From assembly GCA_004017275.1 (NCBI GenBank), contig SAKE01000001.1, positions 248,001 through 312,000 of the forward strand: a stretch of DNA of 64,000 nucleotides. Direction: 5' to 3'. The notes below the pieces were generated by a model. That model did no database searches, was not told where the DNA came from, and was given only the letters and a program-made list of their open reading frames with translations. This DNA is from Mesorhizobium sp. (lineage in GTDB: Bacteria > Pseudomonadota > Alphaproteobacteria > Rhizobiales > Rhizobiaceae). Position 1 is the first letter of the stretch. Every line of letters starts with the position of its first letter. The position numbers and the translations under genes were made by a program. Below are positions 1-64,000 of the stretch, one piece after another.

Positions 1-309
1 GGCATCCGCGACTGCTGGAGCCCCTATGGCAATGCCGACATGCTGGAGCGAGCTATTTTCCTTGGCATGCGCAACGACCTCGACCGCGACGCGGATCTTC
101 GCCGCGCTGTCGAAGTGGTCACGACGGGTGGTGCCGCCGTGATGGGGCTTGAAGGCTACGGGCTCGGCATCGGAGACGTGGCCGACCTTGTCCTGGTCGA
201 AGGCGAGACGCTGGCCGAGGCCGTGGTTTCGCGTCGAACCCGGCCGCTGGTCATGAAGCGCGGCAAAGTTGTTGCCCGCAATGGCGCGGCACTTTTCGCG
301 ACGGAGTAG
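1..309 (+). CDS. Cytosine-deaminase-like amidohydrolase, C-terminal part (5' end outside the window)
   Basis: The frame is open from base 1 to a TAG at 307-309, giving about 102 C-terminal residues. The opening stretch GIRDCWSPYGNADMLERA is typical of the last part of the TIM barrel in cytosine deaminase and related metal-dependent amidohydrolases (CodA family). The rest (GDVADLVLVEG..., then a strand ending in GKVVARNG) is the usual C-terminal beta-sandwich of this superfamily. These enzymes deaminate cytosine, creatinine or similar cyclic amidines in the cytoplasm. The metal ligands lie upstream and cannot be checked, so the substrate is open. The next gene starts 4 bases later, which implies an operon with a dipeptide-type transporter. 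Confidence 0.8.
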   Translation, partial: GIRDCWSPYGNADMLERAIFLGMRNDLDRDADLRRAVEVVTTGGAAVMGLEGYGLGIGDVADLVLVEGETLAEAVVSRRTRPLVMKRGKVVARNGAALFATE

Positions 310-313
310 AGAG

Positions 314-1333
314 ATGCGAGCCGCGCCGCTTCCCAACGACAGGCCGGACACCGGGCCGGTGCTCGACATTCGCGATCTAGTCGTGGAGTTCCCGACGCGC
401 CGTGGCGTGCTGACGGCGATCCGTGGCGTGTCCGTCACTGTCGAGCGCGGCGAAATCCTCGGCATCGTCGGCGAATCCGGCGCAGGAAAGTCGTTGACCG
501 GTGCTGCCGTCATCGGCCTGCTGGAACCGCCGGGCCGTATCGCCGGCGGCGAAATCCGCATCCGTGGCCGCCGCATCGACAATCTGCCGAAACGCGACAT
601 GATGGCGCTGCGTGGCAGCACCATCGGCGCGATCTTCCAGGACCCGCTAACCTCGCTCAACCCGCTGCTCACCGTCGGCGATCAGTTGATCGAGACGATA
701 CGCTGCCATCTGCCATTGTCACGAGCCGAGGCGGCGATGCGCGCAATCGATCTGCTGAACGAGGTCGGCATCCCTTCAGCGGAATTGCGGCTCCAGCAAT
801 ATCCGCACCAGTTTTCGGGCGGCATGCGGCAGCGCGTGGTGATCGCACTGGCGCTCGCCGGCGAGCCGGATCTTGTCGTCGCCGATGAGCCGACGACGGC
901 GCTGGATGTCTCGATCCAGGCACAGATCACCGCGCTCCTGAAACGCATCTGCCGCGACAGGGGGACGGCGGTGATGCTGGTCACCCATGACATGGGCGTG
1001 ATCGCCGAAACCGCCGACCGGGTGGCGGTGATGTATGCCGGCCGCATCGTCGAAATCGGGCCTGTCGACGACATCATCCGCCGGCCGCAACATCCCTACA
1101 CGCGCGGATTGATCGGCTCGATCCCGAGTCTGGTGACAAGTCACGAACGCCTGGTTCAGATTGACGGCGCGATGCCGCGTCTGAATTCCATGCCGGCTGG
1201 TTGTGCTTTCCATCCGCGCTGCGTCCTGGCGGATACGCGCTGCCGCAGCACTTTGCCGCCCTTGCTAACGAATGGTTCGGGCTTGGCAGCCTGTTGGAAC
1301 CTCGCCGCCGGCAATGCCGTGGAGGCAGCATGA
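314..1333 (+). CDS. Dipeptide/oligopeptide-type ABC transporter ATP-binding protein (DppD-like)
   Basis: Cytoplasmic ATPase subunit of a peptide/nickel/opine-type importer, 339 aa. Walker A GESGAGKS is at about residues 53-60, the signature FSGGMRQR at about 167-174, and Walker B LVVADEPT at about 187-194. The C-terminal oligopeptide-transporter extension is present with its GCAFHPRC cysteine motif. The frame is open further upstream, but the ATG at 314 is preferred because it follows the amidohydrolase stop by 4 bases. The gene overlaps the next ATPase by ATGA. The cognate permeases and binding protein must lie upstream of the window. The neighbouring deaminase suggests uptake of a nitrogenous small molecule rather than peptides, which is inference. 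Confidence 0.9.
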   Translation: MRAAPLPNDRPDTGPVLDIRDLVVEFPTRRGVLTAIRGVSVTVERGEILGIVGESGAGKSLTGAAVIGLLEPPGRIAGGEIRIRGRRIDNLPKRDMMALRGSTIGAIFQDPLTSLNPLLTVGDQLIETIRCHLPLSRAEAAMRAIDLLNEVGIPSAELRLQQYPHQFSGGMRQRVVIALALAGEPDLVVADEPTTALDVSIQAQITALLKRICRDRGTAVMLVTHDMGVIAETADRVAVMYAGRIVEIGPVDDIIRRPQHPYTRGLIGSIPSLVTSHERLVQIDGAMPRLNSMPAGCAFHPRCVLADTRCRSTLPPLLTNGSGLAACWNLAAGNAVEAA

Positions 1334-2301
1334 CAAACGCGCACGCCAAGCCGACGCTGCGCGTCGATGACGTCGCCTGCTTCTTCGACGTTTCGCCGTC
1401 GTGGTTCGACCGCACTGTGATGCGCAAGCCGCAACGAACGCTGAAGGCAGTCGATGGCTTGAGTTTCGTCATCCCGCGCGGCACGACGTTTTCGATCGTC
1501 GGCGAATCCGGCTGTGGGAAGTCGACGCTGGCGCGCATGGTGGTCGGGCTGTACCAGCCAACGCGCGGCACGCTTTCTTTTGCCGACGGCAGCGGGCGCG
1601 ATGGCTTCGTGCGCACCCAGATGATCTTTCAGGATCCCTTCGCCAGCCTCAATCCGCGTTGGCGCGTCGGCGCCATCATCGCCGAGCCAATCAAACAAAT
1701 GGCGTTGCGCCCCTCGGGCGTGGAGACGCAGGCACGCGTCAGGCAATTGCTAGAGACGGTCGGTCTCTCCGGGCAGGATTCCAACCGGTATCCGCACGAA
1801 TTCTCCGGCGGCCAACGCCAGCGCATCTCGATCGCTCGGGCATTGGCGGCCGAACCGGAGTTTCTGGTCTGTGACGAGCCGACCTCGGCTCTCGATGTGT
1901 CGGTGCAGGCGCAGATACTCAATCTGCTCAAAGACCTACAGCGCGAACTTGGCCTCACCTACTTGTTCATCAGCCACAATCTGGCGGCCGTGCGCCACGT
2001 GTCGGACCGTGTCGCCGTCATGTATCTCGGCCGGATCGTGGAGGAAGCCGCAACCGATGAAATCTTCGAACGGCCGCAACATCCTTATACGCGCTTCCTG
2101 CTCGATACCGTGCCCAATCTCGATCGCCCGAACCGCGACCGCATGCAGGCGACAGTCGACCTGCCGAGCCCAATCGATCCGCCGCCTGGCTGCGCTTACA
2201 ATCCGCGCTGTCCGCTGGCCACAGATATCTGCCGGACTGCCGCACCTGAATCCCACCCTGTCGGCGGCAGTTTGGTGCGCTGCCATCATGCGATCGCCTA
2301 G
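1330..2301 (+). CDS. Dipeptide/oligopeptide-type ABC transporter ATP-binding protein (DppF-like)
   Basis: Second ATPase of the same importer, 323 aa. Its ATG overlaps the previous stop (ATGA). Walker A GESGCGKS is at about residues 58-65, the signature FSGGQRQR at about 158-165, and Walker B LVCDEPTSALD follows. The C-terminal oligopeptide domain has PGCAYNPRC. DppD and DppF proteins work as a heterodimer on two permeases. This is the last gene of its operon: the following kilobase holds only a broken gene and a repeat. Confidence 0.9.
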   Translation: MTNAHAKPTLRVDDVACFFDVSPSWFDRTVMRKPQRTLKAVDGLSFVIPRGTTFSIVGESGCGKSTLARMVVGLYQPTRGTLSFADGSGRDGFVRTQMIFQDPFASLNPRWRVGAIIAEPIKQMALRPSGVETQARVRQLLETVGLSGQDSNRYPHEFSGGQRQRISIARALAAEPEFLVCDEPTSALDVSVQAQILNLLKDLQRELGLTYLFISHNLAAVRHVSDRVAVMYLGRIVEEAATDEIFERPQHPYTRFLLDTVPNLDRPNRDRMQATVDLPSPIDPPPGCAYNPRCPLATDICRTAAPESHPVGGSLVRCHHAIA

Positions 2302-2368
2302 CACGGTGCGGGCCAAGCAAGACCAAGACCGTCTGGACCATCGCCGCATGGAAGGGGGGTAACGCCTT

Positions 2369-2679
2369 GCGTATTCTCATCAACTTAAGCTTGGTCAGGA
2401 AGCAGGCTTGAAGTTTTCGGCCTTCAACCAACGCGTGACGCCGGAACTGAATGGCAAAGTCAACGAGATCGCAGCGGACCTCAGCCTGGACGAACGAAGC
2501 GGTGCAGGTTTCTATACCGTATTGGCATTCCACGTTTCGATTTGACGAAACTGAAACGCCTAACCCTGGCACCCGGCATGCCGGTCGAAGTGTTCTTTTC
2601 AACAGGCAGCCGGAGCATGCTGTCCTATCTGGTGAAACCGTTGGCCGACCAAATCGATCGGGCGTTTCGAGAGGAGTGA
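2369..2679 (+). pseudogene. Remnant of a HlyD/PrsE-type membrane fusion protein (C-terminal end, frameshifted)
   Basis: From 2369 one frame reads LKFSAFNQRVTPELNGKV and continues to RSGAGFYTV. The homology then moves to another frame at about 2520 and reads PRFDLTKLKRLTLAPGMPVE, then RSMLSYLVKPLADQ, to a TGA at 2677-2679. This is the C-terminal pattern of type I secretion membrane fusion proteins (FSxFNxRVTPxLxGxV ... LxPGMPxEVFxxTGxRTxLxYLxxPL). The N-terminal three quarters are missing and there is at least one frameshift, so it is a decayed fragment. No ABC exporter partner is nearby. The dispersed repeat begins at its stop codon. Bases 2302-2368 hold nothing recognisable. Confidence 0.7.
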
Positions 2680-2908
2680 CGGTACTTTTCGAGACCGCTT
2701 GGGTGCGCCGTCGAATGCTGCAAAGTGCAAGATTCGTCCGATTGGTCTCGATAGTTGGTGAAACCTCAAGATATTTTTCGCGTCGATTTTCCCTTTAAAA
2801 TCAACAGCGTAATTTTTGACGATTCTCGTGTCGGACTTTTCGCGGCTTAAAATATATTTGATAGTAAGTTCAATGGGTTATATGCTATTTGAACAATCGA
2901 GTGGGAGT
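2676..2908 (+). repeat. Dispersed repeat copy 1, left module (GTGACGGTACTTTT ... ATCGAGTGGGAGT)
   Basis: About 230 bases, A+T-rich for this window, starting GTGACGGTACTTTTCGAGA and ending AATCGAGTGGGAGT. The same ordered blocks (CGTCCGATTGGT, TAGTTGGTGAAACC, TTTAAAATCAA, TCAATGGGTTATAT) recur at 16651-16887 and partly at 57831-58067, with a truncated copy at 45883. No transposase or convincing reading frame is present. From about 3001 to 3110 a weak match to the right module follows (GGCGTAGAATGGCGTGC). The element class is unknown; a non-autonomous mobile element is one possibility. Confidence 0.75.
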
Positions 2909-3210
2909 AGGGGAAAAGGCGGCAATAGAGTCATTGCGGCGGACTATTCGACCTCCGTTTGCGACCACGCGGCGCCACTCGTCGTTGATTCATGCTTCCT
3001 TTAAACAGCCCGACCATCTGAAACGCACATGGCGATGGATGTAAAGCGCCATCGCAGTGGCATAGGGCTGCGGCGTAGAATGGCGTGCAAATCGGCGAGT
3101 GCCACTCTTAGGTCATCGCGCCCGCACGGAGCGGCTAAGCACAGGTCATCGGGATCGTCAGCCGTCTCGCGCCAAAGTCTGATGGCGCAGACGCGGCAGC
3201 GCCGGCTTGG

Positions 3211-3225
3211 TTAGGCCCAGCCTAA
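3211..3225. promoter_or_regulatory. Inverted repeat TTAGG-CCCAG-CCTAA, candidate LysR-type operator
   Basis: Perfect 5+5 base dyad with a 5-base spacer, containing a T-N11-A core, about 170 bases upstream of the NitT/TauT-type binding-protein gene. The same TTAGG-N5-CCTAA motif lies upstream of the TMADH-family gene (14235) and, with one mismatch, upstream of the FMO operon (7825). The stretch 3110-3395 otherwise has no gene that I can support and is probably the promoter region of the transporter operon. Confidence 0.5.
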
Positions 3226-3395
3226 GCAGAATTATCGAAAATCATTATTTGTGCATTGCACACAGCGTGCTTTGCTCCATCCGCCGGCTGAAAGAGAACA
3301 AAAAGAACGTCAGGCGGCAGCCTTCGGCGATGCGTCCGAAGCGGGTTGTTTTGGTGCAGACAGCGCCTGACCTCAGAAAAAGACAGGGGAACGTG

Positions 3396-4385
3396 ATGAC
3401 AACAATAATCTCGAAGTTTCGCCGTGCCGCGATTGCGGCCGGCATTGCCCTCAGCGCCCTTTCGGTGAGCCTCCACGCCGAAGCCGGCAGCTTGAAGCTG
3501 GGCATGACGACCTGGGTCGGATACGGCCCGCTCTTCCTTGCGCGCGACATGGGCTACTTCAAGGAAGGCGGCCTCGATGTCTCGCTCGAAGTCATCGAGG
3601 AAGCATCAATGTACATGGCGGCCGTCGCCGCCGGCGAGCTCGACGGCAGCGCTTCGACCATCGACGAAATCATGAAGTACCGCTCGAAGGATGTCTGCTT
3701 CAAATCGGTCTATGCCCTGGACGACAGCCATGGCGGCGACGGCGTTCTAGCGCCGAGCAGCGTCAAGAGCGTCGCCGATCTCAAGGGCATGGAGGTCGGG
3801 CTGAACGAGGGTTCGGTGTCCCAGTTTTGGTTCAACATACTGCTCAAGCAGGCTGGTCTCACTCAGGCCGACGTGAAGGTCACCAACATGACGGCGGATG
3901 ATGCCGCCGCCGCCTTCATGGCCGACCGCATTCCTGTCGCCGTCACCTGGGAACCGCATCTGACGCTGGCCAAGAAGGAAAACAAGGGACAGGTGCTGAT
4001 CGATTCCTCGAAGACGCCCGGCTTGATCGTCGATGTGGTGGCGCTGAACTGCGACTACATCACGAAGAACCCCGGGGATGTCGAGGCGCTTGTGAAGGGC
4101 CTCTACAAGGCTAACGAGTTCATCAAGGAAAATCCTGCGAAGGCTTATGAAGTAATGGCCAAGGGCGTCGGCGGCTGGCTGAAGGATCCGAAGGACTTCG
4201 CCTCTTCCGCCGCGGGCGTGAACTTCTACGGCAAGGAGCGCAATGCGCAATTTTTCGCCGGTGACGAGAGTGGTGAAGCCGGCAAGCTGATCAAGCTCGG
4301 TGGCGATGTCTGGGGCGGCTTCGGCAAGCTCAAGATGGACATCAAATACGACGACCTCGTCGATCCGTCCTTCCTGGCAAAGTGA
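3396..4385 (+). CDS. NitT/TauT-family ABC transporter substrate-binding protein
   Basis: Periplasmic binding protein of 329 aa with a Sec signal (positive MTTIISKFRR, hydrophobic IAAGIALSALSVSL, cleavage after HAEA). The mature part starts LKLGMTTWVGYGPLFLARDM, typical of the NrtA/SsuA/TauA/ThiY group, which binds sulfonates, nitrate, pyrimidines and similar ligands. The ATG at 3396 is chosen because it has a good ribosome site (AGGGGA, 3385-3390) and a proper signal peptide; the longer open frame from 3207 has neither. A hairpin, the permease and the ATPase follow in an operon. The ligand cannot be read from the sequence. Confidence 0.9.
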   Translation: MTTIISKFRRAAIAAGIALSALSVSLHAEAGSLKLGMTTWVGYGPLFLARDMGYFKEGGLDVSLEVIEEASMYMAAVAAGELDGSASTIDEIMKYRSKDVCFKSVYALDDSHGGDGVLAPSSVKSVADLKGMEVGLNEGSVSQFWFNILLKQAGLTQADVKVTNMTADDAAAAFMADRIPVAVTWEPHLTLAKKENKGQVLIDSSKTPGLIVDVVALNCDYITKNPGDVEALVKGLYKANEFIKENPAKAYEVMAKGVGGWLKDPKDFASSAAGVNFYGKERNAQFFAGDESGEAGKLIKLGGDVWGGFGKLKMDIKYDDLVDPSFLAK

Positions 4386-4409
4386 TCTGGCCTCGCAAAG
4401 TGAGTTCGC

Positions 4410-4443
4410 TGGACCGCAGGCCGAGCCTATCGCCTGCGGTCTA
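4410..4443 (+). promoter_or_regulatory. Intercistronic hairpin between binding-protein and permease genes
   Basis: GACCGCAGGC (4412-4421) and GCCTGCGGTC (4432-4441) form a perfect 10-bp stem with a 10-base loop, just after the binding-protein stop. No T-run follows, so this is not a classical intrinsic terminator. Hairpins here commonly protect the binding-protein message so that it exceeds the permease message; that role is inferred. Confidence 0.55.
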
Positions 4444-4464
4444 TCCAGCCCAAAGGGTTCCCCT

Positions 4465-5331
4465 GTGACACTGGCACCGAATGCAACGTCTCCCATCAGC
4501 CATATCGTGACCACGAGCGTGGATAAAAATCAGCCCGGTCGATCCGCCTGGAAAGCTGTCGCCACGCCGTTTCAGGCCGTGTCGCGCCCTCTCGCCATCA
4601 CGCTCAGCGTCCTGGTCTGGTGCGCGGTCATCGGCGGCTGGTTCGCTCTTACCTATTCCGGAGCGGTCAAGGAAATGTTCCTGCCGCGCCCGGAATCCGT
4701 CTTGTCCACCACCATCAGGATGGCGCTTGACGGCTCCTTGTGGGAGCACGTGCTCGCCAGCGTCCAGGTGGTGCTGATCGGTTTCGTCATTTCGAGCATC
4801 GTGGCGGTGCCGCTCGGCTTGACGATGGGCACCTACCGCATCGTCCAGGCGGCGCTCGATCCGCTCGTCAATTTCATCCGCTATCTACCGGTGACGTCCT
4901 TCGTACCACTGTTCATCCTGTGGATCGGCATCGGCATCGAGCAGCGCGTGGCCGTCATCATCTTCGGCATCTTCTTCCAGCAGCTGGTGATGATCGCCGA
5001 CAGCGCTCGCAGCGTCCAGCGCGACCTCGTCAACGCAGCCTATACGCTTGGCACGAAACGCAGCGACACCGTCTTCCACATCGTCTTTCCGGCCACGCTT
5101 CCCAACGTGCTCGACGTGCTGCGCGTCACCATGGGCTGGGCTTGGACCTATCTCGTCGTCGCCGAACTCGTCGCCGCCCGCAGCGGACTTGGCTACATCT
5201 CGCTCAAGGCGATGCGTGGCTTCCAGGTCGACGTCATCTTCATGGCCATCGCCATGATCGGCATCCTTGGTCTTTGCACCGACCAATTGTTCCGGGGCAT
5301 CCGCCGCCTCGTCGCTCCCTGGGCCAATTGA
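4465..5331 (+). CDS. NitT/TauT-family ABC transporter permease
   Basis: Inner-membrane permease of about 288 aa with six hydrophobic segments, for example around ITLSVLVWCAVIGGWFAL near the N-terminus. The EAA-like loop AAYTLGTKRSDTVFHIVFPA contacts the ATPase. It fits the SsuC/TauC/NrtB family. The open frame runs back into the binding-protein gene, but GTG at 4465 with AAAGGG upstream (4453-4458) is a reasonable start after the hairpin; GTG at 4519 is an alternative. The ATPase gene begins 12 bases after the stop. Confidence 0.88.
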   Translation: MTLAPNATSPISHIVTTSVDKNQPGRSAWKAVATPFQAVSRPLAITLSVLVWCAVIGGWFALTYSGAVKEMFLPRPESVLSTTIRMALDGSLWEHVLASVQVVLIGFVISSIVAVPLGLTMGTYRIVQAALDPLVNFIRYLPVTSFVPLFILWIGIGIEQRVAVIIFGIFFQQLVMIADSARSVQRDLVNAAYTLGTKRSDTVFHIVFPATLPNVLDVLRVTMGWAWTYLVVAELVAARSGLGYISLKAMRGFQVDVIFMAIAMIGILGLCTDQLFRGIRRLVAPWAN

Positions 5332-5343
5332 GGATTTGCTGAA

Positions 5344-6147
5344 ATGGACGCCCTGACACTCGCGACGAAACCGAAGAGCGCCGACATCGGCGTTGACAAT
5401 GTGGCGCTGCGCTACGGCACGGGCGACAACGCCGTGCTGGCGCTGGACGGCATCTCGTTCCATGTCGCGCCCAATGAGTTCTGTGTGATCGTCGGCCCAT
5501 CCGGCTGCGGCAAGTCGAGCCTTCTCTATCTCATCGCCGGACTCGAGGAGCGCACCGGCGGCACGATTGCCGTCGGCGGCAAGCCGGTCACCGAGCCGGG
5601 TCCGGATCGCGGCATGGTGTTTCAGGCCTATACGCTGTTCCCCTGGCTGACGGTGGCGCAAAACGTCGAATACGGCCCGAAGCGGAAAGGCATGTCGACG
5701 GCCGAGCGCCGGGCCATCGTCGAGCATTTTCTCAACGAGGTCGGCCTGGCGAAATTCGCCAACCATTATCCCTCGCAGCTGTCGGGCGGCATGAAGCAGC
5801 GCGTGGCGATTGCGCGTGCGCTTGCCAACGATCCGCAGGTGCTGCTGATGGACGAACCCTTCGGTGCGCTCGACAGCCAGACCCGCCACTCAATGCAGAA
5901 GCTTTTGCTCAAGATCTGGGACCATTCCAAGAAAACCGTCCTGTTCGTCACCCACGACATTGACGAGGCGATCCTGCTGGCGGACCGGGTGCTCGTCATG
6001 TCGGGCCGGCCCGGCCAGATCAAGAAGGAAATCCGCATCGGCTTCTCGCGCCCGCGCAGCATGGATCTGGTCATGGAGCCCAACTTCATCGCCATGAAGC
6101 GAGAAATCCTCGAGCTCTTAAAGAACGACGAAGACGACGAGCACTAG
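5344..6147 (+). CDS. NitT/TauT-family ABC transporter ATP-binding protein
   Basis: ATPase of 267 aa in the SsuB/TauB/NrtD family. Walker A GPSGCGKS is at about residues 51-58, the Q-loop is in GMVFQAYTLFPWLTV, the signature LSGGMKQR is followed by Walker B LLMDEPFGALD, and the switch His is in FVTHDIDEAI. The acidic C-terminus (DEDDEH) is unremarkable. It completes a three-gene importer with 3396 and 4465. A GMC oxidoreductase follows after 44 bases and may act on the imported compound. Confidence 0.92.
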   Translation: MDALTLATKPKSADIGVDNVALRYGTGDNAVLALDGISFHVAPNEFCVIVGPSGCGKSSLLYLIAGLEERTGGTIAVGGKPVTEPGPDRGMVFQAYTLFPWLTVAQNVEYGPKRKGMSTAERRAIVEHFLNEVGLAKFANHYPSQLSGGMKQRVAIARALANDPQVLLMDEPFGALDSQTRHSMQKLLLKIWDHSKKTVLFVTHDIDEAILLADRVLVMSGRPGQIKKEIRIGFSRPRSMDLVMEPNFIAMKREILELLKNDEDDEH

Positions 6148-6191
6148 GCAATATCGGCGGTCTTCGGGGTGGATCACGAAACAGGCATGGC

Positions 6192-7796
6192 ATGAGCATC
6201 GAGGCGGCGGAATTCGACTATATCGTCATCGGCGCGGGCTCGGCCGGTTGTGTCCTTGCCAACAGGCTGAGCGCGAACCCCGCTAACCGCGTCTGCCTGA
6301 TCGAGGCCGGCGGCAGCGACGACCGTACAAGGGTGCGCGTGCCGGCCGGCATTCTCTCGCTCTACGGCAATCCGACTTTCGATTACGGCTACAAGGGCGT
6401 GCCGCAGCCGCGGCTCAACAACCGCCGCATTCCGGTCAACCGAGGCAAGCTTCTCGGCGGGTCGAGTTCGATCAATTCCATGGTATACATTCGTGGCGCC
6501 GCGCAGGACTACGACGAGTGGGCAGCGCTTGGCTGCGCGGGGTGGTCCTACGCCGATGTCCTGCCGGTCTTCAAGAGATTGGAGCGGAACCTCCTGTCGC
6601 AGAACCCGGCCTATCATGGCTTCGAGGGCGAGTTGCTGGTCGACAATCCGCGTGATCCCAACGCCGTATCCAGCCTCTGGGTAGAGGCGGGCCGGAACAT
6701 CGGCCTGCCCGAAAACCGCGACTTCAACGGTGATGGCCAACTCGGCCTCGGCATTTACAATGTCACCCAGGACAAGGGCCAGCGCTTCTCGGCCTATTCA
6801 GCCTTCGTCCGTCCAGTTCGAGGCCGCTCGAACCTCCAGATCCTGTCAGGCGTGGAGGTGCTCGATCTGGCAATCGAAAGCGGGCGCGTCATCGGCGTCA
6901 ATGTGATCAAGGACGGATCAGCCCAAAGGCTGACATGCCGCGCCGAAGTTGTCCTCAGCGCAGGCGCGATCGGGTCGCCGCGCATCCTGCTTGCTTCCGG
7001 CATCGGCCCGGCCGACGAACTGAAGGCGGCGGGGGTAGAACCGGTCATGAACGTGCCGGGCGTCGGCAAGAATTTGCGCGACCATGTCGACGGCATGATC
7101 ACGGTGCGGTCGAACAGCACCAGGACGCTCGGTCTGTCGCTCGCCAATCTGCCGGCGATGCTGGTGGCGCCCTTTCAGTATTTCGTCCGGCGCAAGGGCA
7201 TGCTGACGACCAACTACGTCGAGGCCGGCGGCTTCGCCAAGACGAAATATGCCGGCGATATTCCCGATATCCAATTCCACTTTGTTCCGGGCTATCGCAG
7301 CCATCGCGGCCGGCTCGTCGAATATGGCCACGGCTATGCCGTGCACACCTGCGTGCTGAGGCCCGGAAGTGTCGGCGAGATCACGCTTCAGCGTGACGGC
7401 ACCCGACGTAATGTGCTGATCGATCACCGCTTCTTCAGCGACGGGCAGGATGCTCTGACCCTTGTCGAGGGCATCAAGCTGGCGCGCTCGATCCTGGCTT
7501 CGCCGGTGTTTGCCGATATTCGTGGACCGGAAATCCTGCCCGGACCCGATGTCGTCACCGACGACGAGATCCTCGCCTATCTGCGTGCCGAGGCGCTCAC
7601 CGTCTATCATCCGGTCGGCACGGCCAAGATGGGTAACGATACCATGGCGGTGGTCGATCCCGGTGGCCTCAAGGTGCGCGGCTTCGACAATCTACGCGTG
7701 GCGGACGCCTCGATCATGCCGACGCTGATCGGCGGCAACACCAACGCGCCGTCCATGATGATCGGCGAAAAAGCGGCGAGGGCGATGCTGTCGTAG
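6192..7796 (+). CDS. GMC-family FAD-dependent oxidoreductase (choline dehydrogenase-like)
   Basis: 534 aa, the usual length for choline/alcohol dehydrogenases of the glucose-methanol-choline family. The FAD dinucleotide motif GAGSAGCVLANRLS is near residue 13, GMC signature 1 GGSSSINSMVYIRG near 95, and the C-terminal active-site stretch YHPVGTAKMG with GGNTNAPSMMIGEKAA near the end. These cytoplasmic enzymes oxidise primary alcohols to aldehydes. It lies directly downstream of the NitT-type transporter and is probably co-transcribed, so its substrate may be the imported compound. BetA itself is not supported: no betaine aldehyde dehydrogenase or BetI is next to it. Confidence 0.88.
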   Translation: MSIEAAEFDYIVIGAGSAGCVLANRLSANPANRVCLIEAGGSDDRTRVRVPAGILSLYGNPTFDYGYKGVPQPRLNNRRIPVNRGKLLGGSSSINSMVYIRGAAQDYDEWAALGCAGWSYADVLPVFKRLERNLLSQNPAYHGFEGELLVDNPRDPNAVSSLWVEAGRNIGLPENRDFNGDGQLGLGIYNVTQDKGQRFSAYSAFVRPVRGRSNLQILSGVEVLDLAIESGRVIGVNVIKDGSAQRLTCRAEVVLSAGAIGSPRILLASGIGPADELKAAGVEPVMNVPGVGKNLRDHVDGMITVRSNSTRTLGLSLANLPAMLVAPFQYFVRRKGMLTTNYVEAGGFAKTKYAGDIPDIQFHFVPGYRSHRGRLVEYGHGYAVHTCVLRPGSVGEITLQRDGTRRNVLIDHRFFSDGQDALTLVEGIKLARSILASPVFADIRGPEILPGPDVVTDDEILAYLRAEALTVYHPVGTAKMGNDTMAVVDPGGLKVRGFDNLRVADASIMPTLIGGNTNAPSMMIGEKAARAMLS

Positions 7797-7824
7797 TCTC
7801 GCTTTGGCCAGTGTCTCCTGGCAT

Positions 7825-7839
7825 TTAGGGACAAGCTAA
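7825..7839. promoter_or_regulatory. TTAGG-GACAA-GCTAA box, candidate LysR-type operator
   Basis: Matches the perfect dyads at 3211 and 14235 with one changed base in the right arm. It lies in the 148-base gap before the FMO gene, at the head of the operon that ends with a LysR gene (11942). It is the third member of a putative operator set. Confidence 0.4.
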
Positions 7840-7944
7840 CCACTGCCACGTGAAATCGTAATTTTCGCTAATCAGTCCCTCCAGTACACCAGCGATCTGA
7901 CCTCCTCGCATCCGCAGAAACTCTTGGGGGGAAAGGACGCAGAA

Positions 7945-9219
7945 ATGTCGGTGGAAAAAATAGACACGCTTGTCGTCGGCGGTGGCCAGGCGGGGGTGGC
8001 TATGTCTGAGCATCTGAGCAAATGCGGCGTGCCGCATCTCGTTCTCGAGCGTGGCCGGATCGCCGAGCGCTGGCGCTCGCAGCGGTGGGACTCGCTCGTT
8101 GCCAACGGCCCGGCCTGGCATGACCGTTTCCCGGGCATGGAATTTCCGGTGGCGGGTCCCGACGGCTTTCCCTCCAAGGAGGAGGTGGCCGACTATTTCG
8201 CCGCCTATGCAAGGCAGATCAATGCGCCGATCCGCTGCGGCGTCGAGGTCAAGCTCGCGCAGAGAAATGTCGGGCGGTTCGGATTCCGCGTCGAGACGTC
8301 GGACGGGGTGATTGAGGCCAGCAGCATCGTCGCGGCGACCGGACCTTTCCAGGTCCCCGTCATCCCCGCTCTTGTCCCCGGCGATGCCGGCATTCCGCAG
8401 ATTCATTCCAGCGCGTACCGCAACCCGGGACAATTGCCAAAGGGCGCGGTGCTGGTGGTGGGAGCGGGATCGTCAGGTGTGCAGATCGCCGATGAGCTTC
8501 AGCGCTCGGGGCGGCGCGTCTACCTCTCGGTCGGCGCGCACGACCGCCCGCCGCGTGCCTATCGCGGGCGCGATTTCTGCTGGTGGCTTGGTGTTCTCGG
8601 CAAATGGGACCTCGAGACCCCGGGACCCGGCACGGAACATGTCACGATTGCGGTGAGCGGCGCGCGTGGTGGCGAAACGATTGATTTCCGTCGGCTGGCC
8701 GCGCAGGGGCTTACCCTGGTCGGCATGACCAAGACATATCTGGACGGCGTGCTGACCTTCGCGCCCGATCTGGCAAAAAACATTGCCCGCGGTGACGCCA
8801 ACCTGATGTCACTGCTGGACGAGGCCGACGCCTATGTCGCGCGCAACGGTCTCGACCTTCCGGAGGAGCCCACAGCCCGGCGGATCGACCCGGATCCGGA
8901 ATGCCTGACCAATCCGCTTCTTGAACTCGATTTGGCTGAAGCCGGGATAGCGGCGATCATCTGGGCGACAGGCTTTGCCGTCGACTACAGCTGGTTGAAG
9001 GTCGATGCTTTTGACGAGAAGGGTCGGCCAAGGCATCAGCGCGGCGTCTCGGTCGAGCCTGGACTCTATTTTCTGGGCTTGCCTTGGCAGTCGCGAAGAG
9101 GGTCGAGTTTCATCTGGGGTGTCTGGCATGATGCCAAGCATGTCGCGGACCGTATTGCGACGCAGCGCAAATATCTGGCCTACCATGCTGCAGCACGGCG
9201 CGAGACAGTGGATGCCTGA
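7945..9219 (+). CDS. FAD-dependent NAD(P)-binding monooxygenase-like flavoprotein (CzcO/FMO type)
   Basis: 424 aa with two Rossmann folds: FAD motif GGGQAGVAMSEHLS near residue 12 and NAD(P) motif GAGSSGVQIADEL near 175. The FMO-like IHSSAYRNP lies before the second fold and ATGF is near 335. Such proteins oxygenate N, S or carbonyl carbons, but some have other redox roles, so the exact reaction is open. ATG 7945 is chosen for its strong purine-rich site (GGGGGGAAAGGA, 7926-7937). RidA, DUF1028, aldehyde dehydrogenase and LysR genes follow in the same direction with short gaps. Confidence 0.82.
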   Translation: MSVEKIDTLVVGGGQAGVAMSEHLSKCGVPHLVLERGRIAERWRSQRWDSLVANGPAWHDRFPGMEFPVAGPDGFPSKEEVADYFAAYARQINAPIRCGVEVKLAQRNVGRFGFRVETSDGVIEASSIVAATGPFQVPVIPALVPGDAGIPQIHSSAYRNPGQLPKGAVLVVGAGSSGVQIADELQRSGRRVYLSVGAHDRPPRAYRGRDFCWWLGVLGKWDLETPGPGTEHVTIAVSGARGGETIDFRRLAAQGLTLVGMTKTYLDGVLTFAPDLAKNIARGDANLMSLLDEADAYVARNGLDLPEEPTARRIDPDPECLTNPLLELDLAEAGIAAIIWATGFAVDYSWLKVDAFDEKGRPRHQRGVSVEPGLYFLGLPWQSRRGSSFIWGVWHDAKHVADRIATQRKYLAYHAAARRETVDA

Positions 9220-9263
9220 CCGACGCTGACTACAGCTGCGAGACCGACCTTATGGAGACCAGG

Positions 9264-9680
9264 ATGGCGCATACGAGAATCCGCAAGTTCAACACCAAGG
9301 ACACCTATCCCGAGCAGAAACTCGACAATGATCTGTGCCAGGCGGTCGTCACGCGGGGCGGCAGAACCGTCTATCTGCGTGGCCAGTGTCCTCAGGATCT
9401 CGACACCGCCAAGAATATCGACAGCCACGATCCGGTCGAGCAGACGCACAAGGTGATGCAGAACATCAGGCAGCTCATCGAAGAATGCGGCGGCACCATG
9501 GAGCATCTGGTCAAGGTGGTCGTCTACATCACCGACGTGCGCCATCGCGAGGCGGTCTACCGCACCATGGGCGAGTATATCAAAGGCGTCCATCCGGTTT
9601 CGACCGGCCTCGTCGTGCAGGCCCTGGCACGGCCGGACTGGCTGGTCGAGATCGACGGCACCGCCGTAATACCGGACTGA
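9264..9680 (+). CDS. RidA/YjgF/UK114-family protein
   Basis: About 138 aa, the size of a single RidA domain. It has the family pattern: a central VYLRGQCPQDLD strand, QTHKVMQNIRQLIEECGG helix, VVVYITDVRHR, and a C-terminal VQALARPDWLVEIDGTAV with the conserved late acidic residue. Canonical RidA hydrolyses reactive 2-aminoacrylate and imine intermediates; subfamily members in catabolic operons deaminate pathway-specific imines. The ATG at 9264 has GGAG six bases upstream; an in-frame ATG at 9252 is possible. The DUF1028 gene starts 5 bases after its stop. Confidence 0.88.
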   Translation: MAHTRIRKFNTKDTYPEQKLDNDLCQAVVTRGGRTVYLRGQCPQDLDTAKNIDSHDPVEQTHKVMQNIRQLIEECGGTMEHLVKVVVYITDVRHREAVYRTMGEYIKGVHPVSTGLVVQALARPDWLVEIDGTAVIPD

Positions 9681-9685
9681 GGCTG

Positions 9686-10360
9686 ATGACGTTTTCAATT
9701 GTCGCGCGATGCAGCCGCACCGGTATGTTCGGCGTCGCGGTGTCGTCCTCCTCTCCGGCGGTGGCGGCGCGCTGCGCCCATGCGCAGGCCGGCGCGGGCG
9801 CGGTCGCCAGCCAGAACGTCACCGATCCGACGCTCGGCACAAGGGGGCTCGAACTGCTGACGCGCGGCGCTTCGGCCGCCGAGGCGGTCGCTATCCTGAA
9901 GCGCACCGGCGCCTACAGCGAGTATCGGCAGGTACTGGCGGTCGATGCCGCCGGGACCACAGCGAGCCATTCCGGGCCCAGGGCGCTCGGCATCTGGGCG
10001 GAGGCGCGCGCGGACAATGTCGCCTGCGGCGGCAATATGCTGGCCCATGACGGCGTGCCGCAAGCCATGGTCGAGGCCTTCTTGGCCTCGGAAGGGCATC
10101 TCGGCGACCGCCTGATCGCGACCATGCGCGCTGCGCTGAAGGCGGGTGGCGAGGCGGGTCCGGTGCATTCGGCTGGAATGAAGCTGGTGCGCGAGGTCGC
10201 CTGGCCCGTCGCGGACCTGCGCTGCGACTGGACCGACAACTGCCCGATCGAGGAACTGGCGGCCTTGTGGGATCGCTACAAGCCGCAGCTCGATGCCTAT
10301 GTCACCCGCGCGATCAATCCGTCCGACGCGCCGAGCTACGGCGTGCCGGGCGACGAGTAG
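9686..10360 (+). CDS. DUF1028 family protein (Ntn-hydrolase-like fold)
   Basis: 224 aa. It begins MTFSIVARC, continues GMFGVAVSSSSPAVAARC and ASQNVTDPTLGTRGLELL, the DUF1028 pattern in which a residue just after Met would be the Ntn nucleophile. The biochemical role of this family is not established. Its members often sit beside RidA, amidase or peptidase genes, and a hydrolytic role on an amide in this pathway is a reasonable guess. The open frame extends upstream inside ridA but the ATG at 9686 fits the family N-terminus exactly. Confidence 0.8.
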   Translation: MTFSIVARCSRTGMFGVAVSSSSPAVAARCAHAQAGAGAVASQNVTDPTLGTRGLELLTRGASAAEAVAILKRTGAYSEYRQVLAVDAAGTTASHSGPRALGIWAEARADNVACGGNMLAHDGVPQAMVEAFLASEGHLGDRLIATMRAALKAGGEAGPVHSAGMKLVREVAWPVADLRCDWTDNCPIEELAALWDRYKPQLDAYVTRAINPSDAPSYGVPGDE

Positions 10361-10400
10361 CCAGGACGCAAGTAGCCGGCATACAGGGGGAGGCATCCGC

Positions 10401-11891
10401 ATGAGCGAGCTCAGTCACAAGGACTGGATCGGCAAGGCGTCCGCGATCCGTTTTCGCGACAAGGCGTTCATCGACGGCAAGACGGTTGCCGCGCGTTCGG
10501 GCCGAACTTTCGCCAGTATAAATCCGGCCACCGGTGAAAAGCTGGCCGAGGTGGCGTCCTGCGGCGAGGAAGATATCGATCTGGCAGTCACCGCGGCGCG
10601 CCGCAGTTTCGAGGCCGGTGTCTGGTCACGCACCAGCCCGGCGCACCGCAAGGAGGTGCTGCTGCGGCTGGCGCGGCTGCTGCGCGAAAATCTGCAGGAG
10701 CTTGCCCTGCTCGAGTCGCTCGACATGGGCAAGTTGGTCACGGATGCGGCGACCGTCGACGTCCCGGGTTCGGCGGCGATCTTCCAGTGGTATGGCGAGG
10801 CCATCGACAAGATCTACGACGAGATCGCGCCGACCGGCGCGAGCAATCTGGTGCTGGTGCGGCGCGAGCCGCTCGGCGTCATCGGTGCCGTGGTGCCGTG
10901 GAATTTTCCGCTCGACATGGCCACATGGAAATGCGCGCCCGCGCTGGCGGCGGGCAATTCGGTAGTGCTGAAGCCCGCCGAGCAGTCGCCTTTCTCGGCC
11001 CTCCGGCTGGCGGAACTTGCCATGGAGGCGGGCCTGCCCGCCGGTGTGCTCAATGTCGTGCCTGGCCTTGGCGAGACGGCCGGCCAGGCGCTCGGCCGCC
11101 ACATGGATGTGGATTGCCTTGCCTTCACCGGATCGACCTCGGTCGGCAAAATGTTCCTGCAGTATTCGGGCCAGTCGAACATGAAGCAGGTCTGGCTCGA
11201 AACAGGTGGCAAAAGCCCGAACCTTGTCTTCGCCGATTGCGGCGATCTCGATGCGGCAGCCGACATGGCGGCGTTCGGCATCTTCTTTAACCAGGGCGAG
11301 GTGTGTTCAGCCAATTCGCGCCTGCTTGTGCAACGCTCCATCAAGGAGGCCTTCGTGGAGAAACTGGCTGAGCGCGCAGCGGCCACCCAGCCTGGCGATC
11401 CGCTCGACCCGGCGTCGAAAATGGGCGCCATGGTCGATGCCCGCCACGCCGCCAACGTCATGCGGTTCGTCGAGGCCGGCAAGAAGACCGCGCGCCTGGT
11501 TGCCGGCGGTGATCGTGTCACCGTCAACGGCCGAGGCAGCTTCATACAGCCGACCATCTTCGACAATGTTGCCCATGACGACCCGATTGCCAGGAATGAG
11601 ATATTCGGGCCGGTGCTTTCGGTCATTGCGTTCGACGATGAAGAGCAGGCTATCCGCATCGCCAATGACAGCCCGTACGGGCTGGCGGCATCGCTGTGGA
11701 CCGACAGTCTTTCGCGCGCGCATCGCGTTGCCGGACGGCTGCGCGCCGGCACGGTTTCCGTCAACACGGTCGATGCGCTGAGCCCGATGACGCCGTTCGG
11801 CGGTGTCAAGCAATCGGGCTTTGGCCGCGACCTGTCGCTGCATGCGCTGGACAAGTACACCGCGCTGAAAACGACATGGATCAAATACTGA
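10401..11891 (+). CDS. Aldehyde dehydrogenase, NAD(P)-dependent (PuuC/aldehyde dehydrogenase family type)
   Basis: 496 aa. NAD-binding FTGSTSVGK, the general-base region LETGGKSPNLVF and the catalytic Cys in NQGEVCSANSRL are all present, with the C-terminal SVNTVDALSPMTPFGGVKQSG close to gamma-glutamyl-aminobutyraldehyde/guanidinobutyraldehyde dehydrogenases. It oxidises an aldehyde to its acid in the cytosol. ATG 10401 follows a GGGGGAGG site. The operon context (RidA, FMO, GMC upstream) suggests it removes an aldehyde formed from an amine or alcohol. The substrate is not identifiable. Confidence 0.9.
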   Translation: MSELSHKDWIGKASAIRFRDKAFIDGKTVAARSGRTFASINPATGEKLAEVASCGEEDIDLAVTAARRSFEAGVWSRTSPAHRKEVLLRLARLLRENLQELALLESLDMGKLVTDAATVDVPGSAAIFQWYGEAIDKIYDEIAPTGASNLVLVRREPLGVIGAVVPWNFPLDMATWKCAPALAAGNSVVLKPAEQSPFSALRLAELAMEAGLPAGVLNVVPGLGETAGQALGRHMDVDCLAFTGSTSVGKMFLQYSGQSNMKQVWLETGGKSPNLVFADCGDLDAAADMAAFGIFFNQGEVCSANSRLLVQRSIKEAFVEKLAERAAATQPGDPLDPASKMGAMVDARHAANVMRFVEAGKKTARLVAGGDRVTVNGRGSFIQPTIFDNVAHDDPIARNEIFGPVLSVIAFDDEEQAIRIANDSPYGLAASLWTDSLSRAHRVAGRLRAGTVSVNTVDALSPMTPFGGVKQSGFGRDLSLHALDKYTALKTTWIKY

Positions 11892-11941
11892 AGCCGCGCG
11901 GGCGCTTGATCGCGGCGCGCAAACCGGCAACATAGAAGCCC

Positions 11942-12877
11942 ATGCCGCTACGCTTCACCCTGAGACAACTGGAATATTTCGTCGCCGTCGGCGAAGCCGG
12001 CTCCATTACCAAGGCGGCCGAGCAGGTCAATGTTTCGCCGCCTTCGATCTCGGCGTCCATCGCGCAGCTCGAGGCCGAATTCGGCGTCCAGCTTTTTGTG
12101 CGCAAGCATTCGCATGGCCTGTCGCTCACGGCCGGCGGGCGCGTTTTCCTCAAGGAGGCCGCCAGGCTGCTAGCCGACGCCGACGCCCTGCACGATATTG
12201 CCGGCGACATCGCCGAGAAGGTGCGGGGGCCGCTGGCGGTCGGATGCCTGCTGACCTTCGCGCAGATCGTCATGCCGACCCTGCGCATGAAGTTCGAGCG
12301 CGCCTATCCCGAGGTGCGGTTCAGGCAGTTCGAACGCAACCAGGGTCAGCTGCTCGAAATGTTGCAACGTGGCGAAATCGACGCGGCGCTGACCTACGAT
12401 CTAGAACTGTCGCAGGACACGACGTTCGAACCGCTGATGCTGGTGCCGGCCTATGTCATGCTGCCACAGGGGCACCGCTTCGCCGGCAAGGCTTCCATCA
12501 CGCCGGAAGAGCTGGCCGACGAGCCGATGGTGTTGCTCGACCTGCCATATAGCCGCGAATATTTCCTCTCGGCCTTTCATTCGCGGGGGATCCGGCCGAA
12601 CATTGCCGAGCGCACCGGCGACATCGCGGTAATGCGTTCGATGGTTGCGAACGGCTTCGGCTATGGCATCGCCAACATGCGGCCGCTCAACACGCTGGCG
12701 CCAGACGGCAAGCCGCTGGTCTTCGTGCCTCTGGAGGGGGATTTGCGGCCTCTGACCATGGGGGTCGCATTGCCCAACGCCGAGCACCGCACCCAGACGG
12801 TGCAGGCATTCATCGATCATTGCCGCCGTTTCGTCGTCGAACAGGGCGTGTTCGGCAGCGGGCGGGTCGTGGAATAG
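11942..12877 (+). CDS. LysR-family transcriptional regulator
   Basis: 311 aa. The N-terminal winged helix-turn-helix is clear (LRQLEYFVAVGEAGSITKAAEQVNVSPP, broken here as FVAVGEAGSITKAAEQ then VSPPSISASIAQLE). The effector domain starts near residue 90 (GPLAVGCLLTFAQIVMPTL). It is the last gene of the FMO-RidA-DUF1028-ALDH operon, with only 50 bases before it. It is therefore the best candidate to recognise the TTAGG-N5-CCTAA boxes at 3211, 7825 and 14235; that link is inferred. A dispersed palindrome begins at its stop codon. Confidence 0.92.
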   Translation: MPLRFTLRQLEYFVAVGEAGSITKAAEQVNVSPPSISASIAQLEAEFGVQLFVRKHSHGLSLTAGGRVFLKEAARLLADADALHDIAGDIAEKVRGPLAVGCLLTFAQIVMPTLRMKFERAYPEVRFRQFERNQGQLLEMLQRGEIDAALTYDLELSQDTTFEPLMLVPAYVMLPQGHRFAGKASITPEELADEPMVLLDLPYSREYFLSAFHSRGIRPNIAERTGDIAVMRSMVANGFGYGIANMRPLNTLAPDGKPLVFVPLEGDLRPLTMGVALPNAEHRTQTVQAFIDHCRRFVVEQGVFGSGRVVE

Positions 12878-12936
12878 AGCAATTCCAGGAAAAGTGTGGA
12901 ACGGTTTTCCCACAGGAATTGCGTCAAAACGAAGAG
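12876..12936. repeat. Short dispersed palindrome, copy 1 (AGAGCAATTCC ... GGAATTGCGTCAAAAC)
   Basis: About 61 bases that overlap the LysR stop codon. Arms GCAATTCC (12879-12886) and GGAATTGC (12915-12922) are perfectly complementary. A nearly identical copy is at 36636-36695, also starting inside a TAG stop. From memory, such units are widespread between genes in Mesorhizobium relatives. It may act as a 3' end structure for the gene it follows. Confidence 0.75.
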
Positions 12937-12952
12937 ATCCCGCGACGGCCTA

Positions 12953-14119
12953 TCAGGCAGTCTGAAGCCGGTGACCGGCAAGGCGCCGCAGCAGATTGTC
13001 CAGCATGTCGTCGCAGCGGCGCATCTGTTCGACGCTGACGAATTCGTCCGGTCTATGCCCTTGCGCCATCGAGCCCGGTCCGCACACGATGGTCGGCGTG
13101 CCGAGGTCGCGGCTGAACAATCCGCCTTCGGTGCCGAAGGCAACCTTGATGGTATCGTTGGCGCCGGTTAACGATTTGACGAAGGCTACGGCCTGCGAGT
13201 TCGCCGGCGTGTCCAGCCCTGGATAGGTGTTGGTGATATCGATGTCGATGGCCGCCTCTGGCGCGATCGTTGAAGCCGCAGCAGCAATGCGCGCTGCCGC
13301 CGCGCGTAACCCATCGAGGATTTGGTCGGGATTGTCGGCCGCGACATTGCGGATCTCGAAGTCGAGCTGGCAGAGGTTCGGCACGATGTTGAGCGCCACG
13401 CCGGCATTCATCTTGCCAACGTGGACAGTCGTGTAGGGAATGTCGTAGTCGCCGTCGCGTACGCCATCCCGCGCCAGCCAATCCTGTTCTTGGCGCAGTG
13501 CGGAGACGAAGTCGCAGCCCAGATGAATGGCATTGAGTGCCAAGGGGGCCAGCGCCGAATGGCCTTCGCGTCCCCTGCAGATGGCGCGCGCCGCAAGCTT
13601 GCCCTTGTGGCCGGTCGCAACCTGCATGCTGGTCGGCTCGCCGACGATGCACAGCAATGGCCGGTGCGGCGCAGCCTGCAGCATGTCGATCAGGCTGTGC
13701 ACGCCTATGCAGCCGACCTCTTCGTCGTAGGAAAGCGCCAGATGCAAGGGCGTTTGCAGGCTCATTTTCGAGGCCTTGAGGCACGCGGCAAGCGCGCAGG
13801 CCACGAAACCCTTCATGTCGGCCGCGCCGCGGCCGTAAAGCTTGCTGTCGCGCGCGCTCATCTCGAAAGGCGGCAGCGTCCAGTCCTGGCCGTCGATGGG
13901 GACGACATCAGTATGGCCGGACAGCATGACGCCGGGAGCGTCGGCCGGCCCGATGGTGGCGAAAAGGTTCGCCTTATGGCCGTCCGCGCTGCGGATGATC
14001 TGGCATGCAATGCCCTGTGCCGCCAGTAACTCCGTCACGTAGCCGATGAGGTCGAGGTTCGAAACGCGGCTCACCGTCGGGAATGCGATCAGCTTTTCAA
14101 GGATTCGGATGCTGTCCAT
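12953..14119 (-). CDS. Acetylornithine deacetylase-like M20 metallopeptidase (ArgE/DapE family)
   Basis: 388 aa, start ATG at 14119. Metal-binding motifs are intact: SGHTDVVP (His ligand, near residue 70), YGRGAADMKG (bridging Asp), and the catalytic/ligand pair in SYDEEVGCIG. The GEPTSM loop and a lid domain (HSALAPLALNAIHLG) follow, with FGTEGGLF near the C-terminus. ArgE-type enzymes remove N-acyl groups from ornithine or other amino acids. The catabolic setting, convergent with LysR and divergent from the TMADH-family gene, argues for a pathway-specific deacylase rather than the arginine housekeeping enzyme. A paralogue is at 43574-44698. Confidence 0.9.
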   Translation of the reverse strand: MDSIRILEKLIAFPTVSRVSNLDLIGYVTELLAAQGIACQIIRSADGHKANLFATIGPADAPGVMLSGHTDVVPIDGQDWTLPPFEMSARDSKLYGRGAADMKGFVACALAACLKASKMSLQTPLHLALSYDEEVGCIGVHSLIDMLQAAPHRPLLCIVGEPTSMQVATGHKGKLAARAICRGREGHSALAPLALNAIHLGCDFVSALRQEQDWLARDGVRDGDYDIPYTTVHVGKMNAGVALNIVPNLCQLDFEIRNVAADNPDQILDGLRAAAARIAAAASTIAPEAAIDIDITNTYPGLDTPANSQAVAFVKSLTGANDTIKVAFGTEGGLFSRDLGTPTIVCGPGSMAQGHRPDEFVSVEQMRRCDDMLDNLLRRLAGHRLQTA

Positions 14120-14211
14120 GCGTTGTATGTCTCATTGGCCGTGCGCGCTATCTAGCATCGCGTGGCCGCGGCGCTGAAGTCGCATTTGGCTCAGCCGGGA
14201 TTCACCGGATG

Positions 14212-14251
14212 CTAATCCAGACGGCGGGGGCGGATTAGGCGCGTCCTAATC
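14212..14251. promoter_or_regulatory. Operator-like cluster with GATTAGG-CGCGT-CCTAATC
   Basis: GATTAGG (14233-14239) and CCTAATC (14245-14251) form a perfect 7+7 dyad whose core TTAGG-N5-CCTAA equals the box at 3211. A further CTAATCC at 14212-14218 pairs with GGATTAG (14232-14238), so alternative or double binding is possible. It lies between the divergent ArgE-like and TMADH-family genes, about 150 bases from the latter's start. Confidence 0.55.
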
Positions 14252-14399
14252 GACACAGAAGAAATCTGTAGTTTTCCGGCACGCGCCGCAACTTATGAGT
14301 AGGTTCACGGCATCTGCCCACCGGGCAGACCGGCTTGCGTCAAGGTTTGAAACCATCACCGCGCATGCCGCGATGCGACGCTGGCAGGAAGGAAGCACC

Positions 14400-16469
14400 A
14401 TGCGTGATCCACGCTACGACATTCTGTTCGAGCCTGTGAAGATCGGTCCGGTGACCGCCAAGAACCGCTTCTATCAGGTTCCGCATTGCAATGGCGGCGG
14501 CTACCGCGATCCTTCCGCAGCGGCCGAGATGCGGCGCATCAAGTCGGAAGGCGGCTGGGGCGTCATCTTCACCGAGCAGACCGAGATGCACCACACGTCG
14601 GAGATCACGCCCTTCATCGAGCTCAGGCTGTGGGACGACGCCGATATCCCGGCGCTCGCCAAAATGGCCAAGGCCATGCACCAGCATGGCGCGCTGGCCG
14701 GCATCCAGCTGGCCTATTCCGGTATCAACGGTCCCAACCTCTACACCAAGGAAGTGCCGCGCGGTCCGTCGGCGTTGCCGATCCGGACCTTTACCAACGA
14801 TCCGGTTCAAGCGCGCGCAATGGACAAACAGGATATCCGCGACCTGCGCCGCTGGCACCGCAATGCCTTCAAACGTGCCAAGTTGGCGGGCTTCGATCTG
14901 GTGTGCCTCTACGGCGCGCATGGCTTCGGCATCATCCAGCACTTCCTGTCCACCGCCACCAATCAGCGCAGTGACGAATATGGCGGCTCGCTGGAAAACC
15001 GCTCGCGGCTGATGCGCGAGCTGATCGAAGAGGGTCGCGACGCCATCGGCGACACCTGCGGCCTGACGCTGCGGCTGTCACTGGACGAGATGATCGGCGA
15101 GCTTGGTTTTGCCAATTCCGAAGTGCGCGACATGATCGAGATGCATGCCGATCTGCCCGACCTGTGGGATCTGGCGCATGGCGCCTGGGAAGACTGCTCC
15201 GGGCCGTCGCGATTCAAGGAGGAGGGCGCACAGGAGAGCCTGGTGTCCGGCATCAAAAAACTGACCTCGAAGCCGGTCGTCGGCGTCGGTCGCTTCACCT
15301 CGGCGGATGTGATGGTGAAGATGATCAAGTCCGGTACGCTCGATTTCATCGGCTGTGCGCGCCCGTCCATCGCCGATCCCTTCCTGCCGAAGAAGGTTGA
15401 AGAGGGGCGGATCGAGGACATTCGCGAGTGCATCGGCTGCAACATCTGCATCACCGGCGACATGACCATGTCGATCTCGCGCTGCACGCAGAATCCGACC
15501 TTCATGGAGGAGTGGCGCAAGGGCTGGCATCCTGAACGCATGCAGGCCAAGGGCGACAGCGACAGCGTGCTGATCGTCGGCGCCGGTCCCGCCGGACTGG
15601 AAGCTGCCCGCGCGCTCGGCCTGCGCGGCTATCAGGTGGCCCTCGCCGAAGCCGGCACCGAACTTGGCGGTCGCGTGGCGCGCGAGTGTCTCTTGCCCGG
15701 TCTCTCCGCATGGGGCCGAGTTCGCGACTATCGCCAGTATCAGATTAGCCAGATGTCCAATGTCGACGTCTACTTCGAAAGCCGATTGTCGGCTGAGGAC
15801 ATCCTCGCCTTCGGCTTTCAAAACATCGCCATCTCCACTGGCTCGACATGGCGCCGCGACGGCGTGGCGCGCGCGCATGTCGTGCCGATGCCGGTGGACC
15901 CAGCCATGCCGCTCTATACCCCGGACGACCTGATGGGCGGAAATGTTCCGACCGGCAAAGTCGTGTTGTTCGACGACGACCACTATTACATGGGCGGCGT
16001 TCTGGCAGAGCTTATGACGCGCCGAGGCGCGAAGGTGACGCTGGTGACGCCATCCGCCTATGTGTCCGACTGGACCCGCAACACGCTGGAGCAAGGCGCC
16101 ATCCATCGCCGGCTGGCCGCGCTCGGCGTCGAGATCGTGCTGAACCGGACCGTGACGCGCGTCGTGCCGGGAGGCGTTGCCACCGCCTGCGGCTACACCG
16201 GTGCCGAACGCGACATTGCCGCCAACGCCGTGGTGCTGGTAACGTCGCGCCAACAGGACGACCAGGTCTGGCGCGACCTGAAAGCGCGGCGCAACGAATG
16301 GGCCGACAATGGCATTCGCTCGATCAAGGTCATAGGCGATGCCGAGGCGCCAGGTCCGATCGCCTGGGCGACCTATGCCGGACACCGCTTCGCGCGCGAA
16401 CTGGACGAAGACGATATCGGTGATGCGCTGCCGTTCCGCCGTGAAGTGACAGCTTTGGCGGCGGGGTAG
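14400..16469 (+). CDS. Trimethylamine dehydrogenase-family Fe-S flavoprotein (N-demethylase, DgcA/StcD-like)
   Basis: 689 aa. It follows trimethylamine/dimethylamine dehydrogenase nearly end to end. The FMN TIM barrel starts DPRYDILFEPVKIGP, and KNRFYQVPHC keeps the Cys that carries covalent FMN in TMADH. The active-site LYGAH is retained, and CIGCNIC plus a later Cys (SRCTQNP) make the [4Fe-4S] site. A dinucleotide-binding half starts VLIVGAGPAGLEAARAL near residue 390. Related rhizobial and Pseudomonas enzymes demethylate dimethylglycine or N-methylproline. Start ATG 14400 has AGGAAGGA (14386-14393). No electron-transfer flavoprotein gene is adjacent, which is unusual. The methylated substrate is unknown. 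Confidence 0.88.
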   Translation: MRDPRYDILFEPVKIGPVTAKNRFYQVPHCNGGGYRDPSAAAEMRRIKSEGGWGVIFTEQTEMHHTSEITPFIELRLWDDADIPALAKMAKAMHQHGALAGIQLAYSGINGPNLYTKEVPRGPSALPIRTFTNDPVQARAMDKQDIRDLRRWHRNAFKRAKLAGFDLVCLYGAHGFGIIQHFLSTATNQRSDEYGGSLENRSRLMRELIEEGRDAIGDTCGLTLRLSLDEMIGELGFANSEVRDMIEMHADLPDLWDLAHGAWEDCSGPSRFKEEGAQESLVSGIKKLTSKPVVGVGRFTSADVMVKMIKSGTLDFIGCARPSIADPFLPKKVEEGRIEDIRECIGCNICITGDMTMSISRCTQNPTFMEEWRKGWHPERMQAKGDSDSVLIVGAGPAGLEAARALGLRGYQVALAEAGTELGGRVARECLLPGLSAWGRVRDYRQYQISQMSNVDVYFESRLSAEDILAFGFQNIAISTGSTWRRDGVARAHVVPMPVDPAMPLYTPDDLMGGNVPTGKVVLFDDDHYYMGGVLAELMTRRGAKVTLVTPSAYVSDWTRNTLEQGAIHRRLAALGVEIVLNRTVTRVVPGGVATACGYTGAERDIAANAVVLVTSRQQDDQVWRDLKARRNEWADNGIRSIKVIGDAEAPGPIAWATYAGHRFARELDEDDIGDALPFRREVTALAAG

Positions 16470-16650
16470 ACCGATGGCATGGCTTGATAGGGAAATGACG
16501 TCGCCACAAGCCGATAGTGTTTCGCGCTAGCGTGTCGAAATCTGATGTCGGGATCAATCGCAAGACAATACGGAACGATACAGGAAACTTTCTAATTTTG
16601 GCCCACCGGGCCTGCGATAACCATTGATTTTGCAACGAAAAAATGCAGTG

Positions 16651-16887
16651 GTGACGGTACTTTTTGAGACGACTTTGGGCACGCTGTTGACCGCCGCAAA
16701 GTGAAAAAATCGTCCGATTGGTCCCGATAGTTGGTGAAACCTTCAAATATTTTTTCTGGCGAATTTTCCTTTAAAATCAAAAGCGTAGTTTTTTGACGGT
16801 TCTGGTGTCGGACTTTTCGAGTCTACAATAAATATTTGACAGTAATTTCAATGGGTTATATTATGTTTGAGTAATCGAGTGGGAGTG
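16651..16887 (+). repeat. Dispersed repeat copy 2, left module
   Basis: Starts GTGACGGTACTTTTTGAGA and ends TAATCGAGTGGGAGTG, with the same ordered blocks as copy 1 (CGTCCGATTGGT, GATAGTTGGTGAAACC, CCTTTAAAATCAAAAGCGTA, TCAATGGGTTATAT). It is clearly richer in A+T than the genes beside it. The preceding bases 16470-16650 after the TMADH-family gene show no gene. Confidence 0.75.
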
Positions 16888-16969
16888 AGGGGTACAATCG
16901 GCGGCAATAGCGTAGTTTCGGCGGTGATTTTCGCCGCCCCTATGAATTGCCTTCGTGTCCATTTCTGCC

Positions 16970-17100
16970 TCCTTCTCGAGTGTAAATCTCCATCTCCGAT
17001 CTGGCAGACGCGATCCCAGCCCACCTCCCGGATCAAGTAAAGTGCTTTCGAACGGCGCGAGCGCTGTGGCGTAGAACAGCGTGCGTAAAGGCGTGTCTGC
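16970..17100. repeat. Dispersed repeat copy 2, right module
   Basis: Matches 45951-46090 over about 130 bases: both contain AATCTCCATCTCC, GTAAAGTGCTTTCGAA, GAGCGCTGTGGCGTAGAAC and AAGGCGTGTCTGC. Read on the minus strand both copies give FYATAL(A/S)PFESTL, so either it is a degenerate coding remnant or the frame is coincidental. In copy 2 it lies about 80 bases after the left module, so the two modules form one composite element. Confidence 0.65.
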
Positions 17101-17197
17101 TTTGCGCCTCGTCTCGGTCGCAGCAGTGAGTTCGGGTGTTTCCCAAAAAGCGGTCATTGCCTGTGGCCTCAAGGAGGCCAAGCGCGATCGTTTTGTT

Positions 17198-18316
17198 TCA
17201 AGCTTCTCGGCTGAAGCGGTTGATCCTGAAATCATCCAGCGGCGTCTCGCAGCGGCCGGTCGTGATGAGCTCGGCCATGGCGTCGCCGACGCCCGGGCCG
17301 AGCTGGAAGCCATGTCCGCTGAAGCCGAAGGCATGGAACAGGCCCGGCGTCGTTGCCGAACGACCCATGACCGGCAGCATGTCCCTGACATAGCCCTCGC
17401 AGCCGGACCAGGTGCGGATGACCGTCGCTTGCGCGATTGCCGGCAGCAGCCGCGCGACGGCGCGCAACTGCGTGGGCAGGCATGTCGGGTCAGCGGCCGC
17501 ATGACCCGGATCGAGATCCACCTCTACTCTTTCGGCCGCTCCGCCGAACACGATGTTGCCGCGCTCGACCTGGCGCAGATAGGCGCCGTGTTTCTTGTCG
17601 CGCGTCCAGATGCCGACCACCGGCAGAATCCGATATGGCAGCGGCTCGGTCACGCCCATCTGCGGGCCGCGCGCGTCAAGCGGAACCGCTTCGCCGAACT
17701 GCGCGGCAATGCGCGCGCCCCAGGCGCCGGCGGTGTTGAGCAGGCACTCGGCGGCGAATGCGCCTTTTGATGAGGTGACGACGAAGCTGGAGCCGGCGTG
17801 GCCGATCGCCTGAACCTCCGCGCCATCGACGATTTTCGCGCCCAGTCTGCGAGCAGCGTCGGCAAAGGCCGGCGCGATCAGCCTCGGATTGCCGCTGCCA
17901 TCCTGCGGTGAGAACGAGGCTGCGATGGCATTGGGATCGAGGCCCGGGAAGCGGGACCGGATATCGCCGGGGCCGAGTTCCTCCAAAGCGAGCCCCCAGG
18001 GCCTCGCCGCCTCGGCATAGGCGCGCATGTCGAGGAGACTGGGTTCGTCGAAGATCAGCCGGATATGACCGGTGGCGCGGAATTCGACATCGCGGCCGAG
18101 CATTTTTTCGGCCTCGCCCCAAAGCCTGAGCGAGCGATGGGCAAGCGGAAGCTGGGACAGATGTCGGCCCGTGCGCCGGATGTTGCCGAACGAGGCGACC
18201 GTTGCCCCGCTGCCGATCCGGTTGCGCTCGATCAGCGTCACGCGCGCGCCGCGCCGGGCGAGGAAATAGGCCGAAGCCGTTCCCATTAGGCCGCCGCCCA
18301 GCACGATCACATCCAT
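17198..18316 (-). CDS. FAD-dependent amino acid/amine oxidase (DadA/glycine oxidase family)
   Basis: 372 aa, start ATG at 18316. The N-terminal FAD motif is MDVIVLGGGLMGTASAYFLA, and the C-terminal FAD/substrate stretch is GFSGHGFQLGPGVGDAMAEL. The length and order fit glycine oxidase, sarcosine oxidase and D-amino acid dehydrogenase relatives (DAO superfamily), which oxidise a C-N bond to an imine. It is divergent from a LysR gene (18428), which probably controls it, and lies beside HyuAB. Sarcosine or another N-substituted glycine would fit the context but is not proven. Confidence 0.87.
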   Translation of the reverse strand: MDVIVLGGGLMGTASAYFLARRGARVTLIERNRIGSGATVASFGNIRRTGRHLSQLPLAHRSLRLWGEAEKMLGRDVEFRATGHIRLIFDEPSLLDMRAYAEAARPWGLALEELGPGDIRSRFPGLDPNAIAASFSPQDGSGNPRLIAPAFADAARRLGAKIVDGAEVQAIGHAGSSFVVTSSKGAFAAECLLNTAGAWGARIAAQFGEAVPLDARGPQMGVTEPLPYRILPVVGIWTRDKKHGAYLRQVERGNIVFGGAAERVEVDLDPGHAAADPTCLPTQLRAVARLLPAIAQATVIRTWSGCEGYVRDMLPVMGRSATTPGLFHAFGFSGHGFQLGPGVGDAMAELITTGRCETPLDDFRINRFSREA

Positions 18317-18403
18317 GGCGCCCTCTTGCGAAAAGCAATCGATCCCTAAGCTGATATTGTCCGCGCTGCGTTATTGCGTCAAAGATGGGTTTGGACAGAA
18401 GCC

Positions 18404-18418
18404 ATAAGCTTTACCTAT
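18404..18418. promoter_or_regulatory. LysR-type box ATAAG-CTTTA-CCTAT within CCATA-N9-TATGG
   Basis: CCATAAGCTTTACCTATGG (18402-18420) has complementary CCATA/TATGG ends and a T-N11-A core. It is 8 bases before the LysR start codon, between that gene and the divergent FAD oxidase. A related ATAAG-CAAGA-CTTAT lies at the end of the same LysR gene, before hyuA. Autoregulation is the simplest reading. Confidence 0.5.
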
Positions 18419-18427
18419 GGAGTAGCC

Positions 18428-19333
18428 ATGCGGGCCCGGCAACTCGAAGTGTTCATCGCCGTCATGCGCGCCGGCACCGTGACCGCCGCGGCGCGGATGC
18501 TCAACATTTCCCAACCGGCGCTCAGCCAGATATTGCTCCACGCCGAGGACGAACTCGGCTTTACCCTATTCGAGCGGGTGAAGGGTCGCTTGCGGCCGAC
18601 CCCGGAGGCGCTCGAAATATTCCCCGATGCCGAGCGGCTGTCGGCTGGGCTCGACGGTCTGCGCCGCAAGACCACCGACCTCCGGCTCGGCCGGACCGGG
18701 CTGGTGCGGGTGGCGGCCTCGCCGCCGCCGGCCATGGCGATCTTGCCGCGCGCCTTCACCGCGTTCCGGGCCCTGCATCCCGATATTCTGCTGCGTTCCC
18801 ACAGCGCGCCGATCGCTGCGATCGTCGACATGCTGCGCGCCGGCGATGCCAGCCTTGGCGTCGCCCTTGACGACCGCCTGCCGCCCGATATCGAGGCGGA
18901 GGTGCTCGGCAACATAGGCTTCGCCTGCCTGCTGCCCGAAGGGCATGCGCTGCGAGACAAAGCCGAGCTGACACTCGCCGATCTCGCCGGGGAGGAACTG
19001 ATATCCTATCGCGGCAACACCCGCCCTGCCGACGAACTGGCCCACGCCGCCCGCGCGCAGGGTGTCACGCTTTCGCCGTCGCTCGAGATCGACGTCTCCA
19101 TCTCCGCCGTCGGGTTCGTCCAGGCCGGTCTTGGCATCGGCCTGGTCGACGCGCTGCTGCCCTGGCATCAGTTCGCTGGGCTTGCGGCCATGCCGCTGGC
19201 GGGAGGGCCGGAATTTCCGATCGCGCTTCTGACCTCGCGGACGCGGGCCCTTTCACGCGCCGACGAGATGATGCGCGACGAAATCCGCGCGGCCTGTGCC
19301 GCCGTCCTTGGCGACCATCGCGCCAAAGCATAA
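18428..19333 (+). CDS. LysR-family transcriptional regulator
   Basis: 301 aa. The helix-turn-helix starts MRARQLEVFIAVMRAGTV and contains AARMLNISQPALSQI. The effector domain starts near residue 90 (LVRVAASPPPAMAILPRAF). The ATG at 18428 begins directly at the family N-terminus; the frame opens 18 codons earlier but crosses the operator-like dyad. It sits between the divergent FAD oxidase and the downstream HyuAB-oxidoreductase operon and probably controls both, since similar boxes flank it at 18404 and 19330. Confidence 0.9.
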   Translation: MRARQLEVFIAVMRAGTVTAAARMLNISQPALSQILLHAEDELGFTLFERVKGRLRPTPEALEIFPDAERLSAGLDGLRRKTTDLRLGRTGLVRVAASPPPAMAILPRAFTAFRALHPDILLRSHSAPIAAIVDMLRAGDASLGVALDDRLPPDIEAEVLGNIGFACLLPEGHALRDKAELTLADLAGEELISYRGNTRPADELAHAARAQGVTLSPSLEIDVSISAVGFVQAGLGIGLVDALLPWHQFAGLAAMPLAGGPEFPIALLTSRTRALSRADEMMRDEIRAACAAVLGDHRAKA

Positions 19334-19344
19334 GCAAGACTTAT
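19330..19344. promoter_or_regulatory. LysR-type box ATAAG-CAAGA-CTTAT upstream of hyuA
   Basis: Perfect 5+5 dyad with T-N11-A geometry that overlaps the LysR stop codon and lies about 80 bases before the hyuA start. It resembles the box at 18404, so the LysR protein may activate the hydantoinase operon. Confidence 0.45.
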
Positions 19345-19421
19345 ATCTTCGCACGTCATCCGTCTTGGACCGCGCCAGCCTGTCATGCCAGCTTTGGTGG
19401 GCAGACAGGAAGGGACGCATC

Positions 19422-21500
19422 ATGGATGGTGTCATCGCGGCGGATGAGGCGCGGAACGGGGCCGACTGGAAGGTCGGCGTCGATATCGGTGGGACGTTCA
19501 TCGATTTCTGCGCGCTCGAAGCAAACTCCGGACGTGTCGCCTCGCTGAAGGTGCTGACGACGCCTGAGGATCCGGGCGCCGAGCTGATGACGGGCCTCAC
19601 TTTGCTGGCCGAACGCGAAGGCTTCGACCCCTCTCGCATGACGCGCTTCGTGCACGGCACCACCGTCGGCATCAATACGATCATCCAGCGCAGGGGCCCG
19701 CCGCTGGCGCTGTTCACCAATGCCGGCTTCGAGGATGTCATCGAACTCGCCCGGCTTCGCATGCCGGACATGTATTCGCTGTTCTGCTCGCGGCCGGATC
19801 CGCTAATCTCGCGCGACATGGTCTTCGGCATTCCGGCCCGCATGCGCGCCGATGGCAGTGAGACGCAGGCGCCCGATATGGCGGTGGTGGAAAGCGCGGT
19901 CGCAGCGGCGAAAGCGAACGGGGCGCAGGGCATCATCGTGTCCTTCCTCCATGCCTGGCGCAATACCGCGCAGGAGGCTTCCATTAAGGCGGCGATTGCG
20001 GCTTTGGCGCCGAACCTCTTCGTCTTCACTTCGGCCGAGGTCTGGCCGGTCATCCGCGAATATGAGCGCAGTTCCACCGCCATTTTGAACGGCTATGTCC
20101 ATCCGCGCGTCTCGGGCTACCTGACAGCGCTGGAAGACAGGTTGAAGGGGCGGGGCGTGCCGGCCCGCCCGATGCTGACCAAATCGAATGGCGGGCTGAT
20201 GAACGCCGCCGAAGGCAAGCACGCCTGCGTCAACATGTTGCTTTCGGGAACGGCTTCCGGCGTCATCGGCGCTTCCTGGCTGGCGCGTCAGGCCGGCGAG
20301 GACAGGATCCTTACGCTCGACATTGGCGGCACCTCGGCCGACTTCGCGCTCATCATCGACGGCGCGCCGCAATTCGGCACCGGCGAACTGATCGGCGAAT
20401 TTCCGCTCCATATCCCGTCCGTCTCGGTCAGCTCAATCGGCGTCGGCGGCGGCTCGATCGCCAGTGTCGATGCGCAAGGCGTTCTGCGCGTCGGACCTGA
20501 ATCGGCCGGTTCGACACCGGGACCAGCCTGCTACGGCCGAAACGGCGACAGGGCGACGGTGACCGACGCCATGGTGGTGTGCGGATGGCTCGGTCACAGC
20601 GAGATGGCCTATGGCCAGCTCCGCATCGACATCGGGCTGGCGCAGCGCGCGGTCGGCGAACTCGCGGCGCGGCTTGGCCGCTCGATCGAGCAGACCGCGC
20701 AGGCGATCCTCGACATTGCCGTGTCGGAAATGTTCGTCGAGGTCGAGAAACTTGCCTCGCGCGCCGGCGTCGACCTGCGCGATTTCACACTGATGCCGTT
20801 CGGCGGCGGCGGCCCGATGCTCGGCGCCTTCCTTGCCCGCGAACTCGGCATGAAGCGCGTCATGGCGCCACGCCGCCCTGGCGTTGTGTCGGCGCTCGGC
20901 GGACTGGTGGCGGATCTGCGCGGCGATTTCATCCGCACCATCTTCAGCCCCCTGTCGGCCGCGTCGCTTCCCGTTATCCGCGACGCCTTCGCGGCGCTGG
21001 CGCAGGAGGGCCGCGACTGGCTTGCGGCGCAAGGCCACGATGCGGCCGCCGAGCTCAATCTCTCCTGCGACATGCGCTATCTCGGGCAGAGCTATGAGAT
21101 CGAGGTCGTGCTGTCGCCGCAGTGGCTGGACGACGGAGACGCAGAGGCAATCGAACAGGCGTTTCACCGCACCCATGAGCAGCTCTACGATTTCCATGAC
21201 GCCGAGGGCGCGATCGAGCTTGTGAACATCAGGCTCTCGGCGATAGGCGCGGGGCCGCTGCTCTCCTTTCCCGAGGCCGAAGAGATCGACGTTGCGGCCA
21301 GCCCGGCACGCCGGCTTCCGGTCTATACGGGACTTGGCGTCGAAACCGTCGATCTCCATGACCGACAGACCCTCGTACCCGGCAGCACCTTCGACGGCCC
21401 TGCCGTGGTGGTGCAGGAAGACACGACCTTCGCCATTCCAGGCGGCGCGCAGGCGCGCGTCGACCGCCACCTCAATCTTCATCTGACCTTCGCGGAGTGA
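19422..21500 (+). CDS. hyuA: Hydantoinase/oxoprolinase subunit A (HyuA family, ATP-dependent)
   Basis: 692 aa. The two ASKHA-type ATP-binding elements are present: VGVDIGGTFIDFCALE near the N-terminus and LDIGGTSADFALI near residue 300, with HGTTVGINTIIQR and GVGGGSIAS between and after. HyuA works with HyuB to open cyclic imides and lactams (N-methylhydantoin, hydantoins, 5-oxoproline) using ATP. ATG 19422 has AGGAAGGGA (19407-19415) upstream; the longer frame overlaps the LysR gene. HyuB follows after 4 bases. The exact cyclic substrate is unknown; acetophenone carboxylase and acetone carboxylase relatives are less likely by length and gene order. Confidence 0.9.
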   Translation: MDGVIAADEARNGADWKVGVDIGGTFIDFCALEANSGRVASLKVLTTPEDPGAELMTGLTLLAEREGFDPSRMTRFVHGTTVGINTIIQRRGPPLALFTNAGFEDVIELARLRMPDMYSLFCSRPDPLISRDMVFGIPARMRADGSETQAPDMAVVESAVAAAKANGAQGIIVSFLHAWRNTAQEASIKAAIAALAPNLFVFTSAEVWPVIREYERSSTAILNGYVHPRVSGYLTALEDRLKGRGVPARPMLTKSNGGLMNAAEGKHACVNMLLSGTASGVIGASWLARQAGEDRILTLDIGGTSADFALIIDGAPQFGTGELIGEFPLHIPSVSVSSIGVGGGSIASVDAQGVLRVGPESAGSTPGPACYGRNGDRATVTDAMVVCGWLGHSEMAYGQLRIDIGLAQRAVGELAARLGRSIEQTAQAILDIAVSEMFVEVEKLASRAGVDLRDFTLMPFGGGGPMLGAFLARELGMKRVMAPRRPGVVSALGGLVADLRGDFIRTIFSPLSAASLPVIRDAFAALAQEGRDWLAAQGHDAAAELNLSCDMRYLGQSYEIEVVLSPQWLDDGDAEAIEQAFHRTHEQLYDFHDAEGAIELVNIRLSAIGAGPLLSFPEAEEIDVAASPARRLPVYTGLGVETVDLHDRQTLVPGSTFDGPAVVVQEDTTFAIPGGAQARVDRHLNLHLTFAE

Positions 21501-21504
21501 CGCC

Positions 21505-23490
21505 ATGTTTGACCGCACAAACCTTCAGGTTCTGGCCAACCATGCCCGCGCGGCGGCCGAGAACATGGCCCACACGCTGCACCGCACCGCGCACTCGGCC
21601 TTCGTCAAGGAGACGCAGGATTTCACGGTGATGCTGATGGACCGTTCGGGGGCAACCTTCGCCGTCCCGATGGAACTCGGCGCCACTTGGTATCCCGGGC
21701 TTTCCTATCGCCGCGCCATTGCCATGGTCGACTACTACCGGCCGGGAGACGTTGCCTTCACCAACGATCCCTATTCCGGCTATGTCGCCACCCACGCACC
21801 GGACACGCATCTGTGGAAGCCGGTGTTCGTCGACGGCGAAATCGTCGCCTGGACCGGAGGCCATATCCACAACACCGATATGGGCGGCGCGGTGCCGGCT
21901 TCACTCAGCCGCGCGCTGACCGAAATCCATCAGGAGGGCATCCGTTTTCCTCCCATGAAGCTCGTCAATGAGGGCGTCTTCGACGAGATGATCCTACGCA
22001 TCATGAGCACCAATGTGCGCAAGCCGGATCTCAACATCGGCGACATCAAGGCGCTGGTCGGCGCGCTCAACACCGGCGAGCGCAAGATCCAGGCGATGGT
22101 CAGGAAGTTCGGCAAGGGCGGCTTCGTCGAAGGCGTAGCAGCGCTTCTCGACCATGCCGAGGCGCAGGCGCGCGACGTGCTGCGCGCCATGCCCGACGGC
22201 ACCTGGGAGTTCGCCGACTATGCCGACGAGGATTCGATCGAGGCCAATCCCTGCCGGCTGAAGCTGAAGCTGATGATCAAGGGTGACGAGGCCGTGCTCG
22301 ACTTCACCGGTTCCGATCCGCAGCTCGGCTCTTCGCTCAACGTGCCCTCGGGCGGCGACCCGCGCCACACCATGCTGCTCGTCGGCGTCTATTACGTGCT
22401 CTACACACTCAATCCGAAAATCCTGCTCAACACCGGTCTCACCCGGCCGTTCACCTGCATCACTCCTGAGGGTTCGGTGCTGAACCCGGTGCACCCCGCC
22501 GCCGTCGGCATGCGCTCGCTCACCTGCGCCCGGTTGCGCTCTGTCATCTTCGGCGCTTTTTCGCAGGCGGTGCCGGAGCGGCTGCCGGCGGCGCCGGCCG
22601 GAAACAACTGCATCGTCAACGTCATGACCACCGACGAACGCACCAGCCGAAGCGTCATCGCGGCAGTGAACCCCGTTGTCGGCGGTGGCGGCGCGATGCC
22701 GTATCGCGATGGCACCAACGGCTCGGGCGCCGATGCCGCCTACCTCAAGAACACGCCGATCGAGATCACCGAGACCGAGACGCCGGTCGAGTTCGTCAAA
22801 TACGGCCTTGCCAGGGACAGCGGCGGCGCCGGCCGCTGGCGCGGCGGGCTGGCGACGGAGATGGCGTTTCGCGTCTTCGCGCCGGACTCGCGGATCACGG
22901 CGCGCAACCGCGACCGCAGCTTCTTCCGCCCGTGGGGCGTGCTCGGCGGCAAGGCGGCTGGCCTGTCCGACATGGTCGTCAACCCGGGAACCGGGCACGA
23001 GCGGCGGCTGGGCAACATCGATACGGCGGTCCTGCAGCCTGGCGACGTTCTGGAGATCCGCTCCGCCGGCGGCGGCGGGCGCGGCGATCCGCTTCAGCGC
23101 GAGCCCTGGCGGGTCGCGCAGGATGTGCGCCGCGGCTATCTCTCGACGGCTGCGGCCGAGCGTGACTATGGCGTCGTGATCGGCGGCGGCAAGGTCGACG
23201 AGCATGCGACGGAGCGGCTGCGCGCAGGGCACAAGCCGGCCGCGGGCCACTTCCATTTCGGCTCGGAACGCGACGGTTACGAGGCGCAGTGGACGCCGGC
23301 GGCCTATGATCGGCTTCATGCGGTTCTGGAGGCCTTGCCGATCCACTGGCGCTTTTTCGCCAAGACGGAAATCTTCCGCCGCATGAAAGGGCGCTCCGGG
23401 CCGGAAGGCGTTCAGGCAGCGTTCGATTCAGTCTGCGAACGCTTCCCCGAATTGCCGCGTCCTCGCTCCCTGCAAGAGGCGGCGGAATGA
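21505..23490 (+). CDS. hyuB: Hydantoinase subunit B (HyuB family)
   Basis: 661 aa, the metal-containing partner of HyuA. Family blocks visible are TLHRTAHSAFVKETQDF, GDVAFTNDPYSG, a histidine-rich GGHIHNTDMGG near residue 120, NVPSGGDPRHTMLL and the glycine-rich GGGGRGDPLQRE near residue 525. Together with HyuA it makes an ATP-dependent amidohydrolase in the cytosol. About 100 residues follow the usual C-terminal block, with no separate domain that I recognise. Its stop overlaps the start of the small Fe-S protein gene by four bases (ATGA). Confidence 0.9.
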   Translation: MFDRTNLQVLANHARAAAENMAHTLHRTAHSAFVKETQDFTVMLMDRSGATFAVPMELGATWYPGLSYRRAIAMVDYYRPGDVAFTNDPYSGYVATHAPDTHLWKPVFVDGEIVAWTGGHIHNTDMGGAVPASLSRALTEIHQEGIRFPPMKLVNEGVFDEMILRIMSTNVRKPDLNIGDIKALVGALNTGERKIQAMVRKFGKGGFVEGVAALLDHAEAQARDVLRAMPDGTWEFADYADEDSIEANPCRLKLKLMIKGDEAVLDFTGSDPQLGSSLNVPSGGDPRHTMLLVGVYYVLYTLNPKILLNTGLTRPFTCITPEGSVLNPVHPAAVGMRSLTCARLRSVIFGAFSQAVPERLPAAPAGNNCIVNVMTTDERTSRSVIAAVNPVVGGGGAMPYRDGTNGSGADAAYLKNTPIEITETETPVEFVKYGLARDSGGAGRWRGGLATEMAFRVFAPDSRITARNRDRSFFRPWGVLGGKAAGLSDMVVNPGTGHERRLGNIDTAVLQPGDVLEIRSAGGGGRGDPLQREPWRVAQDVRRGYLSTAAAERDYGVVIGGGKVDEHATERLRAGHKPAAGHFHFGSERDGYEAQWTPAAYDRLHAVLEALPIHWRFFAKTEIFRRMKGRSGPEGVQAAFDSVCERFPELPRPRSLQEAAE

Positions 23491-23789
23491 ACACTGCCGG
23501 CCGCATCGTCCGGCTGGCCGAGCGCGACCGGGCGGAGGTGCAGTTCGTTCTCGATGGGCTGATGCGTTCCGCTTTGGCTGGCGATACCGTACTGACAGCC
23601 ATGCTGGCGTCGGGACATGCCTTGCGGCGCTCCGAGTTTGGCCCGGAGCCGCGCGCCGGTTTCTGCCTGATGGGCGCCTGCCAGGATTGCTGGATATGGC
23701 AGGAGGAAGGCCCGCGTTTGCGGGCATGTTCGACGCCGGTCACCGAAGGCATGCGGCTGTGCACGACAGCGCCGGAGAACTGGCCGTGA
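23487..23789 (+). CDS. Small (2Fe-2S)-binding protein of a multisubunit amine/amino-acid dehydrogenase
   Basis: 100 aa of the Fer2_4 type. The cluster ligands are in GFCLMGACQDC (C-x4-C-x2-C) with a fourth Cys in RACSTPV. This is the gamma-like subunit of HcnABC, octopine/nopaline oxidase and D-hydroxyproline dehydrogenase complexes. It overlaps hyuB by ATGA and the next FAD protein by GTGA, so all three are translationally coupled. It probably passes electrons from the FAD subunit to the respiratory chain. Confidence 0.85.
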   Translation: MNTAGRIVRLAERDRAEVQFVLDGLMRSALAGDTVLTAMLASGHALRRSEFGPEPRAGFCLMGACQDCWIWQEEGPRLRACSTPVTEGMRLCTTAPENWP

Positions 23790-25153
23790 GCGAGGTCTCA
23801 CCGCGACGGATCGTGATCGTCGGCGCCGGTCCCGCCGGCATAAGGGCCGCGGCCATGCTGGTCGAGGCCAGGCTGCATCCGATAGTGATCGACGAAGGGC
23901 ATCGCGCGGGCGGGCAGATCTATCGCCGTCCGCCTGCCGGGTTCGTCCGCACGCCTGAGCAACTCTACGGGTCGGAAGCGGCGAAGGCGCGCGCGCTGCA
24001 TGCGCTGTTCGACCGGCTGGTCGAACAAGGACTGCTCACCCATTGCGCGGGCAGCTCGGTCATCGCCGTGCATGGAGGCCGGCTGCACGTACTGGGGGAG
24101 AGCGGCGTGCAGGTGATCAGCTATGACCGGCTGATCCTTGCCACCGGCGCGTCCGACCGCGTCGCGCCGGTCCCCGGCTGGCAGAATGCCGGCGTCTACA
24201 GCCTTGGCGCGGCGCAGATCGGGCTAAAGGCGCAGGGCGTGGCGCTGGGGCGGCGGATCGTGCTGATCGGATCGGGGCCTTTGCTGACGCTGGTTGGCGC
24301 CCAACTTGTAAAGGCTGGGGCGGACGTGGCGGCGGTGCTGGATACTTCATCCTGGCGCCAGCAGATGGGCGGATTCTCGGGACTTGCGGCCAGGCCGGTG
24401 GTCGCGCTGCGTGGCCTGGCTCTGCGGGCGCGGCTCGGCCGTCGCTATCATGCCGGCGTGACGCTGGAGCGTATCGAGGCGGATGAGCATGGTGTCGTTG
24501 CCTTGCATTGGCGCGATGCCGGCGGCCGGCAGCAGCAGACTCCTTGCGACATGGTCGGCATGGGCTGGCACCTCCGGGCTGAGACACATCTCGCCGACCT
24601 GGCGGGATGCACTTTCACCTACGACGAGCAATGGCAGCAATGGCTGCCGAAGACCGACGAAATGGGCCGGGCCGGTAACGGTGTCTACCTTGCGGGCGAC
24701 GGGGTCCGTCTGCTCGGGGCGGATGGCGCCGAGGTCGCGGGGCGCCTGGCGGCGGCGGCGTGTCTCGCCGATCTCGGCTATCAGCCGCCGTCCGCCGGCG
24801 CCGACCTGCGCAAGCTCGCGCGGGTCGAACGTTTTGCCCGTGGTCTGGCTCGCGCCTTTCCCTGGCCCGCCGCGATGGTGCGGGCGCTCCCAGACGAGGC
24901 GATCGTCTGCCGCTGCGAGAGCGTGACTGCCGCAGCCGTGCGCGAGGGCACGGATTTCGGCGGCAGCGAGGCCAACCGGGTGAAGTCGCTGTCTCGCGTC
25001 GGCATGGGGCGCTGCCAGGGGCGCTATTGCCAATTGGCCGCCGTCGAACTCGTCGCCGCCCAAGCCGGCTGCGAGCCCGACGCCGTCGGCCGGTTTCGCG
25101 GGCAAGCCCCTGTGCGGCCAGCGCCTATCGGCGCCTTTCTCCGAGAGGACTGA
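23786..25153 (+). CDS. FAD/NAD(P)-binding oxidoreductase subunit with BFD-like [2Fe-2S] domain (HcnB/OoxA-like)
   Basis: 455 aa, GTG start at 23786 overlapping the previous stop. The first dinucleotide fold is IVIVGAGPAGIRAAAML near residue 10 and the second IVLIGSGPLLTLVGAQL near residue 155. The C-terminus has a BFD-like cluster with CRCESV near residue 375 and GRCQGRYC near residue 410. This is the alpha subunit pattern of HcnB, OoxA and LhpF-type dehydrogenases. The usual third partner is a DadA-like oxidase, which is present as the convergent gene 25198-26523 instead of in line. Confidence 0.88.
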   Translation: MSEVSPRRIVIVGAGPAGIRAAAMLVEARLHPIVIDEGHRAGGQIYRRPPAGFVRTPEQLYGSEAAKARALHALFDRLVEQGLLTHCAGSSVIAVHGGRLHVLGESGVQVISYDRLILATGASDRVAPVPGWQNAGVYSLGAAQIGLKAQGVALGRRIVLIGSGPLLTLVGAQLVKAGADVAAVLDTSSWRQQMGGFSGLAARPVVALRGLALRARLGRRYHAGVTLERIEADEHGVVALHWRDAGGRQQQTPCDMVGMGWHLRAETHLADLAGCTFTYDEQWQQWLPKTDEMGRAGNGVYLAGDGVRLLGADGAEVAGRLAAAACLADLGYQPPSAGADLRKLARVERFARGLARAFPWPAAMVRALPDEAIVCRCESVTAAAVREGTDFGGSEANRVKSLSRVGMGRCQGRYCQLAAVELVAAQAGCEPDAVGRFRGQAPVRPAPIGAFLRED

Positions 25154-25197
25154 TGCGATTGCCAAAGCCGCGCCCGGATGTCGGCATGCATGACATC

Positions 25198-26523
25198 TCA
25201 GAAATCGGCGACCTTGCCCCAGGCCGAACCCTCGAACCGTCGCGGATCATAAGATGTCGCATCGACGATCGGTTCCGAACCGGTCACCAGATCGGCGACG
25301 AGGTGCCCGGCGCCTGGCCCGATGCCGAAGCCATGCCCCGAAAATCCGGCGGCGAGGAAGAAGCCCGGAACGCTGTGGATCTCGCCGATGGCGGGGACGC
25401 CGTCCGGTGTGCTGTCGATGTAGCCGGCCCAGGCCGCGCTGATCCTCGTCTGGCGCAGTGCCGGCAGCAGCTCGAGCGCGCGGGCATGGGTCAGGCGAAT
25501 GGTCGATTGATCCGGAACCGGATCGAGGATGCGCATCCGCTCCATCGGCGTTGGCCAGTCGAGCCGCCAGCGCCGCAGCGTTTCATGGCCCGAACGCATG
25601 CCTTGCAAGCCGCCGGGGCCAAGGCTTCGCCACCGCTTCAGGAACATGGGCACGAACTGCGACGAGAAGCGCAGCTGCTGCGGCGTCACGTCGACGCGTC
25701 CGCGTCCGCTGATCGCAAGCGTATAGCCGCCATCGCCGCGGCGGGTGGCCGAAATCTTCGCGGTGTGCAGCGCATCCGGCAGCCCCTCCGCACCGGGCGA
25801 GACGGACAGGATCGAGGAGCGGACCGACGCCTGCGGGAAGCGGAAACCGAACTGGTGGCAAAAGGAAGAGGCCCAGGCGCCGCCGGCCATCACCGCGGCC
25901 TTGGTCCGGATCGTGCCGCTTTCCGTGACCACGCCGCTCAGGCGTCCGCCCTCTGTCTCGATGCCGCGCGCGGCGCAATTCTGGTGCACCGTGCCGCCGA
26001 GCTTGACGATGGCGCGGGCGACCGCGGGTGCCGCCCGCGACGGGTCGGCGGTTCCGTCCGTTGGCGAGAAGACGCCCCCCTTCCAGGTGCGGCCCGTGGC
26101 GCGGCCCCGCTCGCTGGCCTCGGCGCTGTCGAGCATGTGCGTGGTGACGCCGGCCGTCCTGGCGAAGTCACGCCATCGCGCCCAGCCGGCAAGTTCCGCC
26201 TCGTCATTGCTGAGATAGAGCAGCCCGCAGCGGCGAAAACCGGTGTCTTCGCCGGTCTCCGCCGCAAAACTGTCCCACAGGTCGAGGCTTCGCGTTGCCA
26301 TCGGCAGCTCGCGGGCGTCGCGGTTCTGCTGGCGGCACCATCCCCAGTTCCTGCTCGACTGCTCGGCGCCGATGCGTCCCTTTTCGACGAGCGCGACCTT
26401 CAGCCCGCGCCGGGCCAGATAATAGGCCGCGAAGACCCCGACGATGCCGGCGCCGATCACCACCACATCAGCGGATTGCGGCAGTTCGCCGGACGTTTCG
26501 ATTTGCTGCAGCGGTGCGCGCAT
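25198..26523 (-). CDS. FAD-dependent oxidoreductase, DadA family (candidate catalytic subunit)
   Basis: 441 aa, start at 26523. N-terminal FAD motif VVVIGAGIVGVFAAYYLARR near residue 21, then NWGWCRQQNRDARELP, and the C-terminal GFSGHGFGIGPGAGHLVADL. It matches D-amino acid/opine/hydroxyproline oxidase beta subunits. It is convergent with the two Fe-S/FAD subunits upstream (45 bases between stops) and divergent from an Lrp regulator, so it can be expressed under Lrp control while its likely partners follow HyuAB. It could also act alone as in PuuB-like oxidases. Confidence 0.85.
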   Translation of the reverse strand: MRAPLQQIETSGELPQSADVVVIGAGIVGVFAAYYLARRGLKVALVEKGRIGAEQSSRNWGWCRQQNRDARELPMATRSLDLWDSFAAETGEDTGFRRCGLLYLSNDEAELAGWARWRDFARTAGVTTHMLDSAEASERGRATGRTWKGGVFSPTDGTADPSRAAPAVARAIVKLGGTVHQNCAARGIETEGGRLSGVVTESGTIRTKAAVMAGGAWASSFCHQFGFRFPQASVRSSILSVSPGAEGLPDALHTAKISATRRGDGGYTLAISGRGRVDVTPQQLRFSSQFVPMFLKRWRSLGPGGLQGMRSGHETLRRWRLDWPTPMERMRILDPVPDQSTIRLTHARALELLPALRQTRISAAWAGYIDSTPDGVPAIGEIHSVPGFFLAAGFSGHGFGIGPGAGHLVADLVTGSEPIVDATSYDPRRFEGSAWGKVADF

Positions 26524-26706
26524 GGTTCTCTCTGCCTTGAAGCGCCAGTCTATCGCGTCGGGCAGGCAGCCGCTGCTGCAGTTGTCGCCGACGCAGAATT
26601 TTATTCCGGCAGTGGCATTGAAATCGCGAGTCCGTGCGCTTCAATGCGGTATCCGCTCGGATGGACAGGCCCGCGAGCTGTGGTAGTCTCGACGATCACC
26701 AGCAAG

Positions 26707-26723
26707 GCAGCATTTTGTGCTGC
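26707..26723. promoter_or_regulatory. Lrp/AsnC-type operator candidate GCAGCATTTTGTGCTGC
   Basis: Perfect 6+6 palindrome with an A+T-rich 5-base centre, the usual shape of Lrp-family sites. It is 24 bases before the Lrp start codon, in the region shared with the divergent FAD oxidase. A second dyad CATTGAA/TTCAATG (26616-26622 and 26640-26646) lies upstream. Both could serve autoregulation and control of the oxidase. Confidence 0.45.
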
Positions 26724-26747
26724 GGTACTCTTCTCCGGAGGCAAATC

Positions 26748-27224
26748 GTGAAACTGGATCGGATCGATATCAAGATTCTTCACGAACTGCAGAAGAACGG
26801 CCGCATCACCAATGTGGAGCTGGCCGAGCTGGTGCATCTGTCGCCGAGCCCCTGCCTGATGCGGGTCAAGAGGCTGCAGTCGGAGGGCTACATCGAGGGC
26901 TATTCGGCGCAGATCAATATTGGCAAGCTCGGCCAGACGCTGACCGTGTTCACCGAAATCACCTTGAAGAACCATCGCCAGGTGGATTTCGCCCGCTTTC
27001 TCGCCGTCGTTGAGAAGATCGAACAGGTCATCGAATGCCATCTTGTCTCGGGCGGCTACGACTATCTGATGAAATTCGTCACCTCCGGCATCGGCGAGTA
27101 TCAGACGATCATGGAGCGGCTGACCGACATGGATATCGGCATCGACAAGTATTTCAGCTTCGTCGTGCTGAAGTCGCCCATCGTCAAGGCGCACATGCCG
27201 CTGCCCAGCCTGTTTCCGAGGTAG
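26748..27224 (+). CDS. Lrp/AsnC-family transcriptional regulator
   Basis: 158 aa, GTG start at 26748 with CCGGAGG (26735-26741). The helix-turn-helix is in DIKILHELQKNGRITNVELA and LVHLSPSPCLMRVKRL, and the RAM/AsnC ligand-binding domain covers about residues 65-150 (VECHLVSGGYDYLMKF). Lrp regulators sense amino acids and usually control a divergent gene, here the DadA-like oxidase. The ligand is probably the oxidase substrate or product. Confidence 0.9.
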   Translation: MKLDRIDIKILHELQKNGRITNVELAELVHLSPSPCLMRVKRLQSEGYIEGYSAQINIGKLGQTLTVFTEITLKNHRQVDFARFLAVVEKIEQVIECHLVSGGYDYLMKFVTSGIGEYQTIMERLTDMDIGIDKYFSFVVLKSPIVKAHMPLPSLFPR

Positions 27225-27251
27225 GCCCTGTTTGCGAGGTCTACGGCCTGG

Positions 27252-28897
<1,646 letters not shown>

Positions 28898-28901
<4 letters not shown>

Positions 28902-29749
28902 GCGTCCCGGTCCCTGATCTTCTTCGGCAAATTGTCGATCAGCAGGTTGACGCTGATGGTGAGGCTGGCGATCGCCAGCGAGGGCACGATGACGGCAGGG
29001 GCCGCGAAAGGCAGGCCGCCGATGTTCTCGCGCACCAGCGCGCCCCAGTCGGCGAGCGGCGGTTGCAGGCCGAGCCCGAGGAAGGACAGGCCGGACAGCA
29101 GGAGCACGATGAAGACGAAGCGCAGGCCGAAATCGGCCAGCACCGGGCGGATGATGTTGGGCAGGATTTCGGAGCCGATGAGGTAGATGGTGCTTTCGCC
29201 GCGCACGCGGGCAACGGTCATGAAGTCCATGGTGTTGATGTTGACGGCCAGCGCTCGCGCGAAGCGGTAGGCGCCCGGAATGTAGATGACGGCAAGCGTC
29301 AGGATCAGCACCGGGATCGACGAGCCGACCGCGGCGACGACCACGAGGCCGAACAGCTTGCTCGGGATGGAGTTCATGGCGTCGAGGAAGCGGCTGAGGC
29401 AGGTGTCGAGCCAGCCGCCGGTGACGGCCGCTATCATCCCCAGCACCACACCGGAGAAGCAGGAGATTGCGACGGCGGCGAGCGATATGCCGACGGTGTA
29501 GCGGGCGCCCATCAGCACGCGCGAAAGCATGTCGCGACCCAGATAGTCCGAGCCGAGCCACAGTCCCTGGCGCATCGGACCGAAATAATCGTCGTCGACG
29601 ATGTCGCCGATCGAATGGGGAATGATGTATGGCGCGAAGATCGCTATCAGCGTCCACGCCAGGATGACCAGCGAGGCGATCACGCCCACGAGATTGTAGC
29701 TGTGGCCCAGGAAGGACCGTCCGGAGGCTGCCGCGCGCGTCATCGTCAT
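28898..29749 (-). CDS. Dipeptide-type ABC transporter permease (DppC-like)
   Basis: 283 aa, start ATG at 29749 overlapping the previous permease stop. About six membrane segments, an N-terminal segment near SLVILAWTLIAIFAPYII, the DppC hallmark GSDYLGRDMLSRVLMGARY, and an EAA-like loop around ARVRGESTIYLIGSEILPN. Forms a heterodimer with the DppB-like permease for import of peptides, opines or similar compounds. Confidence 0.92.
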
Positions 29750-30696
29750 CTGAGCCTCGGGTTGGACATGATGGCGATGATGTCGGCGGCGGTGATGAGC
29801 AGGAGATAGCCGAGACAGAAGATCATCGCGCAGCTCTGGATGAGCGGCAGGTCTCGGGTCGCGACCGCATCGACCATCAGCTTGGCGATGCCCGGATAGT
29901 TGAAGATCGTCTCGACGATGATGACGCCGCCGACCAGATAGGACAGCGACAGCGCCACCGCGTTGACGATAGGGCCAAGCGCGTTGGGCAGCGCGTGCTT
30001 CAGCACCATGCGGCTGCGCGACGCGCCCTTGAGGAGCGCCATCTCGACATACGGCGTCGAAAGCGTTTCGATCACCGCGGCGCGGGTCATGCGGATCATC
30101 TGGGCGGAAATGACGAAAGTGAGCGTGATGACCGGCATCGCATAGATGCGCACGAGGTCGGTCAGCGAATGCGCCTCATTGACCGAGGATAGCGCCGGCA
30201 GCCATCTGAGATAGACGGCGAACACCAGCACCGCCAGCGTCGCGACCATGAACTCCGGCACCGAGATGATGCCGATCGAAAGAATGGTGACGGTGCGGTC
30301 GTAGATGGAACCGCGCAGCATCGCGGCAGTGATGCCGAGCGTTAGCGCCAGTGGCACCGAGAGCAGCGTGGTGATGCCGGCGAGCTCCATAGTGTTGACG
30401 AAGCGCCCGCCGATCAGCTTGGCGACCGGCATCTCGTTGGCATAGGAGGTGCCGAGGTCGCCGTGAAGCAGGCCGAAAAGCCAGCGCAGGAAGCGCAGGA
30501 TCGCCGGGTCGTTGAGATGCATGGCCTCGCGCAGGCCGGCGACCGCCTCGGGGGTCGCCGCCTGGCCAAGCAGGATCGACGCCGTGTCGCCGGGCAGCAT
30601 GCTCGTGGCGAAGAACACTGCGAACAGGACGATCAGAAGGGTGACGACGGTGGTCGCCAGCCGCTTCAGCACGAGGTTGAGGATCCCGGATTTCAT
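29746..30696 (-). CDS. Dipeptide-type ABC transporter permease (DppB-like)
   Basis: 316 aa. N-terminal segment LKRLATTVVTLLIVLFAVFF followed by the DppB motif STMLPGDTASILLGQ (here TSMLPGDTASILLGQ), then GDLGTSYANEMPV and a C-terminal EAA loop near LKGASRSRMVLKHALPNAL. ATG 30696 is preferred to the one 15 codons upstream because it matches the family N-terminus and has GGGAG spaced correctly. Co-transcribed with the binding protein upstream. Confidence 0.9.
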   Translation of the reverse strand: MKSGILNLVLKRLATTVVTLLIVLFAVFFATSMLPGDTASILLGQAATPEAVAGLREAMHLNDPAILRFLRWLFGLLHGDLGTSYANEMPVAKLIGGRFVNTMELAGITTLLSVPLALTLGITAAMLRGSIYDRTVTILSIGIISVPEFMVATLAVLVFAVYLRWLPALSSVNEAHSLTDLVRIYAMPVITLTFVISAQMIRMTRAAVIETLSTPYVEMALLKGASRSRMVLKHALPNALGPIVNAVALSLSYLVGGVIIVETIFNYPGIAKLMVDAVATRDLPLIQSCAMIFCLGYLLLITAADIIAIMSNPRLR

Positions 30697-30750
30697 GGAA
30701 GCGCTCCCTGCTGCCGCGTGCGGCCGGTTGATCTCGCGCATGGCAGTGCC

Positions 30751-30785
30751 AGAGGCCGGCCGAGCCGCCTCCGGCAGGCGCCTCT
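30751..30785 (-). promoter_or_regulatory. Hairpin after the binding-protein gene
   Basis: AGAGGC at 30751-30756 and GCCTCT at 30780-30785 pair, with GCCGG/CCGGC as an inner stem. The structure follows the binding-protein stop and precedes the permease start. It has no T-run, so message protection or partial attenuation is more likely than full termination. Confidence 0.4.
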
Positions 30786-32395
30786 CAGGCTTCGAGCCAG
30801 AGGTATTCCGCCATTGCGTAGCCCATCATGCCACCGAGCGGGTTCGCTTCCAAACCCTTCACCTTGCTGGAAAGCGCATCGACGTTGGAAATGTAAGCGG
30901 GGATGATGGTGCCGGCCTCCTCGGAGACCATGGACTGCATCTGGCCGTATATCTCCTTGCGCTTGGCCTGGTCGAGCAGGCCGCGCGCCTCGACGAGCAG
31001 CTTGTCGAACTTCGGGGACTTGTACTGGCTTTCGTTCCAGGGCGCGTTGGAGGCGTAGAGCAGCGAGAACAGAATGTCCGGCGTCGGGCGCGGATTGATG
31101 TTGCCGAAATGGATTGGCGCCTTGAGCCAGTAATTGTCCCAGTAGCCGTCCGACGGGACGCGTTGGACGTCGAGCTTCATGCCGATTTCCGCACCGGCGG
31201 CCTGGATGATGACAGCCATGTCGATCGACGAGGTCGCGGCATCGGACGCAACCACCGGGATGGACTGGCCGAGCAGGCCGACCTTCTGGAAGTGGAACTT
31301 CGCCTTGTCCGGGTCGAAGGCCTTTGGCTTTACGTCGGGGTTATGGAAAACGTTCGCCGGCGAGACGGGCTGGTCGTTGCCGACTTCGCCGAGGCCGCGC
31401 AATGCCGATTTGACGATCTGCTCGCGGTTGACGAGATATTTCATGCCGGCCACGAAGTCGGCCTTCTTGCCCGGATCCATGTCGAGCCGGATGTTGAGGT
31501 CCGTGTAGTTGCCCGAGGTCGTCTTCGACAGCTCGAAGCCCTGCTGGCTGTCGAGCAGCTTCATGGAGCGCGGATTGATCGAGGCGGCAAAATTGATGTC
31601 GCCGGAAAGCAGGGCGTTCACGCGGGCGCTGTCGTCGCTGATGGCGATGAATTCGAAGGAGTCGAGATGGGGCTTGCCCGACTTCCAGTAATTCTTGTTC
31701 TTGGTGACCACCGAGCGCACGCCCGGCTCGAACGTCTGCAGCACGAAGGCGCCGGTGCCATTGCCCTTGGAGAAGTCCGTGGTGCCGTCCTGGACGATCA
31801 TGAAGTGATGCAGCGCCAGAATGGTCGGAAGGTCGGCATTCGGATCGGCGAGCGTGATTTCGACCGTCGATTTGTCGACCGCCTTGAAGCCGGTCATCTG
31901 CGCGGCGATCTTGGCGACCTTGGAGCCGACCGTCGGATCCAGATGACGCTTCATCGAGAAGACGACGTCGTCGGCGGTGAGGTCCTTGCCGTCGTGGAAG
32001 GTGACACCCTTGCGCAGCTTCACCGTCCAGGTCTTGGCGTCCTTGCTGTCGAAGCTTTCAGCCAGCTCCATCTGGGTGACGCCGTCCTTGTCGAGGAAGG
32101 TCAGGCGGTTGTAGAGCGAGCAGCAGCGAACATAGTCGGTGGAGAGCGACGCCTTTGCCGGATCGAGCGTATCGGCGGTCGAGGACGACCAGCCGGCCGC
32201 CTTGAACGTTCCGCCGGAAACCGGCGTGGCGGCGACGGCATTGGTGGCGCGGCCAAGCACCATGCTGCTCGCGGCAAATGCGGCGCCGCCGGCCAGCAGC
32301 ATCTTGAGGAGTTCGCGGCGGCTCGCGCCCCGCCGGATGGCGTTTTCGACCATGGCATCGTCTGCGCTGGTCCAGTTCGTGATCTTGTCGGTCAT
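30785..32395 (-). CDS. ABC transporter substrate-binding protein, family 5 (dipeptide/nickel/opine type), Tat-exported
   Basis: 536 aa, start ATG at 32395 with AAAGGGGA upstream. The N-terminus has a twin-arginine signal: about 24 residues, then SRRELLKMLL and a hydrophobic stretch ending near AVAA (residue 56). The mature part shows SBP family 5 features: DPAKASLSTDYVRCCSLYNRL, VKLRKGVTFHDGKDLTADDV and ARGLLDQAKRKEIYGQMQ. It captures the ligand in the periplasm for the downstream permeases. Ligand class cannot be told from sequence. Confidence 0.92.
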   Translation of the reverse strand: MTDKITNWTSADDAMVENAIRRGASRRELLKMLLAGGAAFAASSMVLGRATNAVAATPVSGGTFKAAGWSSSTADTLDPAKASLSTDYVRCCSLYNRLTFLDKDGVTQMELAESFDSKDAKTWTVKLRKGVTFHDGKDLTADDVVFSMKRHLDPTVGSKVAKIAAQMTGFKAVDKSTVEITLADPNADLPTILALHHFMIVQDGTTDFSKGNGTGAFVLQTFEPGVRSVVTKNKNYWKSGKPHLDSFEFIAISDDSARVNALLSGDINFAASINPRSMKLLDSQQGFELSKTTSGNYTDLNIRLDMDPGKKADFVAGMKYLVNREQIVKSALRGLGEVGNDQPVSPANVFHNPDVKPKAFDPDKAKFHFQKVGLLGQSIPVVASDAATSSIDMAVIIQAAGAEIGMKLDVQRVPSDGYWDNYWLKAPIHFGNINPRPTPDILFSLLYASNAPWNESQYKSPKFDKLLVEARGLLDQAKRKEIYGQMQSMVSEEAGTIIPAYISNVDALSSKVKGLEANPLGGMMGYAMAEYLWLEA

Positions 32396-32461
32396 GTCAT
32401 TCCCCTTTCTGTTGGTTTCTCTTTCCGGATGCTCGTCTTGCCGCGCGCTTTCCGGCCTGGC

Positions 32462-33184
32462 TCAGGTTCGTTCCTTCAGGCTTTCCCGCACGGCCGCCGC
32501 CAGGGCTGCCATCGAGGTGAAGTGGTAGTCCGGCTCGGTGAAGCGTTCGGGCTCGATCGTGCCGCCATAGCCCTTCTGGGCGTGACGGCGCTCGATCCAG
32601 CAATTGGTCATGCCAAGCGCCCGGGATATGCCGATGTCGTGGTACTGGCTTTGCGCGACGTGCAGGATATCGTCCTTGCTGTCGCCTCGGGCAGCCACGA
32701 AGTCGAACATCTTCTGGAAGAAAGCCGGGTCCGGTTTCTCGGTGCCTGTATCGTCTGCCGTGAAGGTGGCGAAAAAAGGCGAGCCGAGCTGCTTTTCGAA
32801 ATGGTCGAGCGCCCAGCGCCGGGCATTGGTCATGGCGATCAGCCTGTGCGACTTCGCAAGGTCGGCCATTGCCGCCGCGCTGTCGGGAAAGCCTTTCCAG
32901 ACACTGGCCGAATCCCGCAGGCGGATGCCGTATTTCTCATCGGCCGGCAGGCCGAGCCGCGGCGCGATGACCTTGTAGACACGTACCAGATCGTCGGGGA
33001 ACAGGCCCGCATCCGGCATGTAGCGGGCCTGCCGGTAAAGCACCAACGCCTGTTCGCCGTCGATCACCACGCCGGCCTCGGCGGCAATGCCAGCCAGGCA
33101 GCCCGTTATGCCGCCTTCGAAGTCGATCAGCGTGCCGACCACATCGAAGGTCATGTATTTGAATTCGCTAAAGCCCCTGGCCAA
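32462..33184 (-). CDS. HAD-superfamily hydrolase, haloacid dehalogenase type II-like
   Basis: 240 aa. Motif I is FDVVGTLID, with the nucleophilic Asp and no second Asp at +2, as in L-2-haloacid dehalogenases and unlike phosphatases. Motif II is in LIAMTNARRW and motif III region in DDTGTEKPDPAFF. The start is a TTG at 33184 with a strong AAAAGGAGAG site; the next ATG is 10 codons later. It precedes the transporter genes in the same direction. Annotators often call this family haloacid dehalogenase, but its true substrate here is unknown. A relative is at 35969. Confidence 0.82.
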   Translation of the reverse strand: MARGFSEFKYMTFDVVGTLIDFEGGITGCLAGIAAEAGVVIDGEQALVLYRQARYMPDAGLFPDDLVRVYKVIAPRLGLPADEKYGIRLRDSASVWKGFPDSAAAMADLAKSHRLIAMTNARRWALDHFEKQLGSPFFATFTADDTGTEKPDPAFFQKMFDFVAARGDSKDDILHVAQSQYHDIGISRALGMTNCWIERRHAQKGYGGTIEPERFTEPDYHFTSMAALAAAVRESLKERT

Positions 33185-33421
33185 AACTGGCTCTCCTTTT
33201 CGCGCGGCCGAAATGCATGTGCTGAACAGAACAAAATTCCGTGCTGTCCGGGGCGTCGGCCTGTTTAGAGTGCCCGGAAATATGGGCTTTCTGGCCTTGT
33301 CTTAACTGTAGTCTGGCACTTCCCCCGCGCTGGATTCGCCGAAAAGGCGCGGGACTGCGGCACAAAATTGCGAAATCGTCCGCCCCGGCGATATTTCGAG
33401 ATGCGAAGAAATCGCCGCCTT

Positions 33422-34795
33422 TCATGCCATGGCCTGGCGGACATCTGGATCGGCCAGCGTCTGGTCGAGCGTTCGGCGCGTGCGCTCGATGATCGCATCG
33501 ATATCGCCGTCCGTGCAGCAGAGCGGCGGGGCGTAGCCGAGAACCCCATGCGCAAAGGCACGGATGATCAGGCCGTTGTCCCAGGCCCTGTCGAAGACCC
33601 GCCGCGCCGGGATCGCCGAGACGGGAAGCGGTGTCTTCTTCTGCTTGTCGGTCACCAGTTCGACCGCGGCAAGCATGCCGCGACCGCGCACGTCGCCGAC
33701 CAGAGGATGGTCGCTCAGCTCCGCCAATCCCGCCATCAGGCGGGCGCCCGCCTTGATGCCGTTTTCCAGCAGGCCGTTTTCATAGAGCTTCAGCACTTCA
33801 AGCGCGACGGCGGCGCTGACGGGATGGGCTGAATAGGTGTAGCCATGGCCTACCGCGGCGTTGCCGGCGCCATCCGCGATGACGTCATAGACATGATCGG
33901 CCATGAACACGGCGCCCATCGGAACGTAGCCCGAGGTCAGGCCTTTCGCTGTCGTCATGAAATCGGGAACGATGTCCTCTTCCGTGCAGGCAAACAGGGG
34001 GCCGGTTCGGCCGAATCCGGTGATCACCTCGTCGGCGATGAACAGGATGCCGTACGACCGGCAGAGTTCCCTTATCGCCTTGATCCAGCCCTTCGGCGGC
34101 ACGATGACGCCGCCCGAGCCCTGGATCGGCTCGGCATAGAAGGCGGCGACCCGCTCCGGCCCGATCGCCTCGATCTTGGCCTTCAGCGCGGCAAGCGACC
34201 CGGCGATGATCGCGTCCCCGTCCTCGCCAACCGGGTTGCGGTAGGGATAGGGCGAGGGGATCTTGTGCTGCCATTCGAAGGGAATACCGAAACCGGCGTG
34301 AAAGGCGGGGAGCGCAGTCAGGCCCGCGCCGACCACTGATGACCCGTGATAGCCCTGCTCGATCGAAATGAACTGGTCGCGCTGCGGCTCGCCTTTGGCG
34401 TTCCAGTAGTAGCGCACGAAACGGATCGTGCTGTCGATAGCGTCCGATCCGCCGAGCGTGAAATAGACGTGGTTGAGATCGCCGGGGGCGCGCTCGGCGA
34501 GCTCCGAAGCGAGCCGGATGGCCGGCTCCGAGCCGAGGTCGAAATAGGCGGTCGCATAGGGAAGCTCACGCATCTGCCGGGCAGCGGCCTCGACGATGCT
34601 GTCGTGGCCATAACCGGCATTGACGCACCACAGCCCGGCAAAACCATCGACGAGCTGCTTGCCGGACGCATCGGTCACGGTCGCGCCCTTCGCCGATTTC
34701 AGCACCCGTACGCCGAGCGCCTCATGGCCGCGATAGGAAGAGACCGGATGAATGAGATGGGCACGGTCGAGTTCGATCAGGGAGTTGGCGAGCAT
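33422..34795 (-). CDS. Class III (omega) PLP-dependent aminotransferase
   Basis: 457 aa, start ATG at 34795 with GGAGGATATCA upstream. It has the class III pattern: GFAGLWCVNAGYGHD, GGSDAIDSTIRFVRYYW, the PLP phosphate/ring region LFIADEVITGFGRTG and the Schiff-base lysine in TTAKGLTSGYVPMGAVF. Enzymes of this group transfer amino groups from omega-amino acids, putrescine or beta-alanine to pyruvate or 2-oxoglutarate. With the GabD-like and PuuB-like genes nearby, a polyamine or gamma-aminobutyrate-like route is plausible. The 237 bases downstream to the HAD gene may hold a promoter. Confidence 0.92.
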   Translation of the reverse strand: MLANSLIELDRAHLIHPVSSYRGHEALGVRVLKSAKGATVTDASGKQLVDGFAGLWCVNAGYGHDSIVEAAARQMRELPYATAYFDLGSEPAIRLASELAERAPGDLNHVYFTLGGSDAIDSTIRFVRYYWNAKGEPQRDQFISIEQGYHGSSVVGAGLTALPAFHAGFGIPFEWQHKIPSPYPYRNPVGEDGDAIIAGSLAALKAKIEAIGPERVAAFYAEPIQGSGGVIVPPKGWIKAIRELCRSYGILFIADEVITGFGRTGPLFACTEEDIVPDFMTTAKGLTSGYVPMGAVFMADHVYDVIADGAGNAAVGHGYTYSAHPVSAAVALEVLKLYENGLLENGIKAGARLMAGLAELSDHPLVGDVRGRGMLAAVELVTDKQKKTPLPVSAIPARRVFDRAWDNGLIIRAFAHGVLGYAPPLCCTDGDIDAIIERTRRTLDQTLADPDVRQAMA

Positions 34796-34810
34796 TGATA
34801 TCCTCCGGCT

Positions 34811-35650
34811 TTAGCCGAGCGCCTGGTTGGCGAGTGCGTAAACTTTTGGCCGGGCCTGTGCCGCGTCCTGCCTGGACGGACGGTCCATGGTCACGCCGCC
34901 ACCGACATGGGCGAGGCCGATTTCCGTGAGCCAATCGGCGAGGCCGGTCCTGCTGTCGGTGTCGAGACGCAGGTAGGCGCCGGCGCGCGACGCGGCGAAG
35001 AAGCTGATCAAGCCCTTGGCGTCGTCGATGTTTCCGGCGATGACCGGGCCGATCACCTCGCCGCGTCCGAACGGACGGATCGCGGCATAGGCCTCGATGT
35101 CGCCATTGCGGCGGATGACCGCGAATTGCCCGCGCTCGGCCAGCACATCGATCAGGGTTTCGCGGTCGGCGCCATAGGCGTCTCGGTCCATGGCCTTGAT
35201 GTCCGGCAGGTCGTTCGCGCCTGCAGCCTCCACGCTGAAGGGAGCGCCAAGCGCTGCGACGCTACCTTGATGCTGCACGACGGTGCCGGAGGGTACAAAG
35301 CCCAGTTTCTCATAAAGGGGCATGCCGTCCGTGGTCGCAACAAGCCGCAGCGGGCGGTTCTCGGCAAGCGCGAAGGCCTGTTCCATCAGTCGGCGCCCGA
35401 GCCCCTTGCCCCGTACATTCCTGTCGACGATCACCATATTGATCATCGCGCAATCGTCGCCATAGGGCGTCACCAGGATGGTTCCTGTGACCTGGCCTTG
35501 ATCGCCGAGCGCAACCACGCCGCTAGAGAGCTGCAGCGCCATCTGCCAGTCCTGCGGGCGATGCGGCCAGTTCTCCTTACGAGAAAGCGCCACGGCGCCC
35601 TCGATATGGTCCGGTCCGAAGTCTCGGATTTCGATCTCGTCCTGCTGCAT
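34811..35650 (-). CDS. GNAT-family N-acetyltransferase with C-terminal second domain
   Basis: 279 aa. The acetyl-CoA-binding loop is NVRGKGLGRRLMEQAF near residue 95; before it VTGTILVTPYGDDCAMINMVIV forms the GNAT sheet. The second half resembles the C-terminal acetyltransferase-like domain found in bacterial GNAT pairs (RPFGRGEVIGPVIAG). Start ATG 35650 has AAGGA at good spacing; ATG 35671 is an alternative. Its stop is 15 bases before the aminotransferase start. A clear paralogue is at 44940-45842, sharing NWPHR, RPFGRG and the ALA(N/S)QxLG C-terminus. Target amine unknown. Confidence 0.85.
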   Translation of the reverse strand: MQQDEIEIRDFGPDHIEGAVALSRKENWPHRPQDWQMALQLSSGVVALGDQGQVTGTILVTPYGDDCAMINMVIVDRNVRGKGLGRRLMEQAFALAENRPLRLVATTDGMPLYEKLGFVPSGTVVQHQGSVAALGAPFSVEAAGANDLPDIKAMDRDAYGADRETLIDVLAERGQFAVIRRNGDIEAYAAIRPFGRGEVIGPVIAGNIDDAKGLISFFAASRAGAYLRLDTDSRTGLADWLTEIGLAHVGGGVTMDRPSRQDAAQARPKVYALANQALG

Positions 35651-35968
35651 GAGGCGTCCTTCTGTCTTCATACAAGTCTCGACCATCATCGCGCCGCAGA
35701 TCGTCTGAAGGCATCGGCTTCGGCGGTATCTTTCGCCGTAGCGCGAGGCGTGCGCCGCATCTTGTGCTGGCGCCACCGGCTGCGGACGCGTTTCGGGTCG
35801 AGGACGGCGCTCCGATTGGTCGTCAACATGCTACAGCGTGCCAAACCGGACGGCGGATACGGAACTTTCTGCTTTCGGAAGGGCCATTTCGGTTAGCTGG
35901 CTCGGCGCCTGCCCGCCTATGATGAAGTGCATCCCATCGCTTGTGTGCATCCACGGAGATCGACTGCT
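35651..35968. other. Divergent intergenic region between GNAT and HAD genes
   Basis: About 318 bases between the two divergent genes. I see no further gene, clear dyad or repeat. It must hold promoters for both directions; CGGAG at 35953-35957 is a weak ribosome site for the HAD gene. Confidence 0.5.
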
Positions 35969-36637
35969 ATGGCTTCCTTCAGGCCCAAATACATCACCTT
36001 CGACTGCTACGGCACATTGACCAATTTCCAGATGGCGGAAGCGGCGCGCGATCTCTACGGCAGCAGGCTCGACGAACCGCGCATGCAGGAATTTATCAAG
36101 AACTTCGCGGCCTATCGGCTCGACGAGATCATGGGTGACTGGAAGCCTTATGCCGACGTCGTCTACAATTCACTTGAGCGAGCCTGCAAGCGCAACGGCG
36201 TCGCCTTCAGCCCCGACGATGCCAAAATGGTCTATGAGCGTGTCCCGACCTGGGGACCCCATGCGGACGTTCCGGCCGGCCTGGCCAAGGTCGCCAAGGA
36301 AATTCCGCTGGTCATCCTGTCAAACGCCATGGATGCGCAGATCATGTCCAATGTCGAGAAGCTCGGCGCGCCTTTCCATGCGGTCTATACGGCCGAGCAG
36401 GCACAGTCCTACAAGCCCCGCTTCAAAGGGTTCGAATACATGCTCGACATGCTGGGCTGCGGCCCGGAGGACATTCTTCATTGCTCGTCCTCGTTCCGCT
36501 ACGACCTGATGTCGGCGCACGATCTCGGCATCAAGAACAAGGTCTGGGTCAATCGCGGCCACGAGCCGGCCAACCCGTATTATGGCTATGTCGAGATCTC
36601 AGACATATCGGGCCTTCCGGGCGTGGTCGGTCTCTAG
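35969..36637 (+). CDS. HAD-superfamily hydrolase, haloacid dehalogenase type II-like
   Basis: 222 aa. Motif I FDCYGTLTNFQ has the classical aromatic residue after the nucleophilic Asp seen in haloacid dehalogenases. LVILSNAMDAQIM is motif II, and QSYKPRFKGFEYML supplies the motif III lysine. DILHCSSSFRYDLMSAHDLG is motif IV. The ATG at 35969 matches the family N-terminus; the frame opens 14 codons earlier without a good site. A dispersed palindrome begins inside its TAG, then an FAD oxidase follows. It may form a unit with that oxidase. Confidence 0.85.
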   Translation: MASFRPKYITFDCYGTLTNFQMAEAARDLYGSRLDEPRMQEFIKNFAAYRLDEIMGDWKPYADVVYNSLERACKRNGVAFSPDDAKMVYERVPTWGPHADVPAGLAKVAKEIPLVILSNAMDAQIMSNVEKLGAPFHAVYTAEQAQSYKPRFKGFEYMLDMLGCGPEDILHCSSSFRYDLMSAHDLGIKNKVWVNRGHEPANPYYGYVEISDISGLPGVVGL

Positions 36638-36695
36638 AGCAATTCCAGGAAAGTGTGAAACGGTTTTCCGTCCGGAATTGCGTCAAAACAAAGAG
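36636..36695. repeat. Short dispersed palindrome, copy 2
   Basis: Same 60-base unit as at 12876, with arms GCAATTCC (36639-36646) and GGAATTGC (36674-36681). It overlaps the HAD stop codon and ends 18 bases before the FAD oxidase start, so the ribosome site for that gene lies just beyond it. Confidence 0.75.
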
Positions 36696-36713
36696 TCTAA
36701 AGGCGGGTTGCCA

Positions 36714-37988
36714 ATGAAACTGGTCTCCTACTGGCACGACACAGCGCGCGCGTTCTCCGGCGGGGCGCCAGGCCCTGTCGAAGGGCACTACGATGTCGCC
36801 ATCGTCGGCGGCGGCTTCACCGGCCTTGCCGCCGCGCACCGGCTGGCCAAGGCCGGCGCCAAGGTCGTCGTGCTGGAGGCGGAGCGGGTGGGCTGGGGGG
36901 CGTCCGGCCGCAATGGCGGTCACCTCAACAACGGCCTCGCCCACAGCTATCTCTCGGCCAAGGCGGAACTTGGCAAGGAGCGCGCAATCGCAATCTACCG
37001 GGCGCTGGACGATTCCGTCGACACCATCGAGGCGCTGGTCGGCGAGGAAGCCATCGACTGCAATTTCCGCCGCGCCGGCAAGCTCAAACTCGCTTCCAAG
37101 CCGCAGCACTTTGAATCGATCGCCCGCAACTTCGAAGCCATCCATGCCGAGGTGGATCCGGACACGGCGCTGCTGTCGGCGGCCGATCTCAAGTCGGAGA
37201 TCGGTTCGCCCTTCCATGGCGCGATGCTGTCGAAGAAGAGCGCCATGATGCATATGGGCCGCTATGTCGCGGGTCTCGCCACGGCGGCCGCCCGCCATGG
37301 CGCGGTCATTCACGAGAACACTGGGGTCACGGACCGCAAGCAGGTTGGCGTCAGGCATGAGTTGACGACCTCGCGAGGCAAGATCAGCGCCGACAATATG
37401 CTGGTGGCGACCGGCGCGTACACGACGCCAAACTTCGGCTATTTCCGCCGCAGGATCATTTCGGTCGGCAGCTTCATCATCGCCACGCGGCCGCTGAGCG
37501 ACACCGAGATCGCCGCCACCATGCCGGGCAACCGGACCTGCGTGAACTCGATGAACATCGGCAACTACTTCCGGCTCTCGCCCGACAATCGCCTGATCTT
37601 CGGCGGCCGCGCACGCTTCTCGGCGACGTCTGATCAGCGTTCCGACGCCAGGAGCGGCCAGATATTGCAGGCGAGCCTGGCCGCGATCTTTCCGCAGCTC
37701 GCCAAGGTCGAGATCGACTATTGCTGGGGCGGGCTGGTCGACATGACCAAGGACCGCTTCCCGCGCGCCGGCTACCATGACGGGGTCTGGTACGCGATGG
37801 GCTATTCCGGCCATGGCGCCCAGCTTTCCACGCATCTCGGCATGATCATAGCCGATGCCATGCTCGGCCGCGAGGATCGCAATCCGCTGAAGGGGCTCGA
37901 GTGGCCTGCCATCCCCGGCTATTCCGGCAAGCCCTGGTTCCTGCCGATGGTTGGCCTCTACTACAAGGCGCTCGACCGGATTCAATAA
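36714..37988 (+). CDS. FAD-dependent oxidase, gamma-glutamylputrescine oxidase-like (PuuB family)
   Basis: 424 aa. It starts with the family-typical SYWHDTARAF and a short lead, then VAIVGGGFTGLAAAHRLAKA (FAD motif near residue 28) and GWGASGRNGGHLNNG. The C-terminus has WGGLVDMTKDRFPRAG and YSGHGAQLSTHLG. PuuB oxidises gamma-glutamylputrescine to an aldehyde, ammonia and peroxide. The GabD-like, aldehyde dehydrogenase and aminotransferase genes nearby fit such a route, but no gamma-glutamylputrescine synthetase is in the window. The open frame upstream overlaps the HAD gene and is not used. Confidence 0.87.
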   Translation: MKLVSYWHDTARAFSGGAPGPVEGHYDVAIVGGGFTGLAAAHRLAKAGAKVVVLEAERVGWGASGRNGGHLNNGLAHSYLSAKAELGKERAIAIYRALDDSVDTIEALVGEEAIDCNFRRAGKLKLASKPQHFESIARNFEAIHAEVDPDTALLSAADLKSEIGSPFHGAMLSKKSAMMHMGRYVAGLATAAARHGAVIHENTGVTDRKQVGVRHELTTSRGKISADNMLVATGAYTTPNFGYFRRRIISVGSFIIATRPLSDTEIAATMPGNRTCVNSMNIGNYFRLSPDNRLIFGGRARFSATSDQRSDARSGQILQASLAAIFPQLAKVEIDYCWGGLVDMTKDRFPRAGYHDGVWYAMGYSGHGAQLSTHLGMIIADAMLGREDRNPLKGLEWPAIPGYSGKPWFLPMVGLYYKALDRIQ

Positions 37989-38038
<50 letters not shown>

Positions 38039-38065
38039 GGTGGTGTCTTCCTGTTGCCTATTTGC

Positions 38066-39529
<1,464 letters not shown>

Positions 39530-39546
39530 CGGAAACAACCTTGCAA

Positions 39547-40596
39547 TCAGGTGAGCGCGGCGACGACGGCGGCCGTGATGGGCTCCGTTCTGTCTTTGCC
39601 GGGAGTGGTGCCAATGCCGCGCGCGGTGGTCGCTTCGACGGCTTTCATGACGCGGCCGGCGGCGGCTATCTCGCCGAGATGTTCCAGCATCATCGCGCCG
39701 GACCATATTGTGGCGATCGGGTTGGCGATGCCGAGATGCGCTATGTCGGGCGCCGAGCCATGCACCGGCTCGAACATCGACGGCGCCGAGCGGTCGGGAT
39801 TGATGTTGGCGGAAGCGGCATAGCCGAGCCCGCCCTGTATCGCCGCGCCGATGTCGGTCAGTATGTCGCCGAACAGGTTTGAGGCGACGACCACGTCGAG
39901 GGTCTCTGGCGCCATGATCATGCGCGCGGCGAGCGCGTCGACGTGATAGCTGGTTACGGTGACATCGGGATACTCCGCGGCCAGGTTGCGCGTGATCTCA
40001 TCCCAGAACACCATCGAATATTTCTGGGCGTTCGACTTGGTGACGGATGCCAGCTTGCCGCGCCGCTCCCGCGCCTGTTCGAAGCCGAAGCGCAAGATGC
40101 GCTCGACGCCGGCGCGGGTGAAGATCGAGGTCTCCACCGCCACTTCGTCAAGCGTACCTTGATGCACGCGCCCGCCGGCGCCCGAATATTCGCCCTCGGT
40201 GTTCTCGCGGATGCACAATATGTCGAAGCCCTCGGCTCGCAACGGCCCCGTCACGCCAGGAAGCAGCCGGTGCGGCCGGATGTTGGCGTATTGCACGAAT
40301 GCCTTGCGGATCGGCAGCAGCAGGCCGTGCAGCGAGACCGAATCCGGTACTTCCGCCGGCCAGCCGACAGCGCCGAGAAGAATGGTATCGAAACCACGCA
40401 AGGTTTCGATACCGTCTTCCGGCATCATCCGTCCGGTATCCCGGTAGAATTTGCAGGACCAGGGAAATTCGGTTCCGGCCAAGGCAAAGCCGGCTTGTTT
40501 GGCTGCCGTCTGCAGCACGGACCAGGCGGCGGCGGTCACATCAGGGCCGATGCCGTCACCGGGGATCAGGGCGATCGAATAGGACTTCATCGACAT
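39547..40596 (-). CDS. Tartrate dehydrogenase-like decarboxylating dehydrogenase (IDH/IPMDH family)
   Basis: 349 aa. Starts IALIPGDGIGPDVT and has LLGAVGWPAEVPDSVSLHGL, CIRENTEGEYSGAGGR, the catalytic Lys region SVTKSNAQKYS and NLFGDILTDIGAAIQGGLG with a C-terminal HGSAPDIAH. The PDSVSLHGLLLPIRK block is typical of TtuC (tartrate dehydrogenase/decarboxylase, also D-malate dehydrogenase) rather than LeuB. Gap of 17 bases to the GabD-like gene and 4 to the upstream aldehyde dehydrogenase gene. Start could also be the ATG two codons later, which has a better-spaced AGAGA. Confidence 0.86.
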   Translation of the reverse strand: MSMKSYSIALIPGDGIGPDVTAAAWSVLQTAAKQAGFALAGTEFPWSCKFYRDTGRMMPEDGIETLRGFDTILLGAVGWPAEVPDSVSLHGLLLPIRKAFVQYANIRPHRLLPGVTGPLRAEGFDILCIRENTEGEYSGAGGRVHQGTLDEVAVETSIFTRAGVERILRFGFEQARERRGKLASVTKSNAQKYSMVFWDEITRNLAAEYPDVTVTSYHVDALAARMIMAPETLDVVVASNLFGDILTDIGAAIQGGLGYAASANINPDRSAPSMFEPVHGSAPDIAHLGIANPIATIWSGAMMLEHLGEIAAAGRVMKAVEATTARGIGTTPGKDRTEPITAAVVAALT

Positions 40597-40600
40597 CTCT

Positions 40601-42064
40601 CTAGAGGCTGATCAGGACGCTCTTGGTCCTGCGATTGGCGAGATAGGCTTCGCGGCCGAGGTCCTTGCCGATACCGGAGCGCTTGTAACCCCCGGTTGGC
40701 AGGATATGGTCGCGCGAGCGGCTGTAGCGGTTGACCCAGACGGTGCCGGCTTCGAGCTTGCGCGCGAAACGGATGGTGCGGGACAGGTCTGACGTGAACA
40801 GGCCGGAAGCCAACCCGTAGGTGGGATGGCTGGACAGCGCCAGCGCCTCCTCCTCGCTCCCGAAGGTCTGGATGGTCAGGACCGGGCCGAAGATTTCTTC
40901 CACGATTGCAGGATTGGCCTGGTCGACATTCGCGATCAGCGTCGGCTCGTAGAAATAGCCTGGGCTGTCCATCACGGCGCCGCCGGTTAGGCATTCGCCG
41001 CCGGCCGCGACCGCGGCGCGCACGATGCTGTCGATGCGCGCCCGCTGCCTTTCCGAGATGATGGGTGAATACTGCGTCGTGGCGTCCCAGGTCGGGCCGG
41101 GCCGGGCCGCCTTCATCTTTTCCAGGATAGCCGCCGCCAGCCTGTCGGCGACGCTTTTCTCGACGATCAGGCGCGTGCCGGCCACGCAGGCCTGGCCGGC
41201 ATTGAAGGTGACGCTGCCGGCGATCGCGGATGCGGCCTTGTCGAGATCGGCATCGGCAAAGACAAGCTGCGGGCTCTTGCCGCCGAGTTCCAGCGTCATC
41301 GGCTTGACGCCGGTGCGGGCGACATTCTCCATGATCGCCGAGCCGGCGCGGGTCGAGCCGGTGAAAGAGACCTTGGCGATCTCGGGATGACCGGTCAGCG
41401 CCGTGCCGGTGGTTGGCCCATCGCCCAGCACCACGTTGATCAGCCCTGCCGGCAGGCCGGCTCTGACGGCGAGCTGCGCCAGGTAGATGGCCGAGAAAGG
41501 CGTCATCTCGGAAGGTTTCAGCACAACGGCGTTGCCGGCGGCCAGCGCCGGGCCGAGCTTCCAGCCGGCCATCGAAATGGGAAAATTCCAGGGCGTGATC
41601 GCGCCGACGACACCATAGGGCTCGCTCATGATCATGCCGAGACTGGCGTCGTCGGTCGGCGCGAGCTCGCTGCCTTCCTTGTCGGCGAATTCGGCGAAGA
41701 AGCGTATCTGTTCGGCGGTGATGGCGATGTCGCCGGCGACCAGCTGGCCGACCGGCCGCGTCGAACTCAGCGCTTCGATCTGGGCCAGCGTCGCGGCATC
41801 CGCCTCGATCAGGTCGGCCCAGGCCTGGAGCACCCTGGTGCGTTCGCGTGGCCGGACGCCACCCCAGTTGCTGGCCTTCAGCGTCGCCTTGGCGCTGTCC
41901 ACGGCTCGCTCGACCAAGTCAGGGCTGGCCACGGGGCAGTCAGTATAGGACTTGCCGTCCGACGGGCGTCGCATCTCGATCCCGCCCTCGACCGGGATCA
42001 GTTCCCCGCCGATGAAATGGCCGACGGGGAGGGGAATTGTATCGGGATCGAAGGTCAGGCTCAT
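40601..42064 (-). CDS. Aldehyde dehydrogenase family protein
   Basis: 487 aa. FTGSTRAGSAIMENVART, LELGGKSPQLVFADADLD (general-base Glu), NAGQACVAGTRL (catalytic Cys) and the C-terminal VNRYSRSRDHILPTGGYK are present. It is distinct from the GabD-like neighbour and from the 10401 enzyme. The aldehyde is unknown; betaine-aldehyde or aminoaldehyde dehydrogenase types are closest by motif. The start is ATG 42064; a TTG two codons upstream is not needed. The 138 bases to the cupin gene have no feature I can support. Confidence 0.88.
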   Translation of the reverse strand: MSLTFDPDTIPLPVGHFIGGELIPVEGGIEMRRPSDGKSYTDCPVASPDLVERAVDSAKATLKASNWGGVRPRERTRVLQAWADLIEADAATLAQIEALSSTRPVGQLVAGDIAITAEQIRFFAEFADKEGSELAPTDDASLGMIMSEPYGVVGAITPWNFPISMAGWKLGPALAAGNAVVLKPSEMTPFSAIYLAQLAVRAGLPAGLINVVLGDGPTTGTALTGHPEIAKVSFTGSTRAGSAIMENVARTGVKPMTLELGGKSPQLVFADADLDKAASAIAGSVTFNAGQACVAGTRLIVEKSVADRLAAAILEKMKAARPGPTWDATTQYSPIISERQRARIDSIVRAAVAAGGECLTGGAVMDSPGYFYEPTLIANVDQANPAIVEEIFGPVLTIQTFGSEEEALALSSHPTYGLASGLFTSDLSRTIRFARKLEAGTVWVNRYSRSRDHILPTGGYKRSGIGKDLGREAYLANRRTKSVLISL

Positions 42065-42202
42065 CGACAACCACTCTGCGGCACCGGCTGGAGCCTAGCG
42101 CGTGGCGGCACGCAGCATGCGCTGTTCGGCGTTGCGCCACCGACGAATGTTGCGTGCCAGGCGTGAGATACGGCAATATCTTCCACGCGAGGATGTGCCT
42201 CG

Positions 42203-42556
42203 CTATCCGACGGTCACGTAGATCTTGCGCACCGTTTCGATGGTCTTCCAGACGCCGGTGAAGCCGGGTTTCATGACGAAGCTGTCGCCGGCGCGATAGG
42301 TCACCGCCTCGCCGGTGTCTGGCGTGATCTCGATCACCCCGGAAAGTATGTGGCAGAACTCGAACGTCTCGCCCTTGATCGAGCGCGTCTCGCCAGGCGT
42401 CGCTTCCCAGACGCCGGTATGGACGAGGTCCTCCTTTGCAACGTCCTGCGCCCAGGTCTTGAAGGCGGGGTCGCCGGCAATCAGCCGTTCTGGCAGTGCC
42501 TTGGATTCGCGCGGCGAAAAGGCTGGGTTGGTGTCGACGGTCTTGAGCAGGGACAA
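42203..42556 (-). CDS. Small cupin-domain protein
   Basis: About 117 aa. The cupin fold is seen in TRSIKGETFEFCHILSGVIE and TYRAGDSFVMKPGFTGVWKT, like DUF861/cupin_3 proteins such as EutQ- or ureidoglycine-related cupins. No ATG lies at the right place; a TTG at 42556 preceded by AGAAAGG gives MSLLKTVDTNPAF and fits the family. The metal-ligand histidines of enzymatic cupins are mostly absent, so the role is uncertain. Lies between GhrA-like and aldehyde dehydrogenase genes of the same operon. Confidence 0.75.
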   Translation of the reverse strand: MSLLKTVDTNPAFSPRESKALPERLIAGDPAFKTWAQDVAKEDLVHTGVWEATPGETRSIKGETFEFCHILSGVIEITPDTGEAVTYRAGDSFVMKPGFTGVWKTIETVRKIYVTVG

Positions 42557-42638
42557 GGGAAACGCCTTTCTGGTTGGAGCTTGAATTTGATGCAAGTCGT
42601 TCTCACAGAACCGCTGCACACTTCTGGGCGACCTGCAC

Positions 42639-43562
42639 TTAGTAGCCGCGCGACCGATCGACGAGCCCGATCGGCTCGAGACCGGCGCGGTGGCGCCGGA
42701 TGTTGTCGATGACGGCGTGTGCCGCGGTCGCGGGCTGGGTGACGCTGGCGACATGCGGGCTGAGGATGATCTTCGGATGCGGCCAGAACGGGTGGCTCGC
42801 GGGTAGCGGTTCGGGATCGGTCACGTCGACCATCGCCGCTGAAAGGTGACCGCTGTCGAGCGCGGCGACAAGCGCTTGATGGTCGAGCTGCGGCCCCCGG
42901 CCCGTGTGAACAAGGGCCGCGCCCCGAGGTAGTTTGGCGAACAGCTCGGCATTGAGGAAACCGCGCGTGTCTTCGGTCAGCGGCAGCAGGCAGATCAATA
43001 TGTCGCTGGCGGCCAGCATCGCCTCCAGCCCAGCCTCGCCATGACGGCATGTCACGCCGTCGATCTGGCGCGGAGAACGGCTCCAGCCGGCAAGCGGAAA
43101 TCCGAAAGGTTTCAGCCGGTCGAGGACCGCCTGGCCGAGTTGTCCTAGGCCAAGCACGCCGATCCTGCGCGACCCGGCCTGGATCTGCGGGATATCCAGC
43201 CATTCGCCGGCCCGCTGCTGCGCCAGATAGGCGGGCAGGTTGCGGTGCAGGGCGAGCACGGCCAGCGTCACATATTCCTGCATCATGCGCACGATGCCTT
43301 CTTCGACCATGCGCACGATCTTCACCGTCGCGGGCACCGCATCGAAGCGGAACTGGTCGACGCCCGCGCCAATCGAAAACAGGATCTCCAGGTTCCTGTA
43401 GCGGGCGAGATTATCCGGCACGGTCCAGGTGATGAGATAGCGCACGGCGTCCGGATCGACCGTTGCGGCATCGTTGGCGAAGGCAACGTCTGGCAAGTCC
43501 CGGGCAAAGGCACCTGCAAATACTGCAGCGCGCCGCGCATCGGAATTGAACAGGAATGTCAT
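42639..43562 (-). CDS. D-2-hydroxyacid dehydrogenase, glyoxylate/hydroxypyruvate reductase A-like (GhrA)
   Basis: 307 aa, start ATG at 43562. NAD(P) fold [18 protein letters not shown] near residue 137, then the GhrA-type [11 protein letters not shown], catalytic Arg in [11 protein letters not shown], catalytic His in [12 protein letters not shown]. GhrA reduces glyoxylate or hydroxypyruvate, or oxidises the corresponding hydroxyacid. In this operon, with tartrate-dehydrogenase-like and aldehyde dehydrogenase genes, it may process a 2-keto or 2-hydroxy acid intermediate. It is 11 bases after the ArgE-like gene. Confidence 0.88.
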
Positions 43563-43573
43563 CCGGTTCCCCT

Positions 43574-44698
43574 TCAAGCCGCGCAACGCGCAGCCAGCGC
43601 TTCGATCATACGCTGGCAGGCGGTGAGTTCGCTGGCGAGAATATATTCGTCCGGCTTGTGGGCGCGGCCGATATCGCCGGGACCGCAGATGATCGCATCC
43701 AGGCCGGCAGCCTGGTAGAGCCCGGCCTCCGTGCCATAGCTGACGGCGGCGAGCGGCGCTTCGCCCGTCAGGTCGCCCAGCAGCGCCGCCAGCGCGGCGT
43801 CCTGCGGCAGCGACAGCGCCGGATAGGCGCTCATCGGCGTCCACTCGACAAGATATCCTTTAGCGGCAAGGGCCTCGGCCCGCGCCTTGACCGGCGCAAG
43901 CAGGCTCGCCGGGTCGACGCCCGGTATGGCGCGCGCCTCCAGGTCCAGCGTGGAGCTGTCGGGAATGATGTTGACCTGATGTCCGCCAGCAATCACGCCG
44001 GCCTGCAGCGACGAATAGGCCGGCTCGAAGGTTGGATCGAACGGGCCATGTGTCAGCCGCTCGGCTTCGCTGACTGCAGCGCTTAGCGCCTCGGACATCG
44101 CATGGATGGCGTTGAGCCCGAGGTCGGGCCGTGAGGAGTGGCCGGAGCGTCCTTTGATGGTGATGAGGGCGGCCGCCTTGCCCTTGTGGCCGCGCACGGC
44201 GCGCATGCCGCTCGGTTCGCCGACGATGACGCCGAGCGGCTTCGCGCAGAGTTCGGGAAGCCGGGCGATGAGATGCGGCACGCCGCGGCAGCCGATCTCT
44301 TCATCGTAGGAGAAGGCAAGATGGATCGGCCTGGCGAGGCGCAGCCGCGCCAACGCAGGCATCGTCGCCAGCGCGGCGGCAAGGAACCCCTTCATATCGG
44401 TGGTGCCGCGTCCATAGAGCCGTTCGCCGTCCCGGCGCAGCGCGAAAGGCGGCGAACTCCACTGCGGCTCGCCGGCTGGAACGACGTCCATGTGGCCCGA
44501 GAGAATATAGCCTGGGACATCGGCAGGACCGATCGTCGCGAAAAGATTGGACCGGTCGCCTTCCGGCCCTGGGAGCAGGGTGACCTTCGCACCTTGTTCC
44601 GCGAGATAGGCCTCGATCCAGCTGGCAATGTCGCCGTTCGGCTTGCCGGCCACCGATGGAAAAGCGACGAGACGGTCGAGGATGTCGAAGACGTCCAT
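43574..44698 (-). CDS. Acetylornithine deacetylase-like M20 metallopeptidase (second copy)
   Basis: 374 aa. [22 protein letters not shown] and [10 protein letters not shown] carry the metal ligands and catalytic Glu; GEPSGM and [13 protein letters not shown] follow; [10 protein letters not shown] near the C-terminus. Clearly related to the 12953 protein, including [19 protein letters not shown]. Start ATG 44698 has GAGGG six bases upstream. It heads the operon GhrA-cupin-ALDH-TtuC-GabD, so it probably opens that pathway by removing an N-acyl group, then a divergent GNAT might add one; this is inference. Confidence 0.9.
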
Positions 44699-44939
44699 TC
44701 CAGCCCTCAAGGTATCTGGGTTTGGGCATTTGGGAGTTTGGCGTTCCGGTTGGCCGGGCCGATACGGTCAAGGATGTCCGCGTTCCTTCGCGATTGCGTG
44801 CCGAAAGCGGAAGTGTTTCAGTTGAATCTTGCGTTGGCGCGTGGCTTTCGAACAGATCATATTGGTTCGATCGGTTAGCGTTGGCAGGGGCAGGGGTCGT
44901 AATTGTGTGGCCCTTCTATTGCCGCAGTCTTTCAGAGGC

Positions 44940-45842
44940 ATGGAATTGAAGCCGTCCGAAAGCTTGAAAATCGATGCCTTCTCGATGCGCGTCAGCAGCA
45001 TCGACGACGTCGAACTGGACCGGTTGCACGCGCTCTCGCTGTCGGTGAACTGGCCGCATCGGGCCGAAGACTGGCAATTCCTGCGAGACGTGGGGGAGGG
45101 TTTCGTGGTGCTGGACGAGATCGGGCGCGTTCTCGGCTCGGCCATGTGGTTCAGGCATGGGGCCGAATTCGCCACCGTCGGGATGGTCATCACCTCGCCG
45201 CGCCTGCAGGCGCTGGGGGCGGCGCAATGGCTGATGAAGCGGGTCTTCGACAAGGTCGCCGGGCGCGATCTGCGCCTCAATGCGACGCGCGCGGCAAGGC
45301 GGCTCTATCTCTCGCTCGACTTCCAGTCCGAGAAGACCGTCTATCAATGCCAAGGCATCGCCCGGATGCAGACGATGGCTGGGCCGGCCGATATTCGAGG
45401 CGATGTCCGGACTTTGGACGCAAAGGATATTCCCGCGGCAATCGCGCTCGACGCGGCAGGATTTGGCGTGAGGCGGGCGGCGCTCATCGAAAGGCTTTTC
45501 GCGCACTCGGCCGGCTATGGTCTTTTCAAGGGTGACAGGTTGAACGCGTTCGCGCTCTGTCGGCCGTTCGGGCGGGGCCATGTCGTGGGGCCGGTCGTGG
45601 CGGAAAGCGACGCCGACGCCGTGGCGATCGTGCGGCCGCACGTGGCCGACCATTCGGGGTCTTTCCTGCGCATCGACACCCACATGGACAATGGCGAGTT
45701 CGCCGCCTTTCTGTCGCACAGCGGAATGCCGGTTTTCGATACGGTGCTCACCATGTCGATGGGCAAACGCCTCTCCGATTTTGCCGTCGGCGGCGCTACC
45801 ACTCCGATGACCTTTGCCCTCGCCAGTCAGACACTCGGGTAG
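44940..45842 (+). CDS. GNAT-family N-acetyltransferase (paralogue of 34811)
   Basis: About 300 aa. Shared with the 34811 protein: NWPHR(A/P)xDWQ near residue 40, LRLNATRAARRLYLSLDF (compare LRLVATTDGMPLYEKLGF), RPFGRGHVVGPVVAES near residue 215 and the end FALASQTLG. The acetyl-CoA loop is weaker (RLQALGAAQWLMKRVF) than in the other copy. ATG 44940 is chosen after CAGAGGC; the frame opens earlier without support. Divergent from the ArgE-like operon, 241 bases apart, and followed by dispersed repeat copy 3. Confidence 0.8.
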   Translation: MELKPSESLKIDAFSMRVSSIDDVELDRLHALSLSVNWPHRAEDWQFLRDVGEGFVVLDEIGRVLGSAMWFRHGAEFATVGMVITSPRLQALGAAQWLMKRVFDKVAGRDLRLNATRAARRLYLSLDFQSEKTVYQCQGIARMQTMAGPADIRGDVRTLDAKDIPAAIALDAAGFGVRRAALIERLFAHSAGYGLFKGDRLNAFALCRPFGRGHVVGPVVAESDADAVAIVRPHVADHSGSFLRIDTHMDNGEFAAFLSHSGMPVFDTVLTMSMGKRLSDFAVGGATTPMTFALASQTLG

Positions 45843-45882
45843 TTCAGTTCAGGACGCGGGCCGAATTGAGGATGTTGGTGCA

Positions 45883-46100
45883 GTGACGGTACTTTTCGAG
45901 ACAGGCTGAGGCGCGTCGTCGAACGCCGTAAAGTGCAAGAATCGCCCGACTTCTACTCGACTGGGAATCTCCATCTCCAATCTGCCAGACAGGATCTGCG
46001 ACCACAGTCCGGATCAGGTAAAGTGCTTTCGAATGGCGAGAGCGCTGTGGCGTAGAACGGCGTGCAAAAGGCGTGTCTGCAATGCGCCTTATGTCGGACG
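45883..46100. repeat. Dispersed repeat copy 3 (internally deleted: short left part plus right module)
   Basis: GTGACGGTACTTTTCGAGA begins at 45883 and matches copies 1, 2 and 4 for about 65 bases. It then jumps to the right module (45951 on), which matches 16970-17100 for about 130 bases including GTAAAGTGCTTTCGAATGGC and GGCGTAGAACGGCGTGC. So about 170 bases of the left module and the linker are missing. The rest of 45843-46290 shows no gene. Confidence 0.7.
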
Positions 46101-46290
46101 TAGAGATTAGCCTTGCTGCCGCCTGAAAGCAGACCTCGCCGGTGATTGCGCTGGAGATCGAGGGTGCGCCAGTGCTGCCATTGGTTGTTACTCGCGGAAC
46201 GACCGCCTTTCCCCCGTTGCGGCGATTTCGAGATCGGCTGGTGTGCCGACGGTTGGACCGTATCGTTCGAAGACCGGAGTGCGTCTAACG

Positions 46291-47439
46291 CTAGCTTGGC
46301 GGACCGATCCACCGCACGATTTCATAGGCAGGCATCGGGCGGCGAAAACCCTTCAGCGTCAGTTCGCCAACAGGGACGGATTCGACCAGTGACTCGACGG
46401 CTCCGACGACCCGTTGGCTAACGAGAATCTGACGGGATTTGGCCTCCTCGCACAATCGGGCGGCATGGTTCGACACGGTGCCGATGACGGCATAGTCCGA
46501 GCGCTGATCAAAACCGATGCGCCCGATGGTTGCGTGGCCCCTGGCAATGCCGATCCCAAAGCCAAGCAAATAGTCCCGCTTGCGCCATCGCTCTGAATGC
46601 TCGTCAATCGCGTCGCGCATCGCTGCAGCCATTGAGACAGCTCTCTCGCTGTGGTCGGCGCATGGCAGTGGATCGTTGAAAACCACGACGATACCGTCGC
46701 CAACGAACCGCTCGAGAGTCCCCTCGTGGCGGACAATTTGTTCGCCAAGACAGGAATGATACTCGGCAAGAACTGTCATGACCTCTTCGGGTTCGGCGGT
46801 CTCTGCGAAGGCCGTAAACCCGCGCAAATCGCAAAAGACAACGGTCACCTCGCGGCGGTGGCTCTGCAAGAGCGCATCTCCATTACCCGCCGCAACGATG
46901 AGGTCGGCGACCTGTTCGGGCAGGAACCGCCTGAGCCGCGCCATTCGCTCGAGCTCCGTCACCTGCTCAGCCACGGTTTGCTCGAGTGAGCGGTTCCAGT
47001 CGGAAAGTTGCGCGGCTTGGTCCTCAAGGCGTTTGGCTTGGCTCGCGACAGTGTCGTGAAGCGCCTTCTGACGCAGCATCGAGCGCACCCGCGCCAACAG
47101 CGCCCTGTGCTCGAAGGGCTTTGTCAGATAGTCGTCGCCACCGGCGTCCAGCCCCTCGACCACGTCGCGCGTGTCGGCCTTCGCGGTGACTAGAATAACG
47201 GGGATCGATCGCAGCGATTGATCGTGCTTGAGCATGCGTACCACACTAATGCCGTCGAGCTTCGGCATCATGATGTCGAGCAGGATCAGATCCGGCGTGA
47301 GTTCGCGGGCTCTCGCAAGCCCCTCTTCACCATCGGCGGCGGTTGCAACTTCATAGCCATTCGCCTCAAGGCGCATGCGCAGGATCTCGAGGTTTTCCGG
47401 AGTATCGTCGACCGCGAGAATGCGAGGCGGATCGTGCAA
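46291..47439 (-). CDS. Response regulator receiver fused to class III adenylate/guanylate cyclase
   Basis: 382 aa. The receiver domain covers residues 1-120: acidic DD at 11-12, phospho-Asp 55 in LILLDIMMP, Thr 85 and Lys 107 in TKPF. A coiled-coil linker follows to about 180. The cyclase domain is at about 190-370: VTVVFCDLRGFTAFAE with the first metal Asp and ERFVGDGIVVVF with the second. The start is a TTG with GGGAGGT upstream (47439), since no ATG lies near the domain start. It probably makes a cyclic nucleotide when phosphorylated by the kinase at 47815. Last gene of the ten-gene operon. Confidence 0.88.
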   Translation of the reverse strand: MHDPPRILAVDDTPENLEILRMRLEANGYEVATAADGEEGLARARELTPDLILLDIMMPKLDGISVVRMLKHDQSLRSIPVILVTAKADTRDVVEGLDAGGDDYLTKPFEHRALLARVRSMLRQKALHDTVASQAKRLEDQAAQLSDWNRSLEQTVAEQVTELERMARLRRFLPEQVADLIVAAGNGDALLQSHRREVTVVFCDLRGFTAFAETAEPEEVMTVLAEYHSCLGEQIVRHEGTLERFVGDGIVVVFNDPLPCADHSERAVSMAAAMRDAIDEHSERWRKRDYLLGFGIGIARGHATIGRIGFDQRSDYAVIGTVSNHAARLCEEAKSRQILVSQRVVGAVESLVESVPVGELTLKGFRRPMPAYEIVRWIGPPS

Positions 47440-47452
47440 GGCGCTACCTCCC

Positions 47453-47818
47453 TCAAGAAAGGAACCCGCGAATTTCGGAAAGCAGTTGGCGAGGACTGAA
47501 AGGCTTGGCAATGTAACCATCGCACCCGGCAGCAAGGGCTTTCGCCTCGTCGCCCGACAACGCGTAGGAGGTGACGGCGATAATCGGAATGTGCCGGAGC
47601 GCCGGGTCGGCCTTGATGCGGCGGGTCGCTTCGTACCCGTCGATCACCGGGAGCTGGATGTCCATAAGGATCAGGTCTGGCCTGTGCGCTGCGGCTGCCG
47701 CTATGCCGGCGGCACCGTCCGACGCCTCAATCAGTTCGTATTCGGTGGTGGCAATGAGATCGCGGATGATCTGGCGGTTGTCCTCGGTGTCTTCCACCAT
47801 CAGGATTCGTTTGCTCAT
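47453..47818 (-). CDS. Single-domain response regulator (CheY/DivK-like)
   Basis: 121 aa, one receiver domain and no output domain. Acidic pocket ED at 9-10, phospho-Asp 53 in LILMDIQLP, Thr 83, Lys 105 in AKPF; the IQLPVIDGYEATRRIKAD block is DivK-like. Its ATG overlaps the kinase stop (ATGA) and the cyclase starts 13 bases after its stop. It probably relays phosphate between the kinase and other proteins, in parallel with the receiver-cyclase. Confidence 0.93.
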   Translation of the reverse strand: MSKRILMVEDTEDNRQIIRDLIATTEYELIEASDGAAGIAAAAAHRPDLILMDIQLPVIDGYEATRRIKADPALRHIPIIAVTSYALSGDEAKALAAGCDGYIAKPFSPRQLLSEIRGFLS

Positions 47819-50469
47819 GCGGCCCTCACATCCTTATTCACCCGGATTGGTACTTTGAAACGGAATGTCGACCCTGACCCGATCACGGACTCGACGTCTA
47901 TGGTTCCGCCATGCATTTCGACGATGCGCTTCGAGATCGCCAAGCCAAGACCTGTGCCACCCTTCTGCCTGGTGCTGCTGTTGTCGACCTGCTGGAATTC
48001 TTCGAAGATGAGAGCCTGGTCCTTGGACGCGATGCCGGGACCGGTGTCTCGGACGGTGATCTCGAAGTGCCCGTCGACCGCATCGGCAAGAATGTCGACC
48101 GCACCCGTTTCGGTGAACTTCACGGCATTGCCTGCAAGATTCAACAGAACCTGCGTTAAACGGCGTTCGTCCCCGCGGCCGATTGGAAGGTTCTCGGCAA
48201 TAGTCGTTGAAAGCTCAAGACCCTTCGCTCGTGCCAGCGGCTCGACAGCCGTAACGGTCGATCGAACAATCTGCGCGACGGAGTAGTCCTCGATCGCGAG
48301 CGTGAGCTGGCCGGCTTCGATCTTGGAAAGGTCGAGAACGTCATTGATGAGCCCTAGGAGGTGACGGCCGTTTGCCTGCACGCGCGCGACGGTCGTCTTT
48401 GCCTTGTCCGGGAGTTCGCCGTAGATGCCGTCGACCAGCAGTTCTGTGAAGCCCAAGACCGAATTGAGCGGTGTCCTGAGCTCGTGGCTCATATTCGCCA
48501 GGAATTGGGACTTGTGGCGGCTAGCTGCCTCCAGCTCCCGGCCTTTCTCCTCGATCTCGCGGAACAGCTTGGCATTCTGGATCGCGAGCACCGATTGGGC
48601 TGCGAAAGTCTCCATCAGGTGGACAACTTGCTCATGGAAGTCACCTGGCTTGTGGCGCCTGACGACCAGTGCACCAACGATCTTGTTGGGCCTCAGCAGC
48701 GGAACGATCAGGATACCGCGATATCCGGCGTCGACGATCGTCTTTCTTACAAGGAAGGAGGAAGTCTCCTTGCTGAGGTCGGGAAACTGTACCGGCATGC
48801 ACCGTCCAGGCGCGTCGCCGATCCCCATATCGGCCAGCCCGATCGTCTGGTGTGAGACTGCGGCGATAAGCTCATCGCTCATACCGAAGTTTGCGCGCGG
48901 ACGGAATTGCTGCCGCGTGCTGCTGAACACGTAGATCGTGCCAGCATCCGTCTCCGACAACTGGACCGCTTTGGCGACGATCGTTTTCAGCACCGTGTCG
49001 AGATCCAGCGTCGAATTGACCGCCTTGCTCACCTCACCAAGAGCCTCGAGTTCACCAACAGACGCGGCAAGCTCGCGCGTCCGTGACTGCACCGCCTCGA
49101 AGAGCCGCGCATTCTCGATGGCGATCACGGCCTGGTCGGCGAATGTCTCGACAAGTGCGATCTCCTTGGGATTGAAAGGTTGCGGCTCAACCCTCGTCAT
49201 GACGAATACGCCAACGAGATCACCTTCCCGCATGAGCGGGGCAGCGAGGACGGTGCGGAATCCGCCTGCCTCAGCGATCAAGGCAACGCGGTAGTCCGGA
49301 TCAGCGGTCACGTCTTCGATTTGTACGATCCGCCGTTCTTCGATTACGCGCCCTACGGCGGAGCCTCGGCCTGCGGCAAGCGCTGGAACTGGATTGGCGT
49401 CGACATAAGCACGGAAACTGGGCGGGTAGCCATGCGTCGACACATAGCGGAATACGCCATCCAGCAACTGCACGATACCACCCTTGTCGGCACGGCAGAG
49501 CCTGACAGCCGATTCCACCAACGTATCGAGCACCACCTGCAGATCGAAGGTAGAGCGGCTGATGACCTTCAGAACGTCTGCAGTGGCTGTCTGCTGCTGA
49601 AGGGCTTCGTCGAGCTGTTGGGTGCGCGTCTCAATCTCCTGATACAGGCGCCCCAGCTGGTCGGAGGTCTGGTTGACGTTGGCGGCAAGCACTCCAAGTT
49701 CGTCGCGATTGGCGACGGCAACCTGTTGGGCGAAGTCGCCGGCCGCTATCTGGCTGAGACGCGCTTCGATCTTCTTGACCGGTTCGATCAACGACCAGGA
49801 GATGATGTAGCCGAGCCCCAACGCCAGCAGGATGCTGCCCACCGCAAACGAGACCACGATCAGTCTGGACGTGCCGTACGCACCCTCGGTCGTTTCGATG
49901 GCCGCCACCATGTCGGCTTCGGCCATGTTGACCAGCTGGTTTGTCAGCCGCTCGAGGCGATCAGCCGACGGTATGATTTCATCAAGCTGAACCTTGCGCG
50001 CCTCCTCAGTGCGGCCGGCGTGGACGAGCTCCGCCACGTGCGTCACCCCAGCTGTCAGCCGTTCGTACTCTTGCCTGACCTGACCAAGCACTTCCACCTC
50101 GGCTTTGGCGACGAACTCCATGCGGTCGAGGTCGTAGCCGAACTGATTGAGCTGGCGCAGCGCAGCATCCAGCATCCGGTCGTCCTGAAGCAACAGGGCG
50201 GTGGAGATGCTGTAGAGCTGGGTGGTCGTATCGTGCTGTACCTGGCGGTAGGCCGCGATCCTGCGCTGCAGCTTGATCAGCTCGTTGGTCTGATCGTTGA
50301 CCCCACTCAGCACCTGCAACCCGACGGCCCCGAGCACGATCAGCAGGCCGACGATCGACAGGAACGCGATCAAGAGCTTGGTCTGGACGCGAGCCGGCAG
50401 CCGGGCAACCCAGCCAACGAGCCGGTTCGTTATGCTATTTGGATTCGTCCAAGAGGCTGACAAGGTCAT
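47815..50469 (-). CDS. Transmembrane sensor histidine kinase with HAMP and two GAF domains
   Basis: About 884 aa from ATG 50469. Membrane segment 1 is at about 31-54 and segment 2 at about 203-227, enclosing a periplasmic helical region of about 150 residues. HAMP follows (228-280), then two GAF domains (about 300-460 and 475-640; cores SAVRLCRADKGGIVQL and KAVQLSETDAGTIYVF). The phospho-accepting His is in SHELRTPLN at about 662, and HATPase motifs are VLLNLAGNAVKF, DTGPGI and GGTGLGLAIS. No receiver is fused. Start overlaps the SCO1 gene by about 35 bases; M19 codons upstream is possible but less likely. Confidence 0.9.
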   Translation of the reverse strand: MTLSASWTNPNSITNRLVGWVARLPARVQTKLLIAFLSIVGLLIVLGAVGLQVLSGVNDQTNELIKLQRRIAAYRQVQHDTTTQLYSISTALLLQDDRMLDAALRQLNQFGYDLDRMEFVAKAEVEVLGQVRQEYERLTAGVTHVAELVHAGRTEEARKVQLDEIIPSADRLERLTNQLVNMAEADMVAAIETTEGAYGTSRLIVVSFAVGSILLALGLGYIISWSLIEPVKKIEARLSQIAAGDFAQQVAVANRDELGVLAANVNQTSDQLGRLYQEIETRTQQLDEALQQQTATADVLKVISRSTFDLQVVLDTLVESAVRLCRADKGGIVQLLDGVFRYVSTHGYPPSFRAYVDANPVPALAAGRGSAVGRVIEERRIVQIEDVTADPDYRVALIAEAGGFRTVLAAPLMREGDLVGVFVMTRVEPQPFNPKEIALVETFADQAVIAIENARLFEAVQSRTRELAASVGELEALGEVSKAVNSTLDLDTVLKTIVAKAVQLSETDAGTIYVFSSTRQQFRPRANFGMSDELIAAVSHQTIGLADMGIGDAPGRCMPVQFPDLSKETSSFLVRKTIVDAGYRGILIVPLLRPNKIVGALVVRRHKPGDFHEQVVHLMETFAAQSVLAIQNAKLFREIEEKGRELEAASRHKSQFLANMSHELRTPLNSVLGFTELLVDGIYGELPDKAKTTVARVQANGRHLLGLINDVLDLSKIEAGQLTLAIEDYSVAQIVRSTVTAVEPLARAKGLELSTTIAENLPIGRGDERRLTQVLLNLAGNAVKFTETGAVDILADAVDGHFEITVRDTGPGIASKDQALIFEEFQQVDNSSTRQKGGTGLGLAISKRIVEMHGGTIDVESVIGSGSTFRFKVPIRVNKDVRAA

Positions 50470-51019
50470 CCCGGAACTCCTCCAAGTCGAACCGGACGCC
50501 AAGATACTGTACTCGCAAGATGCCATTGGGGTCTACGAGCGACGTCAACAAGGTATGGTCAACCTCTCCGTTCGCCGCCTTCTTCGCGATGACCCCGTAT
50601 TTCCGTCCCACCTCATGGACGACCGCCGGATCACCGGTAAGAAACGACCAGCCCTTCAGATCGGCGCCAAAATTCTGCGCATATTCCTTCAAGACATCGG
50701 GCGTATCGCGCTCCGGGTCGACGGTGATCGAAACGAAGGCGATTTGGGGTCCGAACGCACTACCCAACTTTTCCTGCACGCTCGCCATATGGGCGGTCAG
50801 CATCGGGCATACGTCGGTACAGTACGTATAGATGAATGAGACGGCGACCACCTTGCCGCGAAAGTCGTGCAGCGACACGCGCACATTGTCCTGCGATAGC
50901 AAGGTAAAGTCCGGCGCCTGTCCGATCGTCGGCAGGCGCTCGTCGTGCGGCGCGTCGTGCGCGTGTGCCGGCCCGGCCATCAACGCCAGCACCAGTGCGC
51001 ATGCCGGCCAGCAACTCAT
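50435..51019 (-). CDS. SCO1/SenC-family periplasmic copper/thiol protein
   Basis: 194 aa with a signal peptide (SCWPACALVLALMAGPAHA). The thioredoxin-like fold has the metal-binding TYCTDVCPMLTAHM (CxxxC) near residue 75 and the third ligand His in VDHTLLTSLVD near residue 165. SCO proteins deliver copper to cytochrome oxidase CuA or act in thiol redox sensing. No cytochrome oxidase gene is nearby. It is instead between the binding-protein array and the kinase, overlapping the last binding-protein gene by ATGA. A role in loading or sensing metal or thiol state for this system is therefore inferred. Confidence 0.9.
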   Translation of the reverse strand: MSCWPACALVLALMAGPAHAHDAPHDERLPTIGQAPDFTLLSQDNVRVSLHDFRGKVVAVSFIYTYCTDVCPMLTAHMASVQEKLGSAFGPQIAFVSITVDPERDTPDVLKEYAQNFGADLKGWSFLTGDPAVVHEVGRKYGVIAKKAANGEVDHTLLTSLVDPNGILRVQYLGVRFDLEEFRDDLVSLLDESK

Positions 51020-52023
51020 GTCTTCAACTCGCGTTTGAGTTCGTTGAGGAAGCGCCAGTCCGTGCCGTTGGCGATGATCGTCTGCGGCGTTGACCTGATC
51101 ATGCCTGCCTTTTGAAGTCGCAGCGAATAGAAACGAACGGTGTCCTCTGAATCGTACTCGCGCCACTTCCGGTATGGCACCTCGGTAAGCGCCCCCAAGG
51201 CATAGTCGTAGTTGGCGGTGAAGTTCCGTTCGACCAGCCGCCTCGCCGCAACGTCGGGCTGCCCCGCGCACAAGTCCGCCGCCTTGAGGATGGCGCGCAG
51301 AACGCGCTTGGAGGCAACCGGATGCTCGCGCACGAAATCCGCGTTGCCGGCAAGCAGGCAGCAGAAGTATGCCGCCCACGGTTGATCCAGCGTGCTGTTT
51401 ATGAGCACGCGGCCAATGCCCCTGGCTCGAAGCTCTTGCGGCTCCGGCGGGAAGCCGAGGAAGGCGTCGACTTCGCCGCTTGCGTACAGCTCCTTCGCCC
51501 GCACTTGGGGGTCGCTTACCCAGTTGATATCGCGCAGCGGGTCGATCCCGACGTAAGCTGCCATGCTGGCAAGGAACAAATACGGGCTCGACCCCAGCGC
51601 CTGTACGCCGATTCTCTTGCCCCTCAGGTCACGGAGGCTATCGATCCCCGGCCGGACGAAAAGCTCGAAGCAGCCGGGATGGACGCCACTCAACAGGGTC
51701 AGTGCCTTGCCCTGGTCGATAGCCACGATCGACGACGTGATAAAGTTCAAGCTGAAGTTGACATTCCCGCTAGCCGTGTTTGCCGTAGTCGCGGTCCCCG
51801 GCTCGGACTCTACATATTCGATCTCGTCGAAGCCTTCCGCGTGAAGCAGTTCCTCGGCTACGTATTGCGGCGCGATGCAAACGCCAGGGATCTTGGCCAA
51901 GCGAATGCGCGTGGTCTCCGGCGGTGGCTCGGCAAGAACTCGAGTTGGAGCGCCGACGAGGCTTGCGGCGCCGGCAGCCGTCAGGCCGGCCAGGAAACGG
52001 CGTCGGTTCTGAATGATCCGCAT
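51016..52023 (-). CDS. Tat-exported NMT1/NrtA-like periplasmic binding protein, array member 6
   Basis: 335 aa. Twin-arginine signal NRRRFLAGLTAAGAASLVG with cleavage near VLAE (residue 31). Type 2 periplasmic-binding fold of the NMT1/ThiY/SsuA kind: ICIAPQY-like start (GVCIAPQYVAEELLHAEGF), VHPGCFELF, RGKRIGVQALGSSPYLF, EVDAFLGFPPEPQEL. Cysteines fall at 49, 118, 221, 222 and 252, and are shared with the five neighbours. C-terminus TDWRFLNELKRELKT. It is the array member nearest SCO1 and overlaps it by ATGA. Ligand unknown. Confidence 0.9.
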   Translation of the reverse strand: MRIIQNRRRFLAGLTAAGAASLVGAPTRVLAEPPPETTRIRLAKIPGVCIAPQYVAEELLHAEGFDEIEYVESEPGTATTANTASGNVNFSLNFITSSIVAIDQGKALTLLSGVHPGCFELFVRPGIDSLRDLRGKRIGVQALGSSPYLFLASMAAYVGIDPLRDINWVSDPQVRAKELYASGEVDAFLGFPPEPQELRARGIGRVLINSTLDQPWAAYFCCLLAGNADFVREHPVASKRVLRAILKAADLCAGQPDVAARRLVERNFTANYDYALGALTEVPYRKWREYDSEDTVRFYSLRLQKAGMIRSTPQTIIANGTDWRFLNELKRELKT

Positions 52024-52052
52024 GTCACGCTTCCTCCCAGGACAAAGCAGGT

Positions 52053-53060
52053 TCAGATTTTCATCTCACGCTTGACCTCGTTGAAAAGGTGCCAGTCCGT
52101 GCCTTTCGCGATGATCTCGTTTGGGCTCGACTTGACAATCCCGGCTTCATGCAGCCGCAGCGAGAAGAACCTCATCGTGTCCTCGGGATCGAAGTCGCGC
52201 CAATTGGCGTATGGGACCTCGCGGAGCGACTGCACGGCGTAGTCGTATTGTTCGGTGTGTCCGCCATCCACCAGGAGGCGAGCCACCCGTTCCGGTTCGG
52301 CCGCGCAGATGTCGGCCGATTTGATGATGGCCCGGATGACGCGCTTGGTGGCAGCTGGATTTTTCTCGGCATACGCGGCGTTGACCGCCAGCATGCAGCA
52401 GTAATATTGCGACCACGGCCGGTCCTTGGAACTGTCGAGGATGACGTGGCCGACCTTGCGGGCGCGGAGGTCTTGAGCCTCAGGCGGAAAAGCCAGGAAG
52501 GCGTCGACCTTGCCCTCGGCGAAGAGGTCTGCCGGCTTTGCCTCGCCGACGATCCATTCGATGTCGCGTTGCGGATCGAGGCCGACATAGGTTGCCATGG
52601 CACTGACGAAGATATGCGGATCCGACGATAGATTGCCGCCGACGCCGACTTTGCGGCCCTTGAGATCCGTGATGCCATTTATGTCCTCACGTCCGAACAA
52701 CTCGTAGCAACCGACATGCACTCCGGAGATCACCTTGATCGGGGCGCCAGTGTCGACCGGAATGATTAGGGCCGTGGCAAAGTCAATGCCGAAGTCGATG
52801 TCGCCGCGCGCCAGCATCTCCGTCTGGGCGATGCCGGCCTCGGCGGCCACGAAGCCGAAATCTGACAACCCCTCTGCGCGGATCAGATCCTCGGCGACGT
52901 ACTGCGGAGCGATGCAGATACCAGGCGCCGCCGCAAAGCGGGCGATCGTGGTTTCAGGTGCCGCTTCGGCAGCGGCCGCGTTGTGGCCCTTCGCAAATCC
53001 CGCGGCTGCGAGCGCAGACAGGCCTGTGAGGAAACGGCGACGGTTGTGGACAATCTGCAC
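52053..53060 (-). CDS. Tat-exported NMT1/NrtA-like periplasmic binding protein, array member 5
   Basis: 335 aa. Signal NRRRFLTGLSALAAAGFA. All five array cysteines are kept: GICIAPQY (49), HVGCYELFG, YYCCMLAVN and SADICAAEP. It is one of the more divergent members (alanine-rich AAAEAAPETT after the signal, GVGGNLSSDPHIF where others have QALGSSP), so ligand preference may differ. It is 29 bases upstream of the 51016 gene with a plausible GGAGG-type site. Confidence 0.9.
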   Translation of the reverse strand: MQIVHNRRRFLTGLSALAAAGFAKGHNAAAAEAAPETTIARFAAAPGICIAPQYVAEDLIRAEGLSDFGFVAAEAGIAQTEMLARGDIDFGIDFATALIIPVDTGAPIKVISGVHVGCYELFGREDINGITDLKGRKVGVGGNLSSDPHIFVSAMATYVGLDPQRDIEWIVGEAKPADLFAEGKVDAFLAFPPEAQDLRARKVGHVILDSSKDRPWSQYYCCMLAVNAAYAEKNPAATKRVIRAIIKSADICAAEPERVARLLVDGGHTEQYDYAVQSLREVPYANWRDFDPEDTMRFFSLRLHEAGIVKSSPNEIIAKGTDWHLFNEVKREMKI

Positions 53061-53106
53061 GACTCTCTCCTTCCCTTGAAAAAGGCACCGCGCGTCGGCG
53101 ATAGGT

Positions 53107-54114
53107 CTACGTCTTCAGCTCTCGCTTTAGCTCGTGGAGGAACCGCCAATCGGTACCGTCTGCGATGATCTTCTGGGGACTCGACCTGATCATGCCGGCC
53201 TCTTGAAGTCGCAGGGCGTAAAACCGGATCGTGTCTTCCGGATCGTATTCTCGCCACTTGTTGTAAGGCACGTCGGTCATCGTCTGCAGTGCATAGTCAT
53301 AGTTAGCCGTGAATCCGTCATCGACGATCTGTCGTGCGACACGCTGTGGCTCAGCGACGCAAAGGTCCGCGGCTTTCAGAATGGCGCGGACGACGCGCTT
53401 GGTCGCGATCGGGTTGTTGTGAACGAAGTCGGCGTTGCCGGCCAGCATGCAGCAAAAGTACTGCGACCAGGGACGATCGACGGCGCTGTTGACTACTACG
53501 TGGCCGATGTTTTGGGCGCGCAGTTCCTGGGGCTCGGGCGGAAAGCCGAGAAACGCATCGATTTCTCCCCGCTTAAAGAGCGTCATTGGTTTGATGGTCG
53601 GGCTGGTGACCCAATTTATGTCCTTGACTGGATCCAGGCCGACATAGGCCGCCATGCCCGTCAAAAATACATGCGGACTCGAGCCCAAGGCTTGGACGCC
53701 GACACTCTTGCCCTTCAGGTCTCTAATCCCGCTGATACTCTCGTTTCCGAATAGCTCAAAGCAGCCAGGGTGCACCCCGGCCAGCACAGCGATCGGACCC
53801 CCTGCATCCATAGTCACCACAAGCGGCGCGGCGAAATTCAATGTAAAGTCCACCTGGCCACTCGCGACCGCGTCAGATTGCCCCGCGGCTGTCTCAGTCA
53901 TTACATAGCGAACTTCAGTGAAGCCCTCCGCATGCAACAGCTCCTCGGCAACATATTGAGGCGCGATGCAGATGCCCCTGATCTTTGCAAGGCGGACGCC
54001 CGTCGTTTCCGGCGGTGGCTCCGCGGGGAGCGATTGCCGGACCCCAATGAGGCTTGCGGCGCCGGCTGACGCAGCGCCGGCTAGGAAACGGCGGCGGTTC
54101 TGGATGATCTGCAT
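53107..54114 (-). CDS. Tat-exported NMT1/NrtA-like periplasmic binding protein, array member 4
   Basis: 335 aa. Signal NRRRFLAGAASAGAASLIG, almost identical to the next gene upstream. Cysteines at 49 (GICIAPQY), 118 (HPGCFELFG), 221-222 (YFCCMLAGN) and 252 (AADLCVAEP). QALGSSPHVFLTGMAAYVGL and EIDAFLGFPPEPQEL are closest to the 51016 member. The C-terminus TDWRFLHELKRELKT is conserved. The 46-base spacer to the next gene contains the CTCTCCTTCCCT (plus strand) ribosome-site block seen before each member. Confidence 0.9.
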   Translation of the reverse strand: MQIIQNRRRFLAGAASAGAASLIGVRQSLPAEPPPETTGVRLAKIRGICIAPQYVAEELLHAEGFTEVRYVMTETAAGQSDAVASGQVDFTLNFAAPLVVTMDAGGPIAVLAGVHPGCFELFGNESISGIRDLKGKSVGVQALGSSPHVFLTGMAAYVGLDPVKDINWVTSPTIKPMTLFKRGEIDAFLGFPPEPQELRAQNIGHVVVNSAVDRPWSQYFCCMLAGNADFVHNNPIATKRVVRAILKAADLCVAEPQRVARQIVDDGFTANYDYALQTMTDVPYNKWREYDPEDTIRFYALRLQEAGMIRSSPQKIIADGTDWRFLHELKRELKT

Positions 54115-54160
54115 AAGCCTCTCCTTCCCTCGATAGGGCGCACGGCGTGTTGGCGATTGC

Positions 54161-55165
54161 CTACGTCTTCAACTCGTTCTTCAGTTCGTTGAGGAAACGC
54201 CAGTCGGTGCCCTGTGCCAGGAGCTTACCGGGGGTGCTCTTGAGCATCCCGACCTCGCGGAGGCGCAAGGCGTAGAAGCGCAGGGTGTCCTCAGCGCTAT
54301 ACTCACGCCAACCGTAGGGGATCGCCTTCAAGACCTGGAGGGCATGGTCATAGCGCTTAGTATAGCCCTGCTCCACCAAGAACTGGGCGGACTGCTCGGG
54401 CCCGCTGGTGCAGAAATCGGCCGCTTTCAAGATGGCGCGGAGGGCGCGTTTGGTGGCCACCGGATTCGTGCGGACGAACTCCCGGTTCCCAGCCAGCATG
54501 CAGCAGAAGTATTGCGACCAGGGCCGGTCCACGGTGCTGCTAATCACTACATGGCCGATCTGCTGCTCCCGCATCTCCTGCGGTTCGGGGGGAAAGCCCA
54601 GATAGGCGTCGATCTTCCCCTCACTTAGGAGCCGGATGGACTCGGGGCCCGGATGCGTGACGAAGTGTATGTCCTTATGGAGGTCCAGGCCCACATAAGC
54701 CGTCATACTGGCGAGAAAGACGTATCGGCTGGAATCCAGCGACGGCACGGCCACGGTCTTCCCCTTGAGGTCGCGGATTGCTTGGACGCGATCGGTCCCG
54801 AACAGCTCAAAGCAGCCGACGTGGAGACCAGCCAGGATGACGATCGGATCCCCAGCCTCCAGATGGAGAAGGAGCGGGGCCGCGAAATGCGCACTGAGGT
54901 CGGCTTCACCGGAGGCGAGAGCCGGCGCGATGTCTGCGGTCCCCCTCTTTTGGAGGTAGTGCACCTCGGTGAACCCTTCGCTGCGCAGCAGTTCTTCGGC
55001 TACATACTGGGGGGCCTGACAGATGCTGGGAATCCGGATGAGCCGGATCCGCGTCGTCTCAGGTGGTGGCTCAGAGGGGAGCGATTGGCGGACCCCAACT
55101 AGGCTCGCGGCGCCGGCTGACGCAGCGCCGGCTAGGAAACGGCGGCGGTTCTGGATGATCTGCAT
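54161..55165 (-). CDS. Tat-exported NMT1/NrtA-like periplasmic binding protein, array member 3
   Basis: 334 aa. Signal peptide nearly identical to that of 53107 (GAASAGAASLVGVRQSLP) while the mature part is clearly more different (SICQAPQY, VPSLDSSRYVFLASM, KIDAYLGFPPEPQEM), which suggests exchange limited to the gene ends. All five cysteines are present (FCC, GCFELFG, AADFCTS). Codon choice looks more G/C- and GG-ending than in neighbours, so it may have a different history. Confidence 0.9.
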   Translation of the reverse strand: MQIIQNRRRFLAGAASAGAASLVGVRQSLPSEPPPETTRIRLIRIPSICQAPQYVAEELLRSEGFTEVHYLQKRGTADIAPALASGEADLSAHFAAPLLLHLEAGDPIVILAGLHVGCFELFGTDRVQAIRDLKGKTVAVPSLDSSRYVFLASMTAYVGLDLHKDIHFVTHPGPESIRLLSEGKIDAYLGFPPEPQEMREQQIGHVVISSTVDRPWSQYFCCMLAGNREFVRTNPVATKRALRAILKAADFCTSGPEQSAQFLVEQGYTKRYDHALQVLKAIPYGWREYSAEDTLRFYALRLREVGMLKSTPGKLLAQGTDWRFLNELKNELKT

Positions 55166-55210
55166 AGCCTCTCCTTCCCTTGATAGGGCGCACGGCCTGT
55201 TGGCGATTGC

Positions 55211-56221
55211 CTACGTCTTCAACTCGCGCTTCAGTTGATTGAGAAAGCGCCAATCCGATCCAGTGGCGATTATCTCTTGCGGGCTCGACTTGATCATGCG
55301 CGTTTCGTGCATGCGCAACGCGTAAAAGCGCATGGAGGCTTCGGCATCGTAATCCCGCCATCTGTCGTACCGGATGTCGCTAAGCGTTTGCAGCGCGAGT
55401 TCGTAGCTGGGGACGAACCCTCGATCGACTAGCTGCGCTGCGCTCCATGACGGATCTGAGGCACAGAGGTCGGCGCCCTTGAGGATGGACCGCAGGACGC
55501 GCTTAGTCGCTACCGGATATCTGTCGACATAATCCGCAGTCGCAGAAATCATGCAGCAGAAGTGCTGCGACCACGGCGGGTCGGTGGTTGAGTTCAGGAT
55601 CGTATGGCCCACTCTTCTGGACCGGAGTTCCTGCGTTCGGGGTGGTTGGCCGAGGAATGCATCGTATTTTCCTGCCACGAAGCCTTCCGCAAAATTCTGT
55701 TCTTCGATGACCCATTCGATGTCGTTGACCGGATCGAGCCCAACATAGGCGGCCATCAGAGAGACCAACACGTATTGCGGCGAATCGAGCGTAAAGACCC
55801 CGACCCGCCGTCCCCGCAAGTCCGAAATTTGTTTGACGTTGTCGTTGGCGATCAGTTCGAGGCACCCGGAGTGCAGGCCGGTTAGCACCCTGATCGGCAC
55901 GCCTGCATCGATCGACGCCAGATGAATCGGGACGTAATTCACACTGAAGTCCGTCTCGCCGTTTGCGATCCACGTCGAATGATCAACCTTCCTGTCGCCT
56001 TGCACATAGCGGACATCGGTGACCCCCTCGGCGCGCAGCATCTCTCCGGCGAGGTACAGGCCTGCCCAACAATAGGCCCCGCCGATGTACCGGGGTAGGC
56101 GGACCGAGGTGGTCTCCGGCAGCGGCTCAGCCCAGGCTTGCGTCGAGGTGCCGATAAGGCCCGCGGCGCCGGCTGACACAGCGCCGGCAAGGAAACGGCG
56201 GCGGTTCTGGATGATTTGCAT
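55211..56221 (-). CDS. Tat-exported NMT1/NrtA-like periplasmic binding protein, array member 2
   Basis: 336 aa. Signal NRRRFLAGAVSAGAAGLIG. The first cysteine block differs (GGAYCWAGLYLAGEML, Cys 51), and HSGCLELIA, HFCCMISAT and ADLCASDP keep the other four. The ligand-binding loops (FTLDSPQYVLVSLMAAY, KYDAFLGQPPRTQEL) diverge from the 51016/53107 pair. Ends SDWRFLNQLKRELKT. Shares a duplicated spacer (CGCACGGCCTGTTGGCGATTGC, broken as CGCACGGCCTG and TTGGCGATTGC) with the neighbour. Confidence 0.9.
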   Translation of the reverse strand: MQIIQNRRRFLAGAVSAGAAGLIGTSTQAWAEPLPETTSVRLPRYIGGAYCWAGLYLAGEMLRAEGVTDVRYVQGDRKVDHSTWIANGETDFSVNYVPIHLASIDAGVPIRVLTGLHSGCLELIANDNVKQISDLRGRRVGVFTLDSPQYVLVSLMAAYVGLDPVNDIEWVIEEQNFAEGFVAGKYDAFLGQPPRTQELRSRRVGHTILNSTTDPPWSQHFCCMISATADYVDRYPVATKRVLRSILKGADLCASDPSWSAAQLVDRGFVPSYELALQTLSDIRYDRWRDYDAEASMRFYALRMHETRMIKSSPQEIIATGSDWRFLNQLKRELKT

Positions 56222-56255
56222 CGGACGGTTCTTCCCTTTGGCGTATTGGCGATGC

Positions 56256-57263
56256 CTACGTCTTCAGCTCCCGCTTCAGCTCGTCGACGAAACGCCAATC
56301 CGTGTTTGCGGCAAGGACTTCGTTGGGACTCGTGGTGATCATGCCCAACTCCTTCATGCGGAGGGCATAGAAGGTCAACGTATCGGCTGGGTCGTACTCG
56401 CGCCACACACCATAACGCGCCTCGGCAAGGGTACGTAGGGCGTAGTCGTAGCTGCTGGCGAAACCCTTCTCGACCGAACGCCTGGCTGCCGCCTGAGGAT
56501 CGGAGACGCAGAGGTCCACAGACTTGAGTAGGGCGCGCAGCGCCCGTTTCGCCGCCACCGGGTACTGGCTGACGAAATCGGCGCTGCCATAGATCAAACA
56601 GCAGAAATATTGCGACCACGGGCGGTCGGTCGCCGTCACCAGGATCGGGTGGCCGATCTTGCGATCGCGTGCGATCAGCGGATCGGGCGGTGTCGCGAGA
56701 AACGCGTCGATCTTGCCTTCTGCGAGCAGTTCCAGCGCATTGGAAGTCTCAACCCATTCGATGTCTCTGTCAGTGTCGACTCCGACATTAGCGGCCATCA
56801 ACCTGAGGAGGACATGCCCCAAGCCGTTCAGCTGGTTGATGCCCACCCGTCTGCCGCGCAGGTCTTTCACACTTGTGACGTGCAGACCGGCCAACAACTC
56901 GATGCAACCGACATGCAAGCCGGCGAGGACCTTCAGTGGCGTTCCGCTCTCGATCAGCTGCAGGATTATCGGAGCGTCATAGGATTCGATATCGACTTGG
57001 CCGTCCGCCACCAATCTCAGCCCTTCGGCGTCACTGGCCGGTTGGACGAATTCGACCTCGGTGAAGCCTTCGGCACGCAACAATTCTTCAGCTGCGTAGA
57101 ACGGCGTCACACAGTCGGAAACCTTAGGATAAACCGAGGTGCGGATGCGGGTAACCTCGGGCGGCGGCTCCGCCCAGGCTGGCTTCGGGGCGCCGAGGAG
57201 GCCTGAGGCGCCGGCTGCCGCTGCGCCGGCCAAGAAGCCGCGGCGGTTCTGGATAATCTGCAT
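56256..57263 (-). CDS. Tat-exported NMT1/NrtA-like periplasmic binding protein, array member 1 (promoter-proximal)
   Basis: 335 aa. Signal NRRGFLAGAAAAGASGLLG keeps the twin arginines. It is the most divergent member: SDCVTPFYAAEELL (Cys 51), HVGCIELLA, YFCCLIYGS and SVDLCVSDP still keep all five cysteines. Specificity regions (INQLNGLGHVLLRLMAAN, KIDAFLATPPDPLI) differ strongly from the others. As the first gene of the operon, its upstream region (57264-57830) should hold the operon promoter. Confidence 0.9.
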   Translation of the reverse strand: MQIIQNRRGFLAGAAAAGASGLLGAPKPAWAEPPPEVTRIRTSVYPKVSDCVTPFYAAEELLRAEGFTEVEFVQPASDAEGLRLVADGQVDIESYDAPIILQLIESGTPLKVLAGLHVGCIELLAGLHVTSVKDLRGRRVGINQLNGLGHVLLRLMAANVGVDTDRDIEWVETSNALELLAEGKIDAFLATPPDPLIARDRKIGHPILVTATDRPWSQYFCCLIYGSADFVSQYPVAAKRALRALLKSVDLCVSDPQAAARRSVEKGFASSYDYALRTLAEARYGVWREYDPADTLTFYALRMKELGMITTSPNEVLAANTDWRFVDELKRELKT

Positions 57264-57830
57264 CGGAACGCTCCTTTCCGAACTGCAAAGGGCAATTTGC
57301 GGCCGGAACCGGGCAAAAGAGGTTTCGACAGAGGCAGATGGTCTCGTGGGCGCGACGAGTAGCCGTCGATTCTAGCGCGTCCAGTCTGATGCGGGAGTCT
57401 TGCGCTCTCAGTCGCCGAGCTCATGCATTAGCAACCGACGATATGCGACGATACGCCCAATTTGAGTTGGTTGCGAGCGCAAAACTTACTCCGCCAAACG
57501 TCACGTCAGCGCCTCGATGTCAGTGGAGACCGTTTGCACGATTGCGAACGGTCGCTTCAAGTTTACTTGCAGCCGTTCCGAGTGATCGACACAAAGGTTT
57601 GCATCGGTCAGGTTCTGACCTTGGTCTCACCGGGCGGAACGTCCGCTACCGTTCTTCGGACACCAAAAGCCGCCATTCCGCTGCCGGCCTCAGATCGGAC
57701 ATTCGCCCCATGGGTCGCATTGCGTAGGAGGGTGACAGCAGCTGTGCGATTTAGGTCGTCCGCTGCGATGCCATCGTCCGGGTCGTCTATGACAGTTAAT
57801 CTTGCGGTGAAAGTGCGTCTATCTGGTGCG
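57264..57830. other. Upstream region of the ten-gene operon, no supported gene
   Basis: About 570 bases. I see no convincing gene. Noted are a direct 10-base repeat CGACGATAYG (57436-57445 and 57446-57455) and a dyad GGTCAG-GTT-CTGACC (57606-57620). Reading frames exist on both strands but carry no recognisable motif. The promoter of the binding-protein operon should be at the left end of this region. Confidence 0.4.
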
Positions 57831-58067
57831 GTGACGGTACTTTTTGAGATCGGCGATGGCGCCGTCGAACGCCACGAAGTGGGAAAAGTTGGCCGATTGG
57901 GCCCGATAGGTGGCGAAACCTCAATATATTTTTTTGTTGCAATTTTCCTTTTAAAATCAAAAGCGTATCTTTTTAACGGGCCGTGCGGCAGCTTTCGGTG
58001 CCGCAAACAAGAAAAAGCCCAGCTAGATCAATGACTTAGCTAGGCTAAAATCAATCGAGTGGGAGTG
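57831..58067 (+). repeat. Dispersed repeat copy 4, left module
   Basis: GTGACGGTACTTTTTGAGA at 57831, CCGATTGG-CCGATAG-TGG-GAAACCTCAA, TTTTCCTTTTAAAATCAAAAGCGTA (split as TTTTCCTTTTAAAATC and AAAAGCGTA) and AATCGAGTGGGAGTG at the end. The segment before the end (GCCGTGCGGCAGCTTTCGG and after) differs from copies 1 and 2. Directly after the last block begins a ketopantoate reductase fragment. Confidence 0.7.
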
Positions 58068-58472
58068 ATTCAGGCCTATCCGGGCGTATCGGCCGGCGCC
58101 GCGTCGCTGGAGAACCAGCTTGTCGACGAATGTGTTTCGGTGGCGACCGCTGCGGGGCATTCGCTTGACGATGGTGAGGTCGCGAAGGTTGGGGCCTATG
58201 TCACCCACGCGGGGTCGACCATCACGACCTCGATGCTGCGCGACATCGAGAACGATTCACCGATAGAAGCGGATCAGATAATTGGCGACATGATGCGGCG
58301 GGCGTCATCGTTCTCGTTGCCCGCCCCGATACTCTCGATGGTGCACGCGCACCTTGGGCGATCGCTGCAAGGGCCGTTTTCGACCCTGTTCGATTGGACC
58401 GTCGAGAACATTGACGTGATTCAGAACTGCCAACGCAGCTATGACGCGCGCGAAGATCAGATAGCGGCCTGA
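58059..58472 (+). pseudogene. C-terminal fragment of a 2-dehydropantoate 2-reductase (PanE/ApbA family)
   Basis: About 137 codons open from a GTG inside the repeat end. AYPGVSAGAASLENQLVDEC, then YVTHAGSTITTSMLRDIEND, EADQIIGDMMRRASSF and LPAPILSMVHAHL match the C-terminal helical domain of ketopantoate reductases. The NADPH-binding N-terminal two thirds are missing and replaced by repeat sequence. The last 30 residues are not family-like. It is most likely a dead fragment left by a rearrangement at the repeat. Confidence 0.7.
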
Positions 58473-59020
58473 ACGGTGGCGAGCGCTCATCGAATGCCTC
58501 TTGCCAGCGGGAGAAGGCAAGCTCCGAAAGAAGACGGCGCGGTTGGTTGGGATCTATGCAGTAGGCCTGAGAGCAGTCTTGGGATGCTCGTCAGCTTCGC
58601 GCTAATCCCAGCCGGATGTCGATCCCTGGTACGAAGCCTCGGAGCATGGCGCCCATGGTCCGAGGAATCGTAACATCAAGCCCATGCGATGTCGTTAGGA
58701 CGGCTTCGCCGTCTGTAATCTATTCGGCGCCCGTGATGGACGCAGTTAGTCCTGAGATCCAGTCATAGAGAACAATAGATCACGAAAGGTGGAAGCCCTC
58801 ACGACGACCAATCGGGAATTAGCGGGCTATGGCGTACAGATAGGACGGTTACGTTGTTGTTGAACTAGTCGCCTCGCGCGTGCTTGGTTCACGGAAATCG
58901 TGAGCGCAGCGAGTGTTCGCTTCGGGAATTGTGGCCTCCGCGATGGCTCCAACCCCGACAGGCCCCCGATAGCGAAGGACAAACTACCGATCGGTAAAGA
59001 TCTTGACAGATTAGCTGCGC
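58473..59020. other. Intergenic stretch without supported gene
   Basis: About 550 bases. Short frames only, none recognisable. A small hairpin GACGGC-TTC-GCCGTC lies at 58699-58713 without a T-run. Near the right end, AGATTAG and CTAATCT (about 59008-59028) form a dyad at the 3' end of the double TetR gene and may help terminate it. Confidence 0.4.
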
Positions 59021-60250
59021 CTAATCTTTACTGACCGATAAATCGGCAGATGCAGTCCACATGGCCAAGCTGCTCTCAACCAGCGCCTCAAGCTCACTTT
59101 GGCTTGCGCCAGCGCCTCCCTGCATGAGGATGCCGTGCATCAGGGATTGGACAAAGCGCACGAGACCTTCGACATTGACGGTCGGCAACAGGTCGCCGTC
59201 GCGTTTGGCCCGCTCAAACCGGGCCGCGAGCAAGTCGCGCCCGATGGCCTGGCGCCTGAGGACTTCGTTGCGAATGGGCTGCGCCTCATCACCTTGCATT
59301 GCGTTAAGAACCATCAGGCAGCCGCGCGGTTGCCCCTCTGCCTGTTGATCGCGTAGCGCTCCCCTGAGCAGCGCTTCGAAAACGCCTCGCGCCGTCGGAG
59401 CTTGGAGCGCTTCAGTTAGGTAGTCTTTACGAAGTGACTGATAGAGGTCGAGGGCCTTGAAAAACAATGCTTCTTTGTTGCCGAATGCGGCGTAGAGACT
59501 GGGTCGAGTGATTCCCATCGCCTCAGTGAGATCATTCAACGATGCGCCCGCGAAACCCTTGGTCCAAAAGACCTTCATGGCAGCATCGAGCGCTGTGTCG
59601 GCGCTGAACCTTCGCGGGTCGCGGCCTAACTCGCCTGCCGGTGCCGCCCCCCTCGTTGAAGCGCTCGCGGCGGCCGCAACGTCGCTGATCGCCCGCCAGG
59701 CCGCCATCGCCTGTTCGGCACCCTCTCGCAAGTCGTCATGTGGCGCGCCGCCGGCGGCTTTCATGGCGAGGCCGCCGAGAACCGACGTCACATAGCTCGC
59801 CAGCCCTGAGGCATCAGCGTCCACAGGGAGTTCGCCACTCCGTTTCGCCTCTTCGAACCGGTCTCGCAGTTTCAGTTCTGCCGATTGGCGGCGATGAAGC
59901 AGGGCAGCGGGAATGTCGGCATTCTCACTGCCCATCGCCAAGCCCGCATGAACGAGTATGCGGCTGGACTCCTGCGCTGGCGAGGTCGTCAGCAAGCGCT
60001 TGACGACTTCTTCGGCCTTGGGGGCTGTGAGCGCCCACTCCCAGTGCTCGTCCTCGCGCCCACTACAGCGGCCGAGAACAGCGTCGAAAAGCCCGCGCTT
60101 GCTTCCGAAAGCCGCGTAGATGCTGGGAGAGTTCAAGCCCATTGCGGCCGTCAGTTCCGCCATGGTTGAGCCGTCGTAGCCCCGGCGACCGAAGACGTCC
60201 GCCGCGCGATCTAGCACTTCGCTTTCTTCGAACGCGCGGGGGCGGGCCAT
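59021..60250 (-). CDS. Double TetR/AcrR-family regulator (two complete TetR units in one protein)
   Basis: About 409 aa from ATG 60250 (GGAG eight bases upstream; an ATG 11 codons earlier is weaker). Unit 1: AADVFGRRGYDGSTMAELTA with SPSIYAAFGSKRGLFDAVLG at about residues 15-55, then a helical domain to about 195. Unit 2: AAMKVFWTKGFAGASLNDLT with RPSLYAAFGNKEALFFKALD at about 220-260, then a second helical domain to the end. Ordinary TetR proteins are about 200 aa and bind as dimers, so this chain may act as a covalent pseudo-dimer. It is divergent from the enoyl-CoA hydratase gene. Confidence 0.88.
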   Translation of the reverse strand: MARPRAFEESEVLDRAADVFGRRGYDGSTMAELTAAMGLNSPSIYAAFGSKRGLFDAVLGRCSGREDEHWEWALTAPKAEEVVKRLLTTSPAQESSRILVHAGLAMGSENADIPAALLHRRQSAELKLRDRFEEAKRSGELPVDADASGLASYVTSVLGGLAMKAAGGAPHDDLREGAEQAMAAWRAISDVAAAASASTRGAAPAGELGRDPRRFSADTALDAAMKVFWTKGFAGASLNDLTEAMGITRPSLYAAFGNKEALFFKALDLYQSLRKDYLTEALQAPTARGVFEALLRGALRDQQAEGQPRGCLMVLNAMQGDEAQPIRNEVLRRQAIGRDLLAARFERAKRDGDLLPTVNVEGLVRFVQSLMHGILMQGGAGASQSELEALVESSLAMWTASADLSVSKD

Positions 60251-60386
60251 TGACAGCACTCCATTCTGTAACATACATAACATAATCAGCTTTGGTCATC
60301 CGCCAATCGCGACGTGAGACATGGGCCATTTTGTAGCAGGCGTTAGGCCTGCCTGGCTAGATAGTCAGCAAACTAGGAGGTAAAAC

Positions 60387-61175
60387 ATGAGTTCGTTCCG
60401 CTTCGAGCAACACGGTGCGGTGGGCAAACTGATCTTGCTCGGTGATGCAGACAGCGAGCCAGGGTCCGACTTTCCCTCGTCGCTGCGGGCCGCTGTTCGC
60501 CAGGCATATGCAAACGACATCCGCATCCTTCACTTGACGTCCGCGTCCGGCAACATCGCCGTAGCAGACGATCTGGGCGCCATCGGTGACAAGGGCTCGA
60601 AATTTCTCGAAGCGTTTGCGGCCGACATCCTGGCTTCGATCCGTCTCATCGAGGAACTGCCCGTCCCCACGGTTGCTTCGGTAGCAGGGATGGCCTTGGG
60701 CGGCGGTTTCGAACTGCTCCTGGCGTTCGATTTCCTGGTCGTCGCAGAGTCGGCGATGCTCGTCCTCCCGGAAGTGTCGGTCGGCTGCATTCCAATGGCA
60801 GGCGGGGTGCAGCGGCTCGCCGATCGAGTCGGCAAAACACTCGCTACTCGCTTCGTCCTGCTTTCGGAGCCAATTTTCGGAAAGATCGCAGTCGATCTGG
60901 GTATCGCAACCCATTCAGCGCCTGACGGCAAGTTGGAGGAGATCTCCGACGAACTCGTGCGGCATCTCGCGACAGGGCCGACCCTGGCGTACGGCAAGGC
61001 GCGCACGCTCATCCACACCTGGGCTACCGGCGGCGTTGCGGCTGCCGACATAATCTCCACCCGCCTCGGCGCTGGCATCCTCGACACCAAGGATGGCGCA
61101 GAGGGAATGGCCATTGCGGTCGCGGCTGTGCGCAAACACGAGCCCATCCCGAAGATCCAGTTCGCAGGGAAGTAA
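60387..61175 (+). CDS. Enoyl-CoA hydratase/isomerase family protein
   Basis: 262 aa, with a strong AGGAGG site. The crotonase fold shows VASVAGMALGGGFELLLAFD (oxyanion-hole Gly) and LPEVSVGCIPMAGGVQRLAD, where the acidic residue of hydratases is expected. The N-terminal part lacks the usual clear FSAGAD-type oxyanion motif (here NIAVADDLGAIG), so activity may differ from a classical hydratase. Divergent from the double TetR and probably controlled by it; a 6+6 dyad GCAGGC-N5-GCCTGC lies at 60336-60352 between them. Confidence 0.82.
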   Translation: MSSFRFEQHGAVGKLILLGDADSEPGSDFPSSLRAAVRQAYANDIRILHLTSASGNIAVADDLGAIGDKGSKFLEAFAADILASIRLIEELPVPTVASVAGMALGGGFELLLAFDFLVVAESAMLVLPEVSVGCIPMAGGVQRLADRVGKTLATRFVLLSEPIFGKIAVDLGIATHSAPDGKLEEISDELVRHLATGPTLAYGKARTLIHTWATGGVAAADIISTRLGAGILDTKDGAEGMAIAVAAVRKHEPIPKIQFAGK

Positions 61176-61199
61176 CTCGATCCGGTGCTGACAGCAATT

Positions 61200-61239
61200 C
61201 TCGGAGTCAGGCAGCGGTTAGTCTGCGAATGACTCCGAG
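61200..61239 (+). terminator. Strong inverted repeat after the enoyl-CoA hydratase gene
   Basis: CTCGGAGTCA (61200-61209) and TGACTCCGAG (61230-61239) are perfectly complementary, with an inner GCAG/CTGC stem (61211-61214, 61223-61226). The structure begins 25 bases after the stop. There is no T-run, so it is either a Rho-assisted 3' end or a regulatory dyad; a terminator-like role is the simplest view. Confidence 0.5.
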
Positions 61240-61379
61240 ACGGATGACAGAACTTCAAAGTAACCAGAACACCATCTCGATCACACGCGAACTATTATCG
61301 AGCTGTGTACATCACAAATCGATCTCATCGGTCGCCGCATCGCGTGCGTCAATTTCACAATTCAAATGGAGTATGAAAG

Positions 61380-62351
61380 ATGACTTTCGTGGATCGGAAT
61401 AGATCGCTGAAGCAGACCTTTGTAGAAACCAATGGCGTCAAGCTGAACGTTGTTGAGGAAGGCGATGGCCCGGCTGTGCTGTTCGTTCACGGCTTTCCTG
61501 ACGGATGGCGGGGCTGGCGCCGGCAGATGGCGGCAGTCGCGGCCGCGGGTTACCGTGCGATATCGTTCGATACGCGTGGCTACGGCGATAGCTCCAAGCC
61601 TGAAGACGCCGCGCTTTACACGGTTCTCTACCATGTAGGAGACCTTGTCGGCATCCTCGCGAAACTCGGGATCGAGCGCGCGACCCTGGTCGGCCACGAC
61701 TTCGGTGCGACGGTGAGTTGGAACGCGGCGGTGATGCGTCCGGATCTGTTTGACGCGGTCTTCGGCCTCAGTGTCCCTCCGGTGCTACCGGGTGCGGGGC
61801 CCAGCATGCTCGAAATGCTGAAGGCCGCCGGCAAGGAGGGAGCCTTTTATATGTTCCGCCACATGAAGCCGGAGGCCGACCAGGAGTGGGCGGATGCGGC
61901 CACGACTTTCTCGGGCGCTCTCTATTGGATGTCGGGGTTGCCCGATGCTTCCGAAGCATGGGGTCCGATGGACCCAAGCAAAGATATGCACCGGCCATCC
62001 CCGATCGGCATCCCGCCCTTCGCTGACCGCGAGGACGCCGAGACGATGATCGCAGGCTTCCAGCGTGATGGCTTCCACGGTCCACTGAATATCTATCGCG
62101 GCATGCAACCCTATTTCGACCAAGCAAAAGCATTTGCCGGGGCGAAGATCCGACAGCCAGCCTTCTTTGCGTATGGCACAGCAGACAGCATGGTTAAGAT
62201 GCGAGCTTTGAACGAGGAAGATCTCAAGCCGGCCGTGCCAAACCTCCAGGGGTTCCTACCACTTGAGGGCGTCGGGCACTGGCCTCAGCTCGAGGCGTCT
62301 GAGGCAGTGAATGAGGCGCTGGTCGCCTTTCTCAAAAGGAGGAAGGTTTAA
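61380..62351 (+). CDS. Alpha/beta hydrolase, epoxide hydrolase-like
   Basis: 323 aa. Oxyanion motif VHGFPDGWRGWRRQM near 36, FDTRGYGDSSKP near 63, nucleophile Asp 107 in GHDFGATVSW, and the catalytic His in GVGHWPQLEA near the C-terminus. The order and FDTRGYGDS block are typical of epoxide hydrolases; haloalkane dehalogenases are close relatives. It lies between the crotonase gene and a LysR remnant, so it may be part of a ring-opening or detoxification route, unproven. Confidence 0.85.
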   Translation: MTFVDRNRSLKQTFVETNGVKLNVVEEGDGPAVLFVHGFPDGWRGWRRQMAAVAAAGYRAISFDTRGYGDSSKPEDAALYTVLYHVGDLVGILAKLGIERATLVGHDFGATVSWNAAVMRPDLFDAVFGLSVPPVLPGAGPSMLEMLKAAGKEGAFYMFRHMKPEADQEWADAATTFSGALYWMSGLPDASEAWGPMDPSKDMHRPSPIGIPPFADREDAETMIAGFQRDGFHGPLNIYRGMQPYFDQAKAFAGAKIRQPAFFAYGTADSMVKMRALNEEDLKPAVPNLQGFLPLEGVGHWPQLEASEAVNEALVAFLKRRKV

Positions 62352-62360
62352 GCCGTAACG

Positions 62361-62690
62361 ACGATTTTTCGTTTGGATGCAAGCATTCGTGCCGTCGGCT
62401 CTCGAAGCCGCGCTCTAGCTTCAGCGCTCGAGGACTCTACTCGAACGAACGCTTGGCTTACCGTTGTTTGAGCGCAGTAGGATCGGAGCCCGCCGACCCT
62501 TGCAGGAGAGCGCTTCATCCGCGAAGCAGCCATCAGCGCCGAACATCTTCGCCAAGCCGTCAATGAAATGGCCTTATTAAAGCGCGGAGATGCGGGAGAG
62601 TTGAAGATTGGCCTAATGGCCTCTCTGGCAAGTGGATTTTTGTCTGAACTGTTCGGGGCATACCCTAGCGTAGTATATCGTGCACAAAGG
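62361..62690 (+). pseudogene. Degenerate LysR-family regulator remnant
   Basis: Pieces of a LysR protein in changing frames: FRLDASIRAVGSRSRALA at about 62370, a stop, FERSR-like SRIGARR at about 62475, then ERFIREAAISAEHLRQAVNE and GDAGELKIGLMASLASGFLS to about 62650. These match the end of the DNA-binding domain and start of the effector domain. Internal stops and loss of the rest make it non-functional. It may once have regulated the epoxide-hydrolase-like gene. Confidence 0.6.
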
Positions 62691-62779
62691 AGGGTCTCCT
62701 TTGTGCCCACATCGCGACGTTCACGCCCATCCGGGATGATTCCGAAAAATAACTTCGATCATCCGATTGCTGATCTGAT

Positions 62780-63358
62780 TCAATACGCTGCCTTCTTGGC
62801 ATCGTTGCTCGACGGATTTGTCAGGATGCCGCTCGCGACGATGTGAAGGAGGTGATCGGCCCGTGGCGCGAATGAGGGTTGGTCGACCGCCCAGCCGAGA
62901 GCCGTTATCAGGGCGAACAGGTCGTCCCCACTCATATCGGCGCGCGCCGTTCCCTCGCCCTGAGCATGGAGCAGTAGTCGCGCGCCTGCTGCGTGCACCG
63001 CTGCGCATGAAGCATAAAGAGCGGAGTCCGGGTTCGTGTGGGCGGCCGCCATCATGGCGACAACGCCCCTATAGCTTTGGGTGAATGCCACCAATTCTCG
63101 AAACCAGGAGAGAAGTGCTTTGTCAGCCGAAGTCGACGCTTCGAGTTCGTCTGCCTTCTGCGTCAGTGCGTCCAGATTGGTACACAGCAACGCTTCGAAC
63201 AGGGCTTCTCGCGTCGGGAAATGACGAAGCAGTGTGGCCAAGCCGACGCCGGCACGGCGGGCAATATCGCGCATCGACGCGTCGGTACCATGCTCGGTGA
63301 CGACGTCACGCGCGACCGTGAGAACTTGGCTGCGATTTTTTTCTGCGTCGGCTCGCAT
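62780..63358 (-). CDS. TetR/AcrR-family transcriptional repressor
   Basis: 192 aa, start ATG at 63358; a longer frame to 63418 runs through the operator palindromes. Helix-turn-helix GTDASMRDIARRAGVGLATL and FPTREALFEALL. The C-terminal ligand-binding domain is the SBP_bac/TetR_C-like kind (VVAMMAAAHTNPDSALY, GDDLFALITALGWA). It is divergent from the SDR gene, and three near-identical palindromes lie between them, so it probably represses both. Confidence 0.9.
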   Translation of the reverse strand: MRADAEKNRSQVLTVARDVVTEHGTDASMRDIARRAGVGLATLLRHFPTREALFEALLCTNLDALTQKADELEASTSADKALLSWFRELVAFTQSYRGVVAMMAAAHTNPDSALYASCAAVHAAGARLLLHAQGEGTARADMSGDDLFALITALGWAVDQPSFAPRADHLLHIVASGILTNPSSNDAKKAAY

Positions 63359-63374
63359 GGACTGCCTTGATAAA

Positions 63375-63435
63375 TGGATCGGTGATCCATATATGTGGAT
63401 CGGCGATCCGATTGCCAAAATGGATCAGTGATCCA
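63375..63435. promoter_or_regulatory. Three operator-like palindromes TGGATC-N3-GATCCA
   Basis: TGGATCGGTGATCCA (63375-63389), TGGATCGGCGATCC (63396-63409) and TGGATCAGTGATCCA (63421-63435). The outer two are full 6+6 dyads; the middle has one changed end base. Start-to-start spacing is 21 and 25 bases, close to two helical turns. They fill the promoter between TetR (62780) and SDR (63500) genes. Confidence 0.8.
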
Positions 63436-63499
63436 CTCAATACAGCGCATGTGGGTAAATGGCAACAGGCGCTGTCCAACACGACGATAAGGAGAAGTC

Positions 63500-64000
63500 A
63501 TGGGAAAGCTTGACGGTAAGGTTGCAGTCATCACGGGTGGATCGAGCGGCTTGGCGTTGGCGAGCGCCAAGCGGTTCGTTGAAGAAGGCGCCTATGTTTT
63601 CATCACGGGCCGGAAGCAGGAGGCGCTCGACGAGGCCGTGAAGCTGATTGGCCGCAACGTGACCGGCGTGCGCGGCGACGCGTCCAATCTCGACGACCTC
63701 GACCGCCTGTTCGATACAGTCAAGCGGGAAAAAGGCAAGATCGACGTCCTGTATGCGAGCGCCGGCATGGGCGAAGCCGCCCCACTGGGCGAGATCACCG
63801 AGCAGCATTTCGATGCGGCCTTCAACCTGAATGCACGCGGCACGCTGTTTACGGTTCAGAAGGCGTTACCGCTGTTCAACGATGGCGGATCGATCTTCAT
63901 GACCGGGTCGGTTGCTTCGATCAAAGGTTTTCCTGGCTACAGCGTCTATGCGGCGAGCAAGGCGACGCTGCACGCATTCGCACGCGGGTGGCTCAACGAA
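63500..64000 (+). CDS. Short-chain dehydrogenase/reductase, N-terminal part (3' end outside the window)
   Basis: 167 codons to the window end, ATG at 63500 with AAGGAGAA. Cofactor motif [15 protein letters not shown] (classical TGxxxGxx with Ala at the last Gly), NNAG-like YASAGMGE, active-site Ser in FMTGSVAS and YxxxK in YAASK. Such TetR-SDR divergent pairs are frequent and the SDR is usually induced by the TetR ligand. The reaction is an NAD(P)-dependent alcohol/ketone interconversion; the substrate is unknown. Confidence 0.92.

Follow-up and report, generated by a model that had tools for sequence, protein, structure and literature searches.

A double TetR gene of rhizobia joins two repressor subfamilies and lies among two classes of candidate operators

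Does a polypeptide with two complete TetR units act as one repressor or as two? The question is raised by a gene of Mesorhizobium sp. in a 64,000-bp stretch of contig SAKE01000001.1 (assembly GCA_004017275.1, positions 248,001 to 312,000), which we call the window. Double TetRs are infrequent, with 204 predicted in Actinomycetes, and the structure of Mce3R from Mycobacterium tuberculosis (PDB 9b7y) has been called the first of such a protein (PMC11667970). Because double TetRs of the Mce3R kind are known, the fusion alone is not new. The architecture is known, but the operator layout is unlike that of the solved Mce3R case: in the rhizobial lineage both ancestral operator classes are recognisable around the fused gene. 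Whether a TetR fusion yields a single asymmetric repressor or a bivalent protein of dual specificity is directly testable in this lineage, and the bivalent form, if true, would lend itself naturally as a template for switches that take two inputs and form loops. A literature search, with subscription journals mostly outside its reach, found no report of this gene or of rhizobial double TetRs. GplR1, considered as a possible double TetR, is not so described in the literature passages found.

A conserved gene encoding two TetR units

The original prediction of two complete TetR units in one chain holds for a real and conserved gene. Both helix-turn-helix strings quoted there were found in the open minus-strand frame 60250-59021 (Table 1), Pfam places TetR_N twice in the protein (whole-protein E 7.5e-26), and orthologs carry the same arrangement. 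An alignment of the two units spans 194 columns at 32.5% identity (blastp E 1.1e-29). According to dN/dS values of 0.07-0.21, both units evolve under purifying selection (six orthologs compared), whereas the linker of about 20 codons gave 0.25-0.81, above the units in 6/6 orthologs. An AlphaFold model contains two TetR folds of nine helices each, with a mean pLDDT of 72, a pTM of 0.45 and no confident arrangement; in the linker, residues 193-211 have a pLDDT of less than 50. The TetR frames listed for the window's genome number 43 and hold 44 TetR_N matches (150 of 179 candidates scored); the double tetR gene alone has two.

Table 1. Features of the double tetR locus; positions are those of the window.
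Feature	Position	Strand	Remarks
Double TetR gene	59021..60250	-	409 aa + stop; open frame, Pfam, orthologs
N unit	residues 1-192, 59675..60250	-	TetR_N, tree position, model helices
N unit helix-turn-helix	residues 9-48, 60107-60226	-	
Linker	residues 193-212, 59615..59674	-	low model confidence, weaker constraint than the units
C unit, CifR-like	residues 213-409, 59024..59614	-	TetR_N + TetR_C_13; CifR E 2.9e-31; tree
C unit helix-turn-helix	residues 217-256, 59483-59602	-	
D1, C-type candidate operator	59026..59043	-	within the gene's last codons, 20 bp before the stop codon
D2, C-type candidate operator	58982..58999	-	core TACCGATCGGTA; 24 bp past the last sense codon
U1, N-type palindromic candidate operator	60266..60283	-	just upstream of the double tetR start
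U2, inverted repeat GCAGGC-N5-GCCTGC	60336..60352	.	between the divergent genes; class uncertain
Enoyl-CoA hydratase/isomerase family gene, divergent	60387..61175	+	PF00378 E 3.3e-23; likely target
Epoxide hydrolase-like alpha/beta hydrolase gene	61380..62351	+	8hm5 E 3.8e-99; possible target

Intact double genes were found at eight other Rhizobiales loci, 83-98% identical to the window gene (98% in Rhizobium sullae), and in Paraburkholderia, where the protein is 50% identical. As the gene is intact at all of these, the joining is not an assembly error, the artefact against which the original prediction advised a check; the intact copies include a one-contig genome (G090) and complete plasmid records. 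The start at 60250 (MARPR) is common to all ten aligned double proteins, and a further in-frame ATG lies upstream at 60283. No conserved start codon that would give an intact second unit was found among the aligned orthologs: ATG182 is absent from several of them, and Met225 falls within the first helix of the C unit. Adjacent but separate tetR genes do exist elsewhere, for instance in Pantoea, but with the same open frame at ten loci and a second unit that lacks a conserved start, a sequencing or assembly error that joined two genes, or separate translation of the second unit, is extremely improbable. We regard the fusion and its conservation as established.

The double lineage was found in Rhizobiales, mainly rhizobia, and in Paraburkholderia. 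Among 98 other genomes of the genus one carries the same gene (95% identity, E <= 1e-40). The order sample gave matches in 3 of 396 other genomes, none of them double (E <= 1e-45), and searches with the N unit matched in class (288 other genomes, E <= 1e-25) and phylum samples (397 other genomes, E <= 1e-28) with no further double gene. On plasmids, 64 of 72,556 records matched at E <= 1e-25, three with a double gene (Neorhizobium galegae, Rhizobium sp. NZLR1 and Paraburkholderia largidicola). At least five named genomes, among the best 80 of 542 relatives, are double (Rhizobium sp. LC145, R. phaseoli, Rhizobium sp. CCGE 510, Bradyrhizobium sp. 21 and R. sullae); no double gene is present in the remaining 75. 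A plasmid search with the Paraburkholderia protein covered it by at least 80% in 19 records: the three known double genes, 14 short matches and two from Pantoea. The 14 span less than 720 bp and hence hold one unit; of the 16 non-double records, one Pantoea record and the Methylobacterium record were inspected individually. The latter (H4) was rejected as a double gene, being a standalone TetR matched by both halves, and the Novosphingobium matches H48 and H49 were likewise standalone TetRs.

Our Rhizobiales set comprises nine loci including the window. By sequence they fall into approximately three lineages (the window, L009, L015, L020 and L024; L016, L021 and L022; L023), so that a count of nine does not stand for as many independent events. 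In Neorhizobium galegae (L015, 6001-7227) the gene is a mosaic, with DNA identity to the window of 98.3% in the N unit and 83.2% in the C unit; the change sits near the linker, as if the C half had been swapped by recombination. L009 has a milder, opposite pattern (N unit 90.8%, C unit 98.4%).

Two origins for the two halves

The original prediction explained the likeness of the halves by internal duplication, a hypothesis that was fixed before the tree was built. In a 56-row tree the N halves, including that of Paraburkholderia, form one clade (support 100/99) that adjoins standalone TetRs of the L018/L120-L124 type (98/77). The C halves form a weakly supported clade (81/72) within a mostly Sphingomonadales TetR clade (100/98); an earlier 66-row tree left the Paraburkholderia C half unresolved within the Sphingomonadales-type clade. 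A tree with all 11 halves forced into a single clade is worse by 54.7 log units (AU p 2.69e-5). Since the halves group with two different standalone subfamilies and a common clade is rejected, we reject internal duplication and read the gene as two subfamilies fused; this dual origin, too, we take as established. An adjacent tetR pair of Pantoea was considered as the unfused ancestor and found unsupported: one of its units was placed in a tree, where it has a long branch and is remote from the N and the C halves alike.

The closest subfamily to the N unit (N-like; L018, L101-L106, L120-L130) has a related upstream palindrome; it has two upstream sites, whereas the fused loci keep one clear site. 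The closest subfamily to the C unit (C-like, mostly Sphingomonadales; L019, L025-L099, L118, L119) has the same operator class and pair spacing as the fused loci. Unlike the fused loci, it has a single unit and often lies with RND efflux genes. Co-directed RND genes come after tetR at 50 of the 77 C-like loci tested and at the query locus L019; at 15 of the 18 N-like loci an RND adaptor-like gene is encoded near tetR on the opposite strand. Neither arrangement was found in the nine fused loci tested (all but the window) with the L019 adaptor and permease as queries. Judged by their gene neighbours, the standalone relatives look like efflux regulators.

The recognition helices were compared at the two positions that precede a PS motif common to both classes. 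All ten C halves have T-R, and C-like standalones have T in 77/78 followed by K or R in 78/78. N halves have N (nine) or S (one) followed by S (eight) or A (two), and N-like standalones have N in 13/18 followed by P in 14/18. In sequence, the C halves thus retain the signature of their class exactly; the N halves retain N and have diverged further. Helices a8-a9, the usual TetR dimer face, have an identity of 0.37 to their own class in both halves, compared to 0.53 and 0.60 among the standalones.

Candidate operators on both sides of the gene

Palindromic 18-bp motifs were trained de novo on the standalone relatives only, with one mononucleotide shuffle control each. The N-like upstream motif cTGTAgtGnnCacTACAg reached a log-likelihood of 165 compared to 30 when shuffled (17 loci), and the C-like downstream motif cTATACcgnncgGTATAg reached 718 compared to 30 (78 loci). 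C-like loci have a related site also upstream of tetR (764 vs. 40), and N-like loci a different, weaker motif downstream (55 vs. 29). N-like site pairs are 50-52 bp apart in 18/18 loci (the 17 and one added), many of which are closely related to one another; C-like pairs are 45-50 bp apart in 65/78 loci (those with a second site scoring >1). The two operator types have a common framework, and among the standalones the C motif was found in 6/18 N-like upstream regions and the N motif in 25/78 C-like downstream regions. A 16-bp version of this framework had been drawn by eye on the same data, and the trained motifs were therefore relied on instead. Background in the fused loci away from the candidate sites, at p < 1e-4, was 6 C, 3 N, 3 N/C and 2 C/N matches in 96,317 positions; L020, L021 and L022 each have one further match elsewhere.

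Upstream of the gene, at -33/-32 relative to its start, U1 is N-type in all nine Rhizobiales loci, with p values between 1e-6 and 7e-5. Its C-motif score is negative and its N/C hybrid score lower in 9/9, which argues against the asymmetric operator of the original prediction at this site. Allowing up to one mismatch, the U1 pattern has a single match in the window's genome (control 0). U2 has perfect arms in 7/9 aligned upstream regions and one mismatch in L015 and L024. It is weak by the N motif (best p 5e-4), and its distance to U1 of 63-67 bp is unlike the 50-52 bp of N-like loci.

Downstream, the C motif matches D1 at p < 1e-4 in 9/9 loci and D2 in 8/9 (L009 misses), with D2 24-30 bp past the last sense codon. 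The D1-D2 spacing is 44-50 bp (44 in 5/9), compared to 45-50 in the standalone relatives. At these sites part of the asymmetric-operator idea may hold: a hybrid N/C motif scores highest at D1 in 5/9 loci and a hybrid C/N motif at D2 in 4/9, that is, at 9 of 18 sites. The N motif also reaches p < 1e-4 at D1 in 4/9 and at D2 in 3/9 loci. The leucine codon of D1 is CTA in one locus and TTA in the other eight; of the 845 leucine codons in 21 chosen ORFs of the window, 5 are TTA. Residues around this leucine vary (D/E/R/G before; S/P, V/I/L/S/T and S/G after), most of all at the codon over the palindrome centre. D2 retains TTTACCGATCGGTA in 7/9 loci, L009 and L022 being different. At fourfold sites the window gene has an identity of 65-68% to its counterparts at the four loci that make up the other two lineages. 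The presence of class-specific sites conserved around the fused gene is an established feature of the Rhizobiales loci; in Paraburkholderia no D sites were found, and the upstream match is C-type instead of N-type.

The pattern TACCGRYCGGTA occurs at three places in the window's genome: at D2, within a coding frame of unrelated function, and in the interval that separates a further TetR gene from a divergent MFS-like gene. A reversed control pattern occurs at six; as it is the commoner one, the D2 core is not enriched genome-wide, and its weight comes from position and conservation. The last of the three places (G000:C30 near 92158; L143 5130-5220) shares TACCGATCGGTA and has a second TACCGGTCAGTA site. 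The TetR beside it carries a TKPSLY recognition helix like that of the C-like class. This would fit a link between helix and operator; as a caveat, this TetR might itself bind D2.

Is there a gene for D2 to control? Only L016 of the nine loci is annotated, and downstream genes were judged from ORFs. By this measure an evident co-directed gene directly follows D2 in L023 only; in L015 and L024 a possible ORF comes about 213 bp further on. That the D sites are kept although eight loci have no evident downstream gene suggests that they have an auxiliary function, for instance in looping or roadblocking.

Neighbouring genes

The divergent enoyl-CoA hydratase gene lies upstream in 8/8 other Rhizobiales loci (72-97% identical; in L009 the alignment covers the first 93 residues only, at 90% identity), and in Paraburkholderia a divergent NAD(P)-dependent alcohol dehydrogenase takes its place. 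The epoxide hydrolase-like gene, whose closest solved structure is the epoxide hydrolase 8hm5, is present in 4/8. The stretches available for these loci differ in length from 4.2 to 13.2 kb, so gene absences weigh less than presences. In Bradyrhizobium (L023) the hydrolase is the gene just downstream of D2, 60 bp past the double tetR stop.

CifR of Pseudomonas aeruginosa (PDB 6nsn) is homologous to residues 208-398 of the double protein, in the C unit. CifR is derepressed by epoxides and reportedly has two binding sites, a finding ascribed to Ballok in 2012. It is a single TetR unit, whereas in the double protein a CifR-like unit is fused to the end of another TetR; the two loci also have different enzyme genes. 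Like the locus studied here, cifR has a divergent target operon with an epoxide hydrolase (PMC8244358).

Mode of action

How might the two units be deployed? The best reading of the sequence comparisons is a candidate dual-specificity, possibly two-headed, repressor of itself and of the divergent hydratase gene. We infer that the N unit would recognise N-type palindromes, U1 and perhaps U2, between the double tetR and hydratase genes, and would repress both from there, and that the C unit would recognise the C-type pair D1 and D2 at the 3′ end of its own gene. The difference between the site types makes a homodimer with N-N′ and C-C′ pairing the likeliest working form, and it would present two DNA-binding heads. 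Such a dimer could bridge the two ends of its own gene, a distance of about 1.25 kb, in a loop, and might be released when either domain takes up its ligand. An epoxide or similar electrophile would be a fitting ligand for both the CifR-like C unit and the neighbouring hydrolase, and the sensing of two ligands, suggested in the original prediction, is possible. We give an even chance to this reading as a whole, in which repressor genes from two TetR subfamilies fused in frame long ago and both halves still function, N acting at U1 and C at D1/D2. The two-headed form, with separate specificities, N-N′ and C-C′ pairing, bridging of its own gene ends and an operator in its last codons, is proposed tentatively, at somewhat below even chances.

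The foremost alternative, which we hold to be doubtful, is a single-chain pseudo-dimer like Mce3R: an omega-shaped molecule that would place one helix-turn-helix on each half-site of quasi-palindromic or hybrid operators. In Mce3R both units of a chain come together as a pseudo-dimer, a single asymmetric DNA-binding unit that occupies an asymmetric site; a symmetric assembly, to which the two-headed form would correspond, is drawn as an alternative (figure legend) and was then found inapplicable to Mce3R, whose halves, too, belong to distinct subgroups (PMC11667970). Mce3R is autoregulated (PMC11667970), and it resembles the double TetR also in the lipid-type catabolic genes nearby or in the regulon. 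The operators differ: Mce3R binds 25-bp nonpalindromic sites, whereas the double tetR gene has candidate palindromes of two classes on its two sides. Among 50 Foldseek matches listed, Mce3R is the sole chain that aligns over approximately the whole length, and a flexible linker would permit a pseudo-dimer. The divergence of a8-a9 could reflect a remodelled interface, which would favour it as well, and so would the common operator framework and the hybrid scores at D1 and D2; a monomeric pseudo-dimer, as first envisaged, is possible by analogy with Mce3R. Against it, U1 is an N/N palindrome at every Rhizobiales locus, and two site classes on two flanks would be superfluous for such a molecule. 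The structural comparison does not help it either: the pTM of the model is low, with no confident arrangement of the four-helix bundle that a Mce3R-type repressor would form within its chain, its superposition on Mce3R is poor (TM 0.37, rmsd 16.3), and the fold search of the PDB points to CifR at the level of the unit, with a poor full-length fit to Mce3R. The best stretches shared between Mce3R and the units score 28.3 and 20.1 bits, CifR and 2i10 being far closer. Judged by these alignments, the double lineage is not orthologous to Mce3R.

It seems unlikely that only one unit still binds DNA, with the other serving as a dimerisation or ligand module and its sites being relics or belonging to another TetR. 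The Rhizobiales N unit is without six residues and a GCL motif that are present in the ligand domain of the Paraburkholderia N unit, a Pfam TetR C-terminal model (TetR_C_13) exceeds the cut-off in the C unit only, and another TetR of the same genome adjoins a D2-type core. These points are outweighed by the conservation of both helix-turn-helix regions, by purifying selection on both units, and by the persistence of U1 and the D sites despite the low fourfold identity between lineages.

Other genes in the window

Beyond the epoxide hydrolase gene lies a second TetR gene (62780-63418, minus strand) with an SbtR-like C-terminal domain (PF21597), which is also present in R. sullae (L024, 94%). 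On the other side of the double gene, 58059-58472 (plus strand) matches the C-terminal domain of ketopantoate reductase alone (PF08546) and is probably a gene remnant. Further along, 51016-57263 (minus strand) holds a striking tandem array of six consecutive paralogs of about 335 aa, NMT1/SsuA-like substrate-binding proteins, of which the member scanned matched PF09084 and a twin-arginine signal.
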